Source: Parasporobacterium sp. (GTDB taxonomy: Bacteria; Bacillota; Clostridia; Lachnospirales; Lachnospiraceae). Taken from it: a stretch of 64,000 nucleotides of DNA. Every line of letters begins with the position of its first letter. The stretch's first letter is position 1. Below the pieces are notes generated by a model, which worked only from the letters and a program-made list of their open reading frames with translations, ran no database searches and had not been told where the DNA came from. Made by a program: the position numbers and the translations under genes. Below are positions 1 to 64,000 of the stretch, piece after piece. The DNA is taken from NCBI GenBank assembly GCA_017459985.1, contig JAFUBX010000035.1, positions 1 through 64,000 of the forward strand, written 5' to 3'.

Positions 1-2
1 TG

Positions 3-77
3 CCATGGTCAGAGTTTATGCAGGAGAGATGTACAAAGGTCAATAAAGTGGAAAAAGTAATGGAACCGAAAAAGTGA
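3..77 (+). CDS. C-terminal end of an upstream gene (partial)
   Basis: An open frame enters from the left edge and stops at TGA 75-77, overlapping a GTG at 74. Only about 24 codons are visible, ending in a lysine-rich tail, so no family can be named. A second frame is open from base 2 to TAA 44-46, so the choice of frame is uncertain. The exopolysaccharide context suggests a glycosyltransferase or similar, but that is a guess from position. Confidence 0.25.
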   Translation, partial: PWSEFMQERCTKVNKVEKVMEPKK

Positions 78-148
78 GAGCGGTTTACTATCACCATTCA
101 GTTCCACTTACTGTCAAGACGTGCGGTTATAAACCGCTTACTAAGAAA

Positions 149-757
149 ATGTATGCGAAGTTTATTAAAAGGATATTAGACGCTATTCTTTCAGCAATTG
201 CAATAGTTATTCTTTCTCCAACTTTTGTATTTCTGATTATTATGGGGCTTATAAAGATGAAAGGAAATCCTTTTTTTACTCAGCAACGGCCGGGATTACA
301 TGAAAAGATTTTCAAATTGATTAAATTCCGTACCATGACAAATGAAAAGGACAATAATGGAGAACTACTGCCGGATGAGAAGAGACTTAATCGTTATGGC
401 CGTTTTCTAAGATCAACATCACTGGATGAGCTGCCGGAATTGTTCAATATCTTTATTGGAAACATGGCAATAATTGGTCCACGGCCATTACTGGTAAGAT
501 ATCTTCCAAGGTATAACGAACAACAACATCATAGACATGATGTAAGGCCTGGTCTGACAGGATATGCCCAAGTGCATGGGCGAAATGCACTAACCTGGTC
601 AGAAAAATTCAAATTGGATGTATGGTATACAGAGCATGTTACTTTTAAAACTGATTTAAAAATAATTTTTTCAACAATAAAAATTGTTGCTAAAAGAGAA
701 GGAATCAGTTCGGATACTTCTGAAACAATGGAAGAATTTCTGGGGAATGAAGAATGA
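149..757 (+). CDS. Undecaprenyl-phosphate sugar-1-phosphate transferase (priming enzyme)
   Basis: Small monotopic phosphoglycosyl transferase of the bacterial sugar transferase family (PglC/WcaJ C-terminal type). It loads the first sugar-1-phosphate onto undecaprenyl phosphate and so starts the repeat unit at the inner membrane face. Visible features are an N-terminal hydrophobic helix (about residues 12-35), the block KFRTM, the catalytic-type SLDELPELFN segment, GPRPLL and DVRPGLTGYAQVHGR. The length of about 202 residues is typical. The ATG at 149 is chosen because family members begin just before the K/R-FD helix; an in-frame GTG at 74 would add 25 residues and overlaps an upstream TGA. 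Neither has a strong ribosome binding site. The stop overlaps the next start (ATGA). Confidence 0.85.
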   Translation: MYAKFIKRILDAILSAIAIVILSPTFVFLIIMGLIKMKGNPFFTQQRPGLHEKIFKLIKFRTMTNEKDNNGELLPDEKRLNRYGRFLRSTSLDELPELFNIFIGNMAIIGPRPLLVRYLPRYNEQQHHRHDVRPGLTGYAQVHGRNALTWSEKFKLDVWYTEHVTFKTDLKIIFSTIKIVAKREGISSDTSETMEEFLGNEE

Positions 758-1710
758 TATATAGTTCGAATAATAAAAATAAAAAAGGAGTTTTTGCCTC
801 TGCTATAGTTGCAGTTCTTATTATAGTTATCATGATCCTTTCTTTTATATATTACTATAATCATACTGTTATAATTGGAGGTAGATTAATTGGAGAAAAT
901 CTGACAGATTTAGTATATCAGATAGATAACGTAGGCGTCGAAAATGGGAAGTTAACAATTACCGGTTGGTGTTTCCGAAAAAATGAAGATACTTCAGACA
1001 GAGAAAAAAAACCAGGTCTGAGGATAATACTGGCAAATACTAATAATTATGAAGATCTGAGGTATTTTCGAGCAGACTATGGGCTGGAACGACCAGGTGT
1101 CGGGCCATATTTTAATAATGACGGTTATAATTACTCAAATTGTGGGTTCATTGCAGAGATTGATACAAAAAAACTTGATTTAGAAAATACTGACTATGAA
1201 ATAGTAATACAGCAAAACGAAAGAAATGCAGGTTCAGTAAAAACGGGTGTATATATTCATGAAGGCCAAATGATGTTTACTGATCCTCAGTCATATGTTT
1301 CATTAGATGTTGAAAATACGGATTTGGAGGAGATCACTAAGAACGGATTCCTGCGTGTAAACAGACCTGACGAAGGAATGTATGTATATCAGTATGGGAA
1401 TCGATTATATTGGATTGCAGAGGAAAAATATCCATTGGATAACGGTTGGAATTTTATCTGCTATTTATTGGAAACTACTCAAGTTGAAAAGCTACCGGAA
1501 GACAGGCTGGCTATTGGTGTAGATTTCGATAATATAGGCATGTATTTTACAGATAATGAAATTACAGATACAATTAATTGTGGGAAGTACCGAGTATCTG
1601 TACGGGATATTCCTTCAGAATATGCCGTCGCCGTGATATCAACTGGTTATTATGAAGATGGTGCGTGGGTATGGAGAGAGAGGTTTTTCCCACATTATTA
1701 CTTCGATTAA
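754..1710 (+). CDS. Membrane-anchored extracytoplasmic protein of unknown function
   Basis: 318 residues: a short basic N-terminus, one hydrophobic helix at about residues 13-34, and then a long soluble part predicted to lie outside the cell. The soluble part is rich in aromatic residues and short beta-like segments, including a LTITGWCF segment. I recognise no catalytic motif and do not know the family. The start overlaps the stop of the priming transferase (ATGA), and the gene lies directly ahead of a glycosyltransferase, so it is co-expressed with exopolysaccharide synthesis. A role in polymer handling or export is inferred only from context. Confidence 0.7.
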   Translation: MIYSSNNKNKKGVFASAIVAVLIIVIMILSFIYYYNHTVIIGGRLIGENLTDLVYQIDNVGVENGKLTITGWCFRKNEDTSDREKKPGLRIILANTNNYEDLRYFRADYGLERPGVGPYFNNDGYNYSNCGFIAEIDTKKLDLENTDYEIVIQQNERNAGSVKTGVYIHEGQMMFTDPQSYVSLDVENTDLEEITKNGFLRVNRPDEGMYVYQYGNRLYWIAEEKYPLDNGWNFICYLLETTQVEKLPEDRLAIGVDFDNIGMYFTDNEITDTINCGKYRVSVRDIPSEYAVAVISTGYYEDGAWVWRERFFPHYYFD

Positions 1711-1755
1711 AAAAACTGTTTAGGTAGATTGTATTTGTCGGGAGAGATAGCAATT

Positions 1756-2895
1756 ATGCAAAAGCAAGTTTTGATGGCAGCAACAGTTCCATCAATGATC
1801 GGCCAGTTTAATATGGATAATATCCGGATTTTACTGGATATGGGCTATAAAATAGATGTAGCTTGTGATTTTAACGATACAAGTGTATGGCCAAAAGATA
1901 AAGTAGAAAAATTTAGAAAAAAGTTGGATGAGATGGGAATCAGATCTATACAAATTGATTTCTCCAGATCACCTATAAATATAGTGCGTCATATAAAATC
2001 GATTACACAAGTAAAGAAATTGTTAAGTGATAATGATTATTCCTTTATCCATACTCATACACCAATTGCTTCAGCAATAATTCGATTTGTTTCAAGAAAG
2101 AAAAGAAGTAGAATAATATATACAGCGCATGGTTTCCACTTTTACAAGGGAGCGCCAAAAAAGAATTGGATTATATTTTATCCTCTCGAAAAATATTTAA
2201 GCAGAGATACAGATGTTTTAATAACAATTAATCATGAAGATTATGAGCGTTCATTGGCGAAATTTCATGCTAAAAAAAATATTTATGTACCTGGAATTGG
2301 AGTGGATACGAAGAAATTTAGAACAGCGGGTGACAGAAATAAGATCAGAAAAGAACTGGGAATAGATAATAATGACATAATGTTGCTTTCTGTTGGCGAA
2401 TTAAACGATAATAAAAACCATCAGATTGTTATTAAAGCATTAGAACAACTTCCCGATAATATTTATTATGTTATTGTCGGGAAAGGATATCTTGAAGAAA
2501 CTCTGAGAAATATCGCAGAACAACTGGATGTGATAGATAGAGTAAAACTGGTTGGTTATAGAGATGATGTTATAGATTTCTATTCTGCTGCGGATGTTTT
2601 TGTTTTTCCTTCTTATCGGGAAGGATTGTCTGTCGCGTTAATGGAAGCAATGGCTAGCAGCCTCCCTGTGATATGTAGTCGGATCCGTGGAAATACGGAT
2701 CTGATTGATGAAAGAAAAGGAGGTTTTCTTATTGATCCTGCTTCTGCAACTGAGATTACTCACAGAATAGAGGAATTATTAAAAACGAATCTTAAAGAAA
2801 TTGGTATGTACAATCAAGAAAAAGTCTCTTTATTTGATGTTGAAGTCGTTACAAAAAAAATGGTCTCAATATATAATAATATTTTAGAGGATTAG
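1756..2895 (+). CDS. Family 4 glycosyltransferase
   Basis: GT-B fold transferase of the GT4 type (about 379 residues), expected to add a sugar to the lipid-linked repeat unit in the cytoplasm. The N-terminal domain has HTHTPIAS and YTAHGFHFYKG. The C-terminal domain has VGELNDNKNH, VGKGYLE and the donor-binding EX7E region FPSYREGLSVALMEAMA. The ATG at 1756 is preferred over one at 1729 because GGAGAG lies at 1741-1746 and the family N-terminus starts there. It sits between an exported unknown protein and the polymerase. The acceptor and donor sugars cannot be read from sequence. Confidence 0.9.
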   Translation: MQKQVLMAATVPSMIGQFNMDNIRILLDMGYKIDVACDFNDTSVWPKDKVEKFRKKLDEMGIRSIQIDFSRSPINIVRHIKSITQVKKLLSDNDYSFIHTHTPIASAIIRFVSRKKRSRIIYTAHGFHFYKGAPKKNWIIFYPLEKYLSRDTDVLITINHEDYERSLAKFHAKKNIYVPGIGVDTKKFRTAGDRNKIRKELGIDNNDIMLLSVGELNDNKNHQIVIKALEQLPDNIYYVIVGKGYLEETLRNIAEQLDVIDRVKLVGYRDDVIDFYSAADVFVFPSYREGLSVALMEAMASSLPVICSRIRGNTDLIDERKGGFLIDPASATEITHRIEELLKTNLKEIGMYNQEKVSLFDVEVVTKKMVSIYNNILED

Positions 2896-2898
2896 AAG

Positions 2899-4044
2899 GT
2901 GGGGAAAGAACTTATATTGAGTATAAGAAAACAGAATAGTATATATTTGATTTCGGAACTGTTTGTTATTTTGTTTTTTATTCTTACGGCATTTGTTCGA
3001 TTAATTAGTAACAGCTCTATAGCCTTGAATATTTGCACAATTTCACTGTTAATAGCAGGCTATTTAAATCTGGTAATTGCTTATGCGAGAAAAGATCATT
3101 ACATCTTATTGTTCGCTGGATTTGCTGCTGTATGCTGGCTGATCGGATATTTATGCAGAACGAATTGGCATTATGACATTAAATTTTTTGTAGATTCATT
3201 AGCATACCTGGGAATAGCATATAGTTTCATCAGAGAAAAAAAACAGGTCCGGGTATACCTGATATTATATTATCTGATTGCGATCTATATTCTTGTGGAA
3301 CTGGTAGTTCTTAAAGTTCCAATCAGAGGATTTTTAAAGGATCATACTTCATATAATTATATCAGTATCATTTTACTTTTTTATTTACTTATATTAAATT
3401 ATGTTCAATGGCAAAATGAGGAAGAAATCCAATATATCCCTGCCGTTTTGTTTTTAGCAGTAGCAATTGTTTCATATGGGAGAGGGGGAATTGTTACTGC
3501 AGCATTTTACAGTGTTTTTTTGTTGATTATTAAATTAAAAATTCATAAGGGACAAAGAAGAAAATATATAATTGCAGTAATAATTGTGAGTGCTTTTTCT
3601 ATATTTGGAAAAACAATATATGATCAAATTCTATCAACGGGCAGTTTAAATAAATTTGCAAGTATGGGAATGGACAGCAATGGAAGGTCGGCGATCTGGT
3701 GGGGGTTTATTAAGGATTGCACTTCATCTGTAACCAATTTCATAATTGGAGGAAATCCTGATAAGCTGATGATAGATGGGGGTAATATTCATAATTCTTT
3801 TTTACAATTATATGCATCATTAGGAATCTTCTTTTTTATATTTGCAATGGTTCTTTTTATAAGCAGTATTATCAGAGTGTGCAAAAATAAAGATTGGTGG
3901 ATTCTTTTATTAGTATTGACATTTGCAGTGCGGGCTTTTACAGATAAATTGATGTATCGCGGATACTTTGAAATTGTTTTTTATATAATATTGTTTTATA
4001 AATTTGTGGTTAATGAAAAAAGACAGAGGATAGGTATTATTTAA
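2899..4044 (+). CDS. Wzy-like O-antigen/exopolysaccharide polymerase
   Basis: Integral membrane protein of 381 residues with about ten or more hydrophobic segments, expected to polymerise repeat units at the outer membrane leaflet. The Wzy-type hallmarks are a periplasmic-type loop with SNGRSAIWWGF and a later GGNIHNSFLQLYASLG segment resembling the HNxFL region of O-antigen polymerases. It starts with GTG after GAGG at 2887-2890, and its stop overlaps the LicD start (TAATG). Polymerases diverge greatly, so the call rests on topology, these motifs and position. A second polymerase/ligase-like protein is at 23064-24299. Confidence 0.8.
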   Translation: MGKELILSIRKQNSIYLISELFVILFFILTAFVRLISNSSIALNICTISLLIAGYLNLVIAYARKDHYILLFAGFAAVCWLIGYLCRTNWHYDIKFFVDSLAYLGIAYSFIREKKQVRVYLILYYLIAIYILVELVVLKVPIRGFLKDHTSYNYISIILLFYLLILNYVQWQNEEEIQYIPAVLFLAVAIVSYGRGGIVTAAFYSVFLLIIKLKIHKGQRRKYIIAVIIVSAFSIFGKTIYDQILSTGSLNKFASMGMDSNGRSAIWWGFIKDCTSSVTNFIIGGNPDKLMIDGGNIHNSFLQLYASLGIFFFIFAMVLFISSIIRVCKNKDWWILLLVLTFAVRAFTDKLMYRGYFEIVFYIILFYKFVVNEKRQRIGII

Positions 4045-4898
4045 TGAAAACTGAAATTGATCTCAAACGTTTACAATCAGTTGAATTAGAAATATTACAA
4101 TGTGTTGCAGATTTTTGCGAGAAATATGGAATAAAGTATTCTTTATATGCAGGGACTTTGCTTGGTGCAGTGAGACATAAAGGCTTTATTCCGTGGGATG
4201 ATGATATAGATATTTGTATCCTTCGGGATGATTACGATAAATTCGTAGAATTATGGAATACGAATCCCGTTAAAGGATATGTTTTACAAAACCACGATAA
4301 TACACCGGGTTTTACACAAACATTTGTAAAGATACGAAAAGATCATACAACGTATCTAGCAGACTATGCTGTGGAGAAAGACTATCATACAGGTATATTT
4401 ATTGATGTTTTTCCTGTCGATCGAATTCCAAACGGAAAAATCCCCAGGTATATTTACTGGTTTCATTGCCTGGAATATCAGTTGTTGCTTCACGGATATG
4501 TACCTGAAAACAGAGCTAACAGTATCACAAGAGTAGTTTGCAAGTTTATTTTAGCTGCTTATTCAGGAAAAAGAAGGACAAAAAAACAAAAACAATTATT
4601 ACAAAAGATTACTAAATATAACAAATTTACAGATCTTCCCCTTGTATTAAATGAATCGGCTATCTCAATGAAAAAGATCTATCCCCATAATCTGTTTGAA
4701 AATTTAATCAAAATGGATTTTGAAACGTCCCGGTTTTTAGGCTTTAAGGACTGGGATACGTACCTCACACTTGATTTTGGTGATTACATGACACTGCCCC
4801 CGGAAGAGGAACGTCATATTCCACATACTCCGCAGGTTTTAAATTTTGAAAAAAATCTTAACGAAATAGAAAATGTAGTTTTAGATATTAAAAAATGA
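4044..4898 (+). CDS. LicD-family phosphotransferase
   Basis: LicD-type enzyme (284 residues) that transfers a phospho-substituent, in known cases phosphocholine, glycerol phosphate or ribitol phosphate, from a CDP-activated donor to a glycan. The diagnostic N-terminal block is present: YAGTLLGAVRHKGFIPWDD, with the metal-binding acidic cluster D52-D56 (DDDID). The gene overlaps neighbours on both sides, so it is part of the operon. A cytidylyltransferase domain encoded at 7208-8542 could supply the CDP donor. The substituent is not determined by the sequence. Confidence 0.9.
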   Translation: MKTEIDLKRLQSVELEILQCVADFCEKYGIKYSLYAGTLLGAVRHKGFIPWDDDIDICILRDDYDKFVELWNTNPVKGYVLQNHDNTPGFTQTFVKIRKDHTTYLADYAVEKDYHTGIFIDVFPVDRIPNGKIPRYIYWFHCLEYQLLLHGYVPENRANSITRVVCKFILAAYSGKRRTKKQKQLLQKITKYNKFTDLPLVLNESAISMKKIYPHNLFENLIKMDFETSRFLGFKDWDTYLTLDFGDYMTLPPEEERHIPHTPQVLNFEKNLNEIENVVLDIKK

Positions 4899-6115
4899 AG
4901 ACAATAAAAGTATATTTATTGAAATTATTGAAAGTCCCCTCTTTTTCTGTGGATGAACAGAAAAAGATAATCGATTCATTTCCAGAACCAAGAGATGATT
5001 TTGATAGGGCCTATTTTAATTATCAGTGTAATACACGCGGAATGTTCCCGCTGACTAGGGTTTTGTTAGATTTCTCTTGTTTTTTTGCTGTTTTGCTCTT
5101 TGTGTTGCTGTTTATTATTAACAGGATTTTTTATCGAAAAAAAAACGAAAAAAGAGATGCAATTATTATTTGTGCAGCAAATCGAGTAGGGCAGAAATAT
5201 TCATACGAGGGAAGAATTCCCGAAGATTTGCTTAAAGAGTATAAAAATATAATTGAGCTGAAATTAGATGTTTTCCCAAAATTTACTGAAGGTGTATTCG
5301 GGATAAATGCTTTTAAAACATGGTTGCGTTTCTTTATCAGACACCCATTCAGCGGTTTTATTAATTTCCGATGTCTGATTAATATTATGGCGGTTAATAA
5401 ACTGATTATTACATATTCTCCGAAAGCAATTATTATAGCAAGGGCAGAATTAAATAATATATCGAGCATCGTTTCTTGTTTCTGTGAATTGAATCATATT
5501 AGATATATTAATTTTATGCATGGAGAGATGATGGCCACTATGAATACTGCCTTTGTACGCTTTACGAACTTTTATATATGGGATAAACACTATATTAAAG
5601 TGCTTGTTTGGGGGAGGGCTCCGGAAGACCAATTTGTAGTTTATCAGCCTTCTATATATAATTTCCACGTACAGAAGACATATGCTCCTCAATATGACTA
5701 TACATATATATTATGTGGAAATGAATACACTGGGATTGATGAGACTATTAGGAGTGTATGTGATATATTGAAAAAGCTTGTTGGATATGGGTATAAATGT
5801 AAGGTACGGCCACATCCTAGATGGTCAGATATTGACGAATTGAATAGAGTGTTTTTTGGAACAGGTATTGATATTGAAAACCCGAAAGAGATAAATACAG
5901 AAAAATCTATTTCGGACTCAAAGTATGTTATAGGAACTTTTTCTACAGTTCTTACAGAAGCATTTTATATGGGTATAAAAATTATTATTGATGATTTGTC
6001 AGATCCGGATTTATTGAAAAATCTGGAAAACAGCATGTATTTTTTATTGGATAAAAAACACGAATTATTGAGCAATGTGATAAGTAAAATGGAAATGGAG
6101 AAAGAAAATGCTTAA
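4895..6115 (+). CDS. Probable GT-B-like glycosyltransferase, unclassified
   Basis: 406 residues. A hydrophobic helix at about residues 55-80 is followed by a cytosolic part with two Rossmann-like halves. Motifs such as INFMHGE, KVRPHPRWSD and IGTFSTVLTEAFYMG resemble the donor-site pattern of sialyltransferase/polysialyltransferase-type and CDP-glycerol-transferase-type GT-B enzymes. I cannot assign a CAZy family. Its start overlaps the licD-like stop (ATGA), and its end overlaps the next gene by 8 bases. In a locus that also makes CMP-legionaminic acid, a nonulosonic-acid transferase role is attractive but is only inference. Confidence 0.7.
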   Translation: MKTIKVYLLKLLKVPSFSVDEQKKIIDSFPEPRDDFDRAYFNYQCNTRGMFPLTRVLLDFSCFFAVLLFVLLFIINRIFYRKKNEKRDAIIICAANRVGQKYSYEGRIPEDLLKEYKNIIELKLDVFPKFTEGVFGINAFKTWLRFFIRHPFSGFINFRCLINIMAVNKLIITYSPKAIIIARAELNNISSIVSCFCELNHIRYINFMHGEMMATMNTAFVRFTNFYIWDKHYIKVLVWGRAPEDQFVVYQPSIYNFHVQKTYAPQYDYTYILCGNEYTGIDETIRSVCDILKKLVGYGYKCKVRPHPRWSDIDELNRVFFGTGIDIENPKEINTEKSISDSKYVIGTFSTVLTEAFYMGIKIIIDDLSDPDLLKNLENSMYFLLDKKHELLSNVISKMEMEKENA

Positions 6116-7190
6116 TTTTGCAGTGGGACCAGTCATGTCTTCAGAAAGTGTTCTGGCAATAGGGGCTGAACAAGTCCCTTATTTCAGAACTCCTGAGTTT
6201 TCAGATTTGATGCTTGAGAATGAAAGATTAATAAAGAAGTTCTCGAAAACAAATGAAAGATCAAGGGCAGTATTTATTACTGGTTCAGGAACAGCATCTA
6301 TGGAAGCAGCAGTGATGAATACTTTCACTGAGCAGGATAAGGTTATTGTAATCGATGGAGGTAGTTTTGGACATCGTTTTGTCGAAATGCTCAGAATTCA
6401 TAAAATACCGCACGATATTATCGTACCGGAATTCGGACATAGTATTACTGAGGATCAGCTAAAGCTATATGATGGGAAGGGATATACAGGCTTCTTATTG
6501 AATTTGGATGAAACTTCTATAGGAGTTCTTTACGATATTCATCTGATAAGTGATTTCTGTAGACGAAATCATTTGTTTTTAGTTGTGGATTCCATTAGCT
6601 CCTTTTTATGTGATACATTTGATATGGATGCGTTGGGTGTTCAAATGATGATTACAGGATCTCAGAAAGCTTTGGCGTGTCCTCCGGGAATTTCTGTGAT
6701 CGTCATGAATGAAGAAGCAGTGGAAAGAGTTTATTCGCATAATCCCCAAATTATGTATTTAGATTTGAAACTTGCTTTAGACAATGGAAAAAGAGGGCAG
6801 ACACCTTTTACTCCTGCAGTAGGAATATTAAGACAGATTCATCAAAGACTTAAAGAAATAGATGAAAATGGGGGAGTGGATGCCGAAGTGACTAAAACAG
6901 AAAGGCTCGCAACATATTTTCGCGATAAAATAGAAGAGTATCAGCTTCCTTTTACCATTTCATCCAAGGATCTTTCTAATGCAGTTACACCTTTATCTCC
7001 ACAAAATGACAAATCAGCATATGAAATATTTGATATTTTAAAGAAGGAGTATAAAATCTGGATCTGTCCCAATGGTGGAGAATTGAGAGATCGTGTGTTC
7101 AGAGTAGGACATATTGGTGATTTAAGTACGAATGACTATGACGTATTAATTAATGCATTTTTGGATATTAAGAAAAGAAATATCATTTGA
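6108..7190 (+). CDS. Class V PLP-dependent aminotransferase
   Basis: Fold-type I aminotransferase of the serine-glyoxylate/2-aminoethylphosphonate-pyruvate group, 360 residues. It opens with the FAVGPVMSS pattern of this group, has the PLP-contact segment TGSGTASMEAA, and has the Schiff-base lysine K187 in TGSQKALACPPG. It amino-activates a small oxo compound rather than a nucleotide sugar. It is coupled to the following cytidylyltransferase fusion, so the aminated product may be made into a CDP-activated substituent for LicD. No phosphoenolpyruvate mutase or phosphonopyruvate decarboxylase is visible here, so an aminoethylphosphonate pathway is not supported within the window. Confidence 0.85.
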   Translation: MLNFAVGPVMSSESVLAIGAEQVPYFRTPEFSDLMLENERLIKKFSKTNERSRAVFITGSGTASMEAAVMNTFTEQDKVIVIDGGSFGHRFVEMLRIHKIPHDIIVPEFGHSITEDQLKLYDGKGYTGFLLNLDETSIGVLYDIHLISDFCRRNHLFLVVDSISSFLCDTFDMDALGVQMMITGSQKALACPPGISVIVMNEEAVERVYSHNPQIMYLDLKLALDNGKRGQTPFTPAVGILRQIHQRLKEIDENGGVDAEVTKTERLATYFRDKIEEYQLPFTISSKDLSNAVTPLSPQNDKSAYEIFDILKKEYKIWICPNGGELRDRVFRVGHIGDLSTNDYDVLINAFLDIKKRNII

Positions 7191-7207
7191 TTGGAGAAAA
7201 GATCGAA

Positions 7208-8542
7208 ATGGTAAAAGTAATTACTTACGGAACATATGATTTATTACATTATGGACATATAAGATTATTGGAGAGAGCGAAAGCACTCGGGGATTATCTT
7301 ATTGTAGGTGTTACCTCGGATGATTTCGACAAAACAAGAGGTAAAATTAATTGTCAGCAGTCTCTGATGGAAAGAATGGAAGCAGTAAAAAGCACCGGAT
7401 TAGCTGATGAAATAATTGTTGAAGAATATGAAGGACAAAAAATCGAAGACATTCGAAAATACAATATTGATATTTTTACGGTTGGTTCGGACTGGAAAGG
7501 TCATTTTGATTATTTGAGTGAATATTGTCAGGTTATTTATCTTCCCCGGACAGAAGGAATATCCAGCAGTGAATTGCGGAATAAAAACAGAAAAATCCAA
7601 TTAGGTTTGATTGGAGATTCTTATTTCCTGAATAAAGTTGAAAAAGAATCCCAGTATGTAAATGGGATAGAATTAACAGGTGTTTGTACTTCTGATATTA
7701 CAAAACTGTCAGATAATATACACCGTTTGGAATATAATTCAGAAAAATACGAAGATATTTTAAAAGTGTCAGATGCAGTGTATATTCGTTCGGTTCCTCA
7801 ATTACATTATCAGCAGATAAGAACTGCATTAGGGAAAGGGAAACATGTATTATGCGAATCGCCTGTATGTTTAACTAAAAAAGAATACGAGGAATTAATA
7901 CATCTAGCAAACAATAATAATCTGGTATTAATGGAAGCAATTAAAACTGCATATAGCACAGCCTTTACTCGCCTTCTTCTGCTTTTAAAAACAGGAATTA
8001 TCGGGGACATAGTGGCAGTAGATGCAACCTGCACAAGTCTGAACAGCAGTTCCTATATTGCTGATCTTTCCTGGGATGGATTGTTTGAATGGGGACCGAC
8101 AGCATTATTTGCAGTATTCCAAATTTTGGGCATCAATTATAAAAAACAACAAACATGCGTACAGTTATCTGATAGTGACAGTTTTAAGACAGGTTTTATT
8201 GTCACTACATTTGTTTATGAACATGCAGTCGCAACAATTCGAATTGGTGATCGTGTCAAGTCTGAAGGAACATTAATTGTTTCCGGAACAAAAGGATACC
8301 TTTATGTTCCTGCTCCTTGGTGGAATACAGATTATTTCGAGATCAGATATGAAAATCCATCTCATAATAAAAGATATTTCTACCAATTAGATGGAGAAGG
8401 CATTCGATATGAATTAGTTTCTTTTGCAAAAACAATTGAAACAGAAAAAAAAATATATTCCAATATCGATTCTTCCGTTGGAATTGCAATTTCTGAATAT
8501 ATGGATGATGTATATAATAAAAGAAATGTATTATATATTTAG
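7208..8542 (+). CDS. Cytidylyltransferase fused to Gfo/Idh/MocA oxidoreductase
   Basis: Two-domain protein of about 444 residues. Residues 1-130 are a TagD-like nucleotidyltransferase (glycerol-3-phosphate cytidylyltransferase type) with TYGTYDLLHYGHIRLLERA, which holds the HxGH nucleotide site, and an ISSSELRNK segment like the ISSTxIR motif. Residues 135 onward are a Gfo/Idh/MocA-type dehydrogenase, including HVLCESPVCLTKKEYEEL, the usual EKP region but with ESP in place of EKP. The ATG at 7208 follows GGAGAAAAG; an earlier TTG at 7187 overlaps the upstream stop. The likely output is a CDP-activated polyol or related small molecule for LicD. The redox step and substrate are unknown. Confidence 0.85.
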   Translation: MVKVITYGTYDLLHYGHIRLLERAKALGDYLIVGVTSDDFDKTRGKINCQQSLMERMEAVKSTGLADEIIVEEYEGQKIEDIRKYNIDIFTVGSDWKGHFDYLSEYCQVIYLPRTEGISSSELRNKNRKIQLGLIGDSYFLNKVEKESQYVNGIELTGVCTSDITKLSDNIHRLEYNSEKYEDILKVSDAVYIRSVPQLHYQQIRTALGKGKHVLCESPVCLTKKEYEELIHLANNNNLVLMEAIKTAYSTAFTRLLLLLKTGIIGDIVAVDATCTSLNSSSYIADLSWDGLFEWGPTALFAVFQILGINYKKQQTCVQLSDSDSFKTGFIVTTFVYEHAVATIRIGDRVKSEGTLIVSGTKGYLYVPAPWWNTDYFEIRYENPSHNKRYFYQLDGEGIRYELVSFAKTIETEKKIYSNIDSSVGIAISEYMDDVYNKRNVLYI

Positions 8543-8547
8543 TATCT

Positions 8548-9942
8548 ATGGAGAATAAAGCATTAAAATCAGGAATATGGTATGTAATAGCAAATTTTTT
8601 GATGAAAGGTGTTACATTTCTTACAACACCTATTTTTGCACGACTTCTCACTCATTCGGAATATGGTCTGTTTAATAACTATACTTCCTGGCTTAGCGCG
8701 CTTACCGTTGTTATTACTTTAAATCTTGATGCTACGTTTATTAGTGCGAAATTTGATTTCAAAGAAAAATTTGATGAATATATATTATCAACTATAGTTT
8801 TAAGCTCTTTTTCAGGCGTTTTTTGGCTGATAATAATCCTCCTGTTTCCAAATCAAATTTCAGCAATAACAGGTATTGATAATAAATATCTGTTGATAAT
8901 GATTGTATATCTTATAGCGCTTCCTGCTGTAAATATGTTTCAATCCAGAGAACGTTATTCCTATAAATATAAGATTTCTGTTTTCTTAAGCCTTTTTATT
9001 ACAATATCTACTGCGGTTGTATCCATAATATTAGTGACCAATCTGGAGGACAGACTGGATGGCAGAATACTCGGAAGTGCTATTCCTACAATCATAGTTG
9101 GGGCCCTTCTCTATATATTCATAGTTATAAAAGGGAAACGAATTAATTATAGATACTGGAAATATGCATTACCTGTTTGTCTTCCCTTTATTCCGCATTT
9201 ACTCTCTCTGACATTATTAAATACAATGGATCGTATGATGATTACTCAGATCTGCGGGTCAGAAGATACTGCATTATACTCGATAGCATATACATGTGGG
9301 ACAATTATTACTTTGCTTATCACTGCAATGAACGGAGCCATAGCTCCGTGGCTGGGACAAAAGTTGAGTGAAGAGAGAATAGATGAAATCAGAAGTATTT
9401 CAAAAAAGTACATCCTTCTTTTTGTCAGTCTTGCATCAGGGTTAATGTTGATTACACCAGAGATTCTATTATTAATGGGTGGGAAGAGCTATCTGGATGC
9501 TATTTATGTGATGCCTCCAGTCGCATTTGGCTGCGTATGTCAATTTATGTACACAATGTACGTTAATGTGGAGCAGTTTAAAAAGAAAACAATTGGAATG
9601 GGGATAGCAAGTGTTTCTGCAGCTTTATTAAACTATGGTTTAAATTATTGGCTAATTCCAAAATTTGGCTACATAGCAGCTGCTTATACTACACTTATAA
9701 GTTTTCTCTGGCTTCTGTTAGTTCACATGTTTCTGGTAAGGCGGATTGGCTATCGAAGGGTATATCCAACTAAATTTGTGCTTCTTGTTACACTTGCAAT
9801 GAGTATTTACACAGTTCTGGTTAATTTCCTATATGGATTAACAATTATCAGATATGTTATTATAGGTATATATATTATTTTGTTGATTTATTTTATCGTT
9901 AAATACAAGTCAGTTATCATGCGGTTAATAAAGCGAGGTTAA
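8548..9942 (+). CDS. Wzx-type polysaccharide flippase (MATE/MOP superfamily)
   Basis: 464 residues with about 12-14 transmembrane helices. The N-terminus KSGIWYVIANFLMKGVTFLT and the segment TTPIFARLLTHSEYGLFNNY are typical of Wzx/RfbX flippases of the MOP exporter superfamily. It would flip the lipid-linked repeat unit across the membrane for the Wzy polymerase. It begins five bases after the fusion gene and ends three bases before legB, so it sits in the same operon. It marks the end of the first AT-rich block: base composition rises noticeably in the next gene. Confidence 0.9.
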   Translation: MENKALKSGIWYVIANFLMKGVTFLTTPIFARLLTHSEYGLFNNYTSWLSALTVVITLNLDATFISAKFDFKEKFDEYILSTIVLSSFSGVFWLIIILLFPNQISAITGIDNKYLLIMIVYLIALPAVNMFQSRERYSYKYKISVFLSLFITISTAVVSIILVTNLEDRLDGRILGSAIPTIIVGALLYIFIVIKGKRINYRYWKYALPVCLPFIPHLLSLTLLNTMDRMMITQICGSEDTALYSIAYTCGTIITLLITAMNGAIAPWLGQKLSEERIDEIRSISKKYILLFVSLASGLMLITPEILLLMGGKSYLDAIYVMPPVAFGCVCQFMYTMYVNVEQFKKKTIGMGIASVSAALLNYGLNYWLIPKFGYIAAAYTTLISFLWLLLVHMFLVRRIGYRRVYPTKFVLLVTLAMSIYTVLVNFLYGLTIIRYVIIGIYIILLIYFIVKYKSVIMRLIKRG

Positions 9943-9945
9943 AGG

Positions 9946-11151
9946 ATGTTCAATCTGAATCAATTTATATCAAAATACGTTACCAAACGTGCATCTTCCA
10001 TGTTTCTCCCGGACATTGAAGAAAATAAGGAACAGCTGACCAATAAGATTGAAGGGAAAACAGTATTGGTGATCGGAGGAGCAGGTTCCATTGGATCTTC
10101 CTTCATCAAGGCAATTCTTCCCTTTAAACCGGCTTCTCTGGTTGTGGTGGATATCAATGAGAATGCGCTTGCGGAACTGACCAGAGATCTCAGATCGACA
10201 AAGGGTATGTATGTTCCGGATGATTATATTACGTATCCGATGGACTTCGCGTCTCCTGTATTCAAAAAGATGTTTATAAAAAGGGGCGGGTTCGGTATTG
10301 TTGGGAATTTTTCGGCACACAAACATGTCAGGTCAGAAAAGGATATTTATTCTGTGGAGGCATTACTGCAGAATAATGTCCTGCATGCAAAACAGCTGCT
10401 GGATTTATTGGAGGAATTTCCTCCGGAAGAGTATTTCTGCGTTTCTACAGATAAGGCAGCGAATCCGGTCAATATCATGGGCGCTTCCAAACGTATTATG
10501 GAAGATGTGATCTTCAGCTATTCTGATAAGTTCCCTGTGAAAACTGCCCGATTTGCCAATGTTGCTTTTTCCAACGGATCCCTGCCGGCAGGGTTCCTTG
10601 CACGGCTTCAGAAACTTCAGCCGCTGTCCGGACCTTCCGATGTAAAACGGTATTTTGTATCACCGGAAGAAAGCGGACAGATCTGCATGCTGGCCTGTAT
10701 GCTGGGAGAAAACAGAGAAATATTCTTTCCTAAGCTAGAAGAGGCTCAAATGATGACATTTGATGCTATTGGGTCTGCGTTGATACGTGAGCATGGATAT
10801 GAAATCCTTCTTTGTGATACGGATGAAGAAGCAATCGAGAAGGCAGAGGATCTGAAGAACGGAAGCAAATATTATCCGGTTCATTATTCTGTATCGGATA
10901 CTTCCGGTGAAAAGCCGTTTGAAGAATTTGTAACGGAGACAGAAACGGCTGACTATGTCAGATTTGGATCTTTAGGAGTCATTACCGGAAAGGAAATTCC
11001 GGACCGGAACAGGATCAATCAGTTATATGCCGATCTGAATGCATTGTTTGAAAAAGAAACATCCAAAGAGGAAGTCGTATCTGTTATGAAGGATTATCTT
11101 CCCAATTTTGAACATATTGAAACCGGAAAATCTCTGGACAGTAAAATGTAA
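9946..11151 (+). CDS. legB: LegB-like nucleotide-sugar 4,6-dehydratase
   Basis: Extended SDR enzyme (401 residues) of the FlaA1/PglF/CapD group lacking the transmembrane part. The NAD-binding GGAGSIG motif is at residues 44-50. STDKAANPVNIMGASKR has methionine where most SDRs have the YxxxK tyrosine, which is normal for this group. In known legionaminic acid pathways LegB converts the activated GlcNAc to the 4-keto-6-deoxy sugar that LegC aminates. The gene order legB-legC-ptmE-legH-legI-legG supports this role. It overlaps no neighbour but is only three bases from Wzx. GC content is visibly higher than in the preceding genes. Confidence 0.8.
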   Translation: MFNLNQFISKYVTKRASSMFLPDIEENKEQLTNKIEGKTVLVIGGAGSIGSSFIKAILPFKPASLVVVDINENALAELTRDLRSTKGMYVPDDYITYPMDFASPVFKKMFIKRGGFGIVGNFSAHKHVRSEKDIYSVEALLQNNVLHAKQLLDLLEEFPPEEYFCVSTDKAANPVNIMGASKRIMEDVIFSYSDKFPVKTARFANVAFSNGSLPAGFLARLQKLQPLSGPSDVKRYFVSPEESGQICMLACMLGENREIFFPKLEEAQMMTFDAIGSALIREHGYEILLCDTDEEAIEKAEDLKNGSKYYPVHYSVSDTSGEKPFEEFVTETETADYVRFGSLGVITGKEIPDRNRINQLYADLNALFEKETSKEEVVSVMKDYLPNFEHIETGKSLDSKM

Positions 11152-11179
11152 GAAATTTAATAGAAATGAGGAAAGAACG

Positions 11180-12358
11180 ATGAATCAGTTTATCCCTTTG
11201 GCAATTCCGAATTTTGAGGGAAATGAAAGAAAATATGTAGATGATGCGATTGACCAGGGATGGGTTTCCACCGGGGGAGCATATATTACAAAACTGGAAC
11301 AGGAACTGGCAAAGTATCTGCATGTAGAGAATGTCTCAGCTTGTCAGAGTGGTACGTCTGCACTGCATTTGTCTCTGGTTGAGGCAGGTGTAAAACCAGG
11401 TGATGTGGTACTGGTGCCACCGCTTACATTTATAGCCGCTGTCAATCCGGTGAAATATCAGTTCGCAACACCGGTTTTTATTGACTGTGATGACAGCTTT
11501 TGCCTGGATCCGTTGAAGCTCAAAGCGTTTTGCGAGACAGAATGTGATTTTGACGGAAACCGCTTGACTTATCAGGGGCAGCAGGTGAAGGCCATCGTTG
11601 TCGTTCATGTATTTGGAAACATGGCGGACATGGAATCCATCATGGAAATAGCAGATTCTTATGGATTAAAAGTGATTGAAGACGCAACAGAAGCGTTGGG
11701 GACTTACTATACAGAAGGAAAATACGCAGGAAAATATGCAGGCACCATTGGGCATTTTGGCGCTTTTAGCTTCAATGGGAACAAGATTATCACTACCGGA
11801 GGCGGCGGTGCAGTGACGTCTTCTGATCCGAAGATCGTGGATCATATCCGGTTTCTTTCTACACAGGCAAAAACCGATCCGCACTATTACATCCATGATG
11901 AAGTAGGATATAATTATCGAATGACAAATATTCAGGCAGCCCTCGGAGTAGCGCAGATGGAAGAATTGCCGGAATTTGTCAGAAGAAAACAGCATAATTA
12001 TGAATTATACAAAAAAGCCTTTGAGAATTGTGATCTGCTGGAATTAATCCCCTTCAGAGAAGGAACTTCTTCCAATAAATGGTTTTATTCTCTGCAGATC
12101 AACCGGAAGAAGATTACCGCATCGATGCGGGAAATCATTACAGCCCTGGAGAAAGTCGGAATCCAGACAAGGGCAATCTGGGGACTGATCAACGAACAAA
12201 AGCCCTATCTGGGAGAGAAAACGTATAAACTGGAAAAAGCACCATTTTATGCTTCAAGAATACTAAATATTCCTTCCAGTACACAGATCACAGAAGAAGA
12301 AATCAACTACGTCGCAGAGCAGATCAGGTTTTTATTAAAGGGATTGGTAAATGAGTAA
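11180..12358 (+). CDS. legC: LegC-like sugar aminotransferase (DegT/DnrJ/EryC1)
   Basis: PLP-dependent sugar aminotransferase of about 392 residues, which would aminate the 4-keto sugar produced by LegB. It has the family start IPLAIPNFEGNE, the substrate segment CQSGTSALHLSL, and the PLP lysine K202 in SFNGNKIITTGGGGAV. The ATG at 11180 has GAGGAAAG at 11168-11175. An upstream in-frame ATG at 11108 lies inside legB and would add an unrelated tail. The stop overlaps the ptmE start. Confidence 0.85.
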   Translation: MNQFIPLAIPNFEGNERKYVDDAIDQGWVSTGGAYITKLEQELAKYLHVENVSACQSGTSALHLSLVEAGVKPGDVVLVPPLTFIAAVNPVKYQFATPVFIDCDDSFCLDPLKLKAFCETECDFDGNRLTYQGQQVKAIVVVHVFGNMADMESIMEIADSYGLKVIEDATEALGTYYTEGKYAGKYAGTIGHFGAFSFNGNKIITTGGGGAVTSSDPKIVDHIRFLSTQAKTDPHYYIHDEVGYNYRMTNIQAALGVAQMEELPEFVRRKQHNYELYKKAFENCDLLELIPFREGTSSNKWFYSLQINRKKITASMREIITALEKVGIQTRAIWGLINEQKPYLGEKTYKLEKAPFYASRILNIPSSTQITEEEINYVAEQIRFLLKGLVNE

Positions 12359-13400
12359 TCAGGACATGCAAAAATATATCGGAGACTGTTCCATTTCTCT
12401 GGTAAAAGCAATGCAGGCGATTGATGAAAACACGAATGGAATCTTATTTCTGGTGGATTCTGAGAATCATCTGAAAGGCTGTATTACGGACGGGGATATC
12501 CGCAGATTCTTGCTCGCCGGAGGCAAGATGGAATCTGTTGCTATGCAGGCTGCTAATCTGAATCCGAAAGTGGCATACACGATCGCTGATGCAAAGCAGT
12601 TGTTCCATAAGAAAAATTATATCATCATTCCTGTCATTGATGAGGATGGAAAGATTATTGATCTGTATAATGGAGAAGGTACCGAGCAGAAAATACGGAA
12701 TTCTCTGAATGTCCCCGTGGTGATCAATGCAGGCGGTAAGGGAACCAGGCTGGATCCTTACACTCGGGTACTTCCAAAGCCATTGATTCCGGTTGGAGAT
12801 CTGCCGATTATCGAACTGATCATGAAGGAGTATCAGACCTATCAATGCAATCAGTTCCATATCATTGTCAATTATAAAAAAGAACTGATGAAAGCCTATT
12901 TCTCCGATGATGATAAACAGTATGATATCCATTGGTATGACGAAGAACAGCCATTGGGAACGGGCGGTGGATTAAGCCTTCTTCGAGGAAAACTGGACAG
13001 TACGTTTTTCTTTGCAAACTGTGATGCACTATTGACAGCTAATTATGAGCGGATGCTGCAGTTCCATAAAGAGAATAAGAATGTGGTCACAATGATCTGT
13101 GCATATAAAAACCTGGCTGTACCTTATGGAATTGTGGAAATGGGACTTAACGGGAAAATCGAGAATATGCGGGAAAAGCCGGTCTTCTCATTTCTGACGA
13201 ATACAGGTATTTACATAGTTGAGCCGGAAGTCATTGATGATATCCAGGATAATGAATCGATTGGTTTTCCGGACATTGTAGAACGGCAGAGACAAAAGGG
13301 CAGAAATGTAGCGGTATTCCCGGTCAGTGAAAACGAGTGGATGGATATGGGTCAGATCACAGAACTGGAAAAGATGCGCATCAAACTATATGGGGAATGA
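12351..13400 (+). CDS. ptmE: PtmE-like CBS-domain sugar-1-phosphate guanylyltransferase
   Basis: 349 residues. The first 110 or so carry two CBS motifs (ISLVKAMQAIDEN with GCITDGDIRR; ADAKQLF with PVIDEDGKIIDLYN). Residues 120-349 form a sugar nucleotidyltransferase with the nucleotide-binding AGGKGTRLDPYTRVLPKPLI signature. In Campylobacter jejuni PtmE makes the GDP-activated glucosamine that feeds legionaminic acid synthesis, and this gene has the same domain order and sits between legC and legH. CBS pairs usually sense adenosyl ligands, so regulation by cell energy state is possible. The choice of GTP over other NTPs is inferred from the pathway. Confidence 0.8.
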   Translation: MSNQDMQKYIGDCSISLVKAMQAIDENTNGILFLVDSENHLKGCITDGDIRRFLLAGGKMESVAMQAANLNPKVAYTIADAKQLFHKKNYIIIPVIDEDGKIIDLYNGEGTEQKIRNSLNVPVVINAGGKGTRLDPYTRVLPKPLIPVGDLPIIELIMKEYQTYQCNQFHIIVNYKKELMKAYFSDDDKQYDIHWYDEEQPLGTGGGLSLLRGKLDSTFFFANCDALLTANYERMLQFHKENKNVVTMICAYKNLAVPYGIVEMGLNGKIENMREKPVFSFLTNTGIYIVEPEVIDDIQDNESIGFPDIVERQRQKGRNVAVFPVSENEWMDMGQITELEKMRIKLYGE

Positions 13401-13409
13401 TAAAAAGAG

Positions 13410-14045
13410 ATGGCTTTGAGAAAACTCTTGTTAATCGGCGGTGGAGGACACTGTAAATCGGTACTGGACAGTGTACTCTCACGGAACTGTTATGACGAGA
13501 TAGGGATTGTTGATTTTACAAAGATTCCAATCATGGGAATCCCGGTTGTCGGAAATGACGATGATCTGCCTGACCTGATTACACAGGGATGGACGGATGC
13601 ATTTGTTACGGTCGGAAGTGTGGGAAATACAGCAATCAGACGAAGACTGTTCCGGATGATTACAGAACTTGGATTCCATATTCCGACGATCATTGATCCA
13701 TCGTCTTCAGTTGCCAATAATACGAAAATTGGAACAGGATGTTTTCTTGGTAAGCAAACCGTATTAAACTCAGACAGTATTATTGGAGATGGTGTCATCA
13801 TTAATTCCGGAGCGGTCGTTGAGCATGATTGCCAGTTGGGCGATTTTGTCCATATAAGTCCGGGCGCTACGGTATGCGGACAGGTCTCCATTGGAGCAGA
13901 CACACATATAGGAGCCGGAGCTGTCGTGATTCAGCAGATTAATATCGGATCAGATACAGTGATTGGAGCAGGCAGCATTGTCGTGAATCATATTGGCAGC
14001 AATGCTCTGGCATATGGAAATCCATGCAAGGTAATTAAGAAATGA
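13410..14045 (+). CDS. legH: LegH/NeuD-family sugar N-acetyltransferase
   Basis: 211-residue enzyme of the NeuD/PglD family: an N-terminal Rossmann-like sugar-binding part (LLIGGGGHCKSVLD) and a left-handed beta-helix made of hexapeptide repeats from about residue 90. The catalytic-type histidine is in SGAVVEHDCQLG. In the legionaminic pathway LegH acetylates the 4-amino group using acetyl-CoA. Its stop overlaps the legI start (ATGA). A sialic acid O-acetyltransferase function is the main alternative for this family, but the operon position favours the N-acetyltransfer step. Confidence 0.8.
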   Translation: MALRKLLLIGGGGHCKSVLDSVLSRNCYDEIGIVDFTKIPIMGIPVVGNDDDLPDLITQGWTDAFVTVGSVGNTAIRRRLFRMITELGFHIPTIIDPSSSVANNTKIGTGCFLGKQTVLNSDSIIGDGVIINSGAVVEHDCQLGDFVHISPGATVCGQVSIGADTHIGAGAVVIQQINIGSDTVIGAGSIVVNHIGSNALAYGNPCKVIKK

Positions 14046-15034
14046 GCGTATTTATTATTGCAGAAGCAGGTGTGAATCATAACGGCAGCTTAGAACTGGC
14101 ATATAAGCTGATTGATGCAGCAAAAGATGCCGGTGTAGACTGCATAAAGTTTCAGACTTTTAAAGCCGAAAAGCTGGTTTCCCAGCATGCGCAGAAGGCA
14201 GAATATCAAAAGAAAACTACCGGTGACAGCTCGCAGAAGGACATGTTGAAAAAACTGGAGCTATCGTATGAAGACTTTCTGAAATTAAAAGAGTATTGTG
14301 ATAAATCTGAAATAGCTTTTTTATCGACTCCGTTTGATTCTGACAGTCTGGATTTCCTGAATACGATTGATATGCCATTCTGGAAAATTCCATCCGGGGA
14401 GATTACGAATCTCCCTTATTTGATTGCTATTGCAAAAACCGGAAAACCTGTTGTGATGTCTACAGGGATGTGTAATTTGCAGGAGATAGAGGAAGCAATT
14501 GAAGTATTAAAAACAAATGGTACATCGGATATTAAACTGCTTCATTGTAATACGGAATACCCAACTCCCTTTGAGGATGTGAATTTGCGGGCAATGCAGA
14601 CAATGAGAAATGCAACTGGTCTGGAAGTGGGGTATTCCGATCATACAAAAGGTATTGAAGTTCCTGTTGCAGCAGTTGCTTTGGGAGCAATGATCATAGA
14701 AAAGCATTTTACTCTGGATCGAAATATGGAAGGGCCTGATCATAAAGCAAGTCTCGAACCGGATGAACTCAAACAAATGGTACAGAGTATCAGGAATATA
14801 GAAAAATCCCTTGGGACGGGAGAGAAAGTTCCGTCCCCCTCAGAATCAAGAAATATTGCAATCGCCAGAAAGAGCATTGTTGCAAAAAAAACGATCAACA
14901 AAGGGGAGATATTTACAGAGCAGAATCTTACTGTAAAAAGACCCGGAAACGGAATCAGCCCGATGAAATGGTTCCAGGTACTGGGAAAAGAAGCTGACCG
15001 GGATTATTCAGAAGATGAATTGATTGAATTATGA
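14042..15034 (+). CDS. legI: LegI-like legionaminic acid synthase (NeuB family)
   Basis: 330 residues: a NeuB TIM barrel (AEAGVNHNGSLELAYKLIDA near the start, FLSTPFDS, LLHCNTEYPTP, GYSDHTKG) followed by a C-terminal SAF/antifreeze-like domain from about residue 270 (RKSIVAKKTINKGEIFTEQN). It condenses a 6-deoxy-diacetamido-mannose with phosphoenolpyruvate to form the nine-carbon acid. It overlaps legH and legG by four bases each, indicating translational coupling. NeuB, LegI and PseI are homologous; the LegB/LegC/PtmE neighbours favour LegI. Confidence 0.85.
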   Translation: MSVFIIAEAGVNHNGSLELAYKLIDAAKDAGVDCIKFQTFKAEKLVSQHAQKAEYQKKTTGDSSQKDMLKKLELSYEDFLKLKEYCDKSEIAFLSTPFDSDSLDFLNTIDMPFWKIPSGEITNLPYLIAIAKTGKPVVMSTGMCNLQEIEEAIEVLKTNGTSDIKLLHCNTEYPTPFEDVNLRAMQTMRNATGLEVGYSDHTKGIEVPVAAVALGAMIIEKHFTLDRNMEGPDHKASLEPDELKQMVQSIRNIEKSLGTGEKVPSPSESRNIAIARKSIVAKKTINKGEIFTEQNLTVKRPGNGISPMKWFQVLGKEADRDYSEDELIEL

Positions 15035-16191
15035 AAAAAATTGCTGTAGTTACTGCTACAAGGGCAGAATTTGGGTTGTTATCTCCGGTTATTCGTGAGT
15101 TGAGAGCACACGAGAATCCGGATTTATTGATTGAATTAATTGTTACAGGTACTCATTTGAGTGAAACCTATGGCTTGACGATCCATGAGATAGAGGATCA
15201 GGGACTTCGGATTGACCATCAGATTTCTGTTTCTGTGAAATCAGAGAACGAGTTGAATATATCAGAAAATCAGGCGGAAGTACTGGTAAAGTTCACTAAG
15301 CTGTTTTTGAAAGAAAAGTATTGTGCTGTAGTCCTGCTTGGAGATAGATATGAAACTTTGTCTATTGCTATCGCAGCAGGAAATACCAGAACTCCGATTT
15401 TTCATCTGTGTGGAGGAGACACGACCGAAGGTGCGCTGGATGAGTGGATCCGCCATTCTATAACCAAAATCAGTTATCTTCATTTTGTTACGAATGAGGA
15501 AAGCAGAAGACGTGTTATCCAGTTGGGAGAGGATCCGGAGCGGGTTTTTAATTATGGCTCGACCAGTATAGATAATATTCTGGCCGTTGCTGATATGTCC
15601 AAAGAAGAGGCCCTGGTAAGTGTCGGATTAAGTGACTGCCGGTATGCATTATGTACTTATCATCCGGTGACTATGGAAACCGAAAATACAGAGAGCCTGA
15701 TCTCTGAATTTGTTGAGGCGATGAAACATTTTCCGGACATCCAGTTCATCGTCACAAAATCAAATGCAGATCAGGGCGGGGCGAAAATCAATGAACTGCT
15801 TGATATTGCCGGTGAAGAAAATGAGAATATCCATGTCTTCACTTCATTGGGAATCAGAAGATATTTATCTTTAATGCGATATGCGGAATTTGTATTAGGT
15901 AACTCTTCAAGCGGTATCATTGAAACGCCTGCGTTTCATATTCCTACCGTTAACATTGGAGACAGACAAAGAGGAAGACTGCAATCAGAAAGTATCATAA
16001 ACTGCAGCTCTGATGTGAACTCAATTATAGAAGCAATAGTGATTGCATTATCTGATAAGCACAAATCAATATGTAAAACTGTTGTTAGTCCATATGGTGA
16101 AGGAGTAGCTGCTAAGCAGATTGCAAAAAAAAGTATTGAGATTGTCATGAATAATAATATAAATTTAAAGAAGAAATTCTATGATCTATAA
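15031..16191 (+). CDS. legG: LegG-like hydrolysing NDP-sugar 2-epimerase (NeuC family)
   Basis: 386-residue member of the NeuC/WecB family. It has the start IAVVTATRAEFGLLSPVI, the VLLGDRYETLSIAIAA segment, HLCGGDTTEGALDEWIRHS, and the C-terminal GNSSSGIIETP nucleotide-site region. In the pathway it removes the nucleotide and inverts C2 to give the manno-configured sugar for LegI. The ATG overlaps the legI stop (ATGA). Base composition falls back to AT-rich during this gene. Confidence 0.85.
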   Translation: MKKIAVVTATRAEFGLLSPVIRELRAHENPDLLIELIVTGTHLSETYGLTIHEIEDQGLRIDHQISVSVKSENELNISENQAEVLVKFTKLFLKEKYCAVVLLGDRYETLSIAIAAGNTRTPIFHLCGGDTTEGALDEWIRHSITKISYLHFVTNEESRRRVIQLGEDPERVFNYGSTSIDNILAVADMSKEEALVSVGLSDCRYALCTYHPVTMETENTESLISEFVEAMKHFPDIQFIVTKSNADQGGAKINELLDIAGEENENIHVFTSLGIRRYLSLMRYAEFVLGNSSSGIIETPAFHIPTVNIGDRQRGRLQSESIINCSSDVNSIIEAIVIALSDKHKSICKTVVSPYGEGVAAKQIAKKSIEIVMNNNINLKKKFYDL

Positions 16192-16202
16192 GGAGCAAAA
16201 AT

Positions 16203-17171
16203 ATGATTGTTGTTGTCATTGGCCTTGGGTCTATGGGAAAACGCCGGGTAAGACTGATTAAAGAAATGTTTCCTCAGTATACGGTCGTTGGTGTAGATGG
16301 AAGAGAAGACAGAAGGAAGGAAGCAACAGATTTATTTCAGATAACTTGTTATAATTCTTTGCCGGAAATCAGAGAAACAGTTGACTGTGCGTTTGTTTGT
16401 ACTTCGCCGTTATCCCATGCTTCGATTATTTCAGAATGCTTAAATAATCACTGGAATGTATTTACTGAATTGAATCTGGTCACAGACGCGTATAAGGAGA
16501 ATATGAAACTTGCAGACAAAAATAAATGCAAGCTCTTCTTATCCTCCACGTTCTTCTATAGAGAGGAAATCAAATATATTCGATCTAAAATAGACGCTGA
16601 CAGTCAATGGAATTATATATATCATATTGGTCAATACCTGCCGGATTGGCATCCCTGGGAGACATACAATGACTTTTTTATCGGAAATGCAAGAACAAAT
16701 GGATGCAGAGAAATAATGGCAATAGAACTTCCCTGGCTTCTAAATACTTTTGGGAATGTGAAAAGCACGAATACAGTATCAGATAAAATGTCTGCTTTAA
16801 ACATTGGATTCCATGATAATTACATGATTCAATTAGAACATGTAAATGGAAATAAAGGTGTTCTTGTAGTGGATGTGGTTAGTCCTGCCGCTGTAAGAAA
16901 GTTTGAGGCATATTCAGAAGGGAAGTATCTTTCCTGGAACGGTACACCAGACAGTCTGTTTGAATTTAATAAGAATGATAAATCATTGCAGAATGTTTCA
17001 CTATCCGAAAAGACAGAACATATGGAGGGATACAGTCAGTTTATCGTTGAGAATGCATATAAAAATGAGATTAAGGAATTCTTTGACGTGGTGATGAATC
17101 ATAAAAAACCTTTATATGGCTTCTCACAGGATGAAATAATATTAAATTTGATTGATGCATTAGGAGCCTGA
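16203..17171 (+). CDS. Gfo/Idh/MocA-family oxidoreductase (first of a tandem pair)
   Basis: 322 residues with an N-terminal NAD(P)-binding Rossmann fold (VIGLGSMGKRR) and an alpha/beta substrate domain containing the YLPDWHPWE and CREIMAIELPWL segments. It follows legG in the operon with an AAGGAG site at 16190-16195. Legionaminic acid clusters of other bacteria also carry oxidoreductases with incompletely defined steps (the PtmA/PtmF type), so a precursor-forming role is plausible. I cannot assign the reaction. It shares segments with the next gene, suggesting an ancient duplication. Confidence 0.8.
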   Translation: MIVVVIGLGSMGKRRVRLIKEMFPQYTVVGVDGREDRRKEATDLFQITCYNSLPEIRETVDCAFVCTSPLSHASIISECLNNHWNVFTELNLVTDAYKENMKLADKNKCKLFLSSTFFYREEIKYIRSKIDADSQWNYIYHIGQYLPDWHPWETYNDFFIGNARTNGCREIMAIELPWLLNTFGNVKSTNTVSDKMSALNIGFHDNYMIQLEHVNGNKGVLVVDVVSPAAVRKFEAYSEGKYLSWNGTPDSLFEFNKNDKSLQNVSLSEKTEHMEGYSQFIVENAYKNEIKEFFDVVMNHKKPLYGFSQDEIILNLIDALGA

Positions 17172-17175
17172 TTTT

Positions 17176-18111
17176 ATGAACAGTTTAAAAATTTGTTTTA
17201 TCGGGATTGGTTCAATTGCCAGACGCCACATCAGAAATTTGAAAACTGTTTGTGATAAAAAAGGGATAAATCTGGAAATTGATGCGTTAAGGCATAGCAA
17301 ACAAAATAACGAGGTCGATAGGATTCAGACAATATACTATGATCTGAAGGATCTGCCAGATGATTATGATGCTGTTTTTGTTACCAATCCTACAGAACTT
17401 CATATTGAAGCACTGGAGAAGGTTCATAATAAAGGACGACATTTCTTTATTGAAAAACCGGTAGTTTCCATGAATCAAATAAAAAAGGCAATGGATTTTC
17501 CACTGCGCAAAGAGTCAGTTTATTATGTAGCCTGCCCTTTGAGATATAATGCTGTAATCCAGTATATTAAACAAAACATTAGAGTTGATGATGTGATTTC
17601 CGTCAGGAGTATTTCTTCAAGTTATTTACCTGACTGGCGTCCGGGACAGGATTACAGGACAACATACAGCGCTCATAAAGATATGGGCGGTGGTGTCAGT
17701 ATTGACTTGATTCATGAGTGGGATTATCTTACTTATTTGTTTGGATGGCCGGAAAAGGTGCTTCATCTGATTGGTAAAAAATCAGATCTCGAAATAGACA
17801 GTGATGATTATGCGGTTTATTTGGCTGAGTATAAAGATAAGATAATGGAATTGCATCTTGATTATTTTGGAAGAAAGACTATTCGTGAGGTACAATTAAT
17901 TACTAAAGATGATACGATTGTCGGAGATCTAGTTAATAATACATTAACTTTTCTAAGAGAAGATAAGACAATTGATTTCCGGGAAGAGAGGGACGATTTT
18001 CAGAAACGGGAAATAGAACATTTTCTGAATATGATCATGGGCCACTCGGAAAAAGAAGAAGGATTCAGACATGGAATCCAAGTGTTAAATCTGACACAGG
18101 GAATAATATAA
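17176..18111 (+). CDS. Gfo/Idh/MocA-family oxidoreductase (second of a tandem pair)
   Basis: 311 residues. The Rossmann fold starts with CFIGIGSIARRHIRNLK, the EKP-type segment is HFFIEKPVVSM, and the catalytic-type region is GGGVSIDLIHEWDYL. Unlike its upstream partner it keeps the classical EKP lysine, so it is probably the active dehydrogenase of the pair. Both share the YLPDW motif. The stop and next start overlap (TAATG). The substrate is probably a nucleotide sugar or a nonulosonic acid derivative, inferred from position. Confidence 0.8.
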   Translation: MNSLKICFIGIGSIARRHIRNLKTVCDKKGINLEIDALRHSKQNNEVDRIQTIYYDLKDLPDDYDAVFVTNPTELHIEALEKVHNKGRHFFIEKPVVSMNQIKKAMDFPLRKESVYYVACPLRYNAVIQYIKQNIRVDDVISVRSISSSYLPDWRPGQDYRTTYSAHKDMGGGVSIDLIHEWDYLTYLFGWPEKVLHLIGKKSDLEIDSDDYAVYLAEYKDKIMELHLDYFGRKTIREVQLITKDDTIVGDLVNNTLTFLREDKTIDFREERDDFQKREIEHFLNMIMGHSEKEEGFRHGIQVLNLTQGII

Positions 18112-18806
18112 TGGAAATACTAAGAAGAGAGATTGACAGTATAAAACAGATACTCTTTCAGCAGCTAAAGCTATATTGGCCGGAAACGAATGAAAATATT
18201 ATTTTAGAAGCTTTACCAAAAACAATTGATGTCTTTGAAGAAGGATTTAAAGGTTTACCAAACAAAAGGTATTATAATGGAACGGATGTCCTGTTTTCTC
18301 CATATTTTTCTGTTCAATGGATGATATTTTTATATAGATTGTCACATGAAATATATTTGAGAGGCGTAGAAACGATTCCAAAAGAAGCAGATCAGATTTA
18401 TTATTTAAATAAGATTATGCATTCAAATGATTGGTTCTATGCGATTAACCTACCAACTCACTTTTTGTGTGAGCATCCGTTAGGGAGTGTCTTAGGAAGA
18501 GCAGAATATGGAGATTATTTGTTTGTTTATCAGGGAACAACTATCGGAGGGAGCAGAAAAAAAGAAGAATTGTTTTATCCTCGTATAGGGAATAATGTGA
18601 TTTTATTTGCTGATTCAGCAATTCTGGGAAACTCAGTGATTGGCAATAATGTTGTAGTATCTGCAAACACTCATATTTTAAATGAAAATATACCGGATAA
18701 CAGTATTGTATTTGGACAGTCTCCAAATTTAATCATTAAAAGAAAATGTGAAAAAGAAATACTTGCATATACAAAACATATTTGGGGGTGGAATGAACTT
18801 ATATGA
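18111..18806 (+). CDS. Left-handed beta-helix acyltransferase, serine-acetyltransferase-like
   Basis: 231 residues with an alpha-helical N-terminal half and a C-terminal hexapeptide-repeat beta helix (VLGRAEYGDYLFVYQGTTIG, then IGNNVILFADSAILG and IGNNVVVSANTHI). The organisation is like serine O-acetyltransferase CysE, but the CysE signature is not complete. It sits between an oxidoreductase and the CMP-sugar synthetase with overlaps on both sides. A sugar or nonulosonate O- or N-acyltransferase role is therefore more likely than cysteine synthesis. Confidence 0.75.
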   Translation: MEILRREIDSIKQILFQQLKLYWPETNENIILEALPKTIDVFEEGFKGLPNKRYYNGTDVLFSPYFSVQWMIFLYRLSHEIYLRGVETIPKEADQIYYLNKIMHSNDWFYAINLPTHFLCEHPLGSVLGRAEYGDYLFVYQGTTIGGSRKKEELFYPRIGNNVILFADSAILGNSVIGNNVVVSANTHILNENIPDNSIVFGQSPNLIIKRKCEKEILAYTKHIWGWNELI

Positions 18807-19552
18807 GAATTTTATTTACGATTTGTGGAAGAGCTGGTTCCAAAGGAATTAAGAATAAGAATTTGCGCAAATTTTGTGGTAAATATTTAGTTTATTATAC
18901 AATATCTGCTATAGATTTGTTTTTAAAGGAGAATCCAAATATTGAATATGATATTGTTGCTAACTCTGATAGTATAGATCTTTTGAATCTAATAGAAAAC
19001 AATGGATTAAGAGATATTCATATAATCGAGAGAGAAGCATCATTGGCCGGTGATTCGATTGGAAAAATTGCTGTTATTAATGACTGCCTGAAAAGAATGA
19101 AAGAGAGAACAGGTTTCCATTATGATATGGTAGTTGATCTTGATATTACTTCTCCGTTACGAACAACAGAAGATCTTGAAAAGGTGATCAAAGTACAACA
19201 GGAAAAAATGGCGGATGTTACAACAACGGTTGCTACGGCCAGAAGAAATCCTTATTTTAATCAGGTAAAAAGAACGGAACACGGAGTAAAGAAGGTAATA
19301 GATTCAAATTATACCGCAAGACAGCAGGCACCCGAGATTTTTGATATGAATGCATCTATATATGCATATAATCCAGAATACTTAAATACCGGGAAAGGCG
19401 TTTTGGATGGTTATTGTGAGATTGTTGAGATGTATGATACAGGAATATTAGATCTGGATCATGAAAATGATTTTGAATTAATGGAGATCATCGGAGAATA
19501 TTTATTCAGGGAAAAAACGGAATTTCAGCCTGTTTTCGATAATATTAAATAA
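18803..19552 (+). CDS. legF: CMP-legionaminic acid synthetase-like cytidylyltransferase
   Basis: 249-residue acylneuraminate cytidylyltransferase (NeuA/LegF/PseF family). It opens with FTICGRAGSKGIKNKNLR, a clear version of the CTP-binding motif, and has VVDLDITSPLRTTEDLE for metal and substrate binding. It joins CTP and the nine-carbon acid to form the CMP-activated donor. It is the last gene of the legionaminic block, and its start overlaps the previous stop (ATGA). NeuA and LegF are not separable by motif alone. Confidence 0.8.
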   Translation: MRILFTICGRAGSKGIKNKNLRKFCGKYLVYYTISAIDLFLKENPNIEYDIVANSDSIDLLNLIENNGLRDIHIIEREASLAGDSIGKIAVINDCLKRMKERTGFHYDMVVDLDITSPLRTTEDLEKVIKVQQEKMADVTTTVATARRNPYFNQVKRTEHGVKKVIDSNYTARQQAPEIFDMNASIYAYNPEYLNTGKGVLDGYCEIVEMYDTGILDLDHENDFELMEIIGEYLFREKTEFQPVFDNIK

Positions 19553-19628
19553 AAGAAAACGCCATAACTTGAATAATAAATAATTCTTGATAAACTATAT
19601 TCATAATTGATTAGCTTGGAGGCAGCTT

Positions 19629-21086
19629 ATGCATGACAATGAAATTAAGCAAATTAATATTGCAGATATGCTTATATATATTGCTCAGCACTGGAGATTT
19701 GCAGTTATTATGCTGATTGTTTTTGCTGTACTTTTTGGAGTATTTAAGGGGACACAAAAAGTGAGTACGACAGAGGTGGCGATCAGTGATAATGAAATAG
19801 AAAAAACAATTACTTCTCTTAGTGAAGTCAGAAAAAAGTATGTGGAATACTGCGCAAAGTTGATTCTCGTTGAATCAGAGTTAAGAGATGCGAATGATGA
19901 TTTTTTAGATAATTGGTATTTAATGAAAATAGATCCATATAATATTACATCTTTTGCAATAGAATTCTATTTGGATAACCATCAGTTACATGAGTGGAAT
20001 AATGGATTAATTGCATTGGTAAATGCATATGCAATATTATTTAATGATGATACTGTAAAGAATAATATCGTAAAGATTATCTCAGAAAGTAATGATAAAG
20101 AAATAATCCAATATAGTAATGGATTGATTAATATAGATATTTCTGATGATGATAAGGGGATATTTATTGTTACTGTTTATTCGGATAAAAATGAAACAGG
20201 AACAGCAGCTCTTGATGAGATTGAAAAAGTTGTTTATCAGAATTCGGAGAGAATTAGAGAACAGCTTGGAGAACATGATATATATGTTTTAGGAAGACAA
20301 ATACATACATCTTATGATTCTTCTTATAGAGACAGTATAATACAAAATCTTTCTGTATCGGGTTCCTATAATGTGGAAATTGATAAAGTATACAATCAGA
20401 TAACAGACCCGAATGAGAAACAATATCTGGAATATCTGATAAAAAAAGAACAAGATAAAGATAGCAATTCTAATTATATAGAGGAAAAAAAAGAAATATC
20501 TGAAGGGAATAGCTTTAATTTTAAGTCGCTGGTAAAGTACGGAATTATAGGTGCAATAATAGGTGCTTTAATTGCGGTTGTGTTACTTGCCCTAAAATAT
20601 ATGTTTAGCAATACACTAAAGCAAGCTGATAGTTTGGATACAATATATAATATGCCTGTCTTGGCTACAATGTATGGAGAAAATGAGTTTTATACTAAAC
20701 ATAATCTGAAAATTGATAAATGGCTGCGTAGAATCAGAAGTAAAGAAAAACACAATCTGAATGCAGAAGAAAAATATAAATTAGCATCAACTAAGATTTC
20801 AATCGCATGCAAACAATCTGACATAACAAAAATATGTATTATTTCAGATTACTTAAAGAACGAAAAGATTGTTGATAGTATCATTGATAAAATTGAGGAT
20901 AAACTGCAGATAGTAAAGATTAATAATATTCTTGAAGATCCATCAGCGCTAGAGGAACTGTCTGAGTCAGAAGGAGTAGTGCTGTTTGAGCAAATTGATA
21001 CTTCTTTTCTGAAAGACATTTGTCAAGAGATTAAGCTTTGTAATAAATATGGGAAAACAATTATTGGCGCGATTGTCTTATCATAG
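19629..21086 (+). CDS. Wzz/CpsC-type chain-length regulator with kinase-like tail
   Basis: 485 residues. A first transmembrane helix at about 22-42 and a second at about 303-325 bracket a large extracellular helical region, the layout of polysaccharide co-polymerases. The cytoplasmic tail (about 380-485) resembles a bacterial tyrosine kinase fold in its last strands (SEGVVLFEQIDTS and GKTIIGAIVLS) but has no Walker A glycine-lysine loop, so it is probably inactive. GGAGG at 19618-19622 sets the ATG at 19629. It is expected to control polymer length together with Wzy. Very AT-rich. Confidence 0.75.
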   Translation: MHDNEIKQINIADMLIYIAQHWRFAVIMLIVFAVLFGVFKGTQKVSTTEVAISDNEIEKTITSLSEVRKKYVEYCAKLILVESELRDANDDFLDNWYLMKIDPYNITSFAIEFYLDNHQLHEWNNGLIALVNAYAILFNDDTVKNNIVKIISESNDKEIIQYSNGLINIDISDDDKGIFIVTVYSDKNETGTAALDEIEKVVYQNSERIREQLGEHDIYVLGRQIHTSYDSSYRDSIIQNLSVSGSYNVEIDKVYNQITDPNEKQYLEYLIKKEQDKDSNSNYIEEKKEISEGNSFNFKSLVKYGIIGAIIGALIAVVLLALKYMFSNTLKQADSLDTIYNMPVLATMYGENEFYTKHNLKIDKWLRRIRSKEKHNLNAEEKYKLASTKISIACKQSDITKICIISDYLKNEKIVDSIIDKIEDKLQIVKINNILEDPSALEELSESEGVVLFEQIDTSFLKDICQEIKLCNKYGKTIIGAIVLS

Positions 21087-21099
21087 ATAGAGAATAAGT

Positions 21100-23055
21100 A
21101 TGGAAAAAATTAGAGTTAAACATTGGCATATAATCAATATTTTATTGATAATATACGATTTGATATCAGTAAATGCAGCGTATTTTCTTGCGCTTTGGAT
21201 TCGCTTTGATTGTAGATTTAATTCTATTCCTGCTTATTATTTACAGACATATATTCGATTTATCCCTATTTATTCAATAGTCTGTTTAATAATATTTACT
21301 GTTTTTAAATTATATAAAAGTATCTGGCGTTTTGCGGGATACCGGGAGCTGTTCAATATTATATTTGCATCTGTTACATCATCCATACTGCATGTAATTG
21401 GGATTACCTTCATCTTCCGCAGAATGACAATTGTTTATTATGTGTTTGGCGCTTTTATTCAGTTGATCCTGGTGGCGGCAGTTCGTTTCTCCTATCGTTT
21501 CTATCTCACGGAAAAGAAGAGAATGTACGTTAACCGTAGCGATGATCCCAATAAAAATGTCATGGTGATCGGAGCTGGATCTGCCGGCAACAGTATTCTG
21601 AAAGACATCAAAAGTTCCAATGAACTGCATGACAAGGTTGTCTGTATTATTGATGATAAACGCAACAAATGGGGACGTTATATTGACGGCGTTCCTGTGG
21701 TAGGCGGAACTGACAGCATTCAGGAAAACGTTGAAAAGTATAATGTAAGCAAGATTTATATTGCGATTCCGAGCATGAAGCCTGCGGATAAGAAAAATCT
21801 GATCGATATCTGCAAGGAAACCGGCTGTGAGATCAAGAATCTCCCCGGCATTTATCAGTTCGTAACTGGCGAGATCGGCGTCAGCGCTTTGAAGGAGGTA
21901 TCGGTTGAAGATCTTCTTGGACGGGATCCGATCAGGGTCAATACTGACGAGATTCTGGAGCAGCTTCGCGGAAAAGTGGTTATGGTCACCGGCGGCGGCG
22001 GATCCATCGGCAGCGAGCTGTGCCGCCAGATCGCAGAACATGAACCGGAACAGCTGATCATCTTTGATATTTATGAGAATAATGCGTATGAGATTGAACT
22101 GGAACTTAAAGAGAAACATCCGGATCTTAATCTGGTCACTTTGATCGGATCTGTTCGTGACAGCCGCCGGCTGGATCAGGTATTCTCAGAGTATCATCCG
22201 GAAGTGATTTACCATGCGGCAGCCCATAAGCACGTGCCGCTGATGGAGGACAGTCCCTGTGAAGCAGTCAAGAATAATGCAATCGGTACTTATAAGACTG
22301 CCTATGGTGCCATGCTCTATGGGGTTAAGAAATTTGTCCTGATCTCGACGGACAAGGCTGTGAATCCGACAAATGTGATGGGCGCTTCCAAACGGATGTG
22401 CGAGATGATTGTCCAGTCCTTCGACCGGCTGATCAAAGAGGGAAGAGCAGACGAAATTCCGGAATTCCATACCCATGCAGATGATTATGCCAAAGAGAGC
22501 ATCAAGAAGATTCCGAAGGATACCTGCACAGAATTTGTTGCAGTTCGGTTCGGCAATGTACTTGGCAGTAATGGATCGGTGATTCCGATTTTTAAAAAAC
22601 AGATTGCCAAAGGAGGGCCGGTGACCGTAACACATCCGGATATTATCCGGTATTTCATGACGATCCCGGAGGCTGTCAGTCTGGTACTTCAGGCCAGTTA
22701 CTACGCCAAGGGCGGAGAAATCTTTATTCTCGATATGGGTGAACCGGTGAAGATCGATACTCTGGCCCGTAACCTGATCAAACTCTCCGGGCATAAACCG
22801 GATGAAGATATCATGATCGAATATACGGGACTCCGTCCCGGTGAGAAACTGTTTGAAGAAAAGCTGATGGCGGAAGAGGGGATGCAGACGACACCGAATA
22901 AACTGATCCATATCGGGATGCCGATCGAATTTGATGTGGAGAAGTTTTATCAGGATCTCCGGGATGCCATGATGGTGGCATATAATGACGATGAAGCAGG
23001 AACAAAGAAGTGGGTCATGAAGATTGTGGACACGTATCATCCTGCGGATAATTAA
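21100..23055 (+). CDS. FlaA1/CapD/EpsC-type membrane nucleotide-sugar 4,6-dehydratase
   Basis: 651 residues. Four transmembrane helices span about 10-130. A first Rossmann domain follows (VMVIGAGSAGNSILKDI, about residue 150), then the SDR catalytic domain from about residue 285 with VTGGGGSIGSEL and STDKAVNPTNVMGASKR, where methionine replaces the usual tyrosine as in PglF/CapD. It converts UDP-GlcNAc-type substrates to 4-keto-6-deoxy forms at the membrane. The first 250 or so bases are AT-rich like the upstream genes, while the remainder is GC-rich like the downstream genes, which suggests a recombination joint inside the gene. LegB upstream is a soluble relative. Confidence 0.9.
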   Translation: MEKIRVKHWHIINILLIIYDLISVNAAYFLALWIRFDCRFNSIPAYYLQTYIRFIPIYSIVCLIIFTVFKLYKSIWRFAGYRELFNIIFASVTSSILHVIGITFIFRRMTIVYYVFGAFIQLILVAAVRFSYRFYLTEKKRMYVNRSDDPNKNVMVIGAGSAGNSILKDIKSSNELHDKVVCIIDDKRNKWGRYIDGVPVVGGTDSIQENVEKYNVSKIYIAIPSMKPADKKNLIDICKETGCEIKNLPGIYQFVTGEIGVSALKEVSVEDLLGRDPIRVNTDEILEQLRGKVVMVTGGGGSIGSELCRQIAEHEPEQLIIFDIYENNAYEIELELKEKHPDLNLVTLIGSVRDSRRLDQVFSEYHPEVIYHAAAHKHVPLMEDSPCEAVKNNAIGTYKTAYGAMLYGVKKFVLISTDKAVNPTNVMGASKRMCEMIVQSFDRLIKEGRADEIPEFHTHADDYAKESIKKIPKDTCTEFVAVRFGNVLGSNGSVIPIFKKQIAKGGPVTVTHPDIIRYFMTIPEAVSLVLQASYYAKGGEIFILDMGEPVKIDTLARNLIKLSGHKPDEDIMIEYTGLRPGEKLFEEKLMAEEGMQTTPNKLIHIGMPIEFDVEKFYQDLRDAMMVAYNDDEAGTKKWVMKIVDTYHPADN

Positions 23056-23063
23056 ATAAAACA

Positions 23064-24299
23064 TTGATTGCTGTACAAAACAGAGTAAATCATATACTGA
23101 ACAGCTGGATCGGGGTGATATTATTAATTGTCGCCCTGTTCTTTATTCAGACTCCATATTTCTTTTCCGTGATTCCGGCGATCTCTTCGATTACTTTTTA
23201 CGTAAGATTTGTGGTGTTTCTGATTCTGGCGATCTGTATAGTTGTATTGCATCGGGATATCCGGAGCTTTTTTCGGGATGAGCTGTTGCTCTGGGGATGT
23301 GCCGGATGGGGAATCACTCTTTGTATTTCAATGATAATCAATGATAAAACATTGGGATATGCATGCAAAGAACTGATCCTTCCATCCCTGGTCGTTCTTA
23401 TGCTGTTTTCCGTCTTCTCCCAGGTGAACGTCAGGAAGTTTCTGCTGGTTTTGTTTTTGTATTATCTGACGATGAATACGTTGAATAATGCATCGGTATT
23501 ATTTTTCCATAATACCGGGATCTGGCTATGGAATTATGCGGAGAGCTCACCGGAATATGTCTTCTTCAGTCATGTAAATGGGGGAATTACCTGTGGATTA
23601 AATTCGATCCTTCCCGGTTTGATCTATAGTTGGTATTATGATCGCAGATGGAACAAAGTGAATATCATCAACATTGTTTATTCTCTTTACGGGGCAATTA
23701 TTGCGGAATGTGTTGTACAGATAGTTGCTTATATCGTGGCAGGTATTCTGATAATAATCTGTTATCTGACGGAATGCTCACCGGGATTTCAGAAACTGCT
23801 GAAGTGGATCAATCTGAAAACGATTATGATCTTCAATCTGCTGGTATTTGATGCAGTTATTGTACTTGGTAATACAGGCTGGATGGAGTTGATAGGAATC
23901 GATCCAAGGGTTCATGGAAGAAGAGAATTGTGGGATCAGGTGCTGACTTCGTTTATTGATCATCCGATTATCGGTCAAGGGTTTATATCCTGGTTTGGAG
24001 TGGAGATTTATGGAAAGACCTACTATCTCTGGCACCAGCACAGCATCTACCTCCAGATCCTCTACGAAACCGGTCTGATCGGAGCTGCCATTTTCGTATT
24101 TATCTTTGGAGTGAGCATCCACTCCCTGGGCAAACTGAAGAATTTCAGCGTCCGTTTTATCACAGGGGTGCTGACCGGAGTCTTCTTCCTTTCCATGGTG
24201 GTGGACACCTGTGAACGGACTGAGATCTTCCTCCTTCTTGCAATCTGCTACTACATCCCGATGTATCTGCAGCGGAGGAACGATGCGATTCAGACCTGA
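23064..24299 (+). CDS. O-antigen ligase/polymerase-like membrane protein
   Basis: 411 residues with about ten to twelve transmembrane helices. The Wzy/WaaL-type region GRRELWDQVLTSF followed by HPIIGQGFISWF and YLWHQHSIYLQILYETGLIG contains the HxxxLQ..E.G pattern of the O-antigen ligase family. Translation appears to start at TTG 23064, with no clear ribosome binding site, shortly after the dehydratase stop. It could polymerise a second glycan or ligate glycan to the wall. It is GC-richer than the Wzy at 2899-4044, so the two probably have different histories. Confidence 0.8.
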   Translation: MIAVQNRVNHILNSWIGVILLIVALFFIQTPYFFSVIPAISSITFYVRFVVFLILAICIVVLHRDIRSFFRDELLLWGCAGWGITLCISMIINDKTLGYACKELILPSLVVLMLFSVFSQVNVRKFLLVLFLYYLTMNTLNNASVLFFHNTGIWLWNYAESSPEYVFFSHVNGGITCGLNSILPGLIYSWYYDRRWNKVNIINIVYSLYGAIIAECVVQIVAYIVAGILIIICYLTECSPGFQKLLKWINLKTIMIFNLLVFDAVIVLGNTGWMELIGIDPRVHGRRELWDQVLTSFIDHPIIGQGFISWFGVEIYGKTYYLWHQHSIYLQILYETGLIGAAIFVFIFGVSIHSLGKLKNFSVRFITGVLTGVFFLSMVVDTCERTEIFLLLAICYYIPMYLQRRNDAIQT

Positions 24300-24389
24300 G
24301 GATGCGGCCCGACTGAAGGAATGGAATTTTCGTAATCAATTTTCAGAGAAATTAATTTCAGAGAAGAGTGATTCCGGGAGCTCCGCTCA

Positions 24390-24419
24390 TTGCTTTTTAG
24401 AGGTAACATCTGTTATAAT
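24390..24419 (+). promoter_or_regulatory. Sigma-A-type promoter for the second polymer locus
   Basis: TTGCTT at 24390-24395 and TATAAT at 24414-24419 are separated by 18 bases. They lie in the 175-base gap between the O-antigen ligase-like gene and a GT2 gene, so transcription would start near 24426 and serve the run of genes to about 33.6 kb. Confidence 0.6.
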
Positions 24420-24474
24420 ATAACGACTATTACGGAAGGTCCGTGATTGATTTTCAGAAAGGCAGGACGGAACA

Positions 24475-25497
24475 ACGTCAGAGAAAGTTTTATCGGTTTC
24501 AATTGCCGCATACAATGTGGAGAAGACCCTGAGGGAGGCCCTTGATTCCTTCCTGGCACCACAGGTGCAGGAGGATGTGGAGGTGCTGATCATTGATGAT
24601 GGATCGAAAGACTCCACCGCTGCGATCGGCCGGGAGTATGAGGAGAAATACCCCGGGACATATCGTCTGATCTCCAAGGAGAACGGGGGATGGGGTTCGA
24701 CCCTGAATGCCGCTATGGATGCGGCTTCCGGCAGGTACTTTAAACAGCTGGACGGGGATGATTATTATTTCCCGGAGAATCTGCCGGGATTTCTGGAGTT
24801 CCTGAAGGGCTGTGATGCGGATCTGATCTGTTCCGCCTTCGGGATCTTTGAAGATGAATCCGGCGGGATTCTGAGTGTGGAAAGCCGGATCCGGGAGTTC
24901 GTGGATATTCATAAGACTCTGGATATGAAGGAGATCGGCAACTTTGTGCCCGCTATGCATGCGGTGACGGTGAAGACATCCGTTCTTCGTGATGCCGGGA
25001 TCCGCCTGACGGAGAAGTGCTTTTACACGGATCTGGAATTCGTGGTTAAGGTCTTTAATAACTGCAGGACCTTTGCTTATACAGAGCTTCCTGTTTATAT
25101 GTACCGGATCGGCCGGGACGGACAGAGCATGTCGGTGACCGGGATCCGCAAACATTACCGGGAGCATCAGCAGGTGCTTCTGGGATGCCTGGATTACTGG
25201 CGGGAGGAAGTGAAGGAACCCTGGAAGAAGGAGGCCCTTCGCCGCAGGCTGGAGAAGGCCTGTACGATGCAATACATGTTCTATTATGCCCTGGAGTGTA
25301 ATAGAAAACAGAAAAAGGAACTCATAGAGTTCGACCGGATCCTTCTGGAGCAGTACCCGGAATTTGCGCAGGAGGCGGAAGGCGGACATCGGCTGAAGCT
25401 GCTGCGGAAATTTCATTTCACGGGATACTGGATACTGGGGCATCAGAATACCAGCAAGGATCGGAAGTTAAGGAGACATATCTTTGAAGGAAACTAA
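24475..25497 (+). CDS. GT2 glycosyltransferase with a non-standard start
   Basis: About 340 residues. The GT-A fold begins KVLSVSIAAYNVEKTLREAL, with the nucleotide-binding EVLIIDDGSKDST and the metal-binding LDGDDYYF. The first beta strand is encoded upstream of the first standard start codon (GTG 24517). Between the upstream stop at 24448-24450 and 24517 there is no ATG, GTG or TTG in frame. ACG at 24475 lies eight bases after AGG at 24464-24466, where a start codon would be expected, so either a near-cognate start is used or the start has mutated. If only the GTG works, the product lacks its first strand. Confidence 0.75.
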   Translation, partial: TSEKVLSVSIAAYNVEKTLREALDSFLAPQVQEDVEVLIIDDGSKDSTAAIGREYEEKYPGTYRLISKENGGWGSTLNAAMDAASGRYFKQLDGDDYYFPENLPGFLEFLKGCDADLICSAFGIFEDESGGILSVESRIREFVDIHKTLDMKEIGNFVPAMHAVTVKTSVLRDAGIRLTEKCFYTDLEFVVKVFNNCRTFAYTELPVYMYRIGRDGQSMSVTGIRKHYREHQQVLLGCLDYWREEVKEPWKKEALRRRLEKACTMQYMFYYALECNRKQKKELIEFDRILLEQYPEFAQEAEGGHRLKLLRKFHFTGYWILGHQNTSKDRKLRRHIFEGN

Positions 25498-26479
25498 TAC
25501 AAAACCATTGGTTACCGTCATCGTTCCCATGTACAAGACCCCGTTTCTGCTGCTTCGCCGTTGTATCAACAGCGTTTTGAAGCAGTCATTTCAGGATCTG
25601 GAACTATTGGTAGTGGACGATGGCAGCGGCAGTGATTACGATGATTTCAAGAAGGAATACGAAAGCCTGGATCCCCGGGTGCATTTTCTGACCAAGGAGA
25701 ACGGCGGAGTTGCCTCTGCCCGGAATTACGGGATCGATCACAGCCGGGGAGAGTACATCTCCTTCATTGACAGTGACGACTTTATCGAAGAATATTTTAT
25801 AGAAGGGCTGTACAATGCGGTGCAGGGTTGCGAGATCGCCCTGTGCGGGGTCACGGAAATGTATTTCCCGATGGAAGAAAGCCTTTATAATTATAAAATG
25901 TTCTTCTCTCTGCCGTCCCATTTTAACGGACTGCAGTATATTAATTTCAGCGTCAACAAGCTGTACCGGGCAGATATCCTGAAGGAACACAATATCCGGT
26001 TTCCGCTGGATGTGAAGCTGGGGGAGGACGCCCTGTTCCTGGCACAGTATTACAAGCACTGCAAGTATCTGCGCTGTATTCCCCAGTGCAGCTATCATTA
26101 TGTGCTGAATACGGAGTCCGCTATGCGCAGCTATAAGCCGGCGTATTGGGGCTGGGAAACCCAGGTGATTAAGGAAGACTGGGACCTGTTCCACCAGTTC
26201 CCGCTGGCCCAGAGAGAAGAGTACGCCATGCGCCACTGGCTCTTTGAGAAAATGATGGGAGCAGCCAACTACTACTATGATTATGAAGAAGATCCCAAAG
26301 AGCTGGAACGGCATTTCCGGGAGATTCTGGAGAATGAACATATTCGGAAGATTTTCGAATTTGACTATAAGGATGACGATCTGCATTTCACCGAGAAAGA
26401 AAAGAAAATGGTGAAGGTGATCGGGCAGCAGGGGGTAAGAGGTCTTCGGAAATACGTCCATAAACGGATCGGAGATTAA
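25484..26479 (+). CDS. GT2 glycosyltransferase
   Basis: 331 residues, GT-A family 2. VTVIVPMYKTPFLLLRRCI is the first strand, LLVVDDGSGSDYDDF binds the nucleotide, GVASARNYGID follows, and SFIDSDDFIEEYF carries the DxD metal site. Translation probably begins at TTG 25484 because AAGGAG lies at 25470-25475. This overlaps the upstream gene by 14 bases and implies coupling. The C-terminal half has a two-aromatic helix cluster common to teichoic-acid-type glycosyltransferases. Donor and acceptor are unknown. Confidence 0.9.
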   Translation: MKETNTKPLVTVIVPMYKTPFLLLRRCINSVLKQSFQDLELLVVDDGSGSDYDDFKKEYESLDPRVHFLTKENGGVASARNYGIDHSRGEYISFIDSDDFIEEYFIEGLYNAVQGCEIALCGVTEMYFPMEESLYNYKMFFSLPSHFNGLQYINFSVNKLYRADILKEHNIRFPLDVKLGEDALFLAQYYKHCKYLRCIPQCSYHYVLNTESAMRSYKPAYWGWETQVIKEDWDLFHQFPLAQREEYAMRHWLFEKMMGAANYYYDYEEDPKELERHFREILENEHIRKIFEFDYKDDDLHFTEKEKKMVKVIGQQGVRGLRKYVHKRIGD

Positions 26480-26518
26480 GATCAGATAACAGACTGAAAC
26501 TTAAATGGGGACAACAAT

Positions 26519-28672
26519 ATGAAAACAAGGAAAAACGTATTACGAATGACCGCAGGGATTCTGGCCATAGCGATGGTGATTACCATGGCAGGCTCGGTGT
26601 TCGCGGAGGAGGCAGAATTTATACTGACAGAGGAGATCATTTCTGACCAGGAAACCTATGATCTGTCTGAAGAATTCGTGGATGAGCCGATCATCGCTGA
26701 GGAAGAGGTGTTCGCACCGGCAGAGCCGGAGGTGGCCCCGGAGGATCCGGAAGCGGTTCCGGAAGTTGTGGACGTTCCGGAAAATCCGGAGGCTGAGATC
26801 CCGGAAGATCTGACCGCTCCTTCAGAACCCGCAGAGGAAGTTCTCACCGAGGCATTCACCGAAGACCCCGTTGAGATCTCCGAAGTAATCGCGGAGGACG
26901 AGACCCTTGCCGGCGAAGAAGGACAGAGCGACAACCCGGATATTCAGCTGGACAGGGATCTGTCCGTGGGCATGAGCGGAGATGATGTGTATGCCGTACA
27001 AAGTATTCTGGAGGGCCTTGGATTCATGTATTACGGCGCGGACGGATACTACGGCGAATATACGAAGATCGCCGTGCAGCTGTTCCAGGCGGAGAGCGGA
27101 TTCCCCACCCAGGACGGAGAGGTGGGATACTGGACAATGTACGCCCTGAGAGAAAACCCGTTTTATTTCTACAATCTGTCCTACGGCATGGACAATCCGG
27201 CGGTTGCCCTGATGCAGCAGTACCTGATCGAGCAGGGATATCTGGATTCTTATGCAGATGGATATTTCGGCGACTGGACCCTGGATGCGGTAAAACGGTT
27301 TCAGATGGCCAATGGCTTCGGCAATTCCGGTATCGCGGATATGCGGATGCTGACGGTTCTGATTGCCGGGATCGGCAGCACCTTCCGGGAACTGAAGAAG
27401 GGGGATGTGGGATCCGACGTGGCTTCCATTCAGAGCATTCTGACCTCTGCCGGGTTCCTGTACAGTATCATTGACGGAGATTTTGGCGCATATACAGAGC
27501 AGGCGGTCTGTCTGTTCCAGGCCTACAATGGAACCGCCGCTCCGAACGGACGGATCGATGCCGCTGCATATTATGCACTGATGAATGGCACCTATCAGCC
27601 TTTCTATGCGCTGAACCCCGGTGACAGCGGAAATGCGGTTTTCTCCATGCAGAGATGTCTGAAGGAGCTGGGCTTCTTATTGACAGAGCCAAATGGAGTC
27701 TTTGACGAAGCCACCGAAGAAGCGCTGATAGCCATGCAGACATTAAACAGTCTGTCTGCCACCGGTATTGCAGATTACAGCACCATGAACCTGCTGATCA
27801 GCATGAATGCCGTGGGAAAGGATTCTATCACCATATCTCTGCGCCTGGGCGACAGTAACGAAGATGTCCTTCGGATGCAGCAGAAGCTCTATGAGCTGGG
27901 CTATCTGGGCATTGAGCCGGACGGATATTTCGGAAACTGGACATACACCGCCGTCTGTGCATTTCAGGCGGCCCAGAACTGCTATTACCCGGATGGAGTC
28001 GTAACTCCCGGATTCTATACCATGATCATGCGCTGCAACACTCCCTTCGTTCCGGTCACCTACGGCTGCAGCAGCACAGAGATCTATCATCTGCAGCTGA
28101 AATTTGAGAGCTATGGGATGCTGGCAGGTGCGGACGGAGACTTCGGAAGTATGACAGAAACTGCAATACGGCAGATCCAGAAAATGTTCGGACTTCCCCA
28201 GACCGGTGCAGCGGATGCAGCCACCATCTTCTATATCTATAATTACAGCTCTTACCTGGATAATTATTATGATGTACAGAGCTATTACAGCAACACCGGC
28301 TGGCTGATCTTCATCAATACCACCACGAACCGGATGTATGTCTATAAAGGCAGTACCTGGAACTGGGAACTGGTTTATAACTGGCCTTGCTCCACAGGAG
28401 CCCCCGGGACGCCGACGGTGCTGGGACAGTATACCACCAGCTTCAGCGGATATTCCTTCGGTGACGGATATTCCTATACCTGCTATTATTTCACCAGTTT
28501 CTTCGGGCCGTATTATATGCATTCAACCCTGTATCAGGCATATTCCTGGAATGTCAACGATTCCCGCGTCGGAGTCAACCTCTCCCACGGATGTGTCAGA
28601 CTGGAAACCGAAAATGCAAAATGGGTCTATTACAATATTCCTTACGGCACGAAGGTCGTGACCGTACAGTAA
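26519..28672 (+). CDS. Secreted L,D-transpeptidase with six peptidoglycan-binding repeats
   Basis: 717 residues. A signal peptide (about 1-29, ending near VFAEE) is followed by an acidic E/P/V-rich stalk to about residue 140. Six PG_binding_1 units follow, each with a GD-x-V-x-x-hQ core and DG-[YD]FG (about 145-610). The C-terminal YkuD catalytic domain has H668, H690 and nucleophile C692 in SHGCVRL. The enzyme would make 3-3 cross-links or attach proteins to peptidoglycan outside the cell. It lies between two GT2 genes and an ABC polysaccharide exporter, so it may help anchor the polymer they make. The start is set by GGGGAC at about 26506-26511. Confidence 0.9.
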   Translation: MKTRKNVLRMTAGILAIAMVITMAGSVFAEEAEFILTEEIISDQETYDLSEEFVDEPIIAEEEVFAPAEPEVAPEDPEAVPEVVDVPENPEAEIPEDLTAPSEPAEEVLTEAFTEDPVEISEVIAEDETLAGEEGQSDNPDIQLDRDLSVGMSGDDVYAVQSILEGLGFMYYGADGYYGEYTKIAVQLFQAESGFPTQDGEVGYWTMYALRENPFYFYNLSYGMDNPAVALMQQYLIEQGYLDSYADGYFGDWTLDAVKRFQMANGFGNSGIADMRMLTVLIAGIGSTFRELKKGDVGSDVASIQSILTSAGFLYSIIDGDFGAYTEQAVCLFQAYNGTAAPNGRIDAAAYYALMNGTYQPFYALNPGDSGNAVFSMQRCLKELGFLLTEPNGVFDEATEEALIAMQTLNSLSATGIADYSTMNLLISMNAVGKDSITISLRLGDSNEDVLRMQQKLYELGYLGIEPDGYFGNWTYTAVCAFQAAQNCYYPDGVVTPGFYTMIMRCNTPFVPVTYGCSSTEIYHLQLKFESYGMLAGADGDFGSMTETAIRQIQKMFGLPQTGAADAATIFYIYNYSSYLDNYYDVQSYYSNTGWLIFINTTTNRMYVYKGSTWNWELVYNWPCSTGAPGTPTVLGQYTTSFSGYSFGDGYSYTCYYFTSFFGPYYMHSTLYQAYSWNVNDSRVGVNLSHGCVRLETENAKWVYYNIPYGTKVVTVQ

Positions 28673-28693
28673 ACGATATCACAGAGATTTCTG

Positions 28694-29470
28694 ATGCTGA
28701 GCAGATTATCAAAATATAAGAAATACCAGTTCATGTTCTCCGAACTGGTCAAGAGGGATTTCAAAACCAAATACAAGGGATCGGTGCTGGGGATTCTGTG
28801 GAGTATTATTTCTCCGCTGTTTACCCTGCTGGTTATGGATATCATTTTTTCCAATTTCTTCGGATCATCCATCGAGCATTATGTGATCTACCTGTTCTGC
28901 GGAAATATTATATTCAGCTATTTCAATGATGCGACGAACTACGGTATGACCGCCCTGTTGTGGAATGCGGATATCTTCACCAAGATCAATGTCCCCAAAT
29001 ATCTGTTTCTGCTGGCCAAGAATGTGCAGGCCCTGATCAATTTCGGGCTGACCCTGGTCGTGTTTTTCATCTTCTGTATTGCTGACGGGGTACCCTTTAC
29101 CTGGCGGTTCTTCATGCTGATCTATCCGATCCTCTGCATTCTGCTGGTGAATATCGGGGTGGGACTGATCCTGTCGGCCCTTCATATTTTCTTCCGGGAT
29201 GTGGCGCATCTTTGGCCTATTTTCACCATGCTTCTGATGTATGCGTCCGCCATTTTCTATGATGTGAGGACCTTCCCGGAATCCATCCAGAAGCTCCTGT
29301 ATGTCAATCCGGTTTACCAGAACATTGTGTATTTCCGGGATATTGTGCTGAATGGATTTATTCCCAGCTTCGGGTATCACATGCTGATGCTGGGGACGGC
29401 GCTGTTATTAATCGCGATCGGCCTGTTAATTTATCACAAATTCAACTGGCGGTTCCTGTATTACGTATAA
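28694..29470 (+). CDS. ABC-2 polysaccharide/teichoic acid exporter, permease (TagG/Wzm type)
   Basis: 258 residues with six transmembrane helices. The N-terminal LVKRDFKTKYKGSVLGILWS segment and the FTMLLMYASAIFYD region are characteristic of TagG/Wzm permeases. With the next gene it forms an exporter for a lipid-linked glycan made in the cytoplasm, distinct from the Wzx/Wzy route upstream. It precedes the ATPase gene by 12 bases. The cargo is unknown, but the neighbours include four GT2 genes and UDP-galactopyranose mutase further downstream. Confidence 0.9.
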   Translation: MLSRLSKYKKYQFMFSELVKRDFKTKYKGSVLGILWSIISPLFTLLVMDIIFSNFFGSSIEHYVIYLFCGNIIFSYFNDATNYGMTALLWNADIFTKINVPKYLFLLAKNVQALINFGLTLVVFFIFCIADGVPFTWRFFMLIYPILCILLVNIGVGLILSALHIFFRDVAHLWPIFTMLLMYASAIFYDVRTFPESIQKLLYVNPVYQNIVYFRDIVLNGFIPSFGYHMLMLGTALLLIAIGLLIYHKFNWRFLYYV

Positions 29471-29482
29471 CCGGAGGTGTCT

Positions 29483-30259
29483 ATGAGCGTACTGGATGTC
29501 AGAGATGTCTCCATTATTTACAGAGTCGGAGATTTCAAGGATATCGGCCTGAAGGACTGGGTCGTCAAGAAGCTGAAGAAACAATACGTGGCGGAAAGCT
29601 TCTATGCGGATAAACATATTACGTTTTCCCTGGAGCGGGGAGATATGCTGGGGATCATTGGCTCTAATGGTGCCGGCAAATCCACGCTGCTGAAGGCCAT
29701 CTCCGGGATCATGCGTCCCTCGGAAGGGGAGGTTATCTGCAACAGCAATGTGGTGGCCCTCCTGGAGCTGGGCAGCGGATTCGACGGAGAACTCACCGTG
29801 AAGGAAAATACCTTCCTTCGAGGAGCCCTGCTTGGTTACACCCGGAAATTCATGCTGGATAAATATCAGGAGATCATTGAATTCGCGGAACTGCAGGAAT
29901 TCGAGGATCGTCCCTTCAAACATCTGTCCTCCGGAATGAAGAGCCGTCTGGCCTTTTCCATCGCCAGCTTTGTGCAGCCGGAGATTCTGATTCTGGATGA
30001 GGTCATGGCCGTGGGCGACGGCGGATTCCGGCGGAAGAGTGAAGAGAAGACCCGGGAGATCATCGCCGGGGGAGCCACCACGATCCTGGTGTCCCATGAT
30101 CTGGAGCAGATCCGCAGCATGTGCAGCAAGATCCTGTGGATCCACAAAGGGGAGCAGATCACCTTCGGAGATCAGACCCAGGAAATCTGCGATGACTATC
30201 AGGCCTTCCTGGACGGGGTGCTGAGCCTGGAAGCCGTAAAAGAAAAATACAGCAGGTAA
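29483..30259 (+). CDS. ABC polysaccharide/teichoic acid exporter, ATPase (TagH/Wzt type)
   Basis: About 258 residues: Walker A IGSNGAGKSTLLK, signature LSSGMKSRLAF (a TagH/Wzt form of LSGGQ), and Walker B ILILDEVMAVGD. There is no long C-terminal carbohydrate-binding domain, so it resembles short TagH-type ATPases. The ATG at 29483 has GGAGG at 29473-29477; GTG 29477 would overlap that site. It partners the permease just upstream. Confidence 0.9.
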   Translation: MSVLDVRDVSIIYRVGDFKDIGLKDWVVKKLKKQYVAESFYADKHITFSLERGDMLGIIGSNGAGKSTLLKAISGIMRPSEGEVICNSNVVALLELGSGFDGELTVKENTFLRGALLGYTRKFMLDKYQEIIEFAELQEFEDRPFKHLSSGMKSRLAFSIASFVQPEILILDEVMAVGDGGFRRKSEEKTREIIAGGATTILVSHDLEQIRSMCSKILWIHKGEQITFGDQTQEICDDYQAFLDGVLSLEAVKEKYSR

Positions 30260-30264
30260 ATGAA

Positions 30265-31416
30265 ATGACGACACCAAAAGTATCCATTATCATGCCTTCT
30301 CTGAATGTGGGCCCCTATATCGAGGAATGTATGGACAGCGTCATACGTCAGACGCTGACTGATATCGAAGTGATCTGTGTGGATGCCGGGTCCACGGACG
30401 GGACTGTAGAGATCCTGAACCGGTATGCTGAACAGGACCCCCGGGTGCGGGTCGTCCATTCCGACCGGAAAAGCTACGGCTATCAGGTGAATCTGGGATT
30501 TTCCATGGCGCAGGGCGAGTATCTGGGTATCGTGGAAACCGATGATTTTGCAGAGCCTTCCATGTTTGAGAAACTGTATGCCGCGGCAAAGGCAGACGAC
30601 CTGGATGTCTGCAAGGCCGGGTTTTATTTTTACTGGTCCAAACCGGAGGTGAAGGACGAACCTTCCCCCATTGCATCGGAAATTACGGCCTCCCGGGTAT
30701 TCTGCCCGCTGACGGATTTCCAGGTACCGCTGGAGCAGGTGGACTTCTTTAATATCAAGCCCTCCATCTGGTCCGCTATTTACAGAAGATCCTTTATCGA
30801 AGAGCATCAGATTCGTCTGAATGAGACTCCCGGCGCATCCTTCCAGGATACGGCTTTTAATTTCAAGGTCTGGGCTTTGGCCCAGAGGGTCCGGCTTCTT
30901 ACCGACTGCGTCTTACATTACCGTCAGGACAATGAACAGTCCTCCGTCAACAACCCGGGTAAGATGTATTGCCTGTGTGACGAATACGAAGAGATCGACC
31001 GCTTCCTGGATGCCAATCCGGTGCTGAAGGGCAGACTGGAGGGGGTGAAGGTCCGTCTGAAATACGATGCCTACATCTGGAACTGCAACCGGCTGGAGGA
31101 ATCCCTGCGGCTGGATTTCCTGAAACGGGCGTCGGAGGAATTCCGGCGGGAGCTGGATAAGGGCTATGCAGACCGGAATTATTTTATCACCTATAAATGG
31201 AAATGCTTCCTGCTGATCATCCAGGATCCGGAAAAATTCAAAGAAAAAGGGCTGGACGGCATCTGGGCCGTGGATATTGATTTTGATGAGGATACCGGCT
31301 TTATCCGGCTGTGGAAGAAGATCAACGGAGGCATCTACTGCATCCGGGATCATGGATTTTCCTACACCGTGAAGCTGGGACTGGATAAATTAAAGGAAAA
31401 GAGAAACCGGGAATAG
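30265..31416 (+). CDS. GT2 glycosyltransferase
   Basis: 383 residues, GT-A family 2: VSIIMPSLNVGPYIEECMDS, EVICVDAGSTDGT (DAGS rather than the usual DDGS), and VETDDFAEPSMFEKL for metal binding. The C-terminal region is long and helical, with several aromatic residues. It starts five bases after the ABC ATPase stop and is followed after three bases by another GT2, so it is part of the exporter operon. Its substrate is unknown. Confidence 0.9.
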   Translation: MTTPKVSIIMPSLNVGPYIEECMDSVIRQTLTDIEVICVDAGSTDGTVEILNRYAEQDPRVRVVHSDRKSYGYQVNLGFSMAQGEYLGIVETDDFAEPSMFEKLYAAAKADDLDVCKAGFYFYWSKPEVKDEPSPIASEITASRVFCPLTDFQVPLEQVDFFNIKPSIWSAIYRRSFIEEHQIRLNETPGASFQDTAFNFKVWALAQRVRLLTDCVLHYRQDNEQSSVNNPGKMYCLCDEYEEIDRFLDANPVLKGRLEGVKVRLKYDAYIWNCNRLEESLRLDFLKRASEEFRRELDKGYADRNYFITYKWKCFLLIIQDPEKFKEKGLDGIWAVDIDFDEDTGFIRLWKKINGGIYCIRDHGFSYTVKLGLDKLKEKRNRE

Positions 31417-31419
31417 TCT

Positions 31420-32388
31420 ATGAAGAGTCTTTGTCTGCCTCCCAAAATTTCGATCATTATTCCTGTTTATAATGTAGAAAATTATATTGCGAAATGTCTG
31501 GACACCTGCATTGCACAGACGCTGTATGACATCGAGATCGTCTGCGTTGACGACGGCTCCACCGACGGATCCGGGAGGATCCTGGATCATTATGCCGCGC
31601 TGGACAACCGGGTGAAGGTGATCCATAAGCAAAATGCCGGAGTGTCTGCCGCCCGCAACGACGGGATCCGTGCGTCCTCCGGAACCTGGCTGATGTTTGT
31701 GGATTCGGACGACTATCTGGCGCTGAATGCCTGCGAGGTGGTGTGGAAGGAGTCCCTGTCCAATTCCTCGGAGCTGATCGTGCACGGCGGCTATCTGGTG
31801 CCGGACTACCCCAAGCCGGAGTCCTGGAAATACTGGGGCGTCATCACGGATAAGAAGTATTACCGGGAGTTTGAATTCCGGGTGCTGGAGGAGCGGGGGT
31901 CCAACCCCTTCCTGTGGCTGCAGGCGTTCAGAAGGGATCTGCTGGAGCGGACCGGCGTGTGGTTCCGGGAGGATATCTCCTTCGGGGAGGATATCATTTT
32001 CCAGTTCGAGAACCTGCCCTTCGCAAAGGGAATCTCCTTTATCAAGGACCGGCTGTATTACTACCGTTGGTACCGGGACGGATCGCTGATGAAGGAAGCA
32101 ACGGCGGATCTGGACGCCCGGACAATGCGTCATATTCTGAATATCGGAATACTGGCGGATTACTGGCTGGAACACGGGCTGATGGAGAAGTATGGGGACC
32201 GGTTCCTCGGCTGGGCCGTGGGGTTCGTGGTCCCGGATCTGGAACAGCTGGAGCTGAAGGATCCCAAAGCATTGGCCAGCGCCTTGAAAGAGACCCTGGA
32301 AAGCAGAGGCCTGGATAAGTTCCGGGCAAAGCTCCCCCGCATTCCTTCCCGGCAGTACCGGAAGATGGTGAGTCTGGCGAAGGGCTGA
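31420..32388 (+). CDS. GT2 glycosyltransferase
   Basis: 322 residues, GT-A family 2: ISIIIPVYNVENYIAKCLDT, EIVCVDDGSTDGSG, GVSAARNDGI, and FVDSDDYLALNACE with the DxD motif. It forms a tandem with the preceding GT2 and is the last glycosyltransferase before the acyltransferase. It is clearly GC-rich compared with the first 10 kb of the window. Substrate unknown. Confidence 0.9.
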   Translation: MKSLCLPPKISIIIPVYNVENYIAKCLDTCIAQTLYDIEIVCVDDGSTDGSGRILDHYAALDNRVKVIHKQNAGVSAARNDGIRASSGTWLMFVDSDDYLALNACEVVWKESLSNSSELIVHGGYLVPDYPKPESWKYWGVITDKKYYREFEFRVLEERGSNPFLWLQAFRRDLLERTGVWFREDISFGEDIIFQFENLPFAKGISFIKDRLYYYRWYRDGSLMKEATADLDARTMRHILNIGILADYWLEHGLMEKYGDRFLGWAVGFVVPDLEQLELKDPKALASALKETLESRGLDKFRAKLPRIPSRQYRKMVSLAKG

Positions 32389-32469
32389 CAGAAGCCGCAT
32401 TTACCGCGGCAACACATTTGTGATCATACATTTCCTGCTGTCATACGAATTACAGCATATACATATCGA

Positions 32470-33594
32470 ATGAATCCGACTCCGAGTAAACGAGTTGCAT
32501 ATCTGGATATCGCAAAAGGCATAGGGATCCTCCTGGTCATACTGGGGCATTGCACCGCGATCCCGGCGTGGCTGAATCATCTGATTTTTTCAGTCCATAT
32601 GCCTTTGTTTTTTATTCTCTCGGGATATACCTTCCGGGGTGTGTCCCCCCGGGCAGCTGCATTATCGCGGGATTCATTCCTGCGGGAGTCAGTTCCCGCC
32701 CCGGCGCCGTCTTCGTCCCGGCGGGCATTCATCCGGAAGAATGCCAAAGCGCTGCTGGTTCCCTATGCCATTACCTGCCTGATCATCATTATCCTGCAGT
32801 TAATCGATGCATTCCGCTGGCACCAGGATCCCTGGAATGCTCTTGTAAAATGGGTGATGAGCGGGCTGTACGGCAGCGGCACCCGGATCCCGGAATTCTT
32901 AGGAACCGCCGGGATACCGATCACCTTTATCGGCGCCATCTGGTTTCTTCCTGCACTGTTCTTCGGGAAGGTGATCCTGTCTTACTGTCTGAACAGCCGC
33001 ACCCCGTTGTTGTGGGTTCTGGTCAGCTTCTTTGCGGGACAGATAACGTCTGAACGGATCGGATGGTTTCCTTTCAGCATCCAGGCCGGCATGTGCGCGG
33101 TGTTGTTTCTTTATATCGGATACCGGATCCGGCAGAGGGATTTGTTCCGGTGGAATGCGGTGCACGGAATCCTGAAAATCCTGATGCTGGGCATTTGGAT
33201 CTGCTGTATTTTGTATTGCGGAAGACTTTACATGGTCAGCAATACCTATACCGACGGGCTGCTGGATGTGATCGGAAGTGTCTGCGGAACCTTTGTGATC
33301 GTCTATATTTCCCAGGGCATAGAAAAAGCCGCGGCCAGATGGCCACGACTGCTTCATGCGTGCTGCGGACTGGGGCGGATTTCCCTGGGCATGATGTGCG
33401 CCCATCTGATCGTTCTTGATTGCCTGCAGATCTCCGCCTGGGCAGACCAGGTTTCCTGGGTATTTCATACGACATATGTCGTCGGGGAAGTTCTGGTGGT
33501 ATTCCTGGCTTCCTTCCTTGTGACAGCCATTTTATATGTGATCCCCTGGATCAACCGATGGTTCTTCCCCTCCTCCGTGAAAAAGAGAAGATAG
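32470..33594 (+). CDS. Acyltransferase family 3 membrane protein
   Basis: 374 residues with about ten transmembrane helices and the Acyl_transf_3 start AYLDIAKGIGILLVILGHC, plus FSVHMPLFFILSGYTF. Proteins of this family O-acetylate or otherwise acylate surface glycans and peptidoglycan. A Ser/Pro/Arg-rich insert at about residues 55-90 is unusual. No clear ribosome binding site precedes the ATG. It faces the DltC-like gene convergently with a single base between the two stops. Confidence 0.85.
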   Translation: MNPTPSKRVAYLDIAKGIGILLVILGHCTAIPAWLNHLIFSVHMPLFFILSGYTFRGVSPRAAALSRDSFLRESVPAPAPSSSRRAFIRKNAKALLVPYAITCLIIIILQLIDAFRWHQDPWNALVKWVMSGLYGSGTRIPEFLGTAGIPITFIGAIWFLPALFFGKVILSYCLNSRTPLLWVLVSFFAGQITSERIGWFPFSIQAGMCAVLFLYIGYRIRQRDLFRWNAVHGILKILMLGIWICCILYCGRLYMVSNTYTDGLLDVIGSVCGTFVIVYISQGIEKAAARWPRLLHACCGLGRISLGMMCAHLIVLDCLQISAWADQVSWVFHTTYVVGEVLVVFLASFLVTAILYVIPWINRWFFPSSVKKRR

Positions 33595-33595
33595 A

Positions 33596-33826
33596 TTACA
33601 GCTCGTCCTGGATATCCTGCACCATTTCCCAGATTGCGTCCACACTGTTGAAGTATTTCGGCTCCAGGTATTTCGGAGAGATCGTGATATCAAACTTGTT
33701 GGAGATCTCGGTAACCAGGGTGACGATCTGGAGGGAATCCAGCACTTTTCCGTCGATCAGATTATCGATGTTTTCATAATCGATGGTGGGGTCGATTGCT
33801 TTTAAGATTTCTAATATTTTTTCCAT
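33596..33826 (-). CDS. Acyl/aminoacyl carrier protein, DltC-like
   Basis: 76-residue acidic carrier protein with the phosphopantetheine attachment serine S31 in KVLDSLQIVTLV. In D-alanylation DltC carries D-alanine from DltA to the membrane acyl transfer machinery. An AAGGA ribosome binding site precedes the start on the - strand. It follows the adenylation gene by 24 bases, so the two form an operon. No dltB or dltD is seen nearby. Confidence 0.85.
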   Translation of the reverse strand: MEKILEILKAIDPTIDYENIDNLIDGKVLDSLQIVTLVTEISNKFDITISPKYLEPKYFNSVDAIWEMVQDIQDEL

Positions 33827-33850
33827 GACTGTCCTTTCGTGTATTACGGT

Positions 33851-35368
33851 TTATAAGCTTTTTTCATAGATGGCAAACAGAGCTTTGCGGTCAATTTTGC
33901 CATTTTTGTTCCGCGGAAGTGTATCCTGCTGGAATACAATGTTCGGGATCATATATTTCGGAACAAGCTTTTTGAGCTGATTGAGAACCGAAATGTAATC
34001 CTCCGTCCCGATGTAAAACGTAATCAGTTTCTTCCGCGGCTCATCATACAGACAGACCGCCCGGGTGACGCTGGGAAGAGAATTCAGATGCATTTCGATA
34101 TCTTCCAGCTCGATCCGGTGTCCCATATGTTTGATCTGGAAATCCCTCCGGGCGCTGAAATAATAATTCCCGTCTTCTCCCAGTTCCGCCATGTCGCCCG
34201 ATTTGTAGGCCAGCTCCGGAAAATCCGGATTGAGTGGATTCTGAATGAAGACTTCCTTTGTCTTCTCCGGATCCTTGTAATACCCGAGGGATAAACAGGT
34301 TCCGGTAACATAGATCTCGCCGGTCTCACCGGGTTTGATGGGCTGGCCATTGTCATTCAGGAAAAAGACGCCTTCGTTTTTGAATGGTTTGCCCAGGGGG
34401 AGCCGTTCGTCGGGATCAAAACTCCTGTCGATAATGTAATACAGGCAGTTGCAGGTGATCTCGGTGGGGCCGTATAAATTGACGTACATTGCATCCGGAA
34501 GATATTTGATCCAGACGTTCAGCATACTTACCGGCATAACTTCTCCGGAGAAAAAGACCTTTTTCAGGGTGGTCGGGGTGATCAGCTCAAAAATATTAAG
34601 CTCGGAGACAATGCACATGGCGGACACAGCCCAGATAATTGTGCTGATTCGTTTGTCATTCATCGTCTGAATGAGCAGCTTTGGCATGATAAAGCAGACC
34701 GCCGGAATGATATACACCGTCGCTCCGAGATACAGGGCGGAATAGATGTCCTTCACCGAGACATCGAAATCAAAGGGTGCCTGATTGCCGAAGATCTCAT
34801 TGGAATCAAAGTGAAACGTACCACAGAATACCGGAATAAAATCCAGAACCGAACGATGGGAGATCAGCACGGTTTTGGGAATTCCGGTGGAGCCTGAGGT
34901 GGAGAGGGCATATAACGGATCCGTGTCCAGCGCCTCCTCCTGCAGCTGCCTGACCAGGCCCGGGTCCTTCTCCCCCTTCAGCAGTTCGGAATACTCCAGC
35001 AGCGGCGCTTTGATTTCCTCTATATAAGGAAGAAACGATTCTTTGCAATTACCCAGCGAAATCACTGCCGCCGGCGATACCTTTCTGAGGATGGTGCCGA
35101 TCCGTTCCTCCGGCTGCGTGATATCGATCGGAACATAGAAATTTCGTCCCATGGCGATACCCAGGAAGCAGCAGATGCTCTCCACATTTCGATCAATCAA
35201 AACAGCGATCGGTGATTTCACGACAGGAGCGACCTGGCGCAGCTGCGTGCAGATCGTCTCAGCGTTCGAAAGAAGCTCCCGGTACGTGACCGATTTCTGA
35301 CTGTCCTCAAATGCAGTTTTCTCAGGAAATAATTCTGCGGAATGATATAAATAATCTATAACTGTCAT
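33851..35368 (-). CDS. AMP-forming adenylation enzyme, DltA/NRPS A-domain-like
   Basis: 505 residues. Core motifs are ALSTSGSTGIPKTVLISH (A3), NLYGPTEITCN (A5), YKSGDMAELGEDGNYYFSAR (A7), the DFQIKHMGHRIELEDIE hinge (A8), and NKNGKIDRKAL with the catalytic lysine (A10). It would activate an amino or small acid and load it on the adjacent carrier protein. Length and stand-alone form match DltA, but the partner genes are incomplete, so the substrate might not be D-alanine. Confidence 0.85.
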   Translation of the reverse strand: MTVIDYLYHSAELFPEKTAFEDSQKSVTYRELLSNAETICTQLRQVAPVVKSPIAVLIDRNVESICCFLGIAMGRNFYVPIDITQPEERIGTILRKVSPAAVISLGNCKESFLPYIEEIKAPLLEYSELLKGEKDPGLVRQLQEEALDTDPLYALSTSGSTGIPKTVLISHRSVLDFIPVFCGTFHFDSNEIFGNQAPFDFDVSVKDIYSALYLGATVYIIPAVCFIMPKLLIQTMNDKRISTIIWAVSAMCIVSELNIFELITPTTLKKVFFSGEVMPVSMLNVWIKYLPDAMYVNLYGPTEITCNCLYYIIDRSFDPDERLPLGKPFKNEGVFFLNDNGQPIKPGETGEIYVTGTCLSLGYYKDPEKTKEVFIQNPLNPDFPELAYKSGDMAELGEDGNYYFSARRDFQIKHMGHRIELEDIEMHLNSLPSVTRAVCLYDEPRKKLITFYIGTEDYISVLNQLKKLVPKYMIPNIVFQQDTLPRNKNGKIDRKALFAIYEKSL

Positions 35369-35412
35369 ATGAATTATAATTACCTTATTTTATGGGTTTT
35401 CAGACAAGCCTG

Positions 35413-35440
35413 ATTTTATCATATTTCAGAATATTTGCAA
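35413..35440 (-). promoter_or_regulatory. Promoter for the adenylation/carrier protein operon
   Basis: On the - strand, TTGCAA (35435-35440) is followed after 16 bases by TAAAAT (35413-35418). The spacer contains the near-palindrome ATATTCTGAAATAT. Transcription would begin about 40 bases upstream of the adenylation gene. Confidence 0.5.
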
Positions 35441-35456
35441 TAAGAAGCACTCCGGC

Positions 35457-35576
35457 GGAAGGTTCCCGGTGAAGAATCCATTATTTCCGGGGTACGACCT
35501 TCCATTTTTTGGAATTTCCATGGAAAAACGGAAGGTACTCTATGGAAAATAAAGCATTTTTACCGGCTGACCTTCC
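35457..35576. repeat. Nested inverted repeats of GGAAGGT
   Basis: GGAAGGT occurs at 35457-35463 and 35530-35536 and its complement ACCTTCC at 35497-35503 and 35570-35576. This gives an inner hairpin (35497-35536, strengthened by TTTTT and AAAAA runs) inside an outer pair. The stretch carries no convincing reading frame and lies in the 750-base gap before the transglutaminase-like gene. Confidence 0.55.
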
Positions 35577-35677
35577 ACCCCGGGCAATCACAGTCATGCG
35601 GAAAACGAAAACCTATGATTCCGCATGACATTTTCATCTCCGAAGCAGGGCGGAATAAGAAGCTCGCCAGCGGTTTT

Positions 35678-35897
35678 ACCGCAATGCTGCATTTTTTCGT
35701 CAGCCGCCGTCAGAAAACTCACGCAATGCTGCAATTTTTCGTCAACGAGGCTTTCGAAGGGTTCATTTCTGCCGAAAAGCATACGCAATGCTGCATTTTT
35801 TCGGCAAAATCCGGGTCCAGGCGGACTGTCTGCCGAAAATCTCACGCAATGCTGCATTTTTTCGGCAGCCTCTGTCAAAAACATCGAGCATTGCGGT
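35678..35897. repeat. Short-repeat array 1 (CGCAATGCTGCA family)
   Basis: Four spaced copies of CGCAATGCTGCA followed by a T-run and CGGCA or CGTCA. The array starts with ACCGCAATGCT (35678-35688) and ends with its exact reverse complement AGCATTGCGGT (35887-35897). CTGCCGAAAA segments pair with TTTTCGGCAG segments, so each unit can form a stem with the core in the loop. Unit spacing is irregular, about 43-62 bases. The same family with the same ends is at 50708-50916. All three frames on both strands are open through parts of it, but the peptides are only repeat translations. Confidence 0.85.
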
Positions 35898-35930
35898 TTA
35901 TGTTTTTTTGAAAAAACTGTGAATAGGGGA

Positions 35931-36057
35931 TACAAATCTTCTGATTTGTACTATAATATGCAAATTGAGTTGCACTCATCTTATTAATTGCACCTTGAAA
36001 GCAATTGTGCAGCCAAGAGTATCCGTGATCAATAGTTTTTCTATAAATCGCGGATAC
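35931..36057 (+). promoter_or_regulatory. Promoter region and structured leader of the transglutaminase-like gene
   Basis: TATAAT at 35952-35957 is immediately preceded by a perfect 8-base inverted repeat TACAAATC/GATTTGTA (35931-35950), so an operator overlapping the promoter is possible; no strong -35 box is present. Further down, GTATCCG (36019-36025) and CGGATAC (36051-36057) can form a hairpin in the leader about 65 bases ahead of the ATG. I do not recognise a known riboswitch. Confidence 0.45.
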
Positions 36058-36122
36058 ATAAAAGATGTACTGGTGATTTCGAATCATTGATAAAACGGAT
36101 ACAAGCGCAAGAGGTAAGGTTT

Positions 36123-39100
36123 ATGAGAAGTTGGTTTAAGAAAATAAATGTCATTCTTCTGATCACTGCAATGACTATGACGATGGCTGCCTCAGCTGTC
36201 TGGGCAAATGAGGCGGACCTGTTGGAAGATCAGATACCGGAGACTGTGGAGACGGTTGAGGAAGAGGACACGGTCGTAGTAGAAACTGCAGGCGAAGACG
36301 AAGATCTGTCTTTGATCGAGGACTCGACAGCAGCCGGAGACGCAGATTTTGAAGAAGATACAGGCATGTCAGAAGATACGGTCACGGAAGAAACCGTGAG
36401 TGTGGAAGAAGATGCTGCCATAGATGACGATGCGATTCTGGAAGAAGAGACGGAAGAGGAGAGTCTTCCTGAAGACTGTTCAGAAGATGAAAATCTCTCG
36501 GAAGATGATTCAGAGAATGAAAGTCTCTCGGAAGATGATTCAGAGAATGAAAGTCTCTCGGAAGATGATTCAGAGAATGAAAGTCTCTCGGAAGATGATT
36601 CAGAGAATGAAAGTCTCTCGGAAGATGATTCGGAGGATGAAAATCTCTCTGAGGATGATTCGGAGGAAGAGATCGGGGAAGAGATCAGTGCAGATGAAGC
36701 GGACGCTGATTTCGAGGAAGCGGAAGAGGTTCCGGCAGAACGAGTTTCTTCTATAGAAATAGTCGGGGAGTATGAGCCGATCTTAGACCTGTCTTCGATG
36801 CAGGAAGAAATTGCAGATGAAGAAAATGAATCCGCAGACGATCTGGCTGAAGAGCCGGAGGTGGATCCTGAAAAGGAAATAGAAGTAAATACAGAAGAAA
36901 ATGCAGAAATGGAATCCTGGGATGAAGCTGTATCTGAGGAACCGGTAGCTGCGGCTGAGGAAATCGTTGTTGAAGTAGTCGTCGAGAAGCCCGTTGAGAA
37001 GGCAACAGAAGCAGCTCCCGAGACACCTGACGAAAAGGCAACAGAAGCTGCTGCTGAGAAGCCCGTCGAGAAGGAAACAGAAGCAGCTTCCGAGAAGCCT
37101 GTTGAGAAAAAGCCGGAGGCAGCCTCCCGGAAGCAAGCTGATAAAAAAGCGGAAAAACCTGCGCAGAAATCTGCAGAGAAAACAGTAGAAAAGCCTACTG
37201 AGAAAAAAACAGAAGTCACTCCTAAGACAGAAATAGCTCCTAAGACTGAAACAACTCCGAAGATAGAAGCCGCTCCAGTAAAGGAAGCTTCTGCAGAACC
37301 GGTTCCTGTTGAGAGCACAGCTGCCGCCCCCGCAGAAGCCACCGCCCCCGATGAAGCCTCAGCTCCGGTGGAATCGGCGCCTGTCGAGGTGAGTACGACG
37401 GTGATGATCGAATCCGTCGAGGAGTCAGAGGTTGTTGAGATCGCCAATGCGGTGATGATTTCTCCGGAAACTCCCGATGAGATCCCTCTGGCAAATTCCC
37501 CGGAGGAGATGGAAGTTACCGAGATCGTCGGCGAAGTAGCCGATTCCGGCGAGGGATATGTGCCGATGAAGATGGCTTCGGAGGATCTGCTGAAGGAATA
37601 TCTCATTCAGGCTGAGGACGATGGTCAGAACGATGCGGATGATTTTGCCGAATCAGAGGAAGAGGCTCTGTACGCCAGCAATTACAATGGCAGCAAATTG
37701 TCTGACATTACACTGGCTGCCTATAATGACCTGAAGGCGATTTCCGCCGATGTGGCAGCAGGAACCCTGACCAACACATTGTATACCTCCACCATTGACG
37801 GGGACGCCCTGTCCCAGTACAAATGGACCGCGGCGGATCTGGGGGTCGAGTCTTTGTTCGGGGATTCCACCAGAACCTCCATCAACAAAGCGGCAGCGAC
37901 CGCAGCCATCGACAGTGTGTACAATCCGGCGCTGGCAGTGAAGTCCCTGATCAGAGATTGCCCCTATGAACTGTATTGGTTCAGCAACCAGTATTCCATG
38001 GAGAAAACCTATGTCCCCGTCGTTTCTTACGACAAAGAACTCGGAGACTATGTGATGACCCTGAAATCCGTGACCCTGACGATCAACATGAAGGTCTCCA
38101 ATGATTACGCGGGAACGGACAGCTATTCCACCAGCGCGGACAAAATTGGCGAAGCCAAGAACGCAATGGTCAACGCGGACAGGATTGTTTCGGATGCAGC
38201 GGACAAGACCGACCTGGATAAGCTGGATTATTTCCGGGAGCAGATCTGCAAACTGGTGTCCTACAACAAAACAGTCACGGTTGACAATTACCCGGGCGGC
38301 TACGGAAACCCCTGGCAGCTGATCTATGTATTTGACGGAAATACCCGGACCAATGTGGTGTGCGAAGGCTATGCCAAGGCCTTCCAGTATCTGTGCGATA
38401 TGAGCAGTTTCAGTACCCCGGACCTGAAGGTTTACAGCGTTTCCGGTACCTTTGAAACGGAGACGGGATCTCCCGGCGGTCATCTGTGGAATATCGTTCA
38501 TATGGACGGAATCAATTATCTGGTGGACCTTACCAACAGCGACGATTCCACCCCGACCAGAAAGCTGTACATGGTTCAGCCGATCAGCGGCGATCTGGAC
38601 AGCGGCTATGTGTTCCAGACCGATACGACCAATTATACCTATAAATATTACAGCGATACCCGGATGATCTATTCTGATGAGGAACTGTCCTTCGATCTTC
38701 CGATCAGTCCCTCCGGGGACGTGCCTGCCGATGTGGATCCTCTGGTGGTGTCCAGAGATCTGTATCAGGGCTTGTACGGCGAGGATGTGCTGCAGCTGCA
38801 GCAGCGGCTTTCGGATCTGGGATATGAAGTTGCTGTGGACGGCGATTTTGGCGCCTATACAAAGACTGTTGTGGAATCTTTCCAGAACGATTACGGTCTG
38901 TATGTGGACGGCTGGGTAGGAAGCTATACGATTGAAATGATTAACAAAGCCCTGGCTGACCGTGCCGCAGGCGTAAGCACCACTCCCTCTTCAGGGTCAG
39001 CTTCCGGCAGCACTTCGGGCAGTACCTCCGGCAGCACTTCCGGCGGAAATACTTCGGGATCCGGAACGGCCGGTACCGCCTCCGGTTTCAGCCCGATTAC

Positions 39101-39593
39101 CCTCAGCCGGGATCTGTACGTGGGAATGAACGGTTCCGATGTACAGGCCGTGCAGCAGAGGCTGGCGGATCTGGGATACGAAATCTTTGTGGACGGCGAT
39201 TTCGGTAATAATACCAGGACGGCAGTGGAGCAGTTCCAGAGCGACCAGGGCCTTTACGTGGACGGATGGATCGGTGGTATGACCCTGAATGCCCTGAATA
39301 CTGCCGGTGGAAATGCCTCCTCCGGCGGTTCCGGAAATACATCCGGAAGCACTTCCGGAAGCACCGGGTCCGGATCCGGATCGATCACCCTCAGCCGGGA
39401 TCTGTCCCGCGGAATGAATGGCTCCGATGTGGAGGCAGTCCAGCGCAGGCTCTCCTATCTGGGATATTCCATCTTCGTGGACGGCGATTTCGGAGCACTG
39501 ACAGAGCAGGTGGTGCTGGCATTCCAGAGAGCCAACGGCCTGTATGATGACGGCGTGATCGGCAGCATGACCCTTGCGGTGCTGAACCGGTAA
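36123..39593 (+). CDS. Secreted transglutaminase-like wall protein with three PG-binding domains
   Basis: 1156 residues. A signal peptide (about 1-28) is followed by a strongly acidic region with a tandem decapeptide repeat (about 119-178), then a K/E/P/A-rich stalk to about residue 500. A transglutaminase-like domain has a probable triad C747 (VVCEGYAKAF), H787 (GGHLWNIV) and D802 (YLVDLTNS). Three C-terminal PG_binding_1 domains are joined by Gly/Ser-rich linkers. The protein would sit in the peptidoglycan and cleave or cross-link peptides. AGAGGTAAGG at 36109-36118 supports the ATG at 36123 over an earlier in-frame ATG at 36087. It is preceded by a repeat array and a structured leader. Confidence 0.85.
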   Translation: MRSWFKKINVILLITAMTMTMAASAVWANEADLLEDQIPETVETVEEEDTVVVETAGEDEDLSLIEDSTAAGDADFEEDTGMSEDTVTEETVSVEEDAAIDDDAILEEETEEESLPEDCSEDENLSEDDSENESLSEDDSENESLSEDDSENESLSEDDSENESLSEDDSEDENLSEDDSEEEIGEEISADEADADFEEAEEVPAERVSSIEIVGEYEPILDLSSMQEEIADEENESADDLAEEPEVDPEKEIEVNTEENAEMESWDEAVSEEPVAAAEEIVVEVVVEKPVEKATEAAPETPDEKATEAAAEKPVEKETEAASEKPVEKKPEAASRKQADKKAEKPAQKSAEKTVEKPTEKKTEVTPKTEIAPKTETTPKIEAAPVKEASAEPVPVESTAAAPAEATAPDEASAPVESAPVEVSTTVMIESVEESEVVEIANAVMISPETPDEIPLANSPEEMEVTEIVGEVADSGEGYVPMKMASEDLLKEYLIQAEDDGQNDADDFAESEEEALYASNYNGSKLSDITLAAYNDLKAISADVAAGTLTNTLYTSTIDGDALSQYKWTAADLGVESLFGDSTRTSINKAAATAAIDSVYNPALAVKSLIRDCPYELYWFSNQYSMEKTYVPVVSYDKELGDYVMTLKSVTLTINMKVSNDYAGTDSYSTSADKIGEAKNAMVNADRIVSDAADKTDLDKLDYFREQICKLVSYNKTVTVDNYPGGYGNPWQLIYVFDGNTRTNVVCEGYAKAFQYLCDMSSFSTPDLKVYSVSGTFETETGSPGGHLWNIVHMDGINYLVDLTNSDDSTPTRKLYMVQPISGDLDSGYVFQTDTTNYTYKYYSDTRMIYSDEELSFDLPISPSGDVPADVDPLVVSRDLYQGLYGEDVLQLQQRLSDLGYEVAVDGDFGAYTKTVVESFQNDYGLYVDGWVGSYTIEMINKALADRAAGVSTTPSSGSASGSTSGSTSGSTSGGNTSGSGTAGTASGFSPITLSRDLYVGMNGSDVQAVQQRLADLGYEIFVDGDFGNNTRTAVEQFQSDQGLYVDGWIGGMTLNALNTAGGNASSGGSGNTSGSTSGSTGSGSGSITLSRDLSRGMNGSDVEAVQRRLSYLGYSIFVDGDFGALTEQVVLAFQRANGLYDDGVIGSMTLAVLNR
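36477..36656 (+). repeat. 30-bp in-frame tandem repeat
   Basis: Six 30-base units encode the decapeptide DSENESLSED. The four central copies (36507-36536, 36537-36566, 36567-36596, 36597-36626) are identical at the DNA level and the outer two are variants. Perfect identity points to recent expansion by slippage or recombination. Any change in copy number keeps frame and alters only the length of the acidic region. Confidence 0.9.
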
Positions 39594-39659
39594 ACATTAG
39601 ACAACGAACCGGGCCCGGCCTTTCCTTAGGCGGGTTCCGAAAATGAGGATGAATGAGAT

Positions 39660-41045
39660 ATGGAAAGAAGACCCATAGTTAGCATTATCATTCCTTTATA
39701 TAATGTAAAAGAATACATTGAGAAAGCATTTGACAGCATCTGCTCCCAGACCCTGACCAACTGGGAACTGTTTCTGGTGGATGACGGATCCACCGACGGT
39801 TCGGCAGAGGTCTGCGATATCCTGGCTTCCGACGACAGTCGGGTGCAGGTGATCCATCAGGAAAACCAGGGGGCTGCAGCTGCCAGAAACGCAGCCATCG
39901 GAAAGGCAAACGGCAAATATCTGTATTTCATGGATGCGGATGACTGGGCATCCCCGGATATGCTGTATGACATGGTATGTCTTGCGGAAAACTATATCCT
40001 GGATGCCTGGGCCGGAGTTCCGGTGGACACCGCCGGGAGGCATTTAGGCGCCATCGGCCGGTTCCGTCAGAATCCCGCCGATATGACGGCGGATGTTCCG
40101 GAGGAGCAGTGTGCCCAGCTGGTGGTGACGGGATTTTATATCGAGACTTATTATACAGAGTCGGACTATTTCCTGCAGAAACAGTGTGTGCCGTCCCGGG
40201 TGTTCGGGGACAGGAGGGAATTCCGGGAATACGCCCATGAGCTGTTTGACCGCAATCTTCTCTATACCCCCTGGAACAAGCTGTATCTGGCTTCCTATAT
40301 CAGGGAGAATCAGATCACCTTCCCGGAAGTTCACTGGGACGATTTCCCCTTCAATCTGCAGGTGATCAAAAATATCGACCGGGTGACCGTATCCGAGAAG
40401 GCCTATTATCATTTTATCCGCAAGCGCACAGATTCCGAGTCGGAAAAATACAACGTGGGCCTGTATGAAAAGCGGGAAGAGGAGAATCAGTGGCTGCTGG
40501 ATCTATACGATGAATGGAGGGAGGATCTTCACGGAATTCTTCTGGAAGAAGCGAAGGAGCAGGGGCAGATTCCGATGTTCATAGAGCCGGAGGAAACTCA
40601 AACCGAAGCTTTGGAACAGGAACGGAACGCAGATCAGTCTGAGTCTGCAGCGGAGCAGACCGCAGATACGTCCGGATCTGAGGCGGAGGAAACGGCATTC
40701 CTGCCCGCGCTGAATGTGCCCGCAGCGGAGACCTTATATGGCCCAGCCAGGGAGTTTGTCGCCCGCAGATATCTGGAACGGATTGTAGGATGTGTGGAAA
40801 ATGTCACCAACCCCCAGTGCGAACTGTCCAGAAAGGAAAAACGCAGTGAGATCAAACAGATGATCAGCCAGGAATCTGTGCGGGAAGCGCTGAAGGCCGC
40901 AAAGCCCAGGTCCCTGTACATGAAGATGATGCTGGTTCCGATCCGGATGAAATCCACGAGCCTTTCCTATATGGAAGGTTCCCTGATCTCCAAAGTGAAG
41001 AAGAAAAATGGAAAGCTTTTTGCCAGACTGAAGGCAGGACGCTGA
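39660..41045 (+). CDS. GT2 glycosyltransferase with acidic insertion
   Basis: 461 residues. GT-A family 2 domain: VSIIIPLYNVKEYIEKAFDS, LFLVDDGSTDGSAEV, AAARNAAIG, and FMDADDWASPDMLYD with the DxD site. At about residues 300-355 there is a Glu/Ser/Ala/Thr-rich low-complexity stretch that most GT2 enzymes lack, before a basic C-terminal tail that may contact the membrane. It is convergent with glf. A galactofuranosyl or other transferase role is possible given glf next door, but this is inferred. Confidence 0.85.
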   Translation: MERRPIVSIIIPLYNVKEYIEKAFDSICSQTLTNWELFLVDDGSTDGSAEVCDILASDDSRVQVIHQENQGAAAARNAAIGKANGKYLYFMDADDWASPDMLYDMVCLAENYILDAWAGVPVDTAGRHLGAIGRFRQNPADMTADVPEEQCAQLVVTGFYIETYYTESDYFLQKQCVPSRVFGDRREFREYAHELFDRNLLYTPWNKLYLASYIRENQITFPEVHWDDFPFNLQVIKNIDRVTVSEKAYYHFIRKRTDSESEKYNVGLYEKREEENQWLLDLYDEWREDLHGILLEEAKEQGQIPMFIEPEETQTEALEQERNADQSESAAEQTADTSGSEAEETAFLPALNVPAAETLYGPAREFVARRYLERIVGCVENVTNPQCELSRKEKRSEIKQMISQESVREALKAAKPRSLYMKMMLVPIRMKSTSLSYMEGSLISKVKKKNGKLFARLKAGR

Positions 41046-41059
41046 CCTGCAGAAGAAAG

Positions 41060-41084
41060 GAGCACCCGTCAGATTCGGGTGCTC
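41060..41084. terminator. Hairpin between convergent genes
   Basis: GAGCACCCG (41060-41068) and CGGGTGCTC (41076-41084) form a perfect nine-pair stem with a seven-base loop at the convergent ends of the GT2 gene and glf, overlapping the last codons of glf. No long T-run follows on either strand, so termination would be weak or Rho-assisted. Confidence 0.4.
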
Positions 41085-42367
41085 GCGTCGTTCAGGGCCT
41101 TTGCAATGACCTGGTCCATGTCGTAGTATTTGTATTCTCCCAGCCGTCCGCCGAAAATAACATCCGGCTCTTTATCCGCCAGCGCTTTGTACTGTTGGTA
41201 TAAAGCTCCGTTCTCCGCGTCATTGACCGGATAATAGGGCTCATCTCCCACCTTCCATTCCGCGGAGTATTCCCGGGAAATCACCGTTTTGGGAAGTTCA
41301 TTGCCGTCCTCATCCTTCCCGAATTCAAAATGCTTGTGCTCGATGATCCGGGTATAGGGAGTTTCTGCATCCGTGTAGTTAATTACCGCGTTGCCCTGGT
41401 AATTCGGGGTGTCCAGAAGCTCCGTCTCGAAGCGGACAGAACGATACTGCAAAGCTCCCAGCTGATAATCGAAATACTGATCCACCGGACCGGTAAATAC
41501 GACCTTCCGGGAGATCCCGAGTCCGGGATGGACAGCAGCTTCCCCGGAAGTATCCGCAAAGCCGCTGCTGGCGGATATGTTATCTGCAGATACGCTGCCG
41601 GAGACATCGGCATAATCGGCGAGCTTGTCCAGCCGGCCGTTTTCCTTCAGGAATTTCCGCTCTTCCAGATAGTCCACGCCGGTGACCACCGGGATATCCC
41701 CGATGATATTTTTGATCATTTTTGTATAGCCGCCCACCGGGATCCCCTGGAACAGAGCGTTGAAATAGTTATTGTCGAAGGTGAACCGCACGGGCAGCCG
41801 CTTGATGATAAAGGCGGGAAGATCCGTGCAGGCGCGGCCCCACTGCTTGCCGGTGTAGCCTTTGATCAGCTTCTCATAGATGTCGGTTCCGATCAGACTG
41901 ATGGCCTGTTCCTCCAGATTGGAGGGTTCGAACGCCCGGATTTTCTCAGCAGCGGTTTCCTCCGAATCTTCAGCTGTCACACCGGCAAGAGAGGAGAGGG
42001 CTTCCCGTTTCTGGGCGTCGATCTTATCCCGGGCCTCCTGCGGCGTGCAGACGCCCCACATTTTTGTAAATGTGTTCATATTGAAAGGAAGATTGTACAG
42101 TTCCCCGTGGTAATTGGCGACCGGACTGTTGGTATAGCGGTTGAATTCCGCGAACTGATTGATATACGCCCATACCTCCCGGTCGTTGGTGTGGAAAATA
42201 TGCGCGCCGTATCTGTGAACATGGATGCCTTCGATCTTTTCCGTATATAAATTGCCGCCGATATGGTCCCGTTTGTCGATCATGAGGCACCGGAGCCCCT
42301 TTTTCTGTGCTTCCCGGGCGAAAACCGCTCCGTAAATGCCGGTTCCGACGATTAAATAATCATACAT
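41069..42367 (-). CDS. glf: UDP-galactopyranose mutase
   Basis: Flavoenzyme that interconverts UDP-galactopyranose and UDP-galactofuranose. The N-terminal FAD-binding motif is LIVGTGIYGAVFAREAQKKG, with DKRDHIGGNLYTE, HRYGAHIFHTND and the KGYTGKQWGRACTDLPA region. At 432 residues it is longer than the usual 365-390. The extra length is a Ser/Ala/Asp-rich insert at about residues 250-285 and a smaller Glu-rich one near residue 145. A GGAG site precedes the ATG on the - strand. It supplies Galf for a surface polymer, and the facing GT2 gene may use it. Confidence 0.95.
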   Translation of the reverse strand: MYDYLIVGTGIYGAVFAREAQKKGLRCLMIDKRDHIGGNLYTEKIEGIHVHRYGAHIFHTNDREVWAYINQFAEFNRYTNSPVANYHGELYNLPFNMNTFTKMWGVCTPQEARDKIDAQKREALSSLAGVTAEDSEETAAEKIRAFEPSNLEEQAISLIGTDIYEKLIKGYTGKQWGRACTDLPAFIIKRLPVRFTFDNNYFNALFQGIPVGGYTKMIKNIIGDIPVVTGVDYLEERKFLKENGRLDKLADYADVSGSVSADNISASSGFADTSGEAAVHPGLGISRKVVFTGPVDQYFDYQLGALQYRSVRFETELLDTPNYQGNAVINYTDAETPYTRIIEHKHFEFGKDEDGNELPKTVISREYSAEWKVGDEPYYPVNDAENGALYQQYKALADKEPDVIFGGRLGEYKYYDMDQVIAKALNDASTRI

Positions 42368-42493
42368 CTTGCTTTCTCCATTTCTGTTATATATAATCTT
42401 CGATTGCTGCGGCCACTTCTGCCGTGCCGAAAATCAGGTTTTCACAATGTCTAGTTTACTATAAATGGGGGAGAGTGTCTATAAACAGCGGAG

Positions 42494-42522
42494 TTTTCCA
42501 CATTTTCCACATGTTTTACACA
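42494..42522 (+). other. Three DnaA-box-like 9-mers beside an AT-rich stretch
   Basis: TTTTCCACA at 42494-42502 and 42503-42511 and TTTTACACA at 42514-42522 fit the relaxed DnaA-box pattern TTWTNCACA and are followed by about 70 bases of almost pure A/T. They lie in the 552-base gap between glf and the NlpC/P60 gene. No dnaA or dnaN is nearby, so an origin function is doubtful. Confidence 0.35.
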
Positions 42523-42788
42523 AATATTACAAATATTTTAAAAATTATAAAATTAAAATTTTCGAATTTCTGTCATATTTGAAGAAATTGTGGCTTTTCT
42601 GCGGGGACATCCATGGCCGGGCAGGGTCATAAAAATGTAACAGATTTTAAAATGCGGTTAAAAACAAGGTCTGCAAATCGCTGTTAAAGGAATAACAATC
42701 CCCGTCATTTGACGGCATTTTTGACTCTCCTTATGCAACATGTACACAATATCAAAAAAAGATTGTCAAAAATTTTGTTAATGATTTA

Positions 42789-42830
42789 TTACGAAATGGG
42801 TGTACAAATTGTTACGAAATGTGTTATATT
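42789..42830 (+). promoter_or_regulatory. Promoter with direct repeats for the NlpC/P60 gene
   Basis: TATATT at 42825-42830 serves as a -10 box, with TGTACA at 42801-42806 as a weak -35 at 18 bases. Two direct repeats TTACGAAATGGGT (42789-42801) and TTACGAAATGTGT (42812-42824) overlap it 23 bases apart, about two helix turns, and suit binding by a regulator. A palindrome CCGTCATTTGACGG lies upstream at 42702-42715. Confidence 0.45.
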
Positions 42831-42919
42831 AGGCATACATAAATTCAGGATGTTGGATTACTATGTTTTCAGATCCATCGAATGAGAATAACTGAGCGTT
42901 CAGACACTCAGGAAGAGAA

Positions 42920-44560
42920 ATGAGAGAAGATATGAAAAAGAATCAAAAGAAGTCTGCAAAAGGAATGGCAATCACGACGATCGTAGTTGTTGCATTAGTC
43001 GGAATTTCAGTATGTTCGTTGTATTCTTTGGCAAATCAGAAAAATAAAGTTGAGAATCCGGCAGGAACCATCGCAGAGACCGAAGGCGCAGCAGCTGCAG
43101 TCGGCAAGCTCGTTCAGGCAGAGACTGTTCCGGAAGTCTATCCGGAATATGACTATGAAGCTTATGAAACTTATGAAGAAGTCTATGAAGCTCCCGCCGA
43201 GATCGTTTCCGTCGATACGGAGATCGTGGTCGTGGACAGCGTCATTGATTTTGCTGCAGCAGAAGAAGAGCCGGCAGTTGTTGAGGAAGTATTCCAGGAA
43301 GCAGCTGTTGTGGAAGAGCCTGTCGCTCTTGCAGTTCTGAACACCGAACCCGTCTTTGTGGAAGAGTACGTGGAAGAAGTCTATGAAGAGCCGGTTCCGG
43401 AGCTGGTGGTTTATGATGTTCCTGTTACCGAGCTGGTCGTTTATGAAGAACCCCAGGTGGAAGAACCTGTTTACGAAGAGCCCGAAGAGGAGCCCGTTTA
43501 TGAAGAAGCTCCTGTGATCGAAGAATCCCCGGTAATCGAAGAGGCCCCGGCTGTCGAAGAACAGCCTGAGGAAGAGGCCGTTTACGAAGAGATTTCGGAA
43601 GAGCCGGTTTACGAAGAAGTTCCGGTGATTGAGGAAGAGCCCGTTTACGAGGAACCTGCTTACGAAGAGCCTGTTTATGAGGAGCCCGTATACGAAGAAC
43701 CGGTTTATGAGGAAGTTGTAGAAGAAACTCCGGCAGAAGAAGTTTACGTTGAGGAGCTCCCGGTTGTTGAGGAAGTTCCGGCTGAACCGGCGGAAGAAGA
43801 GATTCCTGCGATTGAGGAGACTTCGGCTGCAGAAGCTCCGGTTGAAGAGACTCCGACCGCAGAAGCTCCGGCAGAGGAAGAGACTGCAGCTCCCGCCCAG
43901 ACAGTGACCACTGTCACCGGTGAGGTTTCCGAAGTCAGACAGGATCTGGTGGATCTTGCTGCAAGCCGCGTAGGCGTTACCCCGTATGTGTGGGCCGGCA
44001 GATCACTGGAGACCGGTACGGACTGCTCCGGATTCGTAAACCTGATTTATGACAATTTCGGATACTATGCATCTGCAGGTTCTGATGATTATCAGTACAA
44101 CACCGGAAGCTGGGGAACCCAGATCAGCTATGATGAACTTCTTCCGGGCGATGTGGTTGTCTACTACAACGGCGGACACGTTGGCATCTACGGCGGCGAG
44201 GACGAGTCCGGCAATGATATCGTGATCCACGATTCCAACGAGATCGACGGCGTTAAGGTTTCCGATATGTTCTATTCGACTCCGACCGCTTACGTAAGGA
44301 TCCTTGATGATGTGGAAGTTGAGAATCCGGTTGATTATTCCAACGTCTACTATGAAGAGGAAGATACCGACGAGGAGATCTACACCGAAGAAGAAACCTC
44401 TTACGAAACCTTTGAAGAAGAGACCTACTTTGCAGGAGCCGATGAGGAGGACGAGGACTCCGAGTCCTATACCGGTGACAATGTTTACGAAGAGATCACC
44501 TGGGATTCCTGGGATGAGGGAGATTACTCCTGGGGCTATGACGAAGATTACGGCTATTGA
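42920..44560 (+). CDS. Membrane-anchored NlpC/P60 endopeptidase with E/P/V/Y-rich stalk
   Basis: 546 residues: a basic N-terminus, one hydrophobic helix at about 18-38, and a stalk of about 280 residues built from repeated EEPVYEEP-like units. The NlpC/P60 domain (about 335-460) has catalytic C369 (TDCSGFVNLIY), H420 (GGHVGIYGG) and H437 (VIHDSNE). The C-terminal tail of about 85 residues is very rich in Glu, Asp and Tyr. It should hydrolyse peptidoglycan peptides outside the membrane. GGAAGAG sits only two bases before ATG 42920, so ATG 42932 is a possible alternative. A long AT-rich regulatory region precedes it and a strong terminator follows. Confidence 0.9.
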   Translation: MREDMKKNQKKSAKGMAITTIVVVALVGISVCSLYSLANQKNKVENPAGTIAETEGAAAAVGKLVQAETVPEVYPEYDYEAYETYEEVYEAPAEIVSVDTEIVVVDSVIDFAAAEEEPAVVEEVFQEAAVVEEPVALAVLNTEPVFVEEYVEEVYEEPVPELVVYDVPVTELVVYEEPQVEEPVYEEPEEEPVYEEAPVIEESPVIEEAPAVEEQPEEEAVYEEISEEPVYEEVPVIEEEPVYEEPAYEEPVYEEPVYEEPVYEEVVEETPAEEVYVEELPVVEEVPAEPAEEEIPAIEETSAAEAPVEETPTAEAPAEEETAAPAQTVTTVTGEVSEVRQDLVDLAASRVGVTPYVWAGRSLETGTDCSGFVNLIYDNFGYYASAGSDDYQYNTGSWGTQISYDELLPGDVVVYYNGGHVGIYGGEDESGNDIVIHDSNEIDGVKVSDMFYSTPTAYVRILDDVEVENPVDYSNVYYEEEDTDEEIYTEEETSYETFEEETYFAGADEEDEDSESYTGDNVYEEITWDSWDEGDYSWGYDEDYGY

Positions 44561-44579
44561 TCCATATTTTATAAAGTCC

Positions 44580-44610
44580 AGAGCTGTCACAAGGTGGCAG
44601 CTCTTTTTTA
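44580..44610 (+). terminator. Rho-independent terminator of the NlpC/P60 gene
   Basis: AGAGCTGTCAC (44580-44590) pairs with GTGGCAGCTCT (44593-44603), allowing one G-T pair, around an AAG loop and is followed directly by TTTTTT. It separates the wall-enzyme gene from purA. Confidence 0.85.
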
Positions 44611-44638
44611 ATGGAGCGTCCAAAAAAGCGGATGCAAG

Positions 44639-44667
44639 TTGACAGAGGAAAGCATATTAAATATAAT
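44639..44667 (+). promoter_or_regulatory. Consensus sigma-A promoter of purA
   Basis: TTGACA at 44639-44644 and TATAAT at 44662-44667 have exactly 17 bases between them. This is a full-consensus promoter about 60 bases upstream of purA. No purine riboswitch is recognisable in the short leader. Confidence 0.9.
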
Positions 44668-44727
44668 TTCTAAGTTGTAAAGACTTGTTGCCAATATGGA
44701 AAACAAACATAGATTGGAGAAATAAAA

Positions 44728-46002
44728 ATGTCAAATTGCGCAATTGTTGGAATCAACTGGGGTGACGAAGGAAAGGGCCGGATGGTCGATCTGCTGACGC
44801 AGGATTATGATGTGGTTGTCCGTTATCAGGGCGGCGGAAATGCCGGTCATACTGTGGAGAATGAATTCGGCAAGTTTGCTCTGCATCTGCTTCCCTCCGG
44901 AATTTTCCGTCCCGGTGTCATGAATATTCTGGGAAACGGAGTCGCCGTAGACCTGGAAAGCCTTTGGGATGAAATGACAACGGTCATGGATCAGGGGATT
45001 TCCCTGACGCCGGAGAATTTCCGCATCAGTGACAGAGCATCCCTGCTGCTTCCCTGGCACCGGATGCTGGATGGCCTGGAGGAAGCCAGATTGAAAGACA
45101 AAAAATATGGTTCCACAAAGCAGGGGATCGCACCGTTTTATTCCGACAAATATCAGAAGAAAACGATTCTGGCGGGAGAGCTGTTCTATCCGGAACAGCT
45201 GCAGGAACGTCTGGAAGGTCTTTTGGAATGGAAGAACCTGACGCTGACCGGCGTGTACGGTGCAGAACCATTTACTATGGATCAGCTGATGGCATGGATC
45301 GATGAGTTTGGAGGCAAGCTGAAACCATTTATCTGTGATACCGGTAAATACCTGAGACAAGCCCAGTCAGACGGAAAACGGATCCTGTTTGAGGCCCAGC
45401 TGGGAGCCCTGAGAGATCTGGATTTCGGTATTTATCCATATACAACGTCCTCCAACGCAATTGCAGCTTACGCACCGGTGGGATCCGGACTGACTTCCGC
45501 AAAGATTGATACGGTGGTGGGGGTCGTCAAGGCATATTCCACCTGTGTGGGGGAAGGCCCCTTCGTCTGTGAAATGTTCGGACCGGAAGCGGATAAGCTC
45601 CGGGAAGAGGGTCATGAGTATGGTGCAAAGACCGGGCGTCCCCGTCGTGTCGGCCCGCTGGATATCGTGGCAACCCGTTACGGCGTGCAGATTCAGGGAG
45701 CAACAGACATCGCCCTGACTAAACTGGACGTGTTAAGCTATATGGATCAGATTCCGGTTTGTACCCACTACGAACTGAATGGAGAGCAGACGGATGATTT
45801 TGTATTTCCGGCAGCACAGGATCTGGCAAAACCGGTGATCGAATACGTTCCCGGCTGGGGAACGGATATTTCCGGGATCCGGACCTGGGAGGAACTTCCG
45901 GAGAATGCCAGAAACTATGTGCTGATGGTGGAGGAAGCCATTGGCTGCCATATCACCTATGTGTCCGTCGGCCCGGAGCGGGATGCTTACATTAAGAGAT
46001 AG
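44728..46002 (+). CDS. purA: Adenylosuccinate synthetase
   Basis: 424 residues, cytoplasmic. It joins IMP and aspartate using GTP to make adenylosuccinate, the first step from IMP to AMP. The GTP-binding start is VGINWGDEGKGRMVDLL, followed by RYQGGGNAGHTVEN and the later GAKTGRPRRVGPLD region. Family size is normal. A TTGGAG site precedes the ATG. It heads a purine group with purB and guaA. Confidence 0.97.
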   Translation: MSNCAIVGINWGDEGKGRMVDLLTQDYDVVVRYQGGGNAGHTVENEFGKFALHLLPSGIFRPGVMNILGNGVAVDLESLWDEMTTVMDQGISLTPENFRISDRASLLLPWHRMLDGLEEARLKDKKYGSTKQGIAPFYSDKYQKKTILAGELFYPEQLQERLEGLLEWKNLTLTGVYGAEPFTMDQLMAWIDEFGGKLKPFICDTGKYLRQAQSDGKRILFEAQLGALRDLDFGIYPYTTSSNAIAAYAPVGSGLTSAKIDTVVGVVKAYSTCVGEGPFVCEMFGPEADKLREEGHEYGAKTGRPRRVGPLDIVATRYGVQIQGATDIALTKLDVLSYMDQIPVCTHYELNGEQTDDFVFPAAQDLAKPVIEYVPGWGTDISGIRTWEELPENARNYVLMVEEAIGCHITYVSVGPERDAYIKR

Positions 46003-46037
46003 AGCCGCAGACAACCGCGGCGGAATGGAGAAATACT

Positions 46038-47453
46038 ATGACGAACAAATATGAATCCCCCTTATCCTCCCGATACGCATCCGCGTACATGCTGGATCTG
46101 TTTTCGGCGCAGACCCGGATCCGGACCTGGCGGAGGCTGTGGGTGGCGCTGGCAAGGGCAGAGCATAACCTGGGGCTTAATATTACAGAAGAGCAGATCA
46201 GGGAAATGGAAGCGCACCTGGACGATATCGATTTTGAATGTGCTGCCAGAAGAGAAAAGGAAGTCCGCCACGATGTCATGGCTCATGTGTATACCTATGG
46301 CCAGGCCGCACCGTCGGCAGCCGGCATTATCCATCTGGGGGCGACCAGCTGCTATGTCACCGATAATGCAGATCTGGTGATCTACAGGGATGGCTTGACC
46401 TATCTGCGGGGCGAGCTTCTGAAGGTGATCGCCAATCTGGCGGATTTCGCAGAGAAATACAAATCCCTTCCGACCCTGGGGTATACCCATTACCAGCCGG
46501 CGCAGCTGGTGACCGTCGGCAAACGGGCAACGCTCTGGCTGCAGGATTTTGTGACGGATCTGGAGGAACTGGATTTTGTAGTGGAACATCTTCCGTTCCT
46601 GGGATGCCGCGGAACCACAGGAACCGAAGCCAGTTTCATGGAACTGTTCGATGGGGATGAGAGTAAGATCCGGGAAATGAACCGGCAGATCTGCGAAGAG
46701 TTCGGCTTTACGAAGATCTTCCCGGTCTGCGGACAGACCTATCCCAGAAAACTGGACAGCCGTATCCTGAATGTTCTGAGCAGCATTGCCCAGAGCTGCT
46801 ACCGCATGGCCAATGATATCCGGTTGCTGCAGCATGACCGGCAGGTGGAAGAACCCTTTGAGAAGAATCAGATCGGATCCTCCGCCATGCCCTACAAGAG
46901 AAATCCCATGCGTTCGGAGCGGATCTGTTCTCTGTCCAGATATCTGATGGCGGATGCCTCCAATGCGGCCATGACTGCATCTGTGCAGTGGCTGGAAAGA
47001 ACTCTGGATGACTCCGCGAACCGGAGAATCTCCCTTCCGGAAGGATTCCTGTGCGCCGATGCCATCCTTCGGCTGGCCCAGAATGTTTCTGACGGACTGG
47101 TTGTCAACGAGAAGATCGTGGAACGTACGGTGAATGAATACCTTCCCTTTATCGCAACGGAAAATATTATGATGGAGGGGGTTCGCCGGGGAGGCAATCG
47201 CCAGGAACTCCACGAGATCATCCGGGAATGCTCCATGAAGGCCACGGCCAATATGAAAAACGGGCTTCCCTGCAATCTGCTGTCCCTTCTTGCCGGTGAA
47301 CCCGCATTTCACATGACGGAGGAAGAACTGACCGCCGCGCTGGATCCCAGCGCTTATATCGGCCGCTGCCCGGCTCAGGTGGAGGAATTCCTGGCAGAGA
47401 TAAGGCCGCTGATCAAAGACGTCCGGAAAGATACCGCGGAGATTAACCTGTAA
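46038..47453 (+). CDS. purB: Adenylosuccinate lyase
   Basis: 471 residues, fumarase/aspartase superfamily. It cleaves adenylosuccinate to AMP and fumarate and acts earlier in purine synthesis on SAICAR. The superfamily signature GSSAMPYKRNPMRSERI is present, as are HLGATSCYVTDN and GYTHYQPAQLVTVGKR with the catalytic-type histidine. A GGAG site at 46026-46029 sets the start. It follows purA by 35 bases in the same operon. Confidence 0.97.
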   Translation: MTNKYESPLSSRYASAYMLDLFSAQTRIRTWRRLWVALARAEHNLGLNITEEQIREMEAHLDDIDFECAARREKEVRHDVMAHVYTYGQAAPSAAGIIHLGATSCYVTDNADLVIYRDGLTYLRGELLKVIANLADFAEKYKSLPTLGYTHYQPAQLVTVGKRATLWLQDFVTDLEELDFVVEHLPFLGCRGTTGTEASFMELFDGDESKIREMNRQICEEFGFTKIFPVCGQTYPRKLDSRILNVLSSIAQSCYRMANDIRLLQHDRQVEEPFEKNQIGSSAMPYKRNPMRSERICSLSRYLMADASNAAMTASVQWLERTLDDSANRRISLPEGFLCADAILRLAQNVSDGLVVNEKIVERTVNEYLPFIATENIMMEGVRRGGNRQELHEIIRECSMKATANMKNGLPCNLLSLLAGEPAFHMTEEELTAALDPSAYIGRCPAQVEEFLAEIRPLIKDVRKDTAEINL

Positions 47454-47455
47454 TT

Positions 47456-47560
47456 AGAAAAAGCTTCCCAGGTCTTTTATCATCAGAAACAGAGAAAAAG
47501 CTGCACAGACCATTAATCATCAGCAGCAGAGAAAAAGCTGCACAGGTATTCTGTAATCGG
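47456..47560 (+). repeat. Short tandem repeat between purB and guaA
   Basis: Three imperfect units of about 36 bases begin at 47456, 47491 and 47528. Each contains AGAAAAAGCT followed in the last two by GCACAG, with ATCATCAG between units. There is no coding potential. It may be a remnant repeat or a transcript-processing region, and I see no terminator in it. Confidence 0.6.
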
Positions 47561-47607
47561 TAATACGATGGTCTTCCCTGCAGCGGAGAAATTTGGAAAA
47601 AGGATTT

Positions 47608-49140
47608 ATGGAGAAAATATTAGTATTGGATTTCGGCGGCCAATATAATCAGCTGATTGCCCGCCGGGTCCGGGATCATCATGTATATGCAGAAATCATG
47701 CCCTACAATGGGATCACAGTGGAGCAGATCAGGGAAGAAGGATACCGGGGAATCATTTTCACCGGCGGCCCCAACAGCGTCTATGATAATACGTCGCCCC
47801 ATTATGATCCGGCGGTACTGGATCTGGGAATTCCGATTCTCGGGATCTGCTATGGCTGCCAGCTGATCGCTTATATGGCCGGCGGAAGGATTGAAGGGGC
47901 CATGGAATCTTCGGAATATGGCATGGTGACCTTGTACAGCGGTCCTTCTGTTCTTTATGACGGAATCCCGGACGAGAGCATCGTCTGGATGAGTCATACG
48001 GATTACGTAAACCGTCTTCCGGAGGATTATACGATCACGGGAACCACAGCCAAATGCCCCTGTGCTTCCATGGAAAATGCCTCCCGCAATATTTACGGAG
48101 TGCAGTTCCATCCGGAGGTGACCCATTCCCAATATGGGAATCAGATCTTGTACAACTTCCTGTATAAGGTCTGCAAATGCAGCGGCGACTGGAAAATGGA
48201 ACATTTCATCGACGATACGGTGGAGCAGCTGCGGGAAAAGATCGGAAATAAAGGCGTGGTGCTGGGACTTTCCGGCGGGGTTGACTCCTCTGTGGCAGCC
48301 GCCCTGTTGTCCAGGGCTGTTGGAAAACAGCTGACCTGCGTGTTTGTGGATCAGGGACTGATGCGCAAGGATGAGGGAGATTTTGTTGAAAACACCTTTA
48401 CCCGTCTGTTTGATATGAACTTTGTACGGGTTAATTGCCAGGAAGCGTTTCTGGAGAAACTGAAAGGGGTCTCAGAACCGGAAGAGAAACGCCGGATCAT
48501 CGGAACGGAATTTTACAAAGTGTTCTGGGAAGAGGTCCGGGCCCGTTACAGCGGAGGCTATTTTGCCCAGGGTACGATCTATCCGGACCGTATCGAGAGC
48601 GGCAAGGGTGACGCCGCCACCATCAAGACCCATCACAATCAGGTAAAAATGCCGGAGGACATCACCTTCGACGGCGTCATCGAGCCTCTACAGGACCTGT
48701 TCAAGGACGAGGTACGCAAGGTCGGGGAGAAGCTCGGGCTTCCCCGGGATCTGGTCTGGAGGCAGCCCTTCCCGGGACCGGGCCTCGGTGTCCGTGTAAT
48801 CGGCGAAGTGACCGCTGAGAGGATCCGGATCCTTCAGGAGGCGGACTGGGTGCTTCGGGATGAAGTGGCCCGTTCCGGATATGACGAGAAGCTGGCCCAG
48901 TTCTTCGCCGTGCTGCCCGGAGTGAAAACAGTAGGCGTCATGGGCGATCACCGGACCTATGAAGAGCTGATCGCGATCCGCGCCGTGACCACCGACGATT
49001 TCATGACCGCTGACTGGGCGAAGATCCCCTATGATCTTCTGGGCCGGATCTCAAACCGGATCATCAACGAAGTCGAGCACGTCAACCGGGTCGTTTACGA
49101 TATCACCCAGAAGCCTCCGGGAACCGTGGAGTGGGAATAG
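47608..49140 (+). CDS. guaA: GMP synthase (glutamine-hydrolysing)
   Basis: About 510 residues. A class I glutamine amidotransferase domain (nucleophile C81 in GICYGCQLIAY, then VQFHPEVTHS) is followed by an ATP-pyrophosphatase domain with LSGGVDSSVAAALL and the C-terminal dimer domain ending KPPGTVEWE. It converts XMP to GMP. ATG 47608 is chosen for its AAAAGG site at 47597-47602; a TTG at 47593 would add five residues. No guaB is present in the window. Confidence 0.97.
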   Translation: MEKILVLDFGGQYNQLIARRVRDHHVYAEIMPYNGITVEQIREEGYRGIIFTGGPNSVYDNTSPHYDPAVLDLGIPILGICYGCQLIAYMAGGRIEGAMESSEYGMVTLYSGPSVLYDGIPDESIVWMSHTDYVNRLPEDYTITGTTAKCPCASMENASRNIYGVQFHPEVTHSQYGNQILYNFLYKVCKCSGDWKMEHFIDDTVEQLREKIGNKGVVLGLSGGVDSSVAAALLSRAVGKQLTCVFVDQGLMRKDEGDFVENTFTRLFDMNFVRVNCQEAFLEKLKGVSEPEEKRRIIGTEFYKVFWEEVRARYSGGYFAQGTIYPDRIESGKGDAATIKTHHNQVKMPEDITFDGVIEPLQDLFKDEVRKVGEKLGLPRDLVWRQPFPGPGLGVRVIGEVTAERIRILQEADWVLRDEVARSGYDEKLAQFFAVLPGVKTVGVMGDHRTYEELIAIRAVTTDDFMTADWAKIPYDLLGRISNRIINEVEHVNRVVYDITQKPPGTVEWE

Positions 49141-49148
49141 CATTCGAA

Positions 49149-49190
49149 CCCCGCACTCCCTTTGTATTAAAAGGGCTTGCGGGGATTTTT
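49149..49190 (+). terminator. Rho-independent terminator of guaA
   Basis: CCCCGCA (49149-49155) pairs with TGCGGGG (49178-49184), with inner CCCTTT/AAAGGG pairing, followed by ATTTTT. It isolates the purine operon from the accessory patch that follows. Confidence 0.85.
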
Positions 49191-49199
49191 ATGCCAGGT

Positions 49200-49249
49200 T
49201 TGACTCAAACTATAACATTTGCTATAATAAATATGAAATAAATGTTATA
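49200..49249 (+). promoter_or_regulatory. Promoter and palindromic operator of the HTH-DUF3990 pair
   Basis: TTGACT (49200-49205) and TATAAT (49223-49228) are 17 bases apart. A perfect 10-base inverted repeat TATAACATTT (49211-49220) / AAATGTTATA (49240-49249) brackets the -10 box and start site, and its right arm touches the AGGAGG ribosome binding site. This is the usual layout of an autorepressed toxin-antitoxin operon. The helix-turn-helix of the first gene product is the obvious candidate to bind it. Confidence 0.8.
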
Positions 49250-49262
49250 AAGGAGGACCGCC

Positions 49263-50144
49263 ATGGAAAGCCTCATTTTCGAAATCAGAAGCCGATTGAA
49301 TGCCAGCCAGGATGACCTGGCAAAGATGGTCGGTGTCTCCTTCGCAACGGTGAACCGGTGGGAAAATGGCCATTCCATTCCAAACAAAGCAGCGCAGTTG
49401 CGTTTGTATGATGTTTGTAAAACACAGGGGGTCGATTTTGAAGATATTATCTGGAAAAAGATTGGGAAAACAGTATCCGGTCTGAATGTAGCTTCAGAAA
49501 GGTTGATTCTTTATCATGGCTCCAAATCCGGAATCAGGGGGCCAATTGCTCCGATCAGTAGAGAACGCTGTGACTTTGGCCGTGGTTTCTACATGGGTAC
49601 GGAACCATATCAGCCTTTAACGTTGATCAGTGACTTTGAGGATTCAAAGTTTTATGTGATCAGTCTGGATTTGACGGATCTGCGTGTTCGGAAGGTAAGC
49701 CCGGATATCGAATGGGCCCTGCTGGTAGCGTTTAACAGAGGGAAGATGGATGAAGCCAGAGGAACAGCAATGTATGATCGTTATATGCAGATGGCCAAAG
49801 GGTACGATGTGATTGTTGGAAGTATTGCAAACGACCGGATGTTTTATGTGCTGGACAACTTCTTCCTTGGGAATATCACGGATAAAGCACTTGTGATGAG
49901 TTTATCGGCGCTCCAACTGGGACAGCAGTATGTTGCGATCACCGGGAAGGCCTGTAAGCATGTAATTATTGAGACAGAAATAGAGTTATCCTATCTGGAA
50001 CGCATTTTCCTTCGCGATCTTAGTGAATCCAACCGCGTAAACGGCGTCAACCTGGCAAATGATATTTGCAGGAATTATCGCAGGGAAGGCAAGTTCTTTG
50101 ATGAGATTCTGAAAGAGGCAGCAGGAGGTGAAAACCGTGGATAG
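49263..50144 (+). CDS. HTH-XRE protein fused to DUF3990 (ADP-ribosyltransferase-like)
   Basis: 293 residues. Residues 1-60 are an XRE-type helix-turn-helix (LNASQDDLAKMVGVSFATVN with RWENG). From about residue 78 the DUF3990 pattern appears: LYHGSKSGIRGPI, CDFGRGFYMGTEP, and the later YDVIVGSIANDRMFY. DUF3990 proteins have an ADP-ribosyltransferase-like fold and often occur in toxin-antitoxin contexts. The DNA-binding domain is thus on the probable toxin. It overlaps the next gene by eight bases. The target is unknown. Confidence 0.75.
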   Translation: MESLIFEIRSRLNASQDDLAKMVGVSFATVNRWENGHSIPNKAAQLRLYDVCKTQGVDFEDIIWKKIGKTVSGLNVASERLILYHGSKSGIRGPIAPISRERCDFGRGFYMGTEPYQPLTLISDFEDSKFYVISLDLTDLRVRKVSPDIEWALLVAFNRGKMDEARGTAMYDRYMQMAKGYDVIVGSIANDRMFYVLDNFFLGNITDKALVMSLSALQLGQQYVAITGKACKHVIIETEIELSYLERIFLRDLSESNRVNGVNLANDICRNYRREGKFFDEILKEAAGGENRG

Positions 50145-50547
50145 TATTCAATTGAAACTTTGTGATATCCAGGGACGCCTATTCGAAAAATCGACTGCCT
50201 ACGCCAGCGAAAGTTTTATCCGGGATTTCATGAATTCGGAGGTAGCCAGGCATTTGGACTCTCCGTATAACAAGTTACAATGGATGGGCGAAGAATACCT
50301 CCTGGAAGAACTGAAAGACGAAAAAGAACTGAGCGTGGAAGGTGAAAAGTACAATCCGGATGTTCTGTACTGGATCGGATACCTGTACCGCTATTGGGCA
50401 AGTTCGCGAGGCGAAAGAAGCAAAAGAATCTATCGGCTGGCACCGGCAAAAACGTTGAAAAGAAATTATTTCGCGTTTCATACATTCGATCCTGATGTTG
50501 CGATCGATGATTTGATAGAGATAGGCAGACAAAGACAAACAAAATAG
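50137..50547 (+). CDS. Small protein, possible antitoxin partner of the DUF3990 protein
   Basis: 136 residues, soluble, no signal peptide, with alternating helical segments such as YWIGYLYRYWASS and HTFDPDVAIDDLIEI. GTG 50137 is preferred over GTG 50128 because AGGAGG lies at 50123-50128. The start is inside the end of the upstream gene, so the two are translated together. I do not recognise a named family. The antitoxin role rests on coupling and position only. Confidence 0.65.
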   Translation: MDSIQLKLCDIQGRLFEKSTAYASESFIRDFMNSEVARHLDSPYNKLQWMGEEYLLEELKDEKELSVEGEKYNPDVLYWIGYLYRYWASSRGERSKRIYRLAPAKTLKRNYFAFHTFDPDVAIDDLIEIGRQRQTK

Positions 50548-50565
50548 ATGGGATGAGGAATACTG

Positions 50566-50707
50566 ATGATAAACGAAACAATTCAGCAGCTGTTTGACCG
50601 GAAGTCCATCAGGGTTTATCTGGATAAAGATATTCCGGAAAAAGACAAGGCCTTGATCCTGCAGGCTGCGGTCCAGATCCGTCTTTCCCGCAGGAGGAAA
50701 ACGCTCT
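50566..50707 (+). pseudogene. Truncated nitroreductase gene (5' remnant)
   Basis: The first 38 or so codons match the N-terminus of nitroreductase-family flavoproteins (ETIQQLFDRKSIRVYLDKDI and ILQAAVQ). After about base 50678 the similarity ends, the reading frame continues into arginine-rich sequence, and then into repeat array 2 at 50708. The FMN-binding core and C-terminus are absent. It looks like a gene cut by deletion or by insertion of the array, and the remaining peptide cannot be functional as a nitroreductase. Confidence 0.7.
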
Positions 50708-50916
50708 ACCGCAATGCTGCAGTTTTTCGTCAGGCTCTGCCGAAAATCTCACGCAATGCTGCAGTTTTTCGGCAGAAGGTCCAGATTTTACCGCAATGCT
50801 GCAGTTTTTCGGCAGATTTTACCGCAATGCTGCAACTTTTCGGCAGACTTGCCGAAAATCTCACGCAATGCTGCAATTTTTCGGCAGCCCCTGTCGAAAA
50901 CATCGAGCATTGCGGT
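50708..50916. repeat. Short-repeat array 2 (CGCAATGCTGCA family)
   Basis: Five copies of CGCAATGCTGCA, most followed by TTTTTCGGCAG or a close variant. The outer ends are ACCGCAATGCT (50708-50718) and its exact reverse complement AGCATTGCGGT (50906-50916), as in array 1. The final unit is nearly identical in both arrays (CATCGAGCATTGCGG). Alternating CTGCCGAAAA and TTTTCGGCAG can form stems. It abuts the nitroreductase remnant. Confidence 0.85.
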
Positions 50917-50980
50917 AACCGACCGGAATGCGGGACTGCTAGGCAAAAAAATATCAATTCCTTTGCAAGATGCGGTTTTA

Positions 50981-51013
50981 TTGTATAATACAATCACCTG
51001 ATTGTGGTATAAT
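50981..51013 (+). promoter_or_regulatory. Palindrome-rich promoter region of the permease-kinase gene
   Basis: A perfect 13-base palindrome TTGTATAATACAA (50981-50993) runs into CAATCACCTGATTG (50991-51004), and a second TATAAT lies at 51008-51013. Two alternative -10 boxes with overlapping inverted repeats suggest regulated initiation about 180 bases upstream of the gene. Confidence 0.4.
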
Positions 51014-51192
51014 GCTGACTGTGGACGTGCGGGAAAGTATGCGGATCCGCAAGAGACGTGGACGCGCGGGAAAGACTGCAAATCCGGAGGAAAAACCGCA
51101 GAGCGTTACGCAAAAGATGCAAAAGATCCGAAGGATGCGAAAGATACAGAGACACAGCAGTGAACGTGAGGGATTGAAGGAGCAGGGCAGGA

Positions 51193-54030
51193 ATGTCTGA
51201 GTCAGGACAGCAGCAGAGCATGCCCGGAAGTGATTCCGGGAAAACCGGATACGGATTTCACCGGTATTACGGGACCGTCGATGTCTGGGCGGTCGCATTT
51301 GGCTGCATCGTCGGATGGGGCGCTTTTGTCATGCCGGGAACCACGTTTCTGCCGGTCGCTGGTCCCATCGGAACCTTGATCGCCATGGCCATCAGCGTCG
51401 CCATTATGCTGGTGATCGGAAGCAACTATTCCTTCCTGATGATCCACCGGCCGGGAACCGGCGGCGTATATTCTTATACGAAAGAAGCCTTTGGCAGGGA
51501 CCATGCCTTCTTATGCTCCTGGTTTCTGTGTCTGTCCTATCTGACCATTGTGTTCCTGAATGCGACGGCACTGTTCATTGTCGTCAGGACCATGGCAGGA
51601 AATATGCTGCAGGTAGGCTATCACTATAACATCGCGGGAGAAGAGATCTATCTGCCGGAAGTGGCCGTTTCCGTTGGAGCGCTGGCGCTGATCGGCCTCC
51701 TGTTCATCAAGGCCAAGGCAATTCTGCAGAAGCTCCATACTTTCCTGGCTATCATACTGCTGCTGGGCACAGTTCTGATCGCGGTGATCTGTATTCCTCA
51801 TCTTTCCGCGGAAGTATTTACCCATGCCTTCGGGATCCGGGGGTTTCATGGGGCATATGCCATCTTCAGCATCGTCCTTCTGGCTCCCTGGGCCTTTGTG
51901 GGATTTGATGTGATCTCCATGGAGACCTCCCATTTTAAATTCCGTATCAGCAAAGCAAAATGGATCATTGTACTTTCGATCCTGTTCAGCGGCCTTGTAT
52001 ACACCGTGATGACCTTTGTCAGCATTTCTGCGATTCCGGACGGATATGCTTCCTGGGCGGATTATCTGAATCAGATCGGAAATATCAGTACGGTAGCTTC
52101 AGTACCCAGCTTCTTCGCGGCCCGTCAGATCATGGGGCCGGCGGGACTGGTGATTATGGGGATCACGGCGCTGGCGGCGATCCTGACCGGCATGATCGGA
52201 GCATACCGGGCAACCACCCGGGTGCTGTCCACCATGGCGGAAGACAATATTTTATCTGACAAATTTCTGAATACCAGTCACAGCATCGTCTTTATCATGG
52301 GGATCTCCATCGTGATTTCCTTCCTGGGACGCAATGCCCTGGACTGGTTTGTAGAGCTTACCTCCTTCGGAGCCATCGTCGGATTTGGTTACACCTCCGC
52401 CGCGGCATGGAAGATGGCCAGAACCGAGAATAACCGGCGTACCCTGCTGACGGGAATCATCGGAACGGTGATCTCCTGCGCGTTCGCAGTCGTGCAGCTG
52501 ATTCCGAGACTGACTGCCATGGAAACCATGGGCGCTTCCTCCTTTCTCGTTCTGTCTTTGTGGTGCCTGCTGGGATTTTTGTTCTATTGGCGGACCGTCA
52601 GAAACAGCGCGCTTTCCCAGTACAGTGCCATTTCCACTTCCGGAGCGGTGCTGTTTACATTGCTTTTGTACTCCAGTCTGATGTGGATCGCCAGGCGGCT
52701 GTCCCAGGCGCAGGGACCGGAGGAGATCCGGCAGATCCTGATGCGGGAAGGCATTATTCTTCTGATCGTTATATTTATCGGCCTTCTGGGGATGCTTTAT
52801 ATCCAGAATCTGGTGCGTCGCAAGCACGAGGTTCTGGAACGGGAAAGGATACGGGCGGTGGAGAGCAGTCTGGCCAAGAGCCAGTTCCTCTTTAATATGT
52901 CCCATGATATCCGGACTCCCATGAATGCCATCATCGGGTATGCCAATATCGCCAGACAGGAAAATACGTCTCCGGTAATCGGAGAATATCTGTCCAAGAT
53001 CGATACCTCCAGTCAGCATCTGCTGTCGCTGATCAATGATATTCTGGAAATGAGCCGTATCGAGAGCGGGATCATGGAACTGGAGTTTGCTCCGGAGGAT
53101 CTGTGCCGGATCATTGTAGAAATCAGGGATCTGTTCTCGGAACAGATGAAGTCCAAAGATCTGGATTTCAGTATTCACACTTCCCAGATCCGCCACCGGT
53201 ACGTCTGGTGCGACCGGAACAATCTGAACCGGGTGTTTCTGAATATCATCAGCAACGCCTACAAATTTACCCCGGCAGGAGGGACCATCAGTGCATCAGT
53301 CTGGGAGATCAGCAGTCCGGAAGAGGGAATGGGATCCTATGAGATCCGGATCCGGGACAGCGGTATCGGAATGTCCCGGGAGTTCTCGGAGAAAATGTTC
53401 CACGCATTTGAACGGGAACGGACCTCCACCGTCAGCAAAACGGAAGGGACCGGTCTGGGACTTGCCATCACGAAGAGCATTATCGATCTGATGGGAGGCA
53501 CCATCGAGGTGATCACCTCCCCCGGTGCGGGAACGGAATTCATCATCCGGGTAAACTTCCGGCTGGCCTCCGAAGAAGAAGTGGAAGCGGCGAAGAAGAA
53601 GACACCCGGAGCGGAACCCGGACAGATCGATTATTCCACTGTAAGACTTCTGGTGGTGGAGGATAATGAGATCAACCGGGAGATTGCCCTGATGATCCTG
53701 TCCCAGGAGGGATTTCAGCTGGAAACGGCGGAAAACGGTCAGGAGGCGCTGGATCTGGTACGGGCCTCGCAGGCCGGATATTACGACCTGGTCCTGATGG
53801 ATATCCAGATGCCGGTGATGGACGGATACAGCGCCACACGGGCGATCCGGGCACTGGAGGATCCGGCCCTGGCTTCGGTTCCCATCGTAGCCATGACAGC
53901 CAATGCATTTAAAGAAGACGAGGATGCCGCCCGGGAGGCAGGGATGCAGGGACATATTGCCAAACCGCTGGACGTACATAAAATGATGACGGTGATATCG
54001 GAAGTTTTGACAAATCACAGAAAGGCCTGA
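51193..54030 (+). CDS. Amino-acid permease fused to hybrid sensor histidine kinase
   Basis: 945 residues. About 1-470 is an APC-superfamily permease (GTVDVWAVAFGCIVGWGAF, GTGGVYSYTKEAFG, twelve or so helices). Two more helices follow at about 480-535. A histidine kinase comes next: HisKA with H571 (NMSHDIRTPMNAIIGYANIA), and HATPase_c with FLNIISNAYKF, RDSGIGM and GTGLGLAI. A C-terminal receiver has phospho-acceptor D870 (LVLMDIQMPVMDG). The transporter part probably senses or imports an amino acid or related ligand and sets phosphorylation. AAGGAG at 51178-51183 precedes the ATG. It is followed seven bases later by a cyclic-di-GMP protein. Confidence 0.9.
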   Translation: MSESGQQQSMPGSDSGKTGYGFHRYYGTVDVWAVAFGCIVGWGAFVMPGTTFLPVAGPIGTLIAMAISVAIMLVIGSNYSFLMIHRPGTGGVYSYTKEAFGRDHAFLCSWFLCLSYLTIVFLNATALFIVVRTMAGNMLQVGYHYNIAGEEIYLPEVAVSVGALALIGLLFIKAKAILQKLHTFLAIILLLGTVLIAVICIPHLSAEVFTHAFGIRGFHGAYAIFSIVLLAPWAFVGFDVISMETSHFKFRISKAKWIIVLSILFSGLVYTVMTFVSISAIPDGYASWADYLNQIGNISTVASVPSFFAARQIMGPAGLVIMGITALAAILTGMIGAYRATTRVLSTMAEDNILSDKFLNTSHSIVFIMGISIVISFLGRNALDWFVELTSFGAIVGFGYTSAAAWKMARTENNRRTLLTGIIGTVISCAFAVVQLIPRLTAMETMGASSFLVLSLWCLLGFLFYWRTVRNSALSQYSAISTSGAVLFTLLLYSSLMWIARRLSQAQGPEEIRQILMREGIILLIVIFIGLLGMLYIQNLVRRKHEVLERERIRAVESSLAKSQFLFNMSHDIRTPMNAIIGYANIARQENTSPVIGEYLSKIDTSSQHLLSLINDILEMSRIESGIMELEFAPEDLCRIIVEIRDLFSEQMKSKDLDFSIHTSQIRHRYVWCDRNNLNRVFLNIISNAYKFTPAGGTISASVWEISSPEEGMGSYEIRIRDSGIGMSREFSEKMFHAFERERTSTVSKTEGTGLGLAITKSIIDLMGGTIEVITSPGAGTEFIIRVNFRLASEEEVEAAKKKTPGAEPGQIDYSTVRLLVVEDNEINREIALMILSQEGFQLETAENGQEALDLVRASQAGYYDLVLMDIQMPVMDGYSATRAIRALEDPALASVPIVAMTANAFKEDEDAAREAGMQGHIAKPLDVHKMMTVISEVLTNHRKA

Positions 54031-54036
54031 ATATCG

Positions 54037-57000
54037 ATGCTGAAAAGTCATGAAAAATTTCACTCCGCAAACGGAAAACGCAGGATCCTGATCGTAGATG
54101 ATGAAGCCATCAACCGGGAGATCCTGGGAATGTATCTGCAGGACGATTATGAGATCCTTTACGCCGGGGACGGAAACGAGGCGATGACGTTGATCCGGGA
54201 GAACCGGGATACCCTGTCCCTGATGCTTCTGGATATCCTGATGCCGGTTATGTCCGGCATGGAAGTGCTGAAGGCGCTGAAGGATGACCCGGAATTATCC
54301 AAGATTCCAGTGATCATCCTGACCGCGGACCAGGAAGCCGAAGTGGAATGCCTGTCCCTGGGCGCGGCGGATTTTATCCCCAAGCCGTATCCGAACGTGG
54401 ATGTGGTCCGGGCCCGGATCACAAGGACCATCGAGCTTTCGGAGGACCGGGATATCATCCAGTCCACAGAGAGGGACGTTCTGACCGGCGTATACAACAA
54501 GGAATATTTCTATCGCTACGCTCAGCAGTACGATCAGTACCATAAGGATGTTCCCATGGACGCGGTCCTTGTGGATGTCAATCATTTCCATATGATCAAT
54601 GAACGGTACGGCAAAGCTTACGGGGACGAGGTGCTTCGCCGGATCGGAGAACGGGTCGGAGAGATTATCCACAAAGATGACGGGATCGTATGCCGCAGGG
54701 AAGCAGATACATTTATGATCTACTGTCCCCACAGGGAGGATTACAGGGAGATCCTTGACTCAGCCGCGGAGGGACTAGCGGGGGATGAATCCGCCGGCAA
54801 CCGCATCCGGCTGCGGATGGGGATCTATTCCGAGGTGGACAAAACCATCGACATCGAGCGGCGTTTCGACCGTGCCAAGATGGCGGCGGATTCGGTGAAG
54901 GGCAGCTTTACCCGCACTATCGCATATTATGACAATCAGCTGCATGACAGGGAGCTGTATTCGGAGCAGCTGATCGAGGATTTCTACAAGGCCATCGAAG
55001 AAAAGCAGTTCGTGGTTTATTATCAGCCCAAATATAATATTACGGGGGAGGTTCCGTTCCTGTCCAGTGCGGAGGCGCTGGTCCGCTGGAATCATCCGAC
55101 TCTGGGCATGATCAGCCCGGGAGTATTCATTCCCCTGTTTGAAGAGAATGGTCTGATCCAGGATCTGGACAATTATGTATGGCGGGAGGCCTGCCGGCAG
55201 ATCCGGGAATGGATCGACCGGCTAGAGCAGTACGTTCCGGTATCGGTCAATGTTTCCCGCATTGATCTGTATGATCCGGGACTGCTGAATAAATTCCAGG
55301 ATCTGATCCGGGAGTACGGTCTGTCCTACCGGGATATTCTGCTGGAGGTCACCGAGTCTGCCTATACCCAGGATGCGGAACAGATGGTGGATGTGGTCGG
55401 GAAGCTGAGAAAACTGGGCTTCCAGATCGAAATGGATGATTTCGGTACAGGGTATTCCTCTCTGAATATGGTGTCCACGCTGCCCTTTGACGTAATGAAA
55501 CTGGATATGCAGTTTATGAAGAGCGCCTTCAAGGAGGGAGGCGATACCCGGATGCTGGAGCTGATCCTGGATATCGCGGATTATCTGGATGTGCCGGTGG
55601 TTGCGGAGGGCGTGGAAACTGAGGACCAGTTAAATGCCCTGAAGACCATGGGGTGTGATCTGGTGCAGGGGTTCTATTTCTCCAGGCCGGTGCCGGCGGA
55701 AGAATTCGAAGTCTTCCTGGAACAGAGAAAGGCTGCGGACAAGGCACTTTCCGAAGAAGCTATTATGTCTGCCGAGGAGGCGGAGGCACAGACGGAGGAG
55801 AAGGCTCTTGCCGAAAGTCTGGAAAATGATTCCGGAGCGATAGACACGGCGATGCCGGAAATGGAAGAGACCAAAACGGCGTCTGCCGGCGGCTCTGAAG
55901 ATCCGGAGAAACAGGAAAATCCCGCTGCGAAGGATCCGTCCGTGAAAGGCCGCAGATCCGGTCTGCATCTGCGGACGGCAACCTTCTTCTTTGTGGCAAT
56001 CGCTGTGGTTGCCGCCGCAGCGCTTTTTATCACGGATATCTCCGTTACCCGTGGATTTCAGCGGATGAAAAATGCCAGCGACCGGCATCTTGCGGCCCAG
56101 CTGGCAGCTTCGGATATGGAGTCGGGATCGGATTATCTGACTGACCGGGTCCGCTGCTTCGTGGTGACCGGGGAACTGGAATATCTGAAGGACTTTTTTG
56201 AGGAAGTAGATGTCACCAAACGAAGGGATCATGCCCTGGAGGATCTGGAGACTCTGACGGAGAACAGCAATCAAAGCGCCTTTGCCAGCATGAATGCGGC
56301 GCTGGATCTGTCCAATGAACTGGTGGAGATCGAATATCTTGCCATGAGGCTGAAGCTGGAAACCGGTGATTATGATATGTCCCAGGTACCGGAGGAGATT
56401 TCCTCCATTTCCCTGTCAAAGGAGGATCTGGCCCTCAGCAGGGAGGAGATCAACGAGAAGGCCCAGAATCTGGTCTTCGACAATAATTACATGCATTATA
56501 AAGACCGGATCCGGGAAAACGTCAACCAGTGCACCCAGGCACTGATCCGGTCCTCCAGCCAGGAACTGGAGGAGGCTTCCTCCAAAATGGCGCTTCTGGT
56601 GGGGATCCAGACGATCATGACGATTGTATTCCTGCTGATTATTCTGGCTCTGGTGATCTTCATCAACGAGCTGATCCGGAAGCCCCTGACCCATATGGTG
56701 GATCTGATGCGGGCGGGCAAGACCATTCCGCCCACCGGCGCAGAGGAACTGCAGTTCGTTACCAGGACCTATAATACGATCCTGAATGAAAATAAAGTGG
56801 CCAATGAGAAACTGAAACACGAGGCATCCCATGATGCGCTGACGGGCCTTCTGAACCGGGGCGCCTATGATCTGCTGATGCAGACGGTGGATACCAGCCA
56901 CATTGCGCTGATCATTGTGGACGTGGACTATTTCAAATCGGTCAATGACACCTACGGCCATGCGGTGGGCGACCGGGTGCTGAAGCGGGTGGCGGAGATC

Positions 57001-57288
57001 CTGCGGCACAGTTTCCGGTCTGTGGATATCATCTGCCGGATCGGCGGAGATGAATTTGTTGTGATCATGACCCGTGTGAACAGTTCCATGGGGCAGTTGG
57101 TAATCAATAAGATCAGCCAGGCCAACGATCTTCTGCAGCATCCGAAGGATGATCTGCCGCCGGTCAGCCTGAGTGTCGGCGTGGCATTTTCGGATCGGTC
57201 CGATCCCCAGGGTGACATTTTCAAGGATGCGGATACCGCCCTGTACCGGGTCAAGGAAGCCGGACGGAACGGCTGCGAAATTTACTGA
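54037..57288 (+). CDS. REC-GGDEF-EAL-TM-sensor-TM-GGDEF cyclic-di-GMP protein
   Basis: 1083 residues. Domains in order: receiver with D66 ([13 protein letters not shown]); a degenerate GGDEF (about 148-300, RREADTF in place of GGDEF); an EAL domain (about 320-565, E346 in [11 protein letters not shown] and [10 protein letters not shown]); an acidic linker; a helix at 647-668; an extracellular helical sensor; a helix at 851-878; and an intact GGDEF (IGGDEF at 1002-1007) with an RxxD inhibitory-site pattern (RSVD) just before it. It should both make and break cyclic di-GMP. The receiver is a likely target of the adjacent hybrid kinase. It looks like a fusion of a response-regulator phosphodiesterase and a membrane cyclase. 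Confidence 0.9.
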
Positions 57289-57312
57289 GTTTCATGAAAA
57301 AGGAGAGAAAGA

Positions 57313-58074
57313 ATGCCGGAACAATTTGATGCCGTAAAGGCAAGGGATACATTGGTGGAAAGGATCCGGGAGCTCGCTTTGCGGCAGGGATTCAAAAAGG
57401 TGGTCATCGGAATCTCCGGAGGGAAGGATTCCACGGTCAGTGCTGCACTGTGCGCCCGGGCTCTCGGAAAGGAGAATGTCTACGGCGTCCTGCTGCCGGA
57501 CGGGGAGCAGAAGGATATTGCGGACAGCCGGGAGGTCTGCAGGTGCCTGGGGATCCGTTACAAGGTGGTCAATATCGGGCAGATGCATGCAAGCCTTACA
57601 AAGGAAGCTTCCCGGGAGGATTCAGACGGCCAGTTCAATGTTCCCTTCCATAAAGAAAGTGATGTTAATGTGGGCCCCAGGCTGCGGATGACGACCCTTC
57701 GCTATATCGCCCAGGCGATCGGAGCCCGGCTGGTTGGAACCGGCAATCTTTCGGAAGCGACGGTGGGATACTGCACCAAGGACGGGGATACGTCCTGCGA
57801 TTTTGCGCTGCTGGGAAGTCTTACCAGCCTGGAGGTGGTGGCCGTGGGGCTGACTATGGAGGAGCTTCCGAAGGAACTGGTACAGAAGACCCCGACGGAC
57901 GGTCTGTCCGGCATGAGCGATGAAGAGAAGATGGGGCTTTCCTATCAGGATATCCACAAATACATCCGCCTGGGAAGCTGCGGGGATCCGGCCATTGATG
58001 AGAAGATCCGCGCCAGGGAACAGGCAAATATGCATAAGCGGCACATGCCGCTGCTGCTGTCGGCATTTGAGTGA
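57313..58074 (+). CDS. nadE: NH3-dependent NAD+ synthetase
   Basis: 253 residues. It amidates nicotinic acid adenine dinucleotide to NAD using ATP and ammonia. The PP-loop is VIGISGGKDSTVSAAL, with GTGNLSEATVGYCTKDGD downstream. There is no glutaminase domain, so it uses free ammonia. AAGGAGAG at 57300-57307 sets the start. It is the first gene of a NAD set with nadD and pncB. Confidence 0.95.
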   Translation: MPEQFDAVKARDTLVERIRELALRQGFKKVVIGISGGKDSTVSAALCARALGKENVYGVLLPDGEQKDIADSREVCRCLGIRYKVVNIGQMHASLTKEASREDSDGQFNVPFHKESDVNVGPRLRMTTLRYIAQAIGARLVGTGNLSEATVGYCTKDGDTSCDFALLGSLTSLEVVAVGLTMEELPKELVQKTPTDGLSGMSDEEKMGLSYQDIHKYIRLGSCGDPAIDEKIRAREQANMHKRHMPLLLSAFE

Positions 58075-58111
58075 TCGGCAGTTAAGTTGTTGGCATTTTA
58101 GGAGAAGAGAA

Positions 58112-58714
58112 GTGAAAAAGATCCTGACCTTTTGCGGCGCATTTAATCCCCCCACCCTGGCCCATATTCATCTGGCAAAGAAAGCCATGGATGAGACCGG
58201 CCGGGAAGGTGTCGTCTTCGTCCCTTCCAAGATGTCCTATATTTCGGAAGAACAGAAGAAAAATTACGCCTACACTGATGAGCAGCGCCTTCAGATGCTG
58301 CAGACGATCAGCCTTCATCAGAGCTGGATGGAGGTCAGCGACTGGGAGATCCGCAGGGAGCAGCAGCCCCGGACTTATGAGACCTTGTGCTGCCTGCGGG
58401 ATCAGGGAATGGATCCAGCTCTTCTGTGCGGATTCGACAAACTGGCGGAAATGGAATATGCCTGGAAATTTGTGGACCGGATCCTCACGGAATTCGGCAT
58501 TGTCTGCCTGGAACGAAACGGACAGGATGTGGAGAAATTCCTCAGGGAGACGCCCTTTTTCCACCCGTACCTGGACAGGGTCCGGGTGGTGAAGACGGAA
58601 TCCGTGTATCAGGAGATCTCGTCCTCCCAGGCCCGGGAGATCCTGCTGCAGATCCGGCAGCTGAGGGAGGCCCTTCGCAGCATGGTGCCGGAGGAGATTG
58701 TGGAACTTTTATGA
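58112..58714 (+). CDS. nadD: Nicotinate-nucleotide adenylyltransferase-like protein
   Basis: About 200 residues. It is a nucleotidyltransferase with ILTFCGAFNPPTLAHIHLA, the HxGH-type ATP site in divergent form, and a C-terminal SSSQAREIL in place of the usual ISSTxIR. It would adenylylate nicotinate mononucleotide to the dinucleotide used by NadE. GTG 58112 is preferred, with GGAGA at 58101-58105. A longer open frame upstream is only an alternative reading of nadE. The altered motifs make it a divergent member, but its place between nadE and pncB supports the role. Confidence 0.8.
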   Translation: MKKILTFCGAFNPPTLAHIHLAKKAMDETGREGVVFVPSKMSYISEEQKKNYAYTDEQRLQMLQTISLHQSWMEVSDWEIRREQQPRTYETLCCLRDQGMDPALLCGFDKLAEMEYAWKFVDRILTEFGIVCLERNGQDVEKFLRETPFFHPYLDRVRVVKTESVYQEISSSQAREILLQIRQLREALRSMVPEEIVELL

Positions 58715-58812
58715 AGTGCGACCGGCCGGCTGCCGGGATGCCGGAACCGCTTATGAAGCGCGGGCGGCGCGGGTAATACGAAATACATATTACAGAACAG
58801 GAGAGAACGGAT

Positions 58813-60012
58813 ATGAAACTAGATCCTATCGTTGTTTCATTATTGGATACGGATCTGTATAAATTCAATATGGATCAGGTGATCTTTCACAAGCATACGG
58901 ACCTTTGCGGCGAGTACTATTTTAAGTGCCGGAATGAGGGGATCGTATTTACCGAAGAGATGTTTCAGGAAATCAATGAGCAGATCGATTATCTGTGTAC
59001 ATTGCGATTCCGGAAGGACGAGCTGGATTATCTGAATTCCATCCGGTTCATTAAGCGGGACTATGTGGAATTCCTGCGGCTCTGGCATCCCCTGCGGGAT
59101 TATGTTTTCACCAATCTGACAGAGGATGGCAAACTGGAGATCGTCGTCAGCGGCCCGCTGTTTTCGGCAATGCAGTTTGAGATCTATCTGCTGGAAATCG
59201 TGAACGAAGTGTATTTCCGGATGCAGTATGATTACGATGTGCTGATCGGTTCCGCGGACGCGAAGCTGAATGACAAGATCCGGGCATTTCAGGAAGGGAT
59301 CTATACCTTCAAGTTTGCGGAATTCGGATGCCGCCGGCGTCTGTCCCGGGAATGGGAGGACATCGTGGTCCGGCGATTCGCCTCGGAGACGAATAACTGT
59401 GTCGGCACCTCCAATGTATATCTGGCGAAGAAATACAACCTGACGCCCATCGGCACCTATGCCCATGAATTTGTCCAGATGTACCAGGGAATCGATGAGA
59501 TCCCGCTGGCCTATACCAACCATTATGCCCTGGATGACTGGTACAATGAGTATGAGGGCGATAACGGAACGGCTTTGTCCGATACGATCACAACAGATCT
59601 GTTCCTGCTGGATTTCAACCGGGCTATGGTGAACAACTTCACCGGCGTGCGGCACGACAGCGGGGATCCGTATGAGTGGGGCGACAAGATTATCAGTCAT
59701 TATAAAAAATACGGTGTGGATCCCCTGACCAAACAGCTTCTGTTCAGTGACAGCCTGAATTTTGACAAGGCCCAGAGCCTGTATGATTATTTTCACGACC
59801 GGGCAAAGGTCTCCTTCGGGATCGGAACCTTCTGCTCCAATGATACCTGCGAGCAGCCTCTGAATATCGTGATCAAGCTGCAGACTGTGAATGGAAAGGC
59901 CGTGGCCAAGCTGTCGGATGCGCCGGACAAGGCCATGTGCATTGACAGCACGTATCTGGATTATCTGAAACGGTCCATCGCCTTCCGCCTTCACCGGGAG
60001 TCGGAAAAATAA
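58813..60012 (+). CDS. pncB: Nicotinate phosphoribosyltransferase
   Basis: 399 residues. It makes nicotinate mononucleotide from nicotinate and PRPP, the entry step of salvage. It opens with SLLDTDLYKFNMDQVIF and has the FAEFGCRRR, GTYAHEF and GVRHDSGDPYEW motifs of the family. AGGAGAG at 58800-58806 precedes the ATG. With nadD and nadE it forms the complete path from nicotinate to NAD. Confidence 0.95.
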   Translation: MKLDPIVVSLLDTDLYKFNMDQVIFHKHTDLCGEYYFKCRNEGIVFTEEMFQEINEQIDYLCTLRFRKDELDYLNSIRFIKRDYVEFLRLWHPLRDYVFTNLTEDGKLEIVVSGPLFSAMQFEIYLLEIVNEVYFRMQYDYDVLIGSADAKLNDKIRAFQEGIYTFKFAEFGCRRRLSREWEDIVVRRFASETNNCVGTSNVYLAKKYNLTPIGTYAHEFVQMYQGIDEIPLAYTNHYALDDWYNEYEGDNGTALSDTITTDLFLLDFNRAMVNNFTGVRHDSGDPYEWGDKIISHYKKYGVDPLTKQLLFSDSLNFDKAQSLYDYFHDRAKVSFGIGTFCSNDTCEQPLNIVIKLQTVNGKAVAKLSDAPDKAMCIDSTYLDYLKRSIAFRLHRESEK

Positions 60013-60073
60013 GGCGCAGGAAGCAACGCCCCTATGGATCCGGACGGATCTGAAAATAGACGGAGGCATTTAT

Positions 60074-61168
60074 ATGCTGCATGAATTTGACCTGAAACAG
60101 CTGGTCATTCCTTTAAGAGACTGGTATCTGCAACATGCACGGATCCTGCCCTGGCGGCAGGATCCTTCGCCTTATCATGTGTGGATCTCGGAGATTATGC
60201 TGCAGCAGACCCGGGTGGAGGCAGTCAAACGCTACTACGAGCGGTTTCTTTCCGCGCTTCCGGATGTGGCAGACCTCGCCCGGTGCGGGGAGGATACGTA
60301 TCTGAAGCTGTGGGAAGGGCTTGGCTATTACAGCCGGGTGCGGAATCTGCATGAAGCGGCGATCCAGATCATGGACACTTATCAGGGACGGATTCCGGAT
60401 GAATATGAAGAATTACTGAAACTAAAGGGGATCGGCCACTATACAGCCGGTGCCATCGCCTCGATCGCCTACGGAAAGCCGGTTCCGGCGGTGGACGGCA
60501 ATGTGTTCCGGATCCTGACACGGGTCAGCGGGGACGACACGGATATTACGAAGCAGTCGTTCCGCACTCTGGTGGAGGAGCGGCTGAGGGAACTGATGCA
60601 GGAGGTCTGCCCGGATGTGGTCGCGCCTGCCATCTGGAATCAGGCTTTGATGGAGCTGGGGGCACTTGTCTGCGTCCCGAACGGGGAACCCCATTGCGAT
60701 GTCTGCCCCTGGAAGGAAATGTGCCTGGCCAGAAGGGAAGGGCGGATCGCGCAGCTTCCCTGCAGGAAAAAACCGAAGGAACGCAGGATTGAGGAACGCA
60801 CCGTGCTGCTGATCCGGGACGGGAGCCAGGTGGCGCTTCACAAACGGCCTGCGAAGGGACTTCTGGCCGGACTCTATGAATTTCCCAATAAAGAAGGGCA
60901 TCTGACAGAATCCCAGGTGATTTCCCTGGTGCGGGGTATGGGATATTCGCCACTGCGGATCCGCAGACTTTCGGATTCCAGACATATCTTCTCCCATGTG
61001 GAATGGCAAATGATCGCCTATCACATTCTGGTGGAAGAGGAGGCCTTCGCTATGCCGGAGCAGAAGGAACGTGCCGCCGCAGAGCAGCTGATCTTTACAG
61101 ATGCCGCCGCCCAGAAAGCGCATTACGCCCTGCCGTCCGCCTTCTCCGCCTATAAAGAGGATATCTGA
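60074..61168 (+). CDS. mutY: A/G-specific adenine DNA glycosylase
   Basis: 364 residues. It removes adenine mispaired with 8-oxoguanine. The catalytic glutamate is E40 in ISEIMLQQTRVEAV. The helix-hairpin-helix is LKGIGHYTAGAIAS, and the conserved aspartate lies in AVDGNVFRIL. The iron-sulfur cysteines are in CVPNGEPHCDVCPWKEMC, with seven residues rather than six between the first two. A C-terminal NUDIX-like recognition domain follows (LLAGLYEFPNKEG). CGGAGG at 60061-60066 sets the start. Confidence 0.95.
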   Translation: MLHEFDLKQLVIPLRDWYLQHARILPWRQDPSPYHVWISEIMLQQTRVEAVKRYYERFLSALPDVADLARCGEDTYLKLWEGLGYYSRVRNLHEAAIQIMDTYQGRIPDEYEELLKLKGIGHYTAGAIASIAYGKPVPAVDGNVFRILTRVSGDDTDITKQSFRTLVEERLRELMQEVCPDVVAPAIWNQALMELGALVCVPNGEPHCDVCPWKEMCLARREGRIAQLPCRKKPKERRIEERTVLLIRDGSQVALHKRPAKGLLAGLYEFPNKEGHLTESQVISLVRGMGYSPLRIRRLSDSRHIFSHVEWQMIAYHILVEEEAFAMPEQKERAAAEQLIFTDAAAQKAHYALPSAFSAYKEDI

Positions 61169-61209
61169 CCGCTCTGCGTGTCGGGACGGCGGAGTAATTC
61201 ACGGACAGA

Positions 61210-61446
61210 TTGACAAGCCGTGAAACATCTGCTAAATTACAACCGCTGATATATCAGTATCTGAAATTACCACATCAAAAAAGATTTTCCAGCTGGATGA
61301 AAAAGGGATTGTTATGCCTTTTTCACCGGCTTTTTTGTCGTCCCATGCGCGAAGAAGCCTTGCAGATAGAAAGTAAACTAAGACAGGTCTTCGGGGGGGA
61401 GACGGAAAGCAATCCTTTCGGAGGCCGGAAAGAGAGGCTTTTATGA
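61210..61446 (+). CDS. Small basic hypothetical protein
   Basis: 78 residues beginning with TTG, basic, with one short hydrophobic stretch (KGLLCLFHRLFC). No family is recognised. Its stop overlaps the start of the next gene (ATGA), which supports it being translated, but the start codon is weak and no good ribosome binding site precedes it. It could also be non-coding. Confidence 0.35.
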   Translation: MTSRETSAKLQPLIYQYLKLPHQKRFSSWMKKGLLCLFHRLFCRPMREEALQIESKLRQVFGGETESNPFGGRKERLL

Positions 61447-61823
61447 AGGATGTTACAAAGATTGTTCTGGGTCAGTCCCGGGAGTTCGGACGCAGACCGA
61501 ACCTCAACTACAGCCGGGTGGATATCGATGTGCTGAAGGTCAAACGGATCTTTCATCTGCTGAAGAGAAATACGCTGGAAATAATAGTCGTTGCGGGGGA
61601 TCATCTGATCGTGCGGGCCGACTGCAGCATTACCCGGGCACTTCGGCTGACCCGCCTGTTCGGAAGAGAGTTCTTCCTGGAAATTCATTATACAAGGGAC
61701 GGGTCTGGCATTATACTGGAGCTGACAGGGGCGGCGCCGGCAATACCGGAAAGACCGGAGGGGGAAGAGCAGCCCTTCTTCCGGACATTACGGCAGCTGA
61801 CCGGGGACTGCCGCCCTGCATAG
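61443..61823 (+). CDS. Hypothetical protein upstream of yvcK
   Basis: 126 residues, soluble, with alternating strands and helices (TLEIIVVAGDHLIVRADCS, LTRLFGREFFLEIHYTR). A GAGAGG site at 61431-61436 supports the ATG. No family is recognised. It lies between mutY and yvcK and may be coupled to the preceding small frame. Confidence 0.6.
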   Translation: MKDVTKIVLGQSREFGRRPNLNYSRVDIDVLKVKRIFHLLKRNTLEIIVVAGDHLIVRADCSITRALRLTRLFGREFFLEIHYTRDGSGIILELTGAAPAIPERPEGEEQPFFRTLRQLTGDCRPA

Positions 61824-61842
61824 TAAGGAACGGATTCAGTAC

Positions 61843-61871
61843 TTGACTGTTTCCGGGAAAACCAGTAATAA
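61843..61871 (+). promoter_or_regulatory. Promoter upstream of yvcK with palindromic spacer
   Basis: TTGACT (61843-61848) and TAATAA (61866-61871) are 17 bases apart. The spacer holds the perfect palindrome TTTCCGGGAAA (61850-61860), a possible operator. It would drive yvcK and probably glmM. Confidence 0.55.
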
Positions 61872-61978
61872 TAAAGAAAACAGTAAAAGAAACGGCGGCA
61901 GAATCTGCGGATGACCGGCATGGTCAGACTACAGAAGAAGAGCTGTTCTTCAAAGGATCAGACGAAAGAGCCAAGATC

Positions 61979-62938
61979 ATGAAAAAGATAATCGTATTTG
62001 GCGGGGGGACCGGGCTGTCCTGTCTCCTGTCAGGATTGAAATTATTTCCGGTGGAGGTGACCACCGTGATCGCTGTCAGTGACAATGGCAGCAGCACCGG
62101 CGTGCTCAAAGAAGAATACGGCATTCCGGCGGTGGGAGATGTAGGCAAAGTGCTCCTGTCCATGGCCAACGTGGATGAGGATTTTATCAATCTGCTGAGT
62201 TACCGGTTCCACAAAGAGGGGACGTCCCTGGACAACCACCCCGTGAGAAATATCCTGCTGACGGCGCTGATCGATCTGAAGGGAAATCTCACGGAGGCCA
62301 CCCGGTATATGTGCAGGCTCCTGCAGATCCGCGGCGAAGTGCTGCCCCTGACAGAGGAGAAGGTGGAGCTGGTGGGCAAAGGCTACCTCACCGACGAGGA
62401 ATTCTACGGACAGGTGGATATCAGCAAGAATGTCCGCTACATTTCCTCCCTCTCCTATGACCATGATATCCATATCGGAGAAGAGATCCGAAGCAAGATT
62501 TCCCAGGCGGACCTGATTATTTTCAGTCCGGGAAGCCTTTATACCAGCATTCTGCCGCATCTGATCGTGAAGGATATCGTGGACGCCATGAATGACGCGA
62601 AAGCGCCGATCATGTATGTCTCCAATCTGGTGAGCCAGCCGGGGGAGACGGATCAGTACAATGTCAGCGATCATCTGGTGATCCTCAACAAATGCCTCGG
62701 CAGCCGGAAGGTGGATGTGGTGGTCAGCAACAATGCCCGGATCGACGAAGAGATTATTCGGAAATACCTGGAGACCGAGAAGAAAACTCTGGTCCGGCTG
62801 GACAGGGAACAGGTGGAAAAACAGGGAGCGCAGATCATTGAAGACGATATTTTCAGCATTGAAGAGGGCAAGATCCGGCACAATGCCCTGAAGACCGCTT
62901 TTCTGATTTTTTCATATCTGATGAAGTCGGAGTATTGA
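61979..62938 (+). CDS. yvcK: YvcK/CofD-like gluconeogenesis and cell-wall regulator
   Basis: 319 residues. The nucleotide-binding start is IIVFGGGTGLSCLLSGLK, with AVSDNGSSTGVLKEEYG and GDVGKVLLSMA, all typical of YvcK. The family member in Bacillus binds UDP-GlcNAc and is needed for growth on gluconeogenic carbon and for normal cell-wall synthesis. It usually lies between rapZ and whiA, but here it stands just before glmM, which makes the UDP-GlcNAc precursor. The ribosome binding site is weak (GAAAGAG). Confidence 0.9.
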   Translation: MKKIIVFGGGTGLSCLLSGLKLFPVEVTTVIAVSDNGSSTGVLKEEYGIPAVGDVGKVLLSMANVDEDFINLLSYRFHKEGTSLDNHPVRNILLTALIDLKGNLTEATRYMCRLLQIRGEVLPLTEEKVELVGKGYLTDEEFYGQVDISKNVRYISSLSYDHDIHIGEEIRSKISQADLIIFSPGSLYTSILPHLIVKDIVDAMNDAKAPIMYVSNLVSQPGETDQYNVSDHLVILNKCLGSRKVDVVVSNNARIDEEIIRKYLETEKKTLVRLDREQVEKQGAQIIEDDIFSIEEGKIRHNALKTAFLIFSYLMKSEY

Positions 62939-63011
62939 ATTTGATCAGATAATCGATTAAAATAAATTGAATTTTTTATTCGAATTTTATCAGTAAGGAG
63001 ATGAAAACCAA

Positions 63012-64000
63012 ATGGGCAAATATTTTGGAACAGACGGTTTCAGAGGTAAAGCCGGAGAAGTGCTGACTGCAGAGCATGCATTCAAGACCGGCAGATATCT
63101 GGGATATTATTTTGGGAAAAATCACTCCGGCGAGGGAAGAGCCAGGATCGTGATCGGCAAGGATACCAGAAGATCTTCCTATATGTTTGAGCATGCACTG
63201 GCAGCCGGCATCACCGCTTCCGGCGCTGATGCATACATGATCCATGTCACCACCACTCCCTGTATCAGCTATATTACCAATGATGAGAAATTTGACTGCG
63301 GCGTCATGATCTCCGCCAGCCATAACCCGTATTTTGATAACGGCATCAAGCTGCTGAACGCAGAGGGCGAGAAGATGGATGACGCCCTGCAGGATGCCAT
63401 CGAGGATTATATTGACGGAAAGATCCCGGAGATCCCGTATGCCACCGGCGATGCAGTAGGCAAGGTGGAGGATTTCTATTTTGGCCGGAACCGCTATATC
63501 GGATATCTGACCAATCTGGCAGAGAAATCCCTGGAGAACTGCAAGGTCGGCATCGACTGCGCAAATGGCAGCACCTGGATGATCGGCCGCGCCGTATTTG
63601 ACGCTCTGGGAGCCAAGCCGAAGGTCATCAACAACAACCCCAACGGCCTCAACATCAACTTCAATGCCGGCTCCACCCACATTGAGGGACTGCAGCAGTT
63701 TGTGAAAGAGAACATGCTGGATGTCGGATTCGCATTTGACGGCGACGGCGACAGATGCCTGGCCGTGGATGAGAACGGCGATGTGGTGAACGGCGACAAG
63801 ATCATGTACATCTGCGGAAAATACATGAAGGAAAAGGGCACCCTGAAGGACGACACTATCGTGACCACCATTATGTCCAACTTCGGCCTTTACAAGGCAC
63901 TGGACAACAATGAGATCCGGTACGAAAAGACCAAAGTCGGCGACCGCTATGTCTATGAATGCATGAAGGAAAAGGGATTCTCCCTGGGCGGCGAGCAGTC
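63012..64000 (+). CDS. glmM: Phosphoglucosamine mutase, 3' end beyond the window
   Basis: The first 329 codons of an alpha-D-phosphohexomutase that turns glucosamine-6-phosphate into glucosamine-1-phosphate. It starts MGKYFGTDGFRGKAGEV, and the phosphoserine S103 lies in VMISASHNPYFDNGIK. The metal-binding loop is FDGDGDRC. TAAGGAGATG at 62993-63002 sets the start. The C-terminal sugar-binding and phosphate-binding regions lie beyond base 64000. It provides precursor for peptidoglycan and for the amino sugars of the upstream surface polymers. Confidence 0.95.
   Translation, partial: MGKYFGTDGFRGKAGEVLTAEHAFKTGRYLGYYFGKNHSGEGRARIVIGKDTRRSSYMFEHALAAGITASGADAYMIHVTTTPCISYITNDEKFDCGVMISASHNPYFDNGIKLLNAEGEKMDDALQDAIEDYIDGKIPEIPYATGDAVGKVEDFYFGRNRYIGYLTNLAEKSLENCKVGIDCANGSTWMIGRAVFDALGAKPKVINNNPNGLNINFNAGSTHIEGLQQFVKENMLDVGFAFDGDGDRCLAVDENGDVVNGDKIMYICGKYMKEKGTLKDDTIVTTIMSNFGLYKALDNNEIRYEKTKVGDRYVYECMKEKGFSLGGEQ

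Follow-up and report, generated by a model that had tools for sequence, protein, structure and literature searches.

The question raised by this locus is what kind of DNA places four copies of one short core between exact inverted ends, at positions 35678..35897 of a 64,000-nucleotide window (the whole stretch that was analysed). The preliminary description had offered three options: a non-autonomous mobile repeat, a processed RNA, or a protein-binding array. Four exact copies of CGCAATGCTGCA start at 35680, 35722, 35784 and 35845 (core spacing 42, 62 and 61), and the exact 11-base inverted ends described around them were confirmed at 35678-35688 and 35887-35897. Five more exact copies form a second array at 50710, 50752, 50792, 50823 and 50864. 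With up to two mismatches allowed, CGCAATGCTGCA was found 15 times in the window, whereas 100 shuffles gave 4.68 matches on average and never more than 11.

BLAST in the own genome identified array 1 (35678..35897, + strand, 220 bp) as a complete copy of the main form of a repeat family, with two part-units, three 37-bp modules and two long spacers. The left inverted end, ACCGCAATGCT, lies at 35678..35688 on the + strand and the right one, which reads AGCATTGCGGT on the + strand, at 35887..35897 on the - strand. In 34 copies, found partly through their ends, CCGCAATGCT had 0 deviations in 340 positions and the right end had 3 in 340. The left terminal part-unit (35680..35702, +), corresponding to module positions 15-37, matched R1, a sequence-only model of the module, with 25.8 bits. 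Module 1 (35708..35744, +) matched R1 over 35714-35744 (positions 7-37, 39.6 bits), its full extent being set beyond that match by the 37-bp module rule; modules 2 (35770..35806, +) and 3 (35831..35867, +) scored 43.3 and 52.2 bits. Spacer B1 (35745..35769, +) is weakly conserved in sequence and nearly fixed in length in the family, array 1 being one of two copies in which it is 1 bp longer. Spacer B2 (35807..35830, +) was followed through its core-to-core length across copies, and the right terminal part-unit (35873..35897, +), a left arm and core ending in GGT, was recognised by comparing its letters with the module. Two details of the preliminary description held in part. The CGGCA tail is present in the last two copies, while the first two end in CGTCA; the CTGCCGAAAA/TTTTCGGCAG stem is exact in the last unit only and near-exact in the third (12-nt arms, 92% complementary).

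The family extends far beyond the window. The own genome is a draft of 3.53 Mb in 131 contigs (94.75% complete, 4.98% contamination), in which the 12-mer CGCAWTGCTGCA, with its centre base free, occurs 203 times against about 0.8 expected for uniform sequence. The exact 12-mer occurs 123 times and the right end CGAGCATTGCGGT 46 times, both with reversed controls of 0. BLAST with array 1, in which the best 40 of 95 candidates were scored, gave at least 35 places of 217-220 bp at 81-90% identity, among them array 1 itself and one contig duplicate, and at least three places of 209 bp (74-75% identical). The 46 distinct copies examined are a lower bound, because only these 40 candidates were scored and the 12-mer places came from the first matches listed. 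Many dispersed copies with conserved ends, which had been anticipated for a true element, are thus borne out, and confinement of the core to two loci is excluded. Loci L019 and L044 were removed before counting because they share flanks with L016 and L062, L042 and L043 repeat L014 and L032 exactly or almost so, and L049 and L060 are family members outside the 46 copies. The small contigs C36, C37, C43 and C44 of G000 repeat loci of larger contigs with identical or near-identical flanks, perhaps as strain variants or assembly duplicates.

Comparison of 101 units gave the module as a 37-bp imperfect palindrome, TGYCRAAAAnCTCACGCAWTGCTGCAnTTTTTCGKCA. The ends are themselves part-units, with ACC, core and right arm at the left and left arm, core and GGT at the right. 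An element therefore runs from ACCGCAATGCT through one to several hairpin units of this palindrome, separated by spacers of nearly fixed length, to AGCATTGCGGT. Thirty-four of the 46 distinct copies form an aligned set of 217-220 bp, 29 of them exactly 219 bp. In the remaining 12, with lengths between 55 and 340 bp, it is mainly the number of modules that differs: two of 55 bp, one of 97 bp, two of 158 bp, three of 209 bp, one of 198 bp, the six-unit L041 of 340 bp, and the irregular L036 and L057. GCAWTGC cores lie 42, 61, 61 and 42 bp apart in the main form, other forms lose or gain such steps, and the size classes of 55, 97, 158, 219 and 340 bp differ by whole steps. Three hybrid copies carry one end type twice (left type in L012, right type in L028 and L033), as would be expected from recombination between copies. 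Array 2 (50708..50916, +) belongs to a 209-bp subfamily with a 31-bp step mid-element, where GATTTTACCGCAATGCTGCA occurs twice; L054, L060 and L061, and partly L036 and L049, are of the same kind, and a GATTTT tag recurs within this subfamily.

Modules and spacers have fared very differently. Mean pairwise differences were 0.032 for ends, 0.053 for cores and 0.082 for arms versus 0.46 and 0.43 for the two long spacers. The core-to-core distance across B1 was 61 bp in 30 of 33 copies, 62 in two and 59 in one, and across B2 it was 61 bp in all 33 (L053 was left out of both). The median spacer distance to the nearest relative, with pairs among L001, L002, L003, L008 and L012 excluded, was 0.29 (0.07-0.40). 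Half of this value, if the spacers drift without constraint, predicts about 5 changes per 37-bp module and 4-5 at its 31 fixed positions. Of 102 modules, 73 had no deviation, 23 had one and 6 had two when the variants allowed at the six variable positions are ignored. One L053 module was missed by the pattern and enters this count but not the 101 units of the consensus and the pairing test. When the best module of each copy was dropped to allow for the way the copies were found, 33 deviations remained in 68 modules. With the variable positions included, nearest neighbours differed by 0.035-0.098 over ends, cores and arms, so that the contrast between modules and spacers is several-fold rather than absolute. 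Because dead mobile copies should decay, the intact modules count against reading the family as mobile elements. Judged from these letters, intact modules in seemingly old copies suggest either that all lineages kept hopping or that the modules were held in place, and one genome fits both.

We examined how far the family reaches. In 13 genomes of the same genus the 12-mer occurred 0-4 times each, one of them also having one control match, and R1, with stricter filters, had 0 matches in 13 of 13; in the other 131 relatives it gave one weak match each in 6. Of 299 family genomes, a 20-base pattern matched the own genome alone (167 matches); in a species-genome collection it gave 6 single matches in unrelated taxa, about 4 being estimated by chance. 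The family was not found among the viral contigs, plasmids and phages searched. These family, species, viral, plasmid and phage collections may omit near relatives of the window's genome, and on such searches the family appears so far to be known from one genome, and one species, only. A literature search on the letters gave no paper with the 14- or 22-base forms and two with the 12-mer, unrelated by title, and a search on the kind of element gave no description of the family among the matches listed.

With genes called by a home-made codon score, the raw counts for the intergenic settings of the 46 copies are 28 tandem, 10 convergent and 8 divergent; L012, L017, L024 and L027 overlap a called ORF of 176-404 aa. 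By hand count, 11 of the 28 tandem copies point with the genes and 17 against. Flanks were compared in 39 copies, that is, the 46 minus L007 (false outer end) and L002, L004, L012, L028, L033 and L055 (ends off pattern), and this set favours intact ends because copies with off-pattern ends were excluded. Before the left end (A/G)(A/T)TTT is preferred, and the first base after the right end is A in 32 of 39. When the copies were read as TA-CCGCAATGC...GCATTGCGG-TA, 28 of the 39 had TA on the left and 30 had it on the right; 21 copies had both. The IS630/mariner group duplicates TA on insertion. TA on both sides could be such a duplication or just part of the end, and because both sides carry it in only 21 of 39 it may be an end preference. 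Target duplications, for which the preliminary description had proposed comparing the flanks, were not significant at any length from 2 to 12 in 37 copies (best z 3.1 among 891 combinations).

One site could be compared with relatives. L026 lies between genes that we take, from sequence, to be rsmA and tatD. Both genes are present in G301 and G300, where 32 and 51 bp separate the aligned parts, compared with 393 bp in the own genome, and the element is missing; it is likewise missing between the homologues of the two genes in G299 and G305. On either side of the element, the additional DNA of the own genome contains copies of a further short repeat. The site is empty in relatives at this one locus, where their gaps are too diverged for an exact empty site to be placed to the base. 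A candidate empty site within the genome, at GGTCCGATCAGG, was rejected since the one element-free copy examined looks like unrelated coding sequence. In the gap equivalent to L026, G307 has a 60-bp tandem repeat of its own, accompanied by an inverted copy (L076:406-434 and 588-734). The idea that each genus member has its own high-copy repeat at this site was dropped, since the G307 repeat, sought in 14 genus genomes, turned up at that single locus.

A mover of the family was also sought. The genome-wide search, made with PF01797 and PF13358 in the 94.75% complete draft, did not find a transposase with family ends. PF01797 (Y1_Tnp) matched two places only; neither 3.4-kb locus has family ends, and each match is followed by an ORF that is presumably TnpB. 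The sole match to PF13358 (DDE_3) was below the cut-off, in an apparent phage terminase. A second high-copy repeat, R2, is a hairpin CTATCCCTG...CAGGGATAG between GGACC and GGTCC, for instance at L002:1721-1921, L031:1380-1750, L003 and L008; several R2 copies adjoin the modular element and some are in tandem. BLAST with R2 gave at least 56 matches in the own genome (best 40 of 63 candidates scored). A family end stands beside R2 blocks at ten loci (L031, L032/L043, L034, L039, L045, L046, L051, L052, L056 and L059), and of these L031 alone has both exact ends in its stretch (about 986 bp). This long form contains no ORF of more than 102 aa wholly between its ends, five ORFs from four of the ten loci matched no Pfam family above cut-off, and no autonomous copy was seen in the loci examined. 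About 100 bp from the long form, at L031:674-1207, is an ORF with below-cut-off matches to DUF6431 and ISL3 transposases.

Could the element act as a transcribed, processed or regulatory RNA, or as a coding element? Array 1 folds well, both as single-stranded DNA (z -4.48, 0/200 shuffles as good) and as RNA (z -3.43, 1/200), and the RNAalifold consensus of 34 copies pairs the two ends at -32.5 kcal/mol. The best antidiagonal Stouffer z for spacer covariation was 4.3 over 5 pairs in B1 (uncorrected) and 2.6 in B2, and for the three + frames 19, 23 and 23 of 34 copies have no stop from one end of the element to the other, compared with 0, 3 and 0 for the - frames. However, the compensatory stem changes that had been named as support for an element were not found in 101 units: at the variable positions of the arms, pairing with either possible partner was no better than after shuffling. 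This counts against a conserved RNA or hairpin fold and against the processed-RNA option. The covariation in the two spacers gives no consistent helix, and the signals in B1 are weak and uncorrected. Three + frames open alike suggest modules without stops rather than one coding frame; copies in tandem settings point both with and against the genes; the window has no Rfam match at gathering score, six loci gave one chance-level match (E 0.88) outside the element, and no terminator-like site lies beside array 1. An RNA or coding role is, in our estimate, quite improbable. G and C do not occur at the palindrome centre; 58 of the 101 units have T there and 43 have A, a split compatible with 1:1 (p 0.16). 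This balance, with arms that do not co-vary, points to recognition of a symmetric double-stranded site and not of a folded strand. Protein binding to double-stranded DNA would fit the modules better than an RNA or hairpin fold, and a protein-binding array, the third of the original options, may be what the modules are.

The modules might, by whatever means they spread, be domesticated chromosomal binding arrays, now kept by selection because a host DNA-binding protein (a nucleoid, segregation or global regulator) uses them. The slight divergence of ends, cores and arms (3-8%) versus the long spacers (43-46%), the none to two deviations per module against 4-5 predicted, and the 61-bp spacing held in 30/33 and 33/33 copies all argue for it. 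Continued hopping of all lineages, however, would equally keep modules intact, and the contrast is only several-fold once variable positions are included (3.5-9.8% between nearest neighbours). The copies have no evident bias of gene orientation or setting (no background rate), and their absence from 13 of 13 genus mates argues against an old general function. We regard such arrays as a minority possibility. A bolder form of it, which we offer tentatively as speculation, is that about 200 sites make up a genome-wide network serving a single DNA-binding protein that is species-specific and two-fold symmetric; a mobile element would have spread the sites, and selection would now keep them in place with the 42/61-bp spacing constrained; a mobile repeat would then have turned into a chromosome-organising or regulatory array. 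Single-stranded hairpins that a RAYT or another Y1 (HUH) transposase moves, GATTT being their 5' tag, would account for a flank preference that is mainly left, the lack of significant target duplication, hairpins better than shuffled and the GATTTT of the 209-bp subfamily. As described in the cited excerpts, REP/BIME systems with RAYT share palindromic extragenic units, composite arrays and a preferred tag on one side with this family (PMC2817692, PMC3733652). They differ from it in that here no RAYT was found, the arms show no compensation, and the main form is 219 bp with fixed ends. Palindromes of Stenotrophomonas were preserved by complementary mutations according to the excerpt of PMC2817692, which the present ones were not. 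A cognate Y1 RAYT gene flanked by the repeats was not found in the draft genome, where absence is not final, and the two PF01797 places lack matching ends. We therefore think a REP/REPIN-like origin unlikely. CRISPR arrays are near-identical repeats separated by variable stretches, and near-identical 37-bp repeats with variable stretches of about 24 bp between them do look like repeat and spacer; an assembly artefact could be suspected from the contig duplicates L016=L019 and L044=L062. But the copies are dispersed over loci with different flanks and different sequences, each has the same two related spacers, and part-units stand at both ends. The earlier dismissal of CRISPR and of a simple tandem repeat is upheld, and these explanations, an artefact included, are hardly credible.

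We consider it probable that the arrays belong to a new family of mobile elements that are modular and non-autonomous, resemble MITEs and are built along the lines of the pneumococcal BOX elements. The mobile option of the preliminary description is supported by the dispersed copies with conserved ends and by relatives without the element at one syntenic site. A putative trans-acting transposase, possibly lost, would have had its binding sites in the palindromic modules and the terminal part-modules, and may have inserted the element at T-rich sites, perhaps duplicating TA. Recombination between copies would then have let them grow or shrink by whole-module steps. The reader of the modules is predicted to be a two-fold symmetric protein acting on double-stranded DNA. 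This is a real, bounded family, ordinary in kind and new in sequence and build.

By analogy of build, the BOX element of Streptococcus pneumoniae, boxA-boxB(n)-boxC in the cited excerpt (PMC3049150), is the closest kind. Both have end modules with a variable number of an internal module; as far as that excerpt goes, inverted ends, a position between genes, other repeat families alongside and no certain transposase are also shared (PMC3049150). BOX is reported there to cause target-site duplications (PMC3049150), whereas none was significant here. The units here derive from one 37-bp palindrome with spacers nearly fixed in length, unlike BOX, the two being compared by description and not by sequence. 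The excerpt reports BOX as over-represented between convergent genes (PMC3049150); here 10/46 copies are so placed, with no background rate. MITEs such as Correia and BrickBuilt are described in the part of PMC10969869 cited as short, with terminal inverted repeats and many copies. The present family is likewise short and dispersed in high copy number; it ends in terminal inverted repeats and carries no gene (the + frames are open in all three alike). It differs from those MITEs (PMC10969869) in that no related insertion sequence and no significant target duplication were found here. A Porphyromonas MITE contains an internal repeat (minisatellite), as here, in the excerpt of PMC4596501. The family, found in no other genome searched, adds to the small set of modular bacterial repeats with uncertain mover. 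Its intact modules and drifted spacers make it testable whether such repeats are only parasites or binding sites held on to by the cell.

Several other features lie near the elements. An ORF at 50566-50988 of the window runs straight into array 2, as if a gene were truncated there; its start resembles what we take to be a nitroreductase, with no Pfam match. Just left of array 1, at 35457-35580, GGAAGGT...ACCTTCC inverted repeats, with similar motifs in L031, suggest a fourth repeat family. A large protein that also has peptidoglycan-binding domains contains tandem repeats of ESLSEDDSEN in its acidic part, encoded at 36480-36660 of the window. Some copies of the element (for instance at L026, L053, L016 and L046) have a third short repeat next to them, GTCATGCGTTTTTC...TTTTCCGCATGAC, and at L026 two identical 40-bp stretches (1420-1459 and 1727-1766) flank the element.
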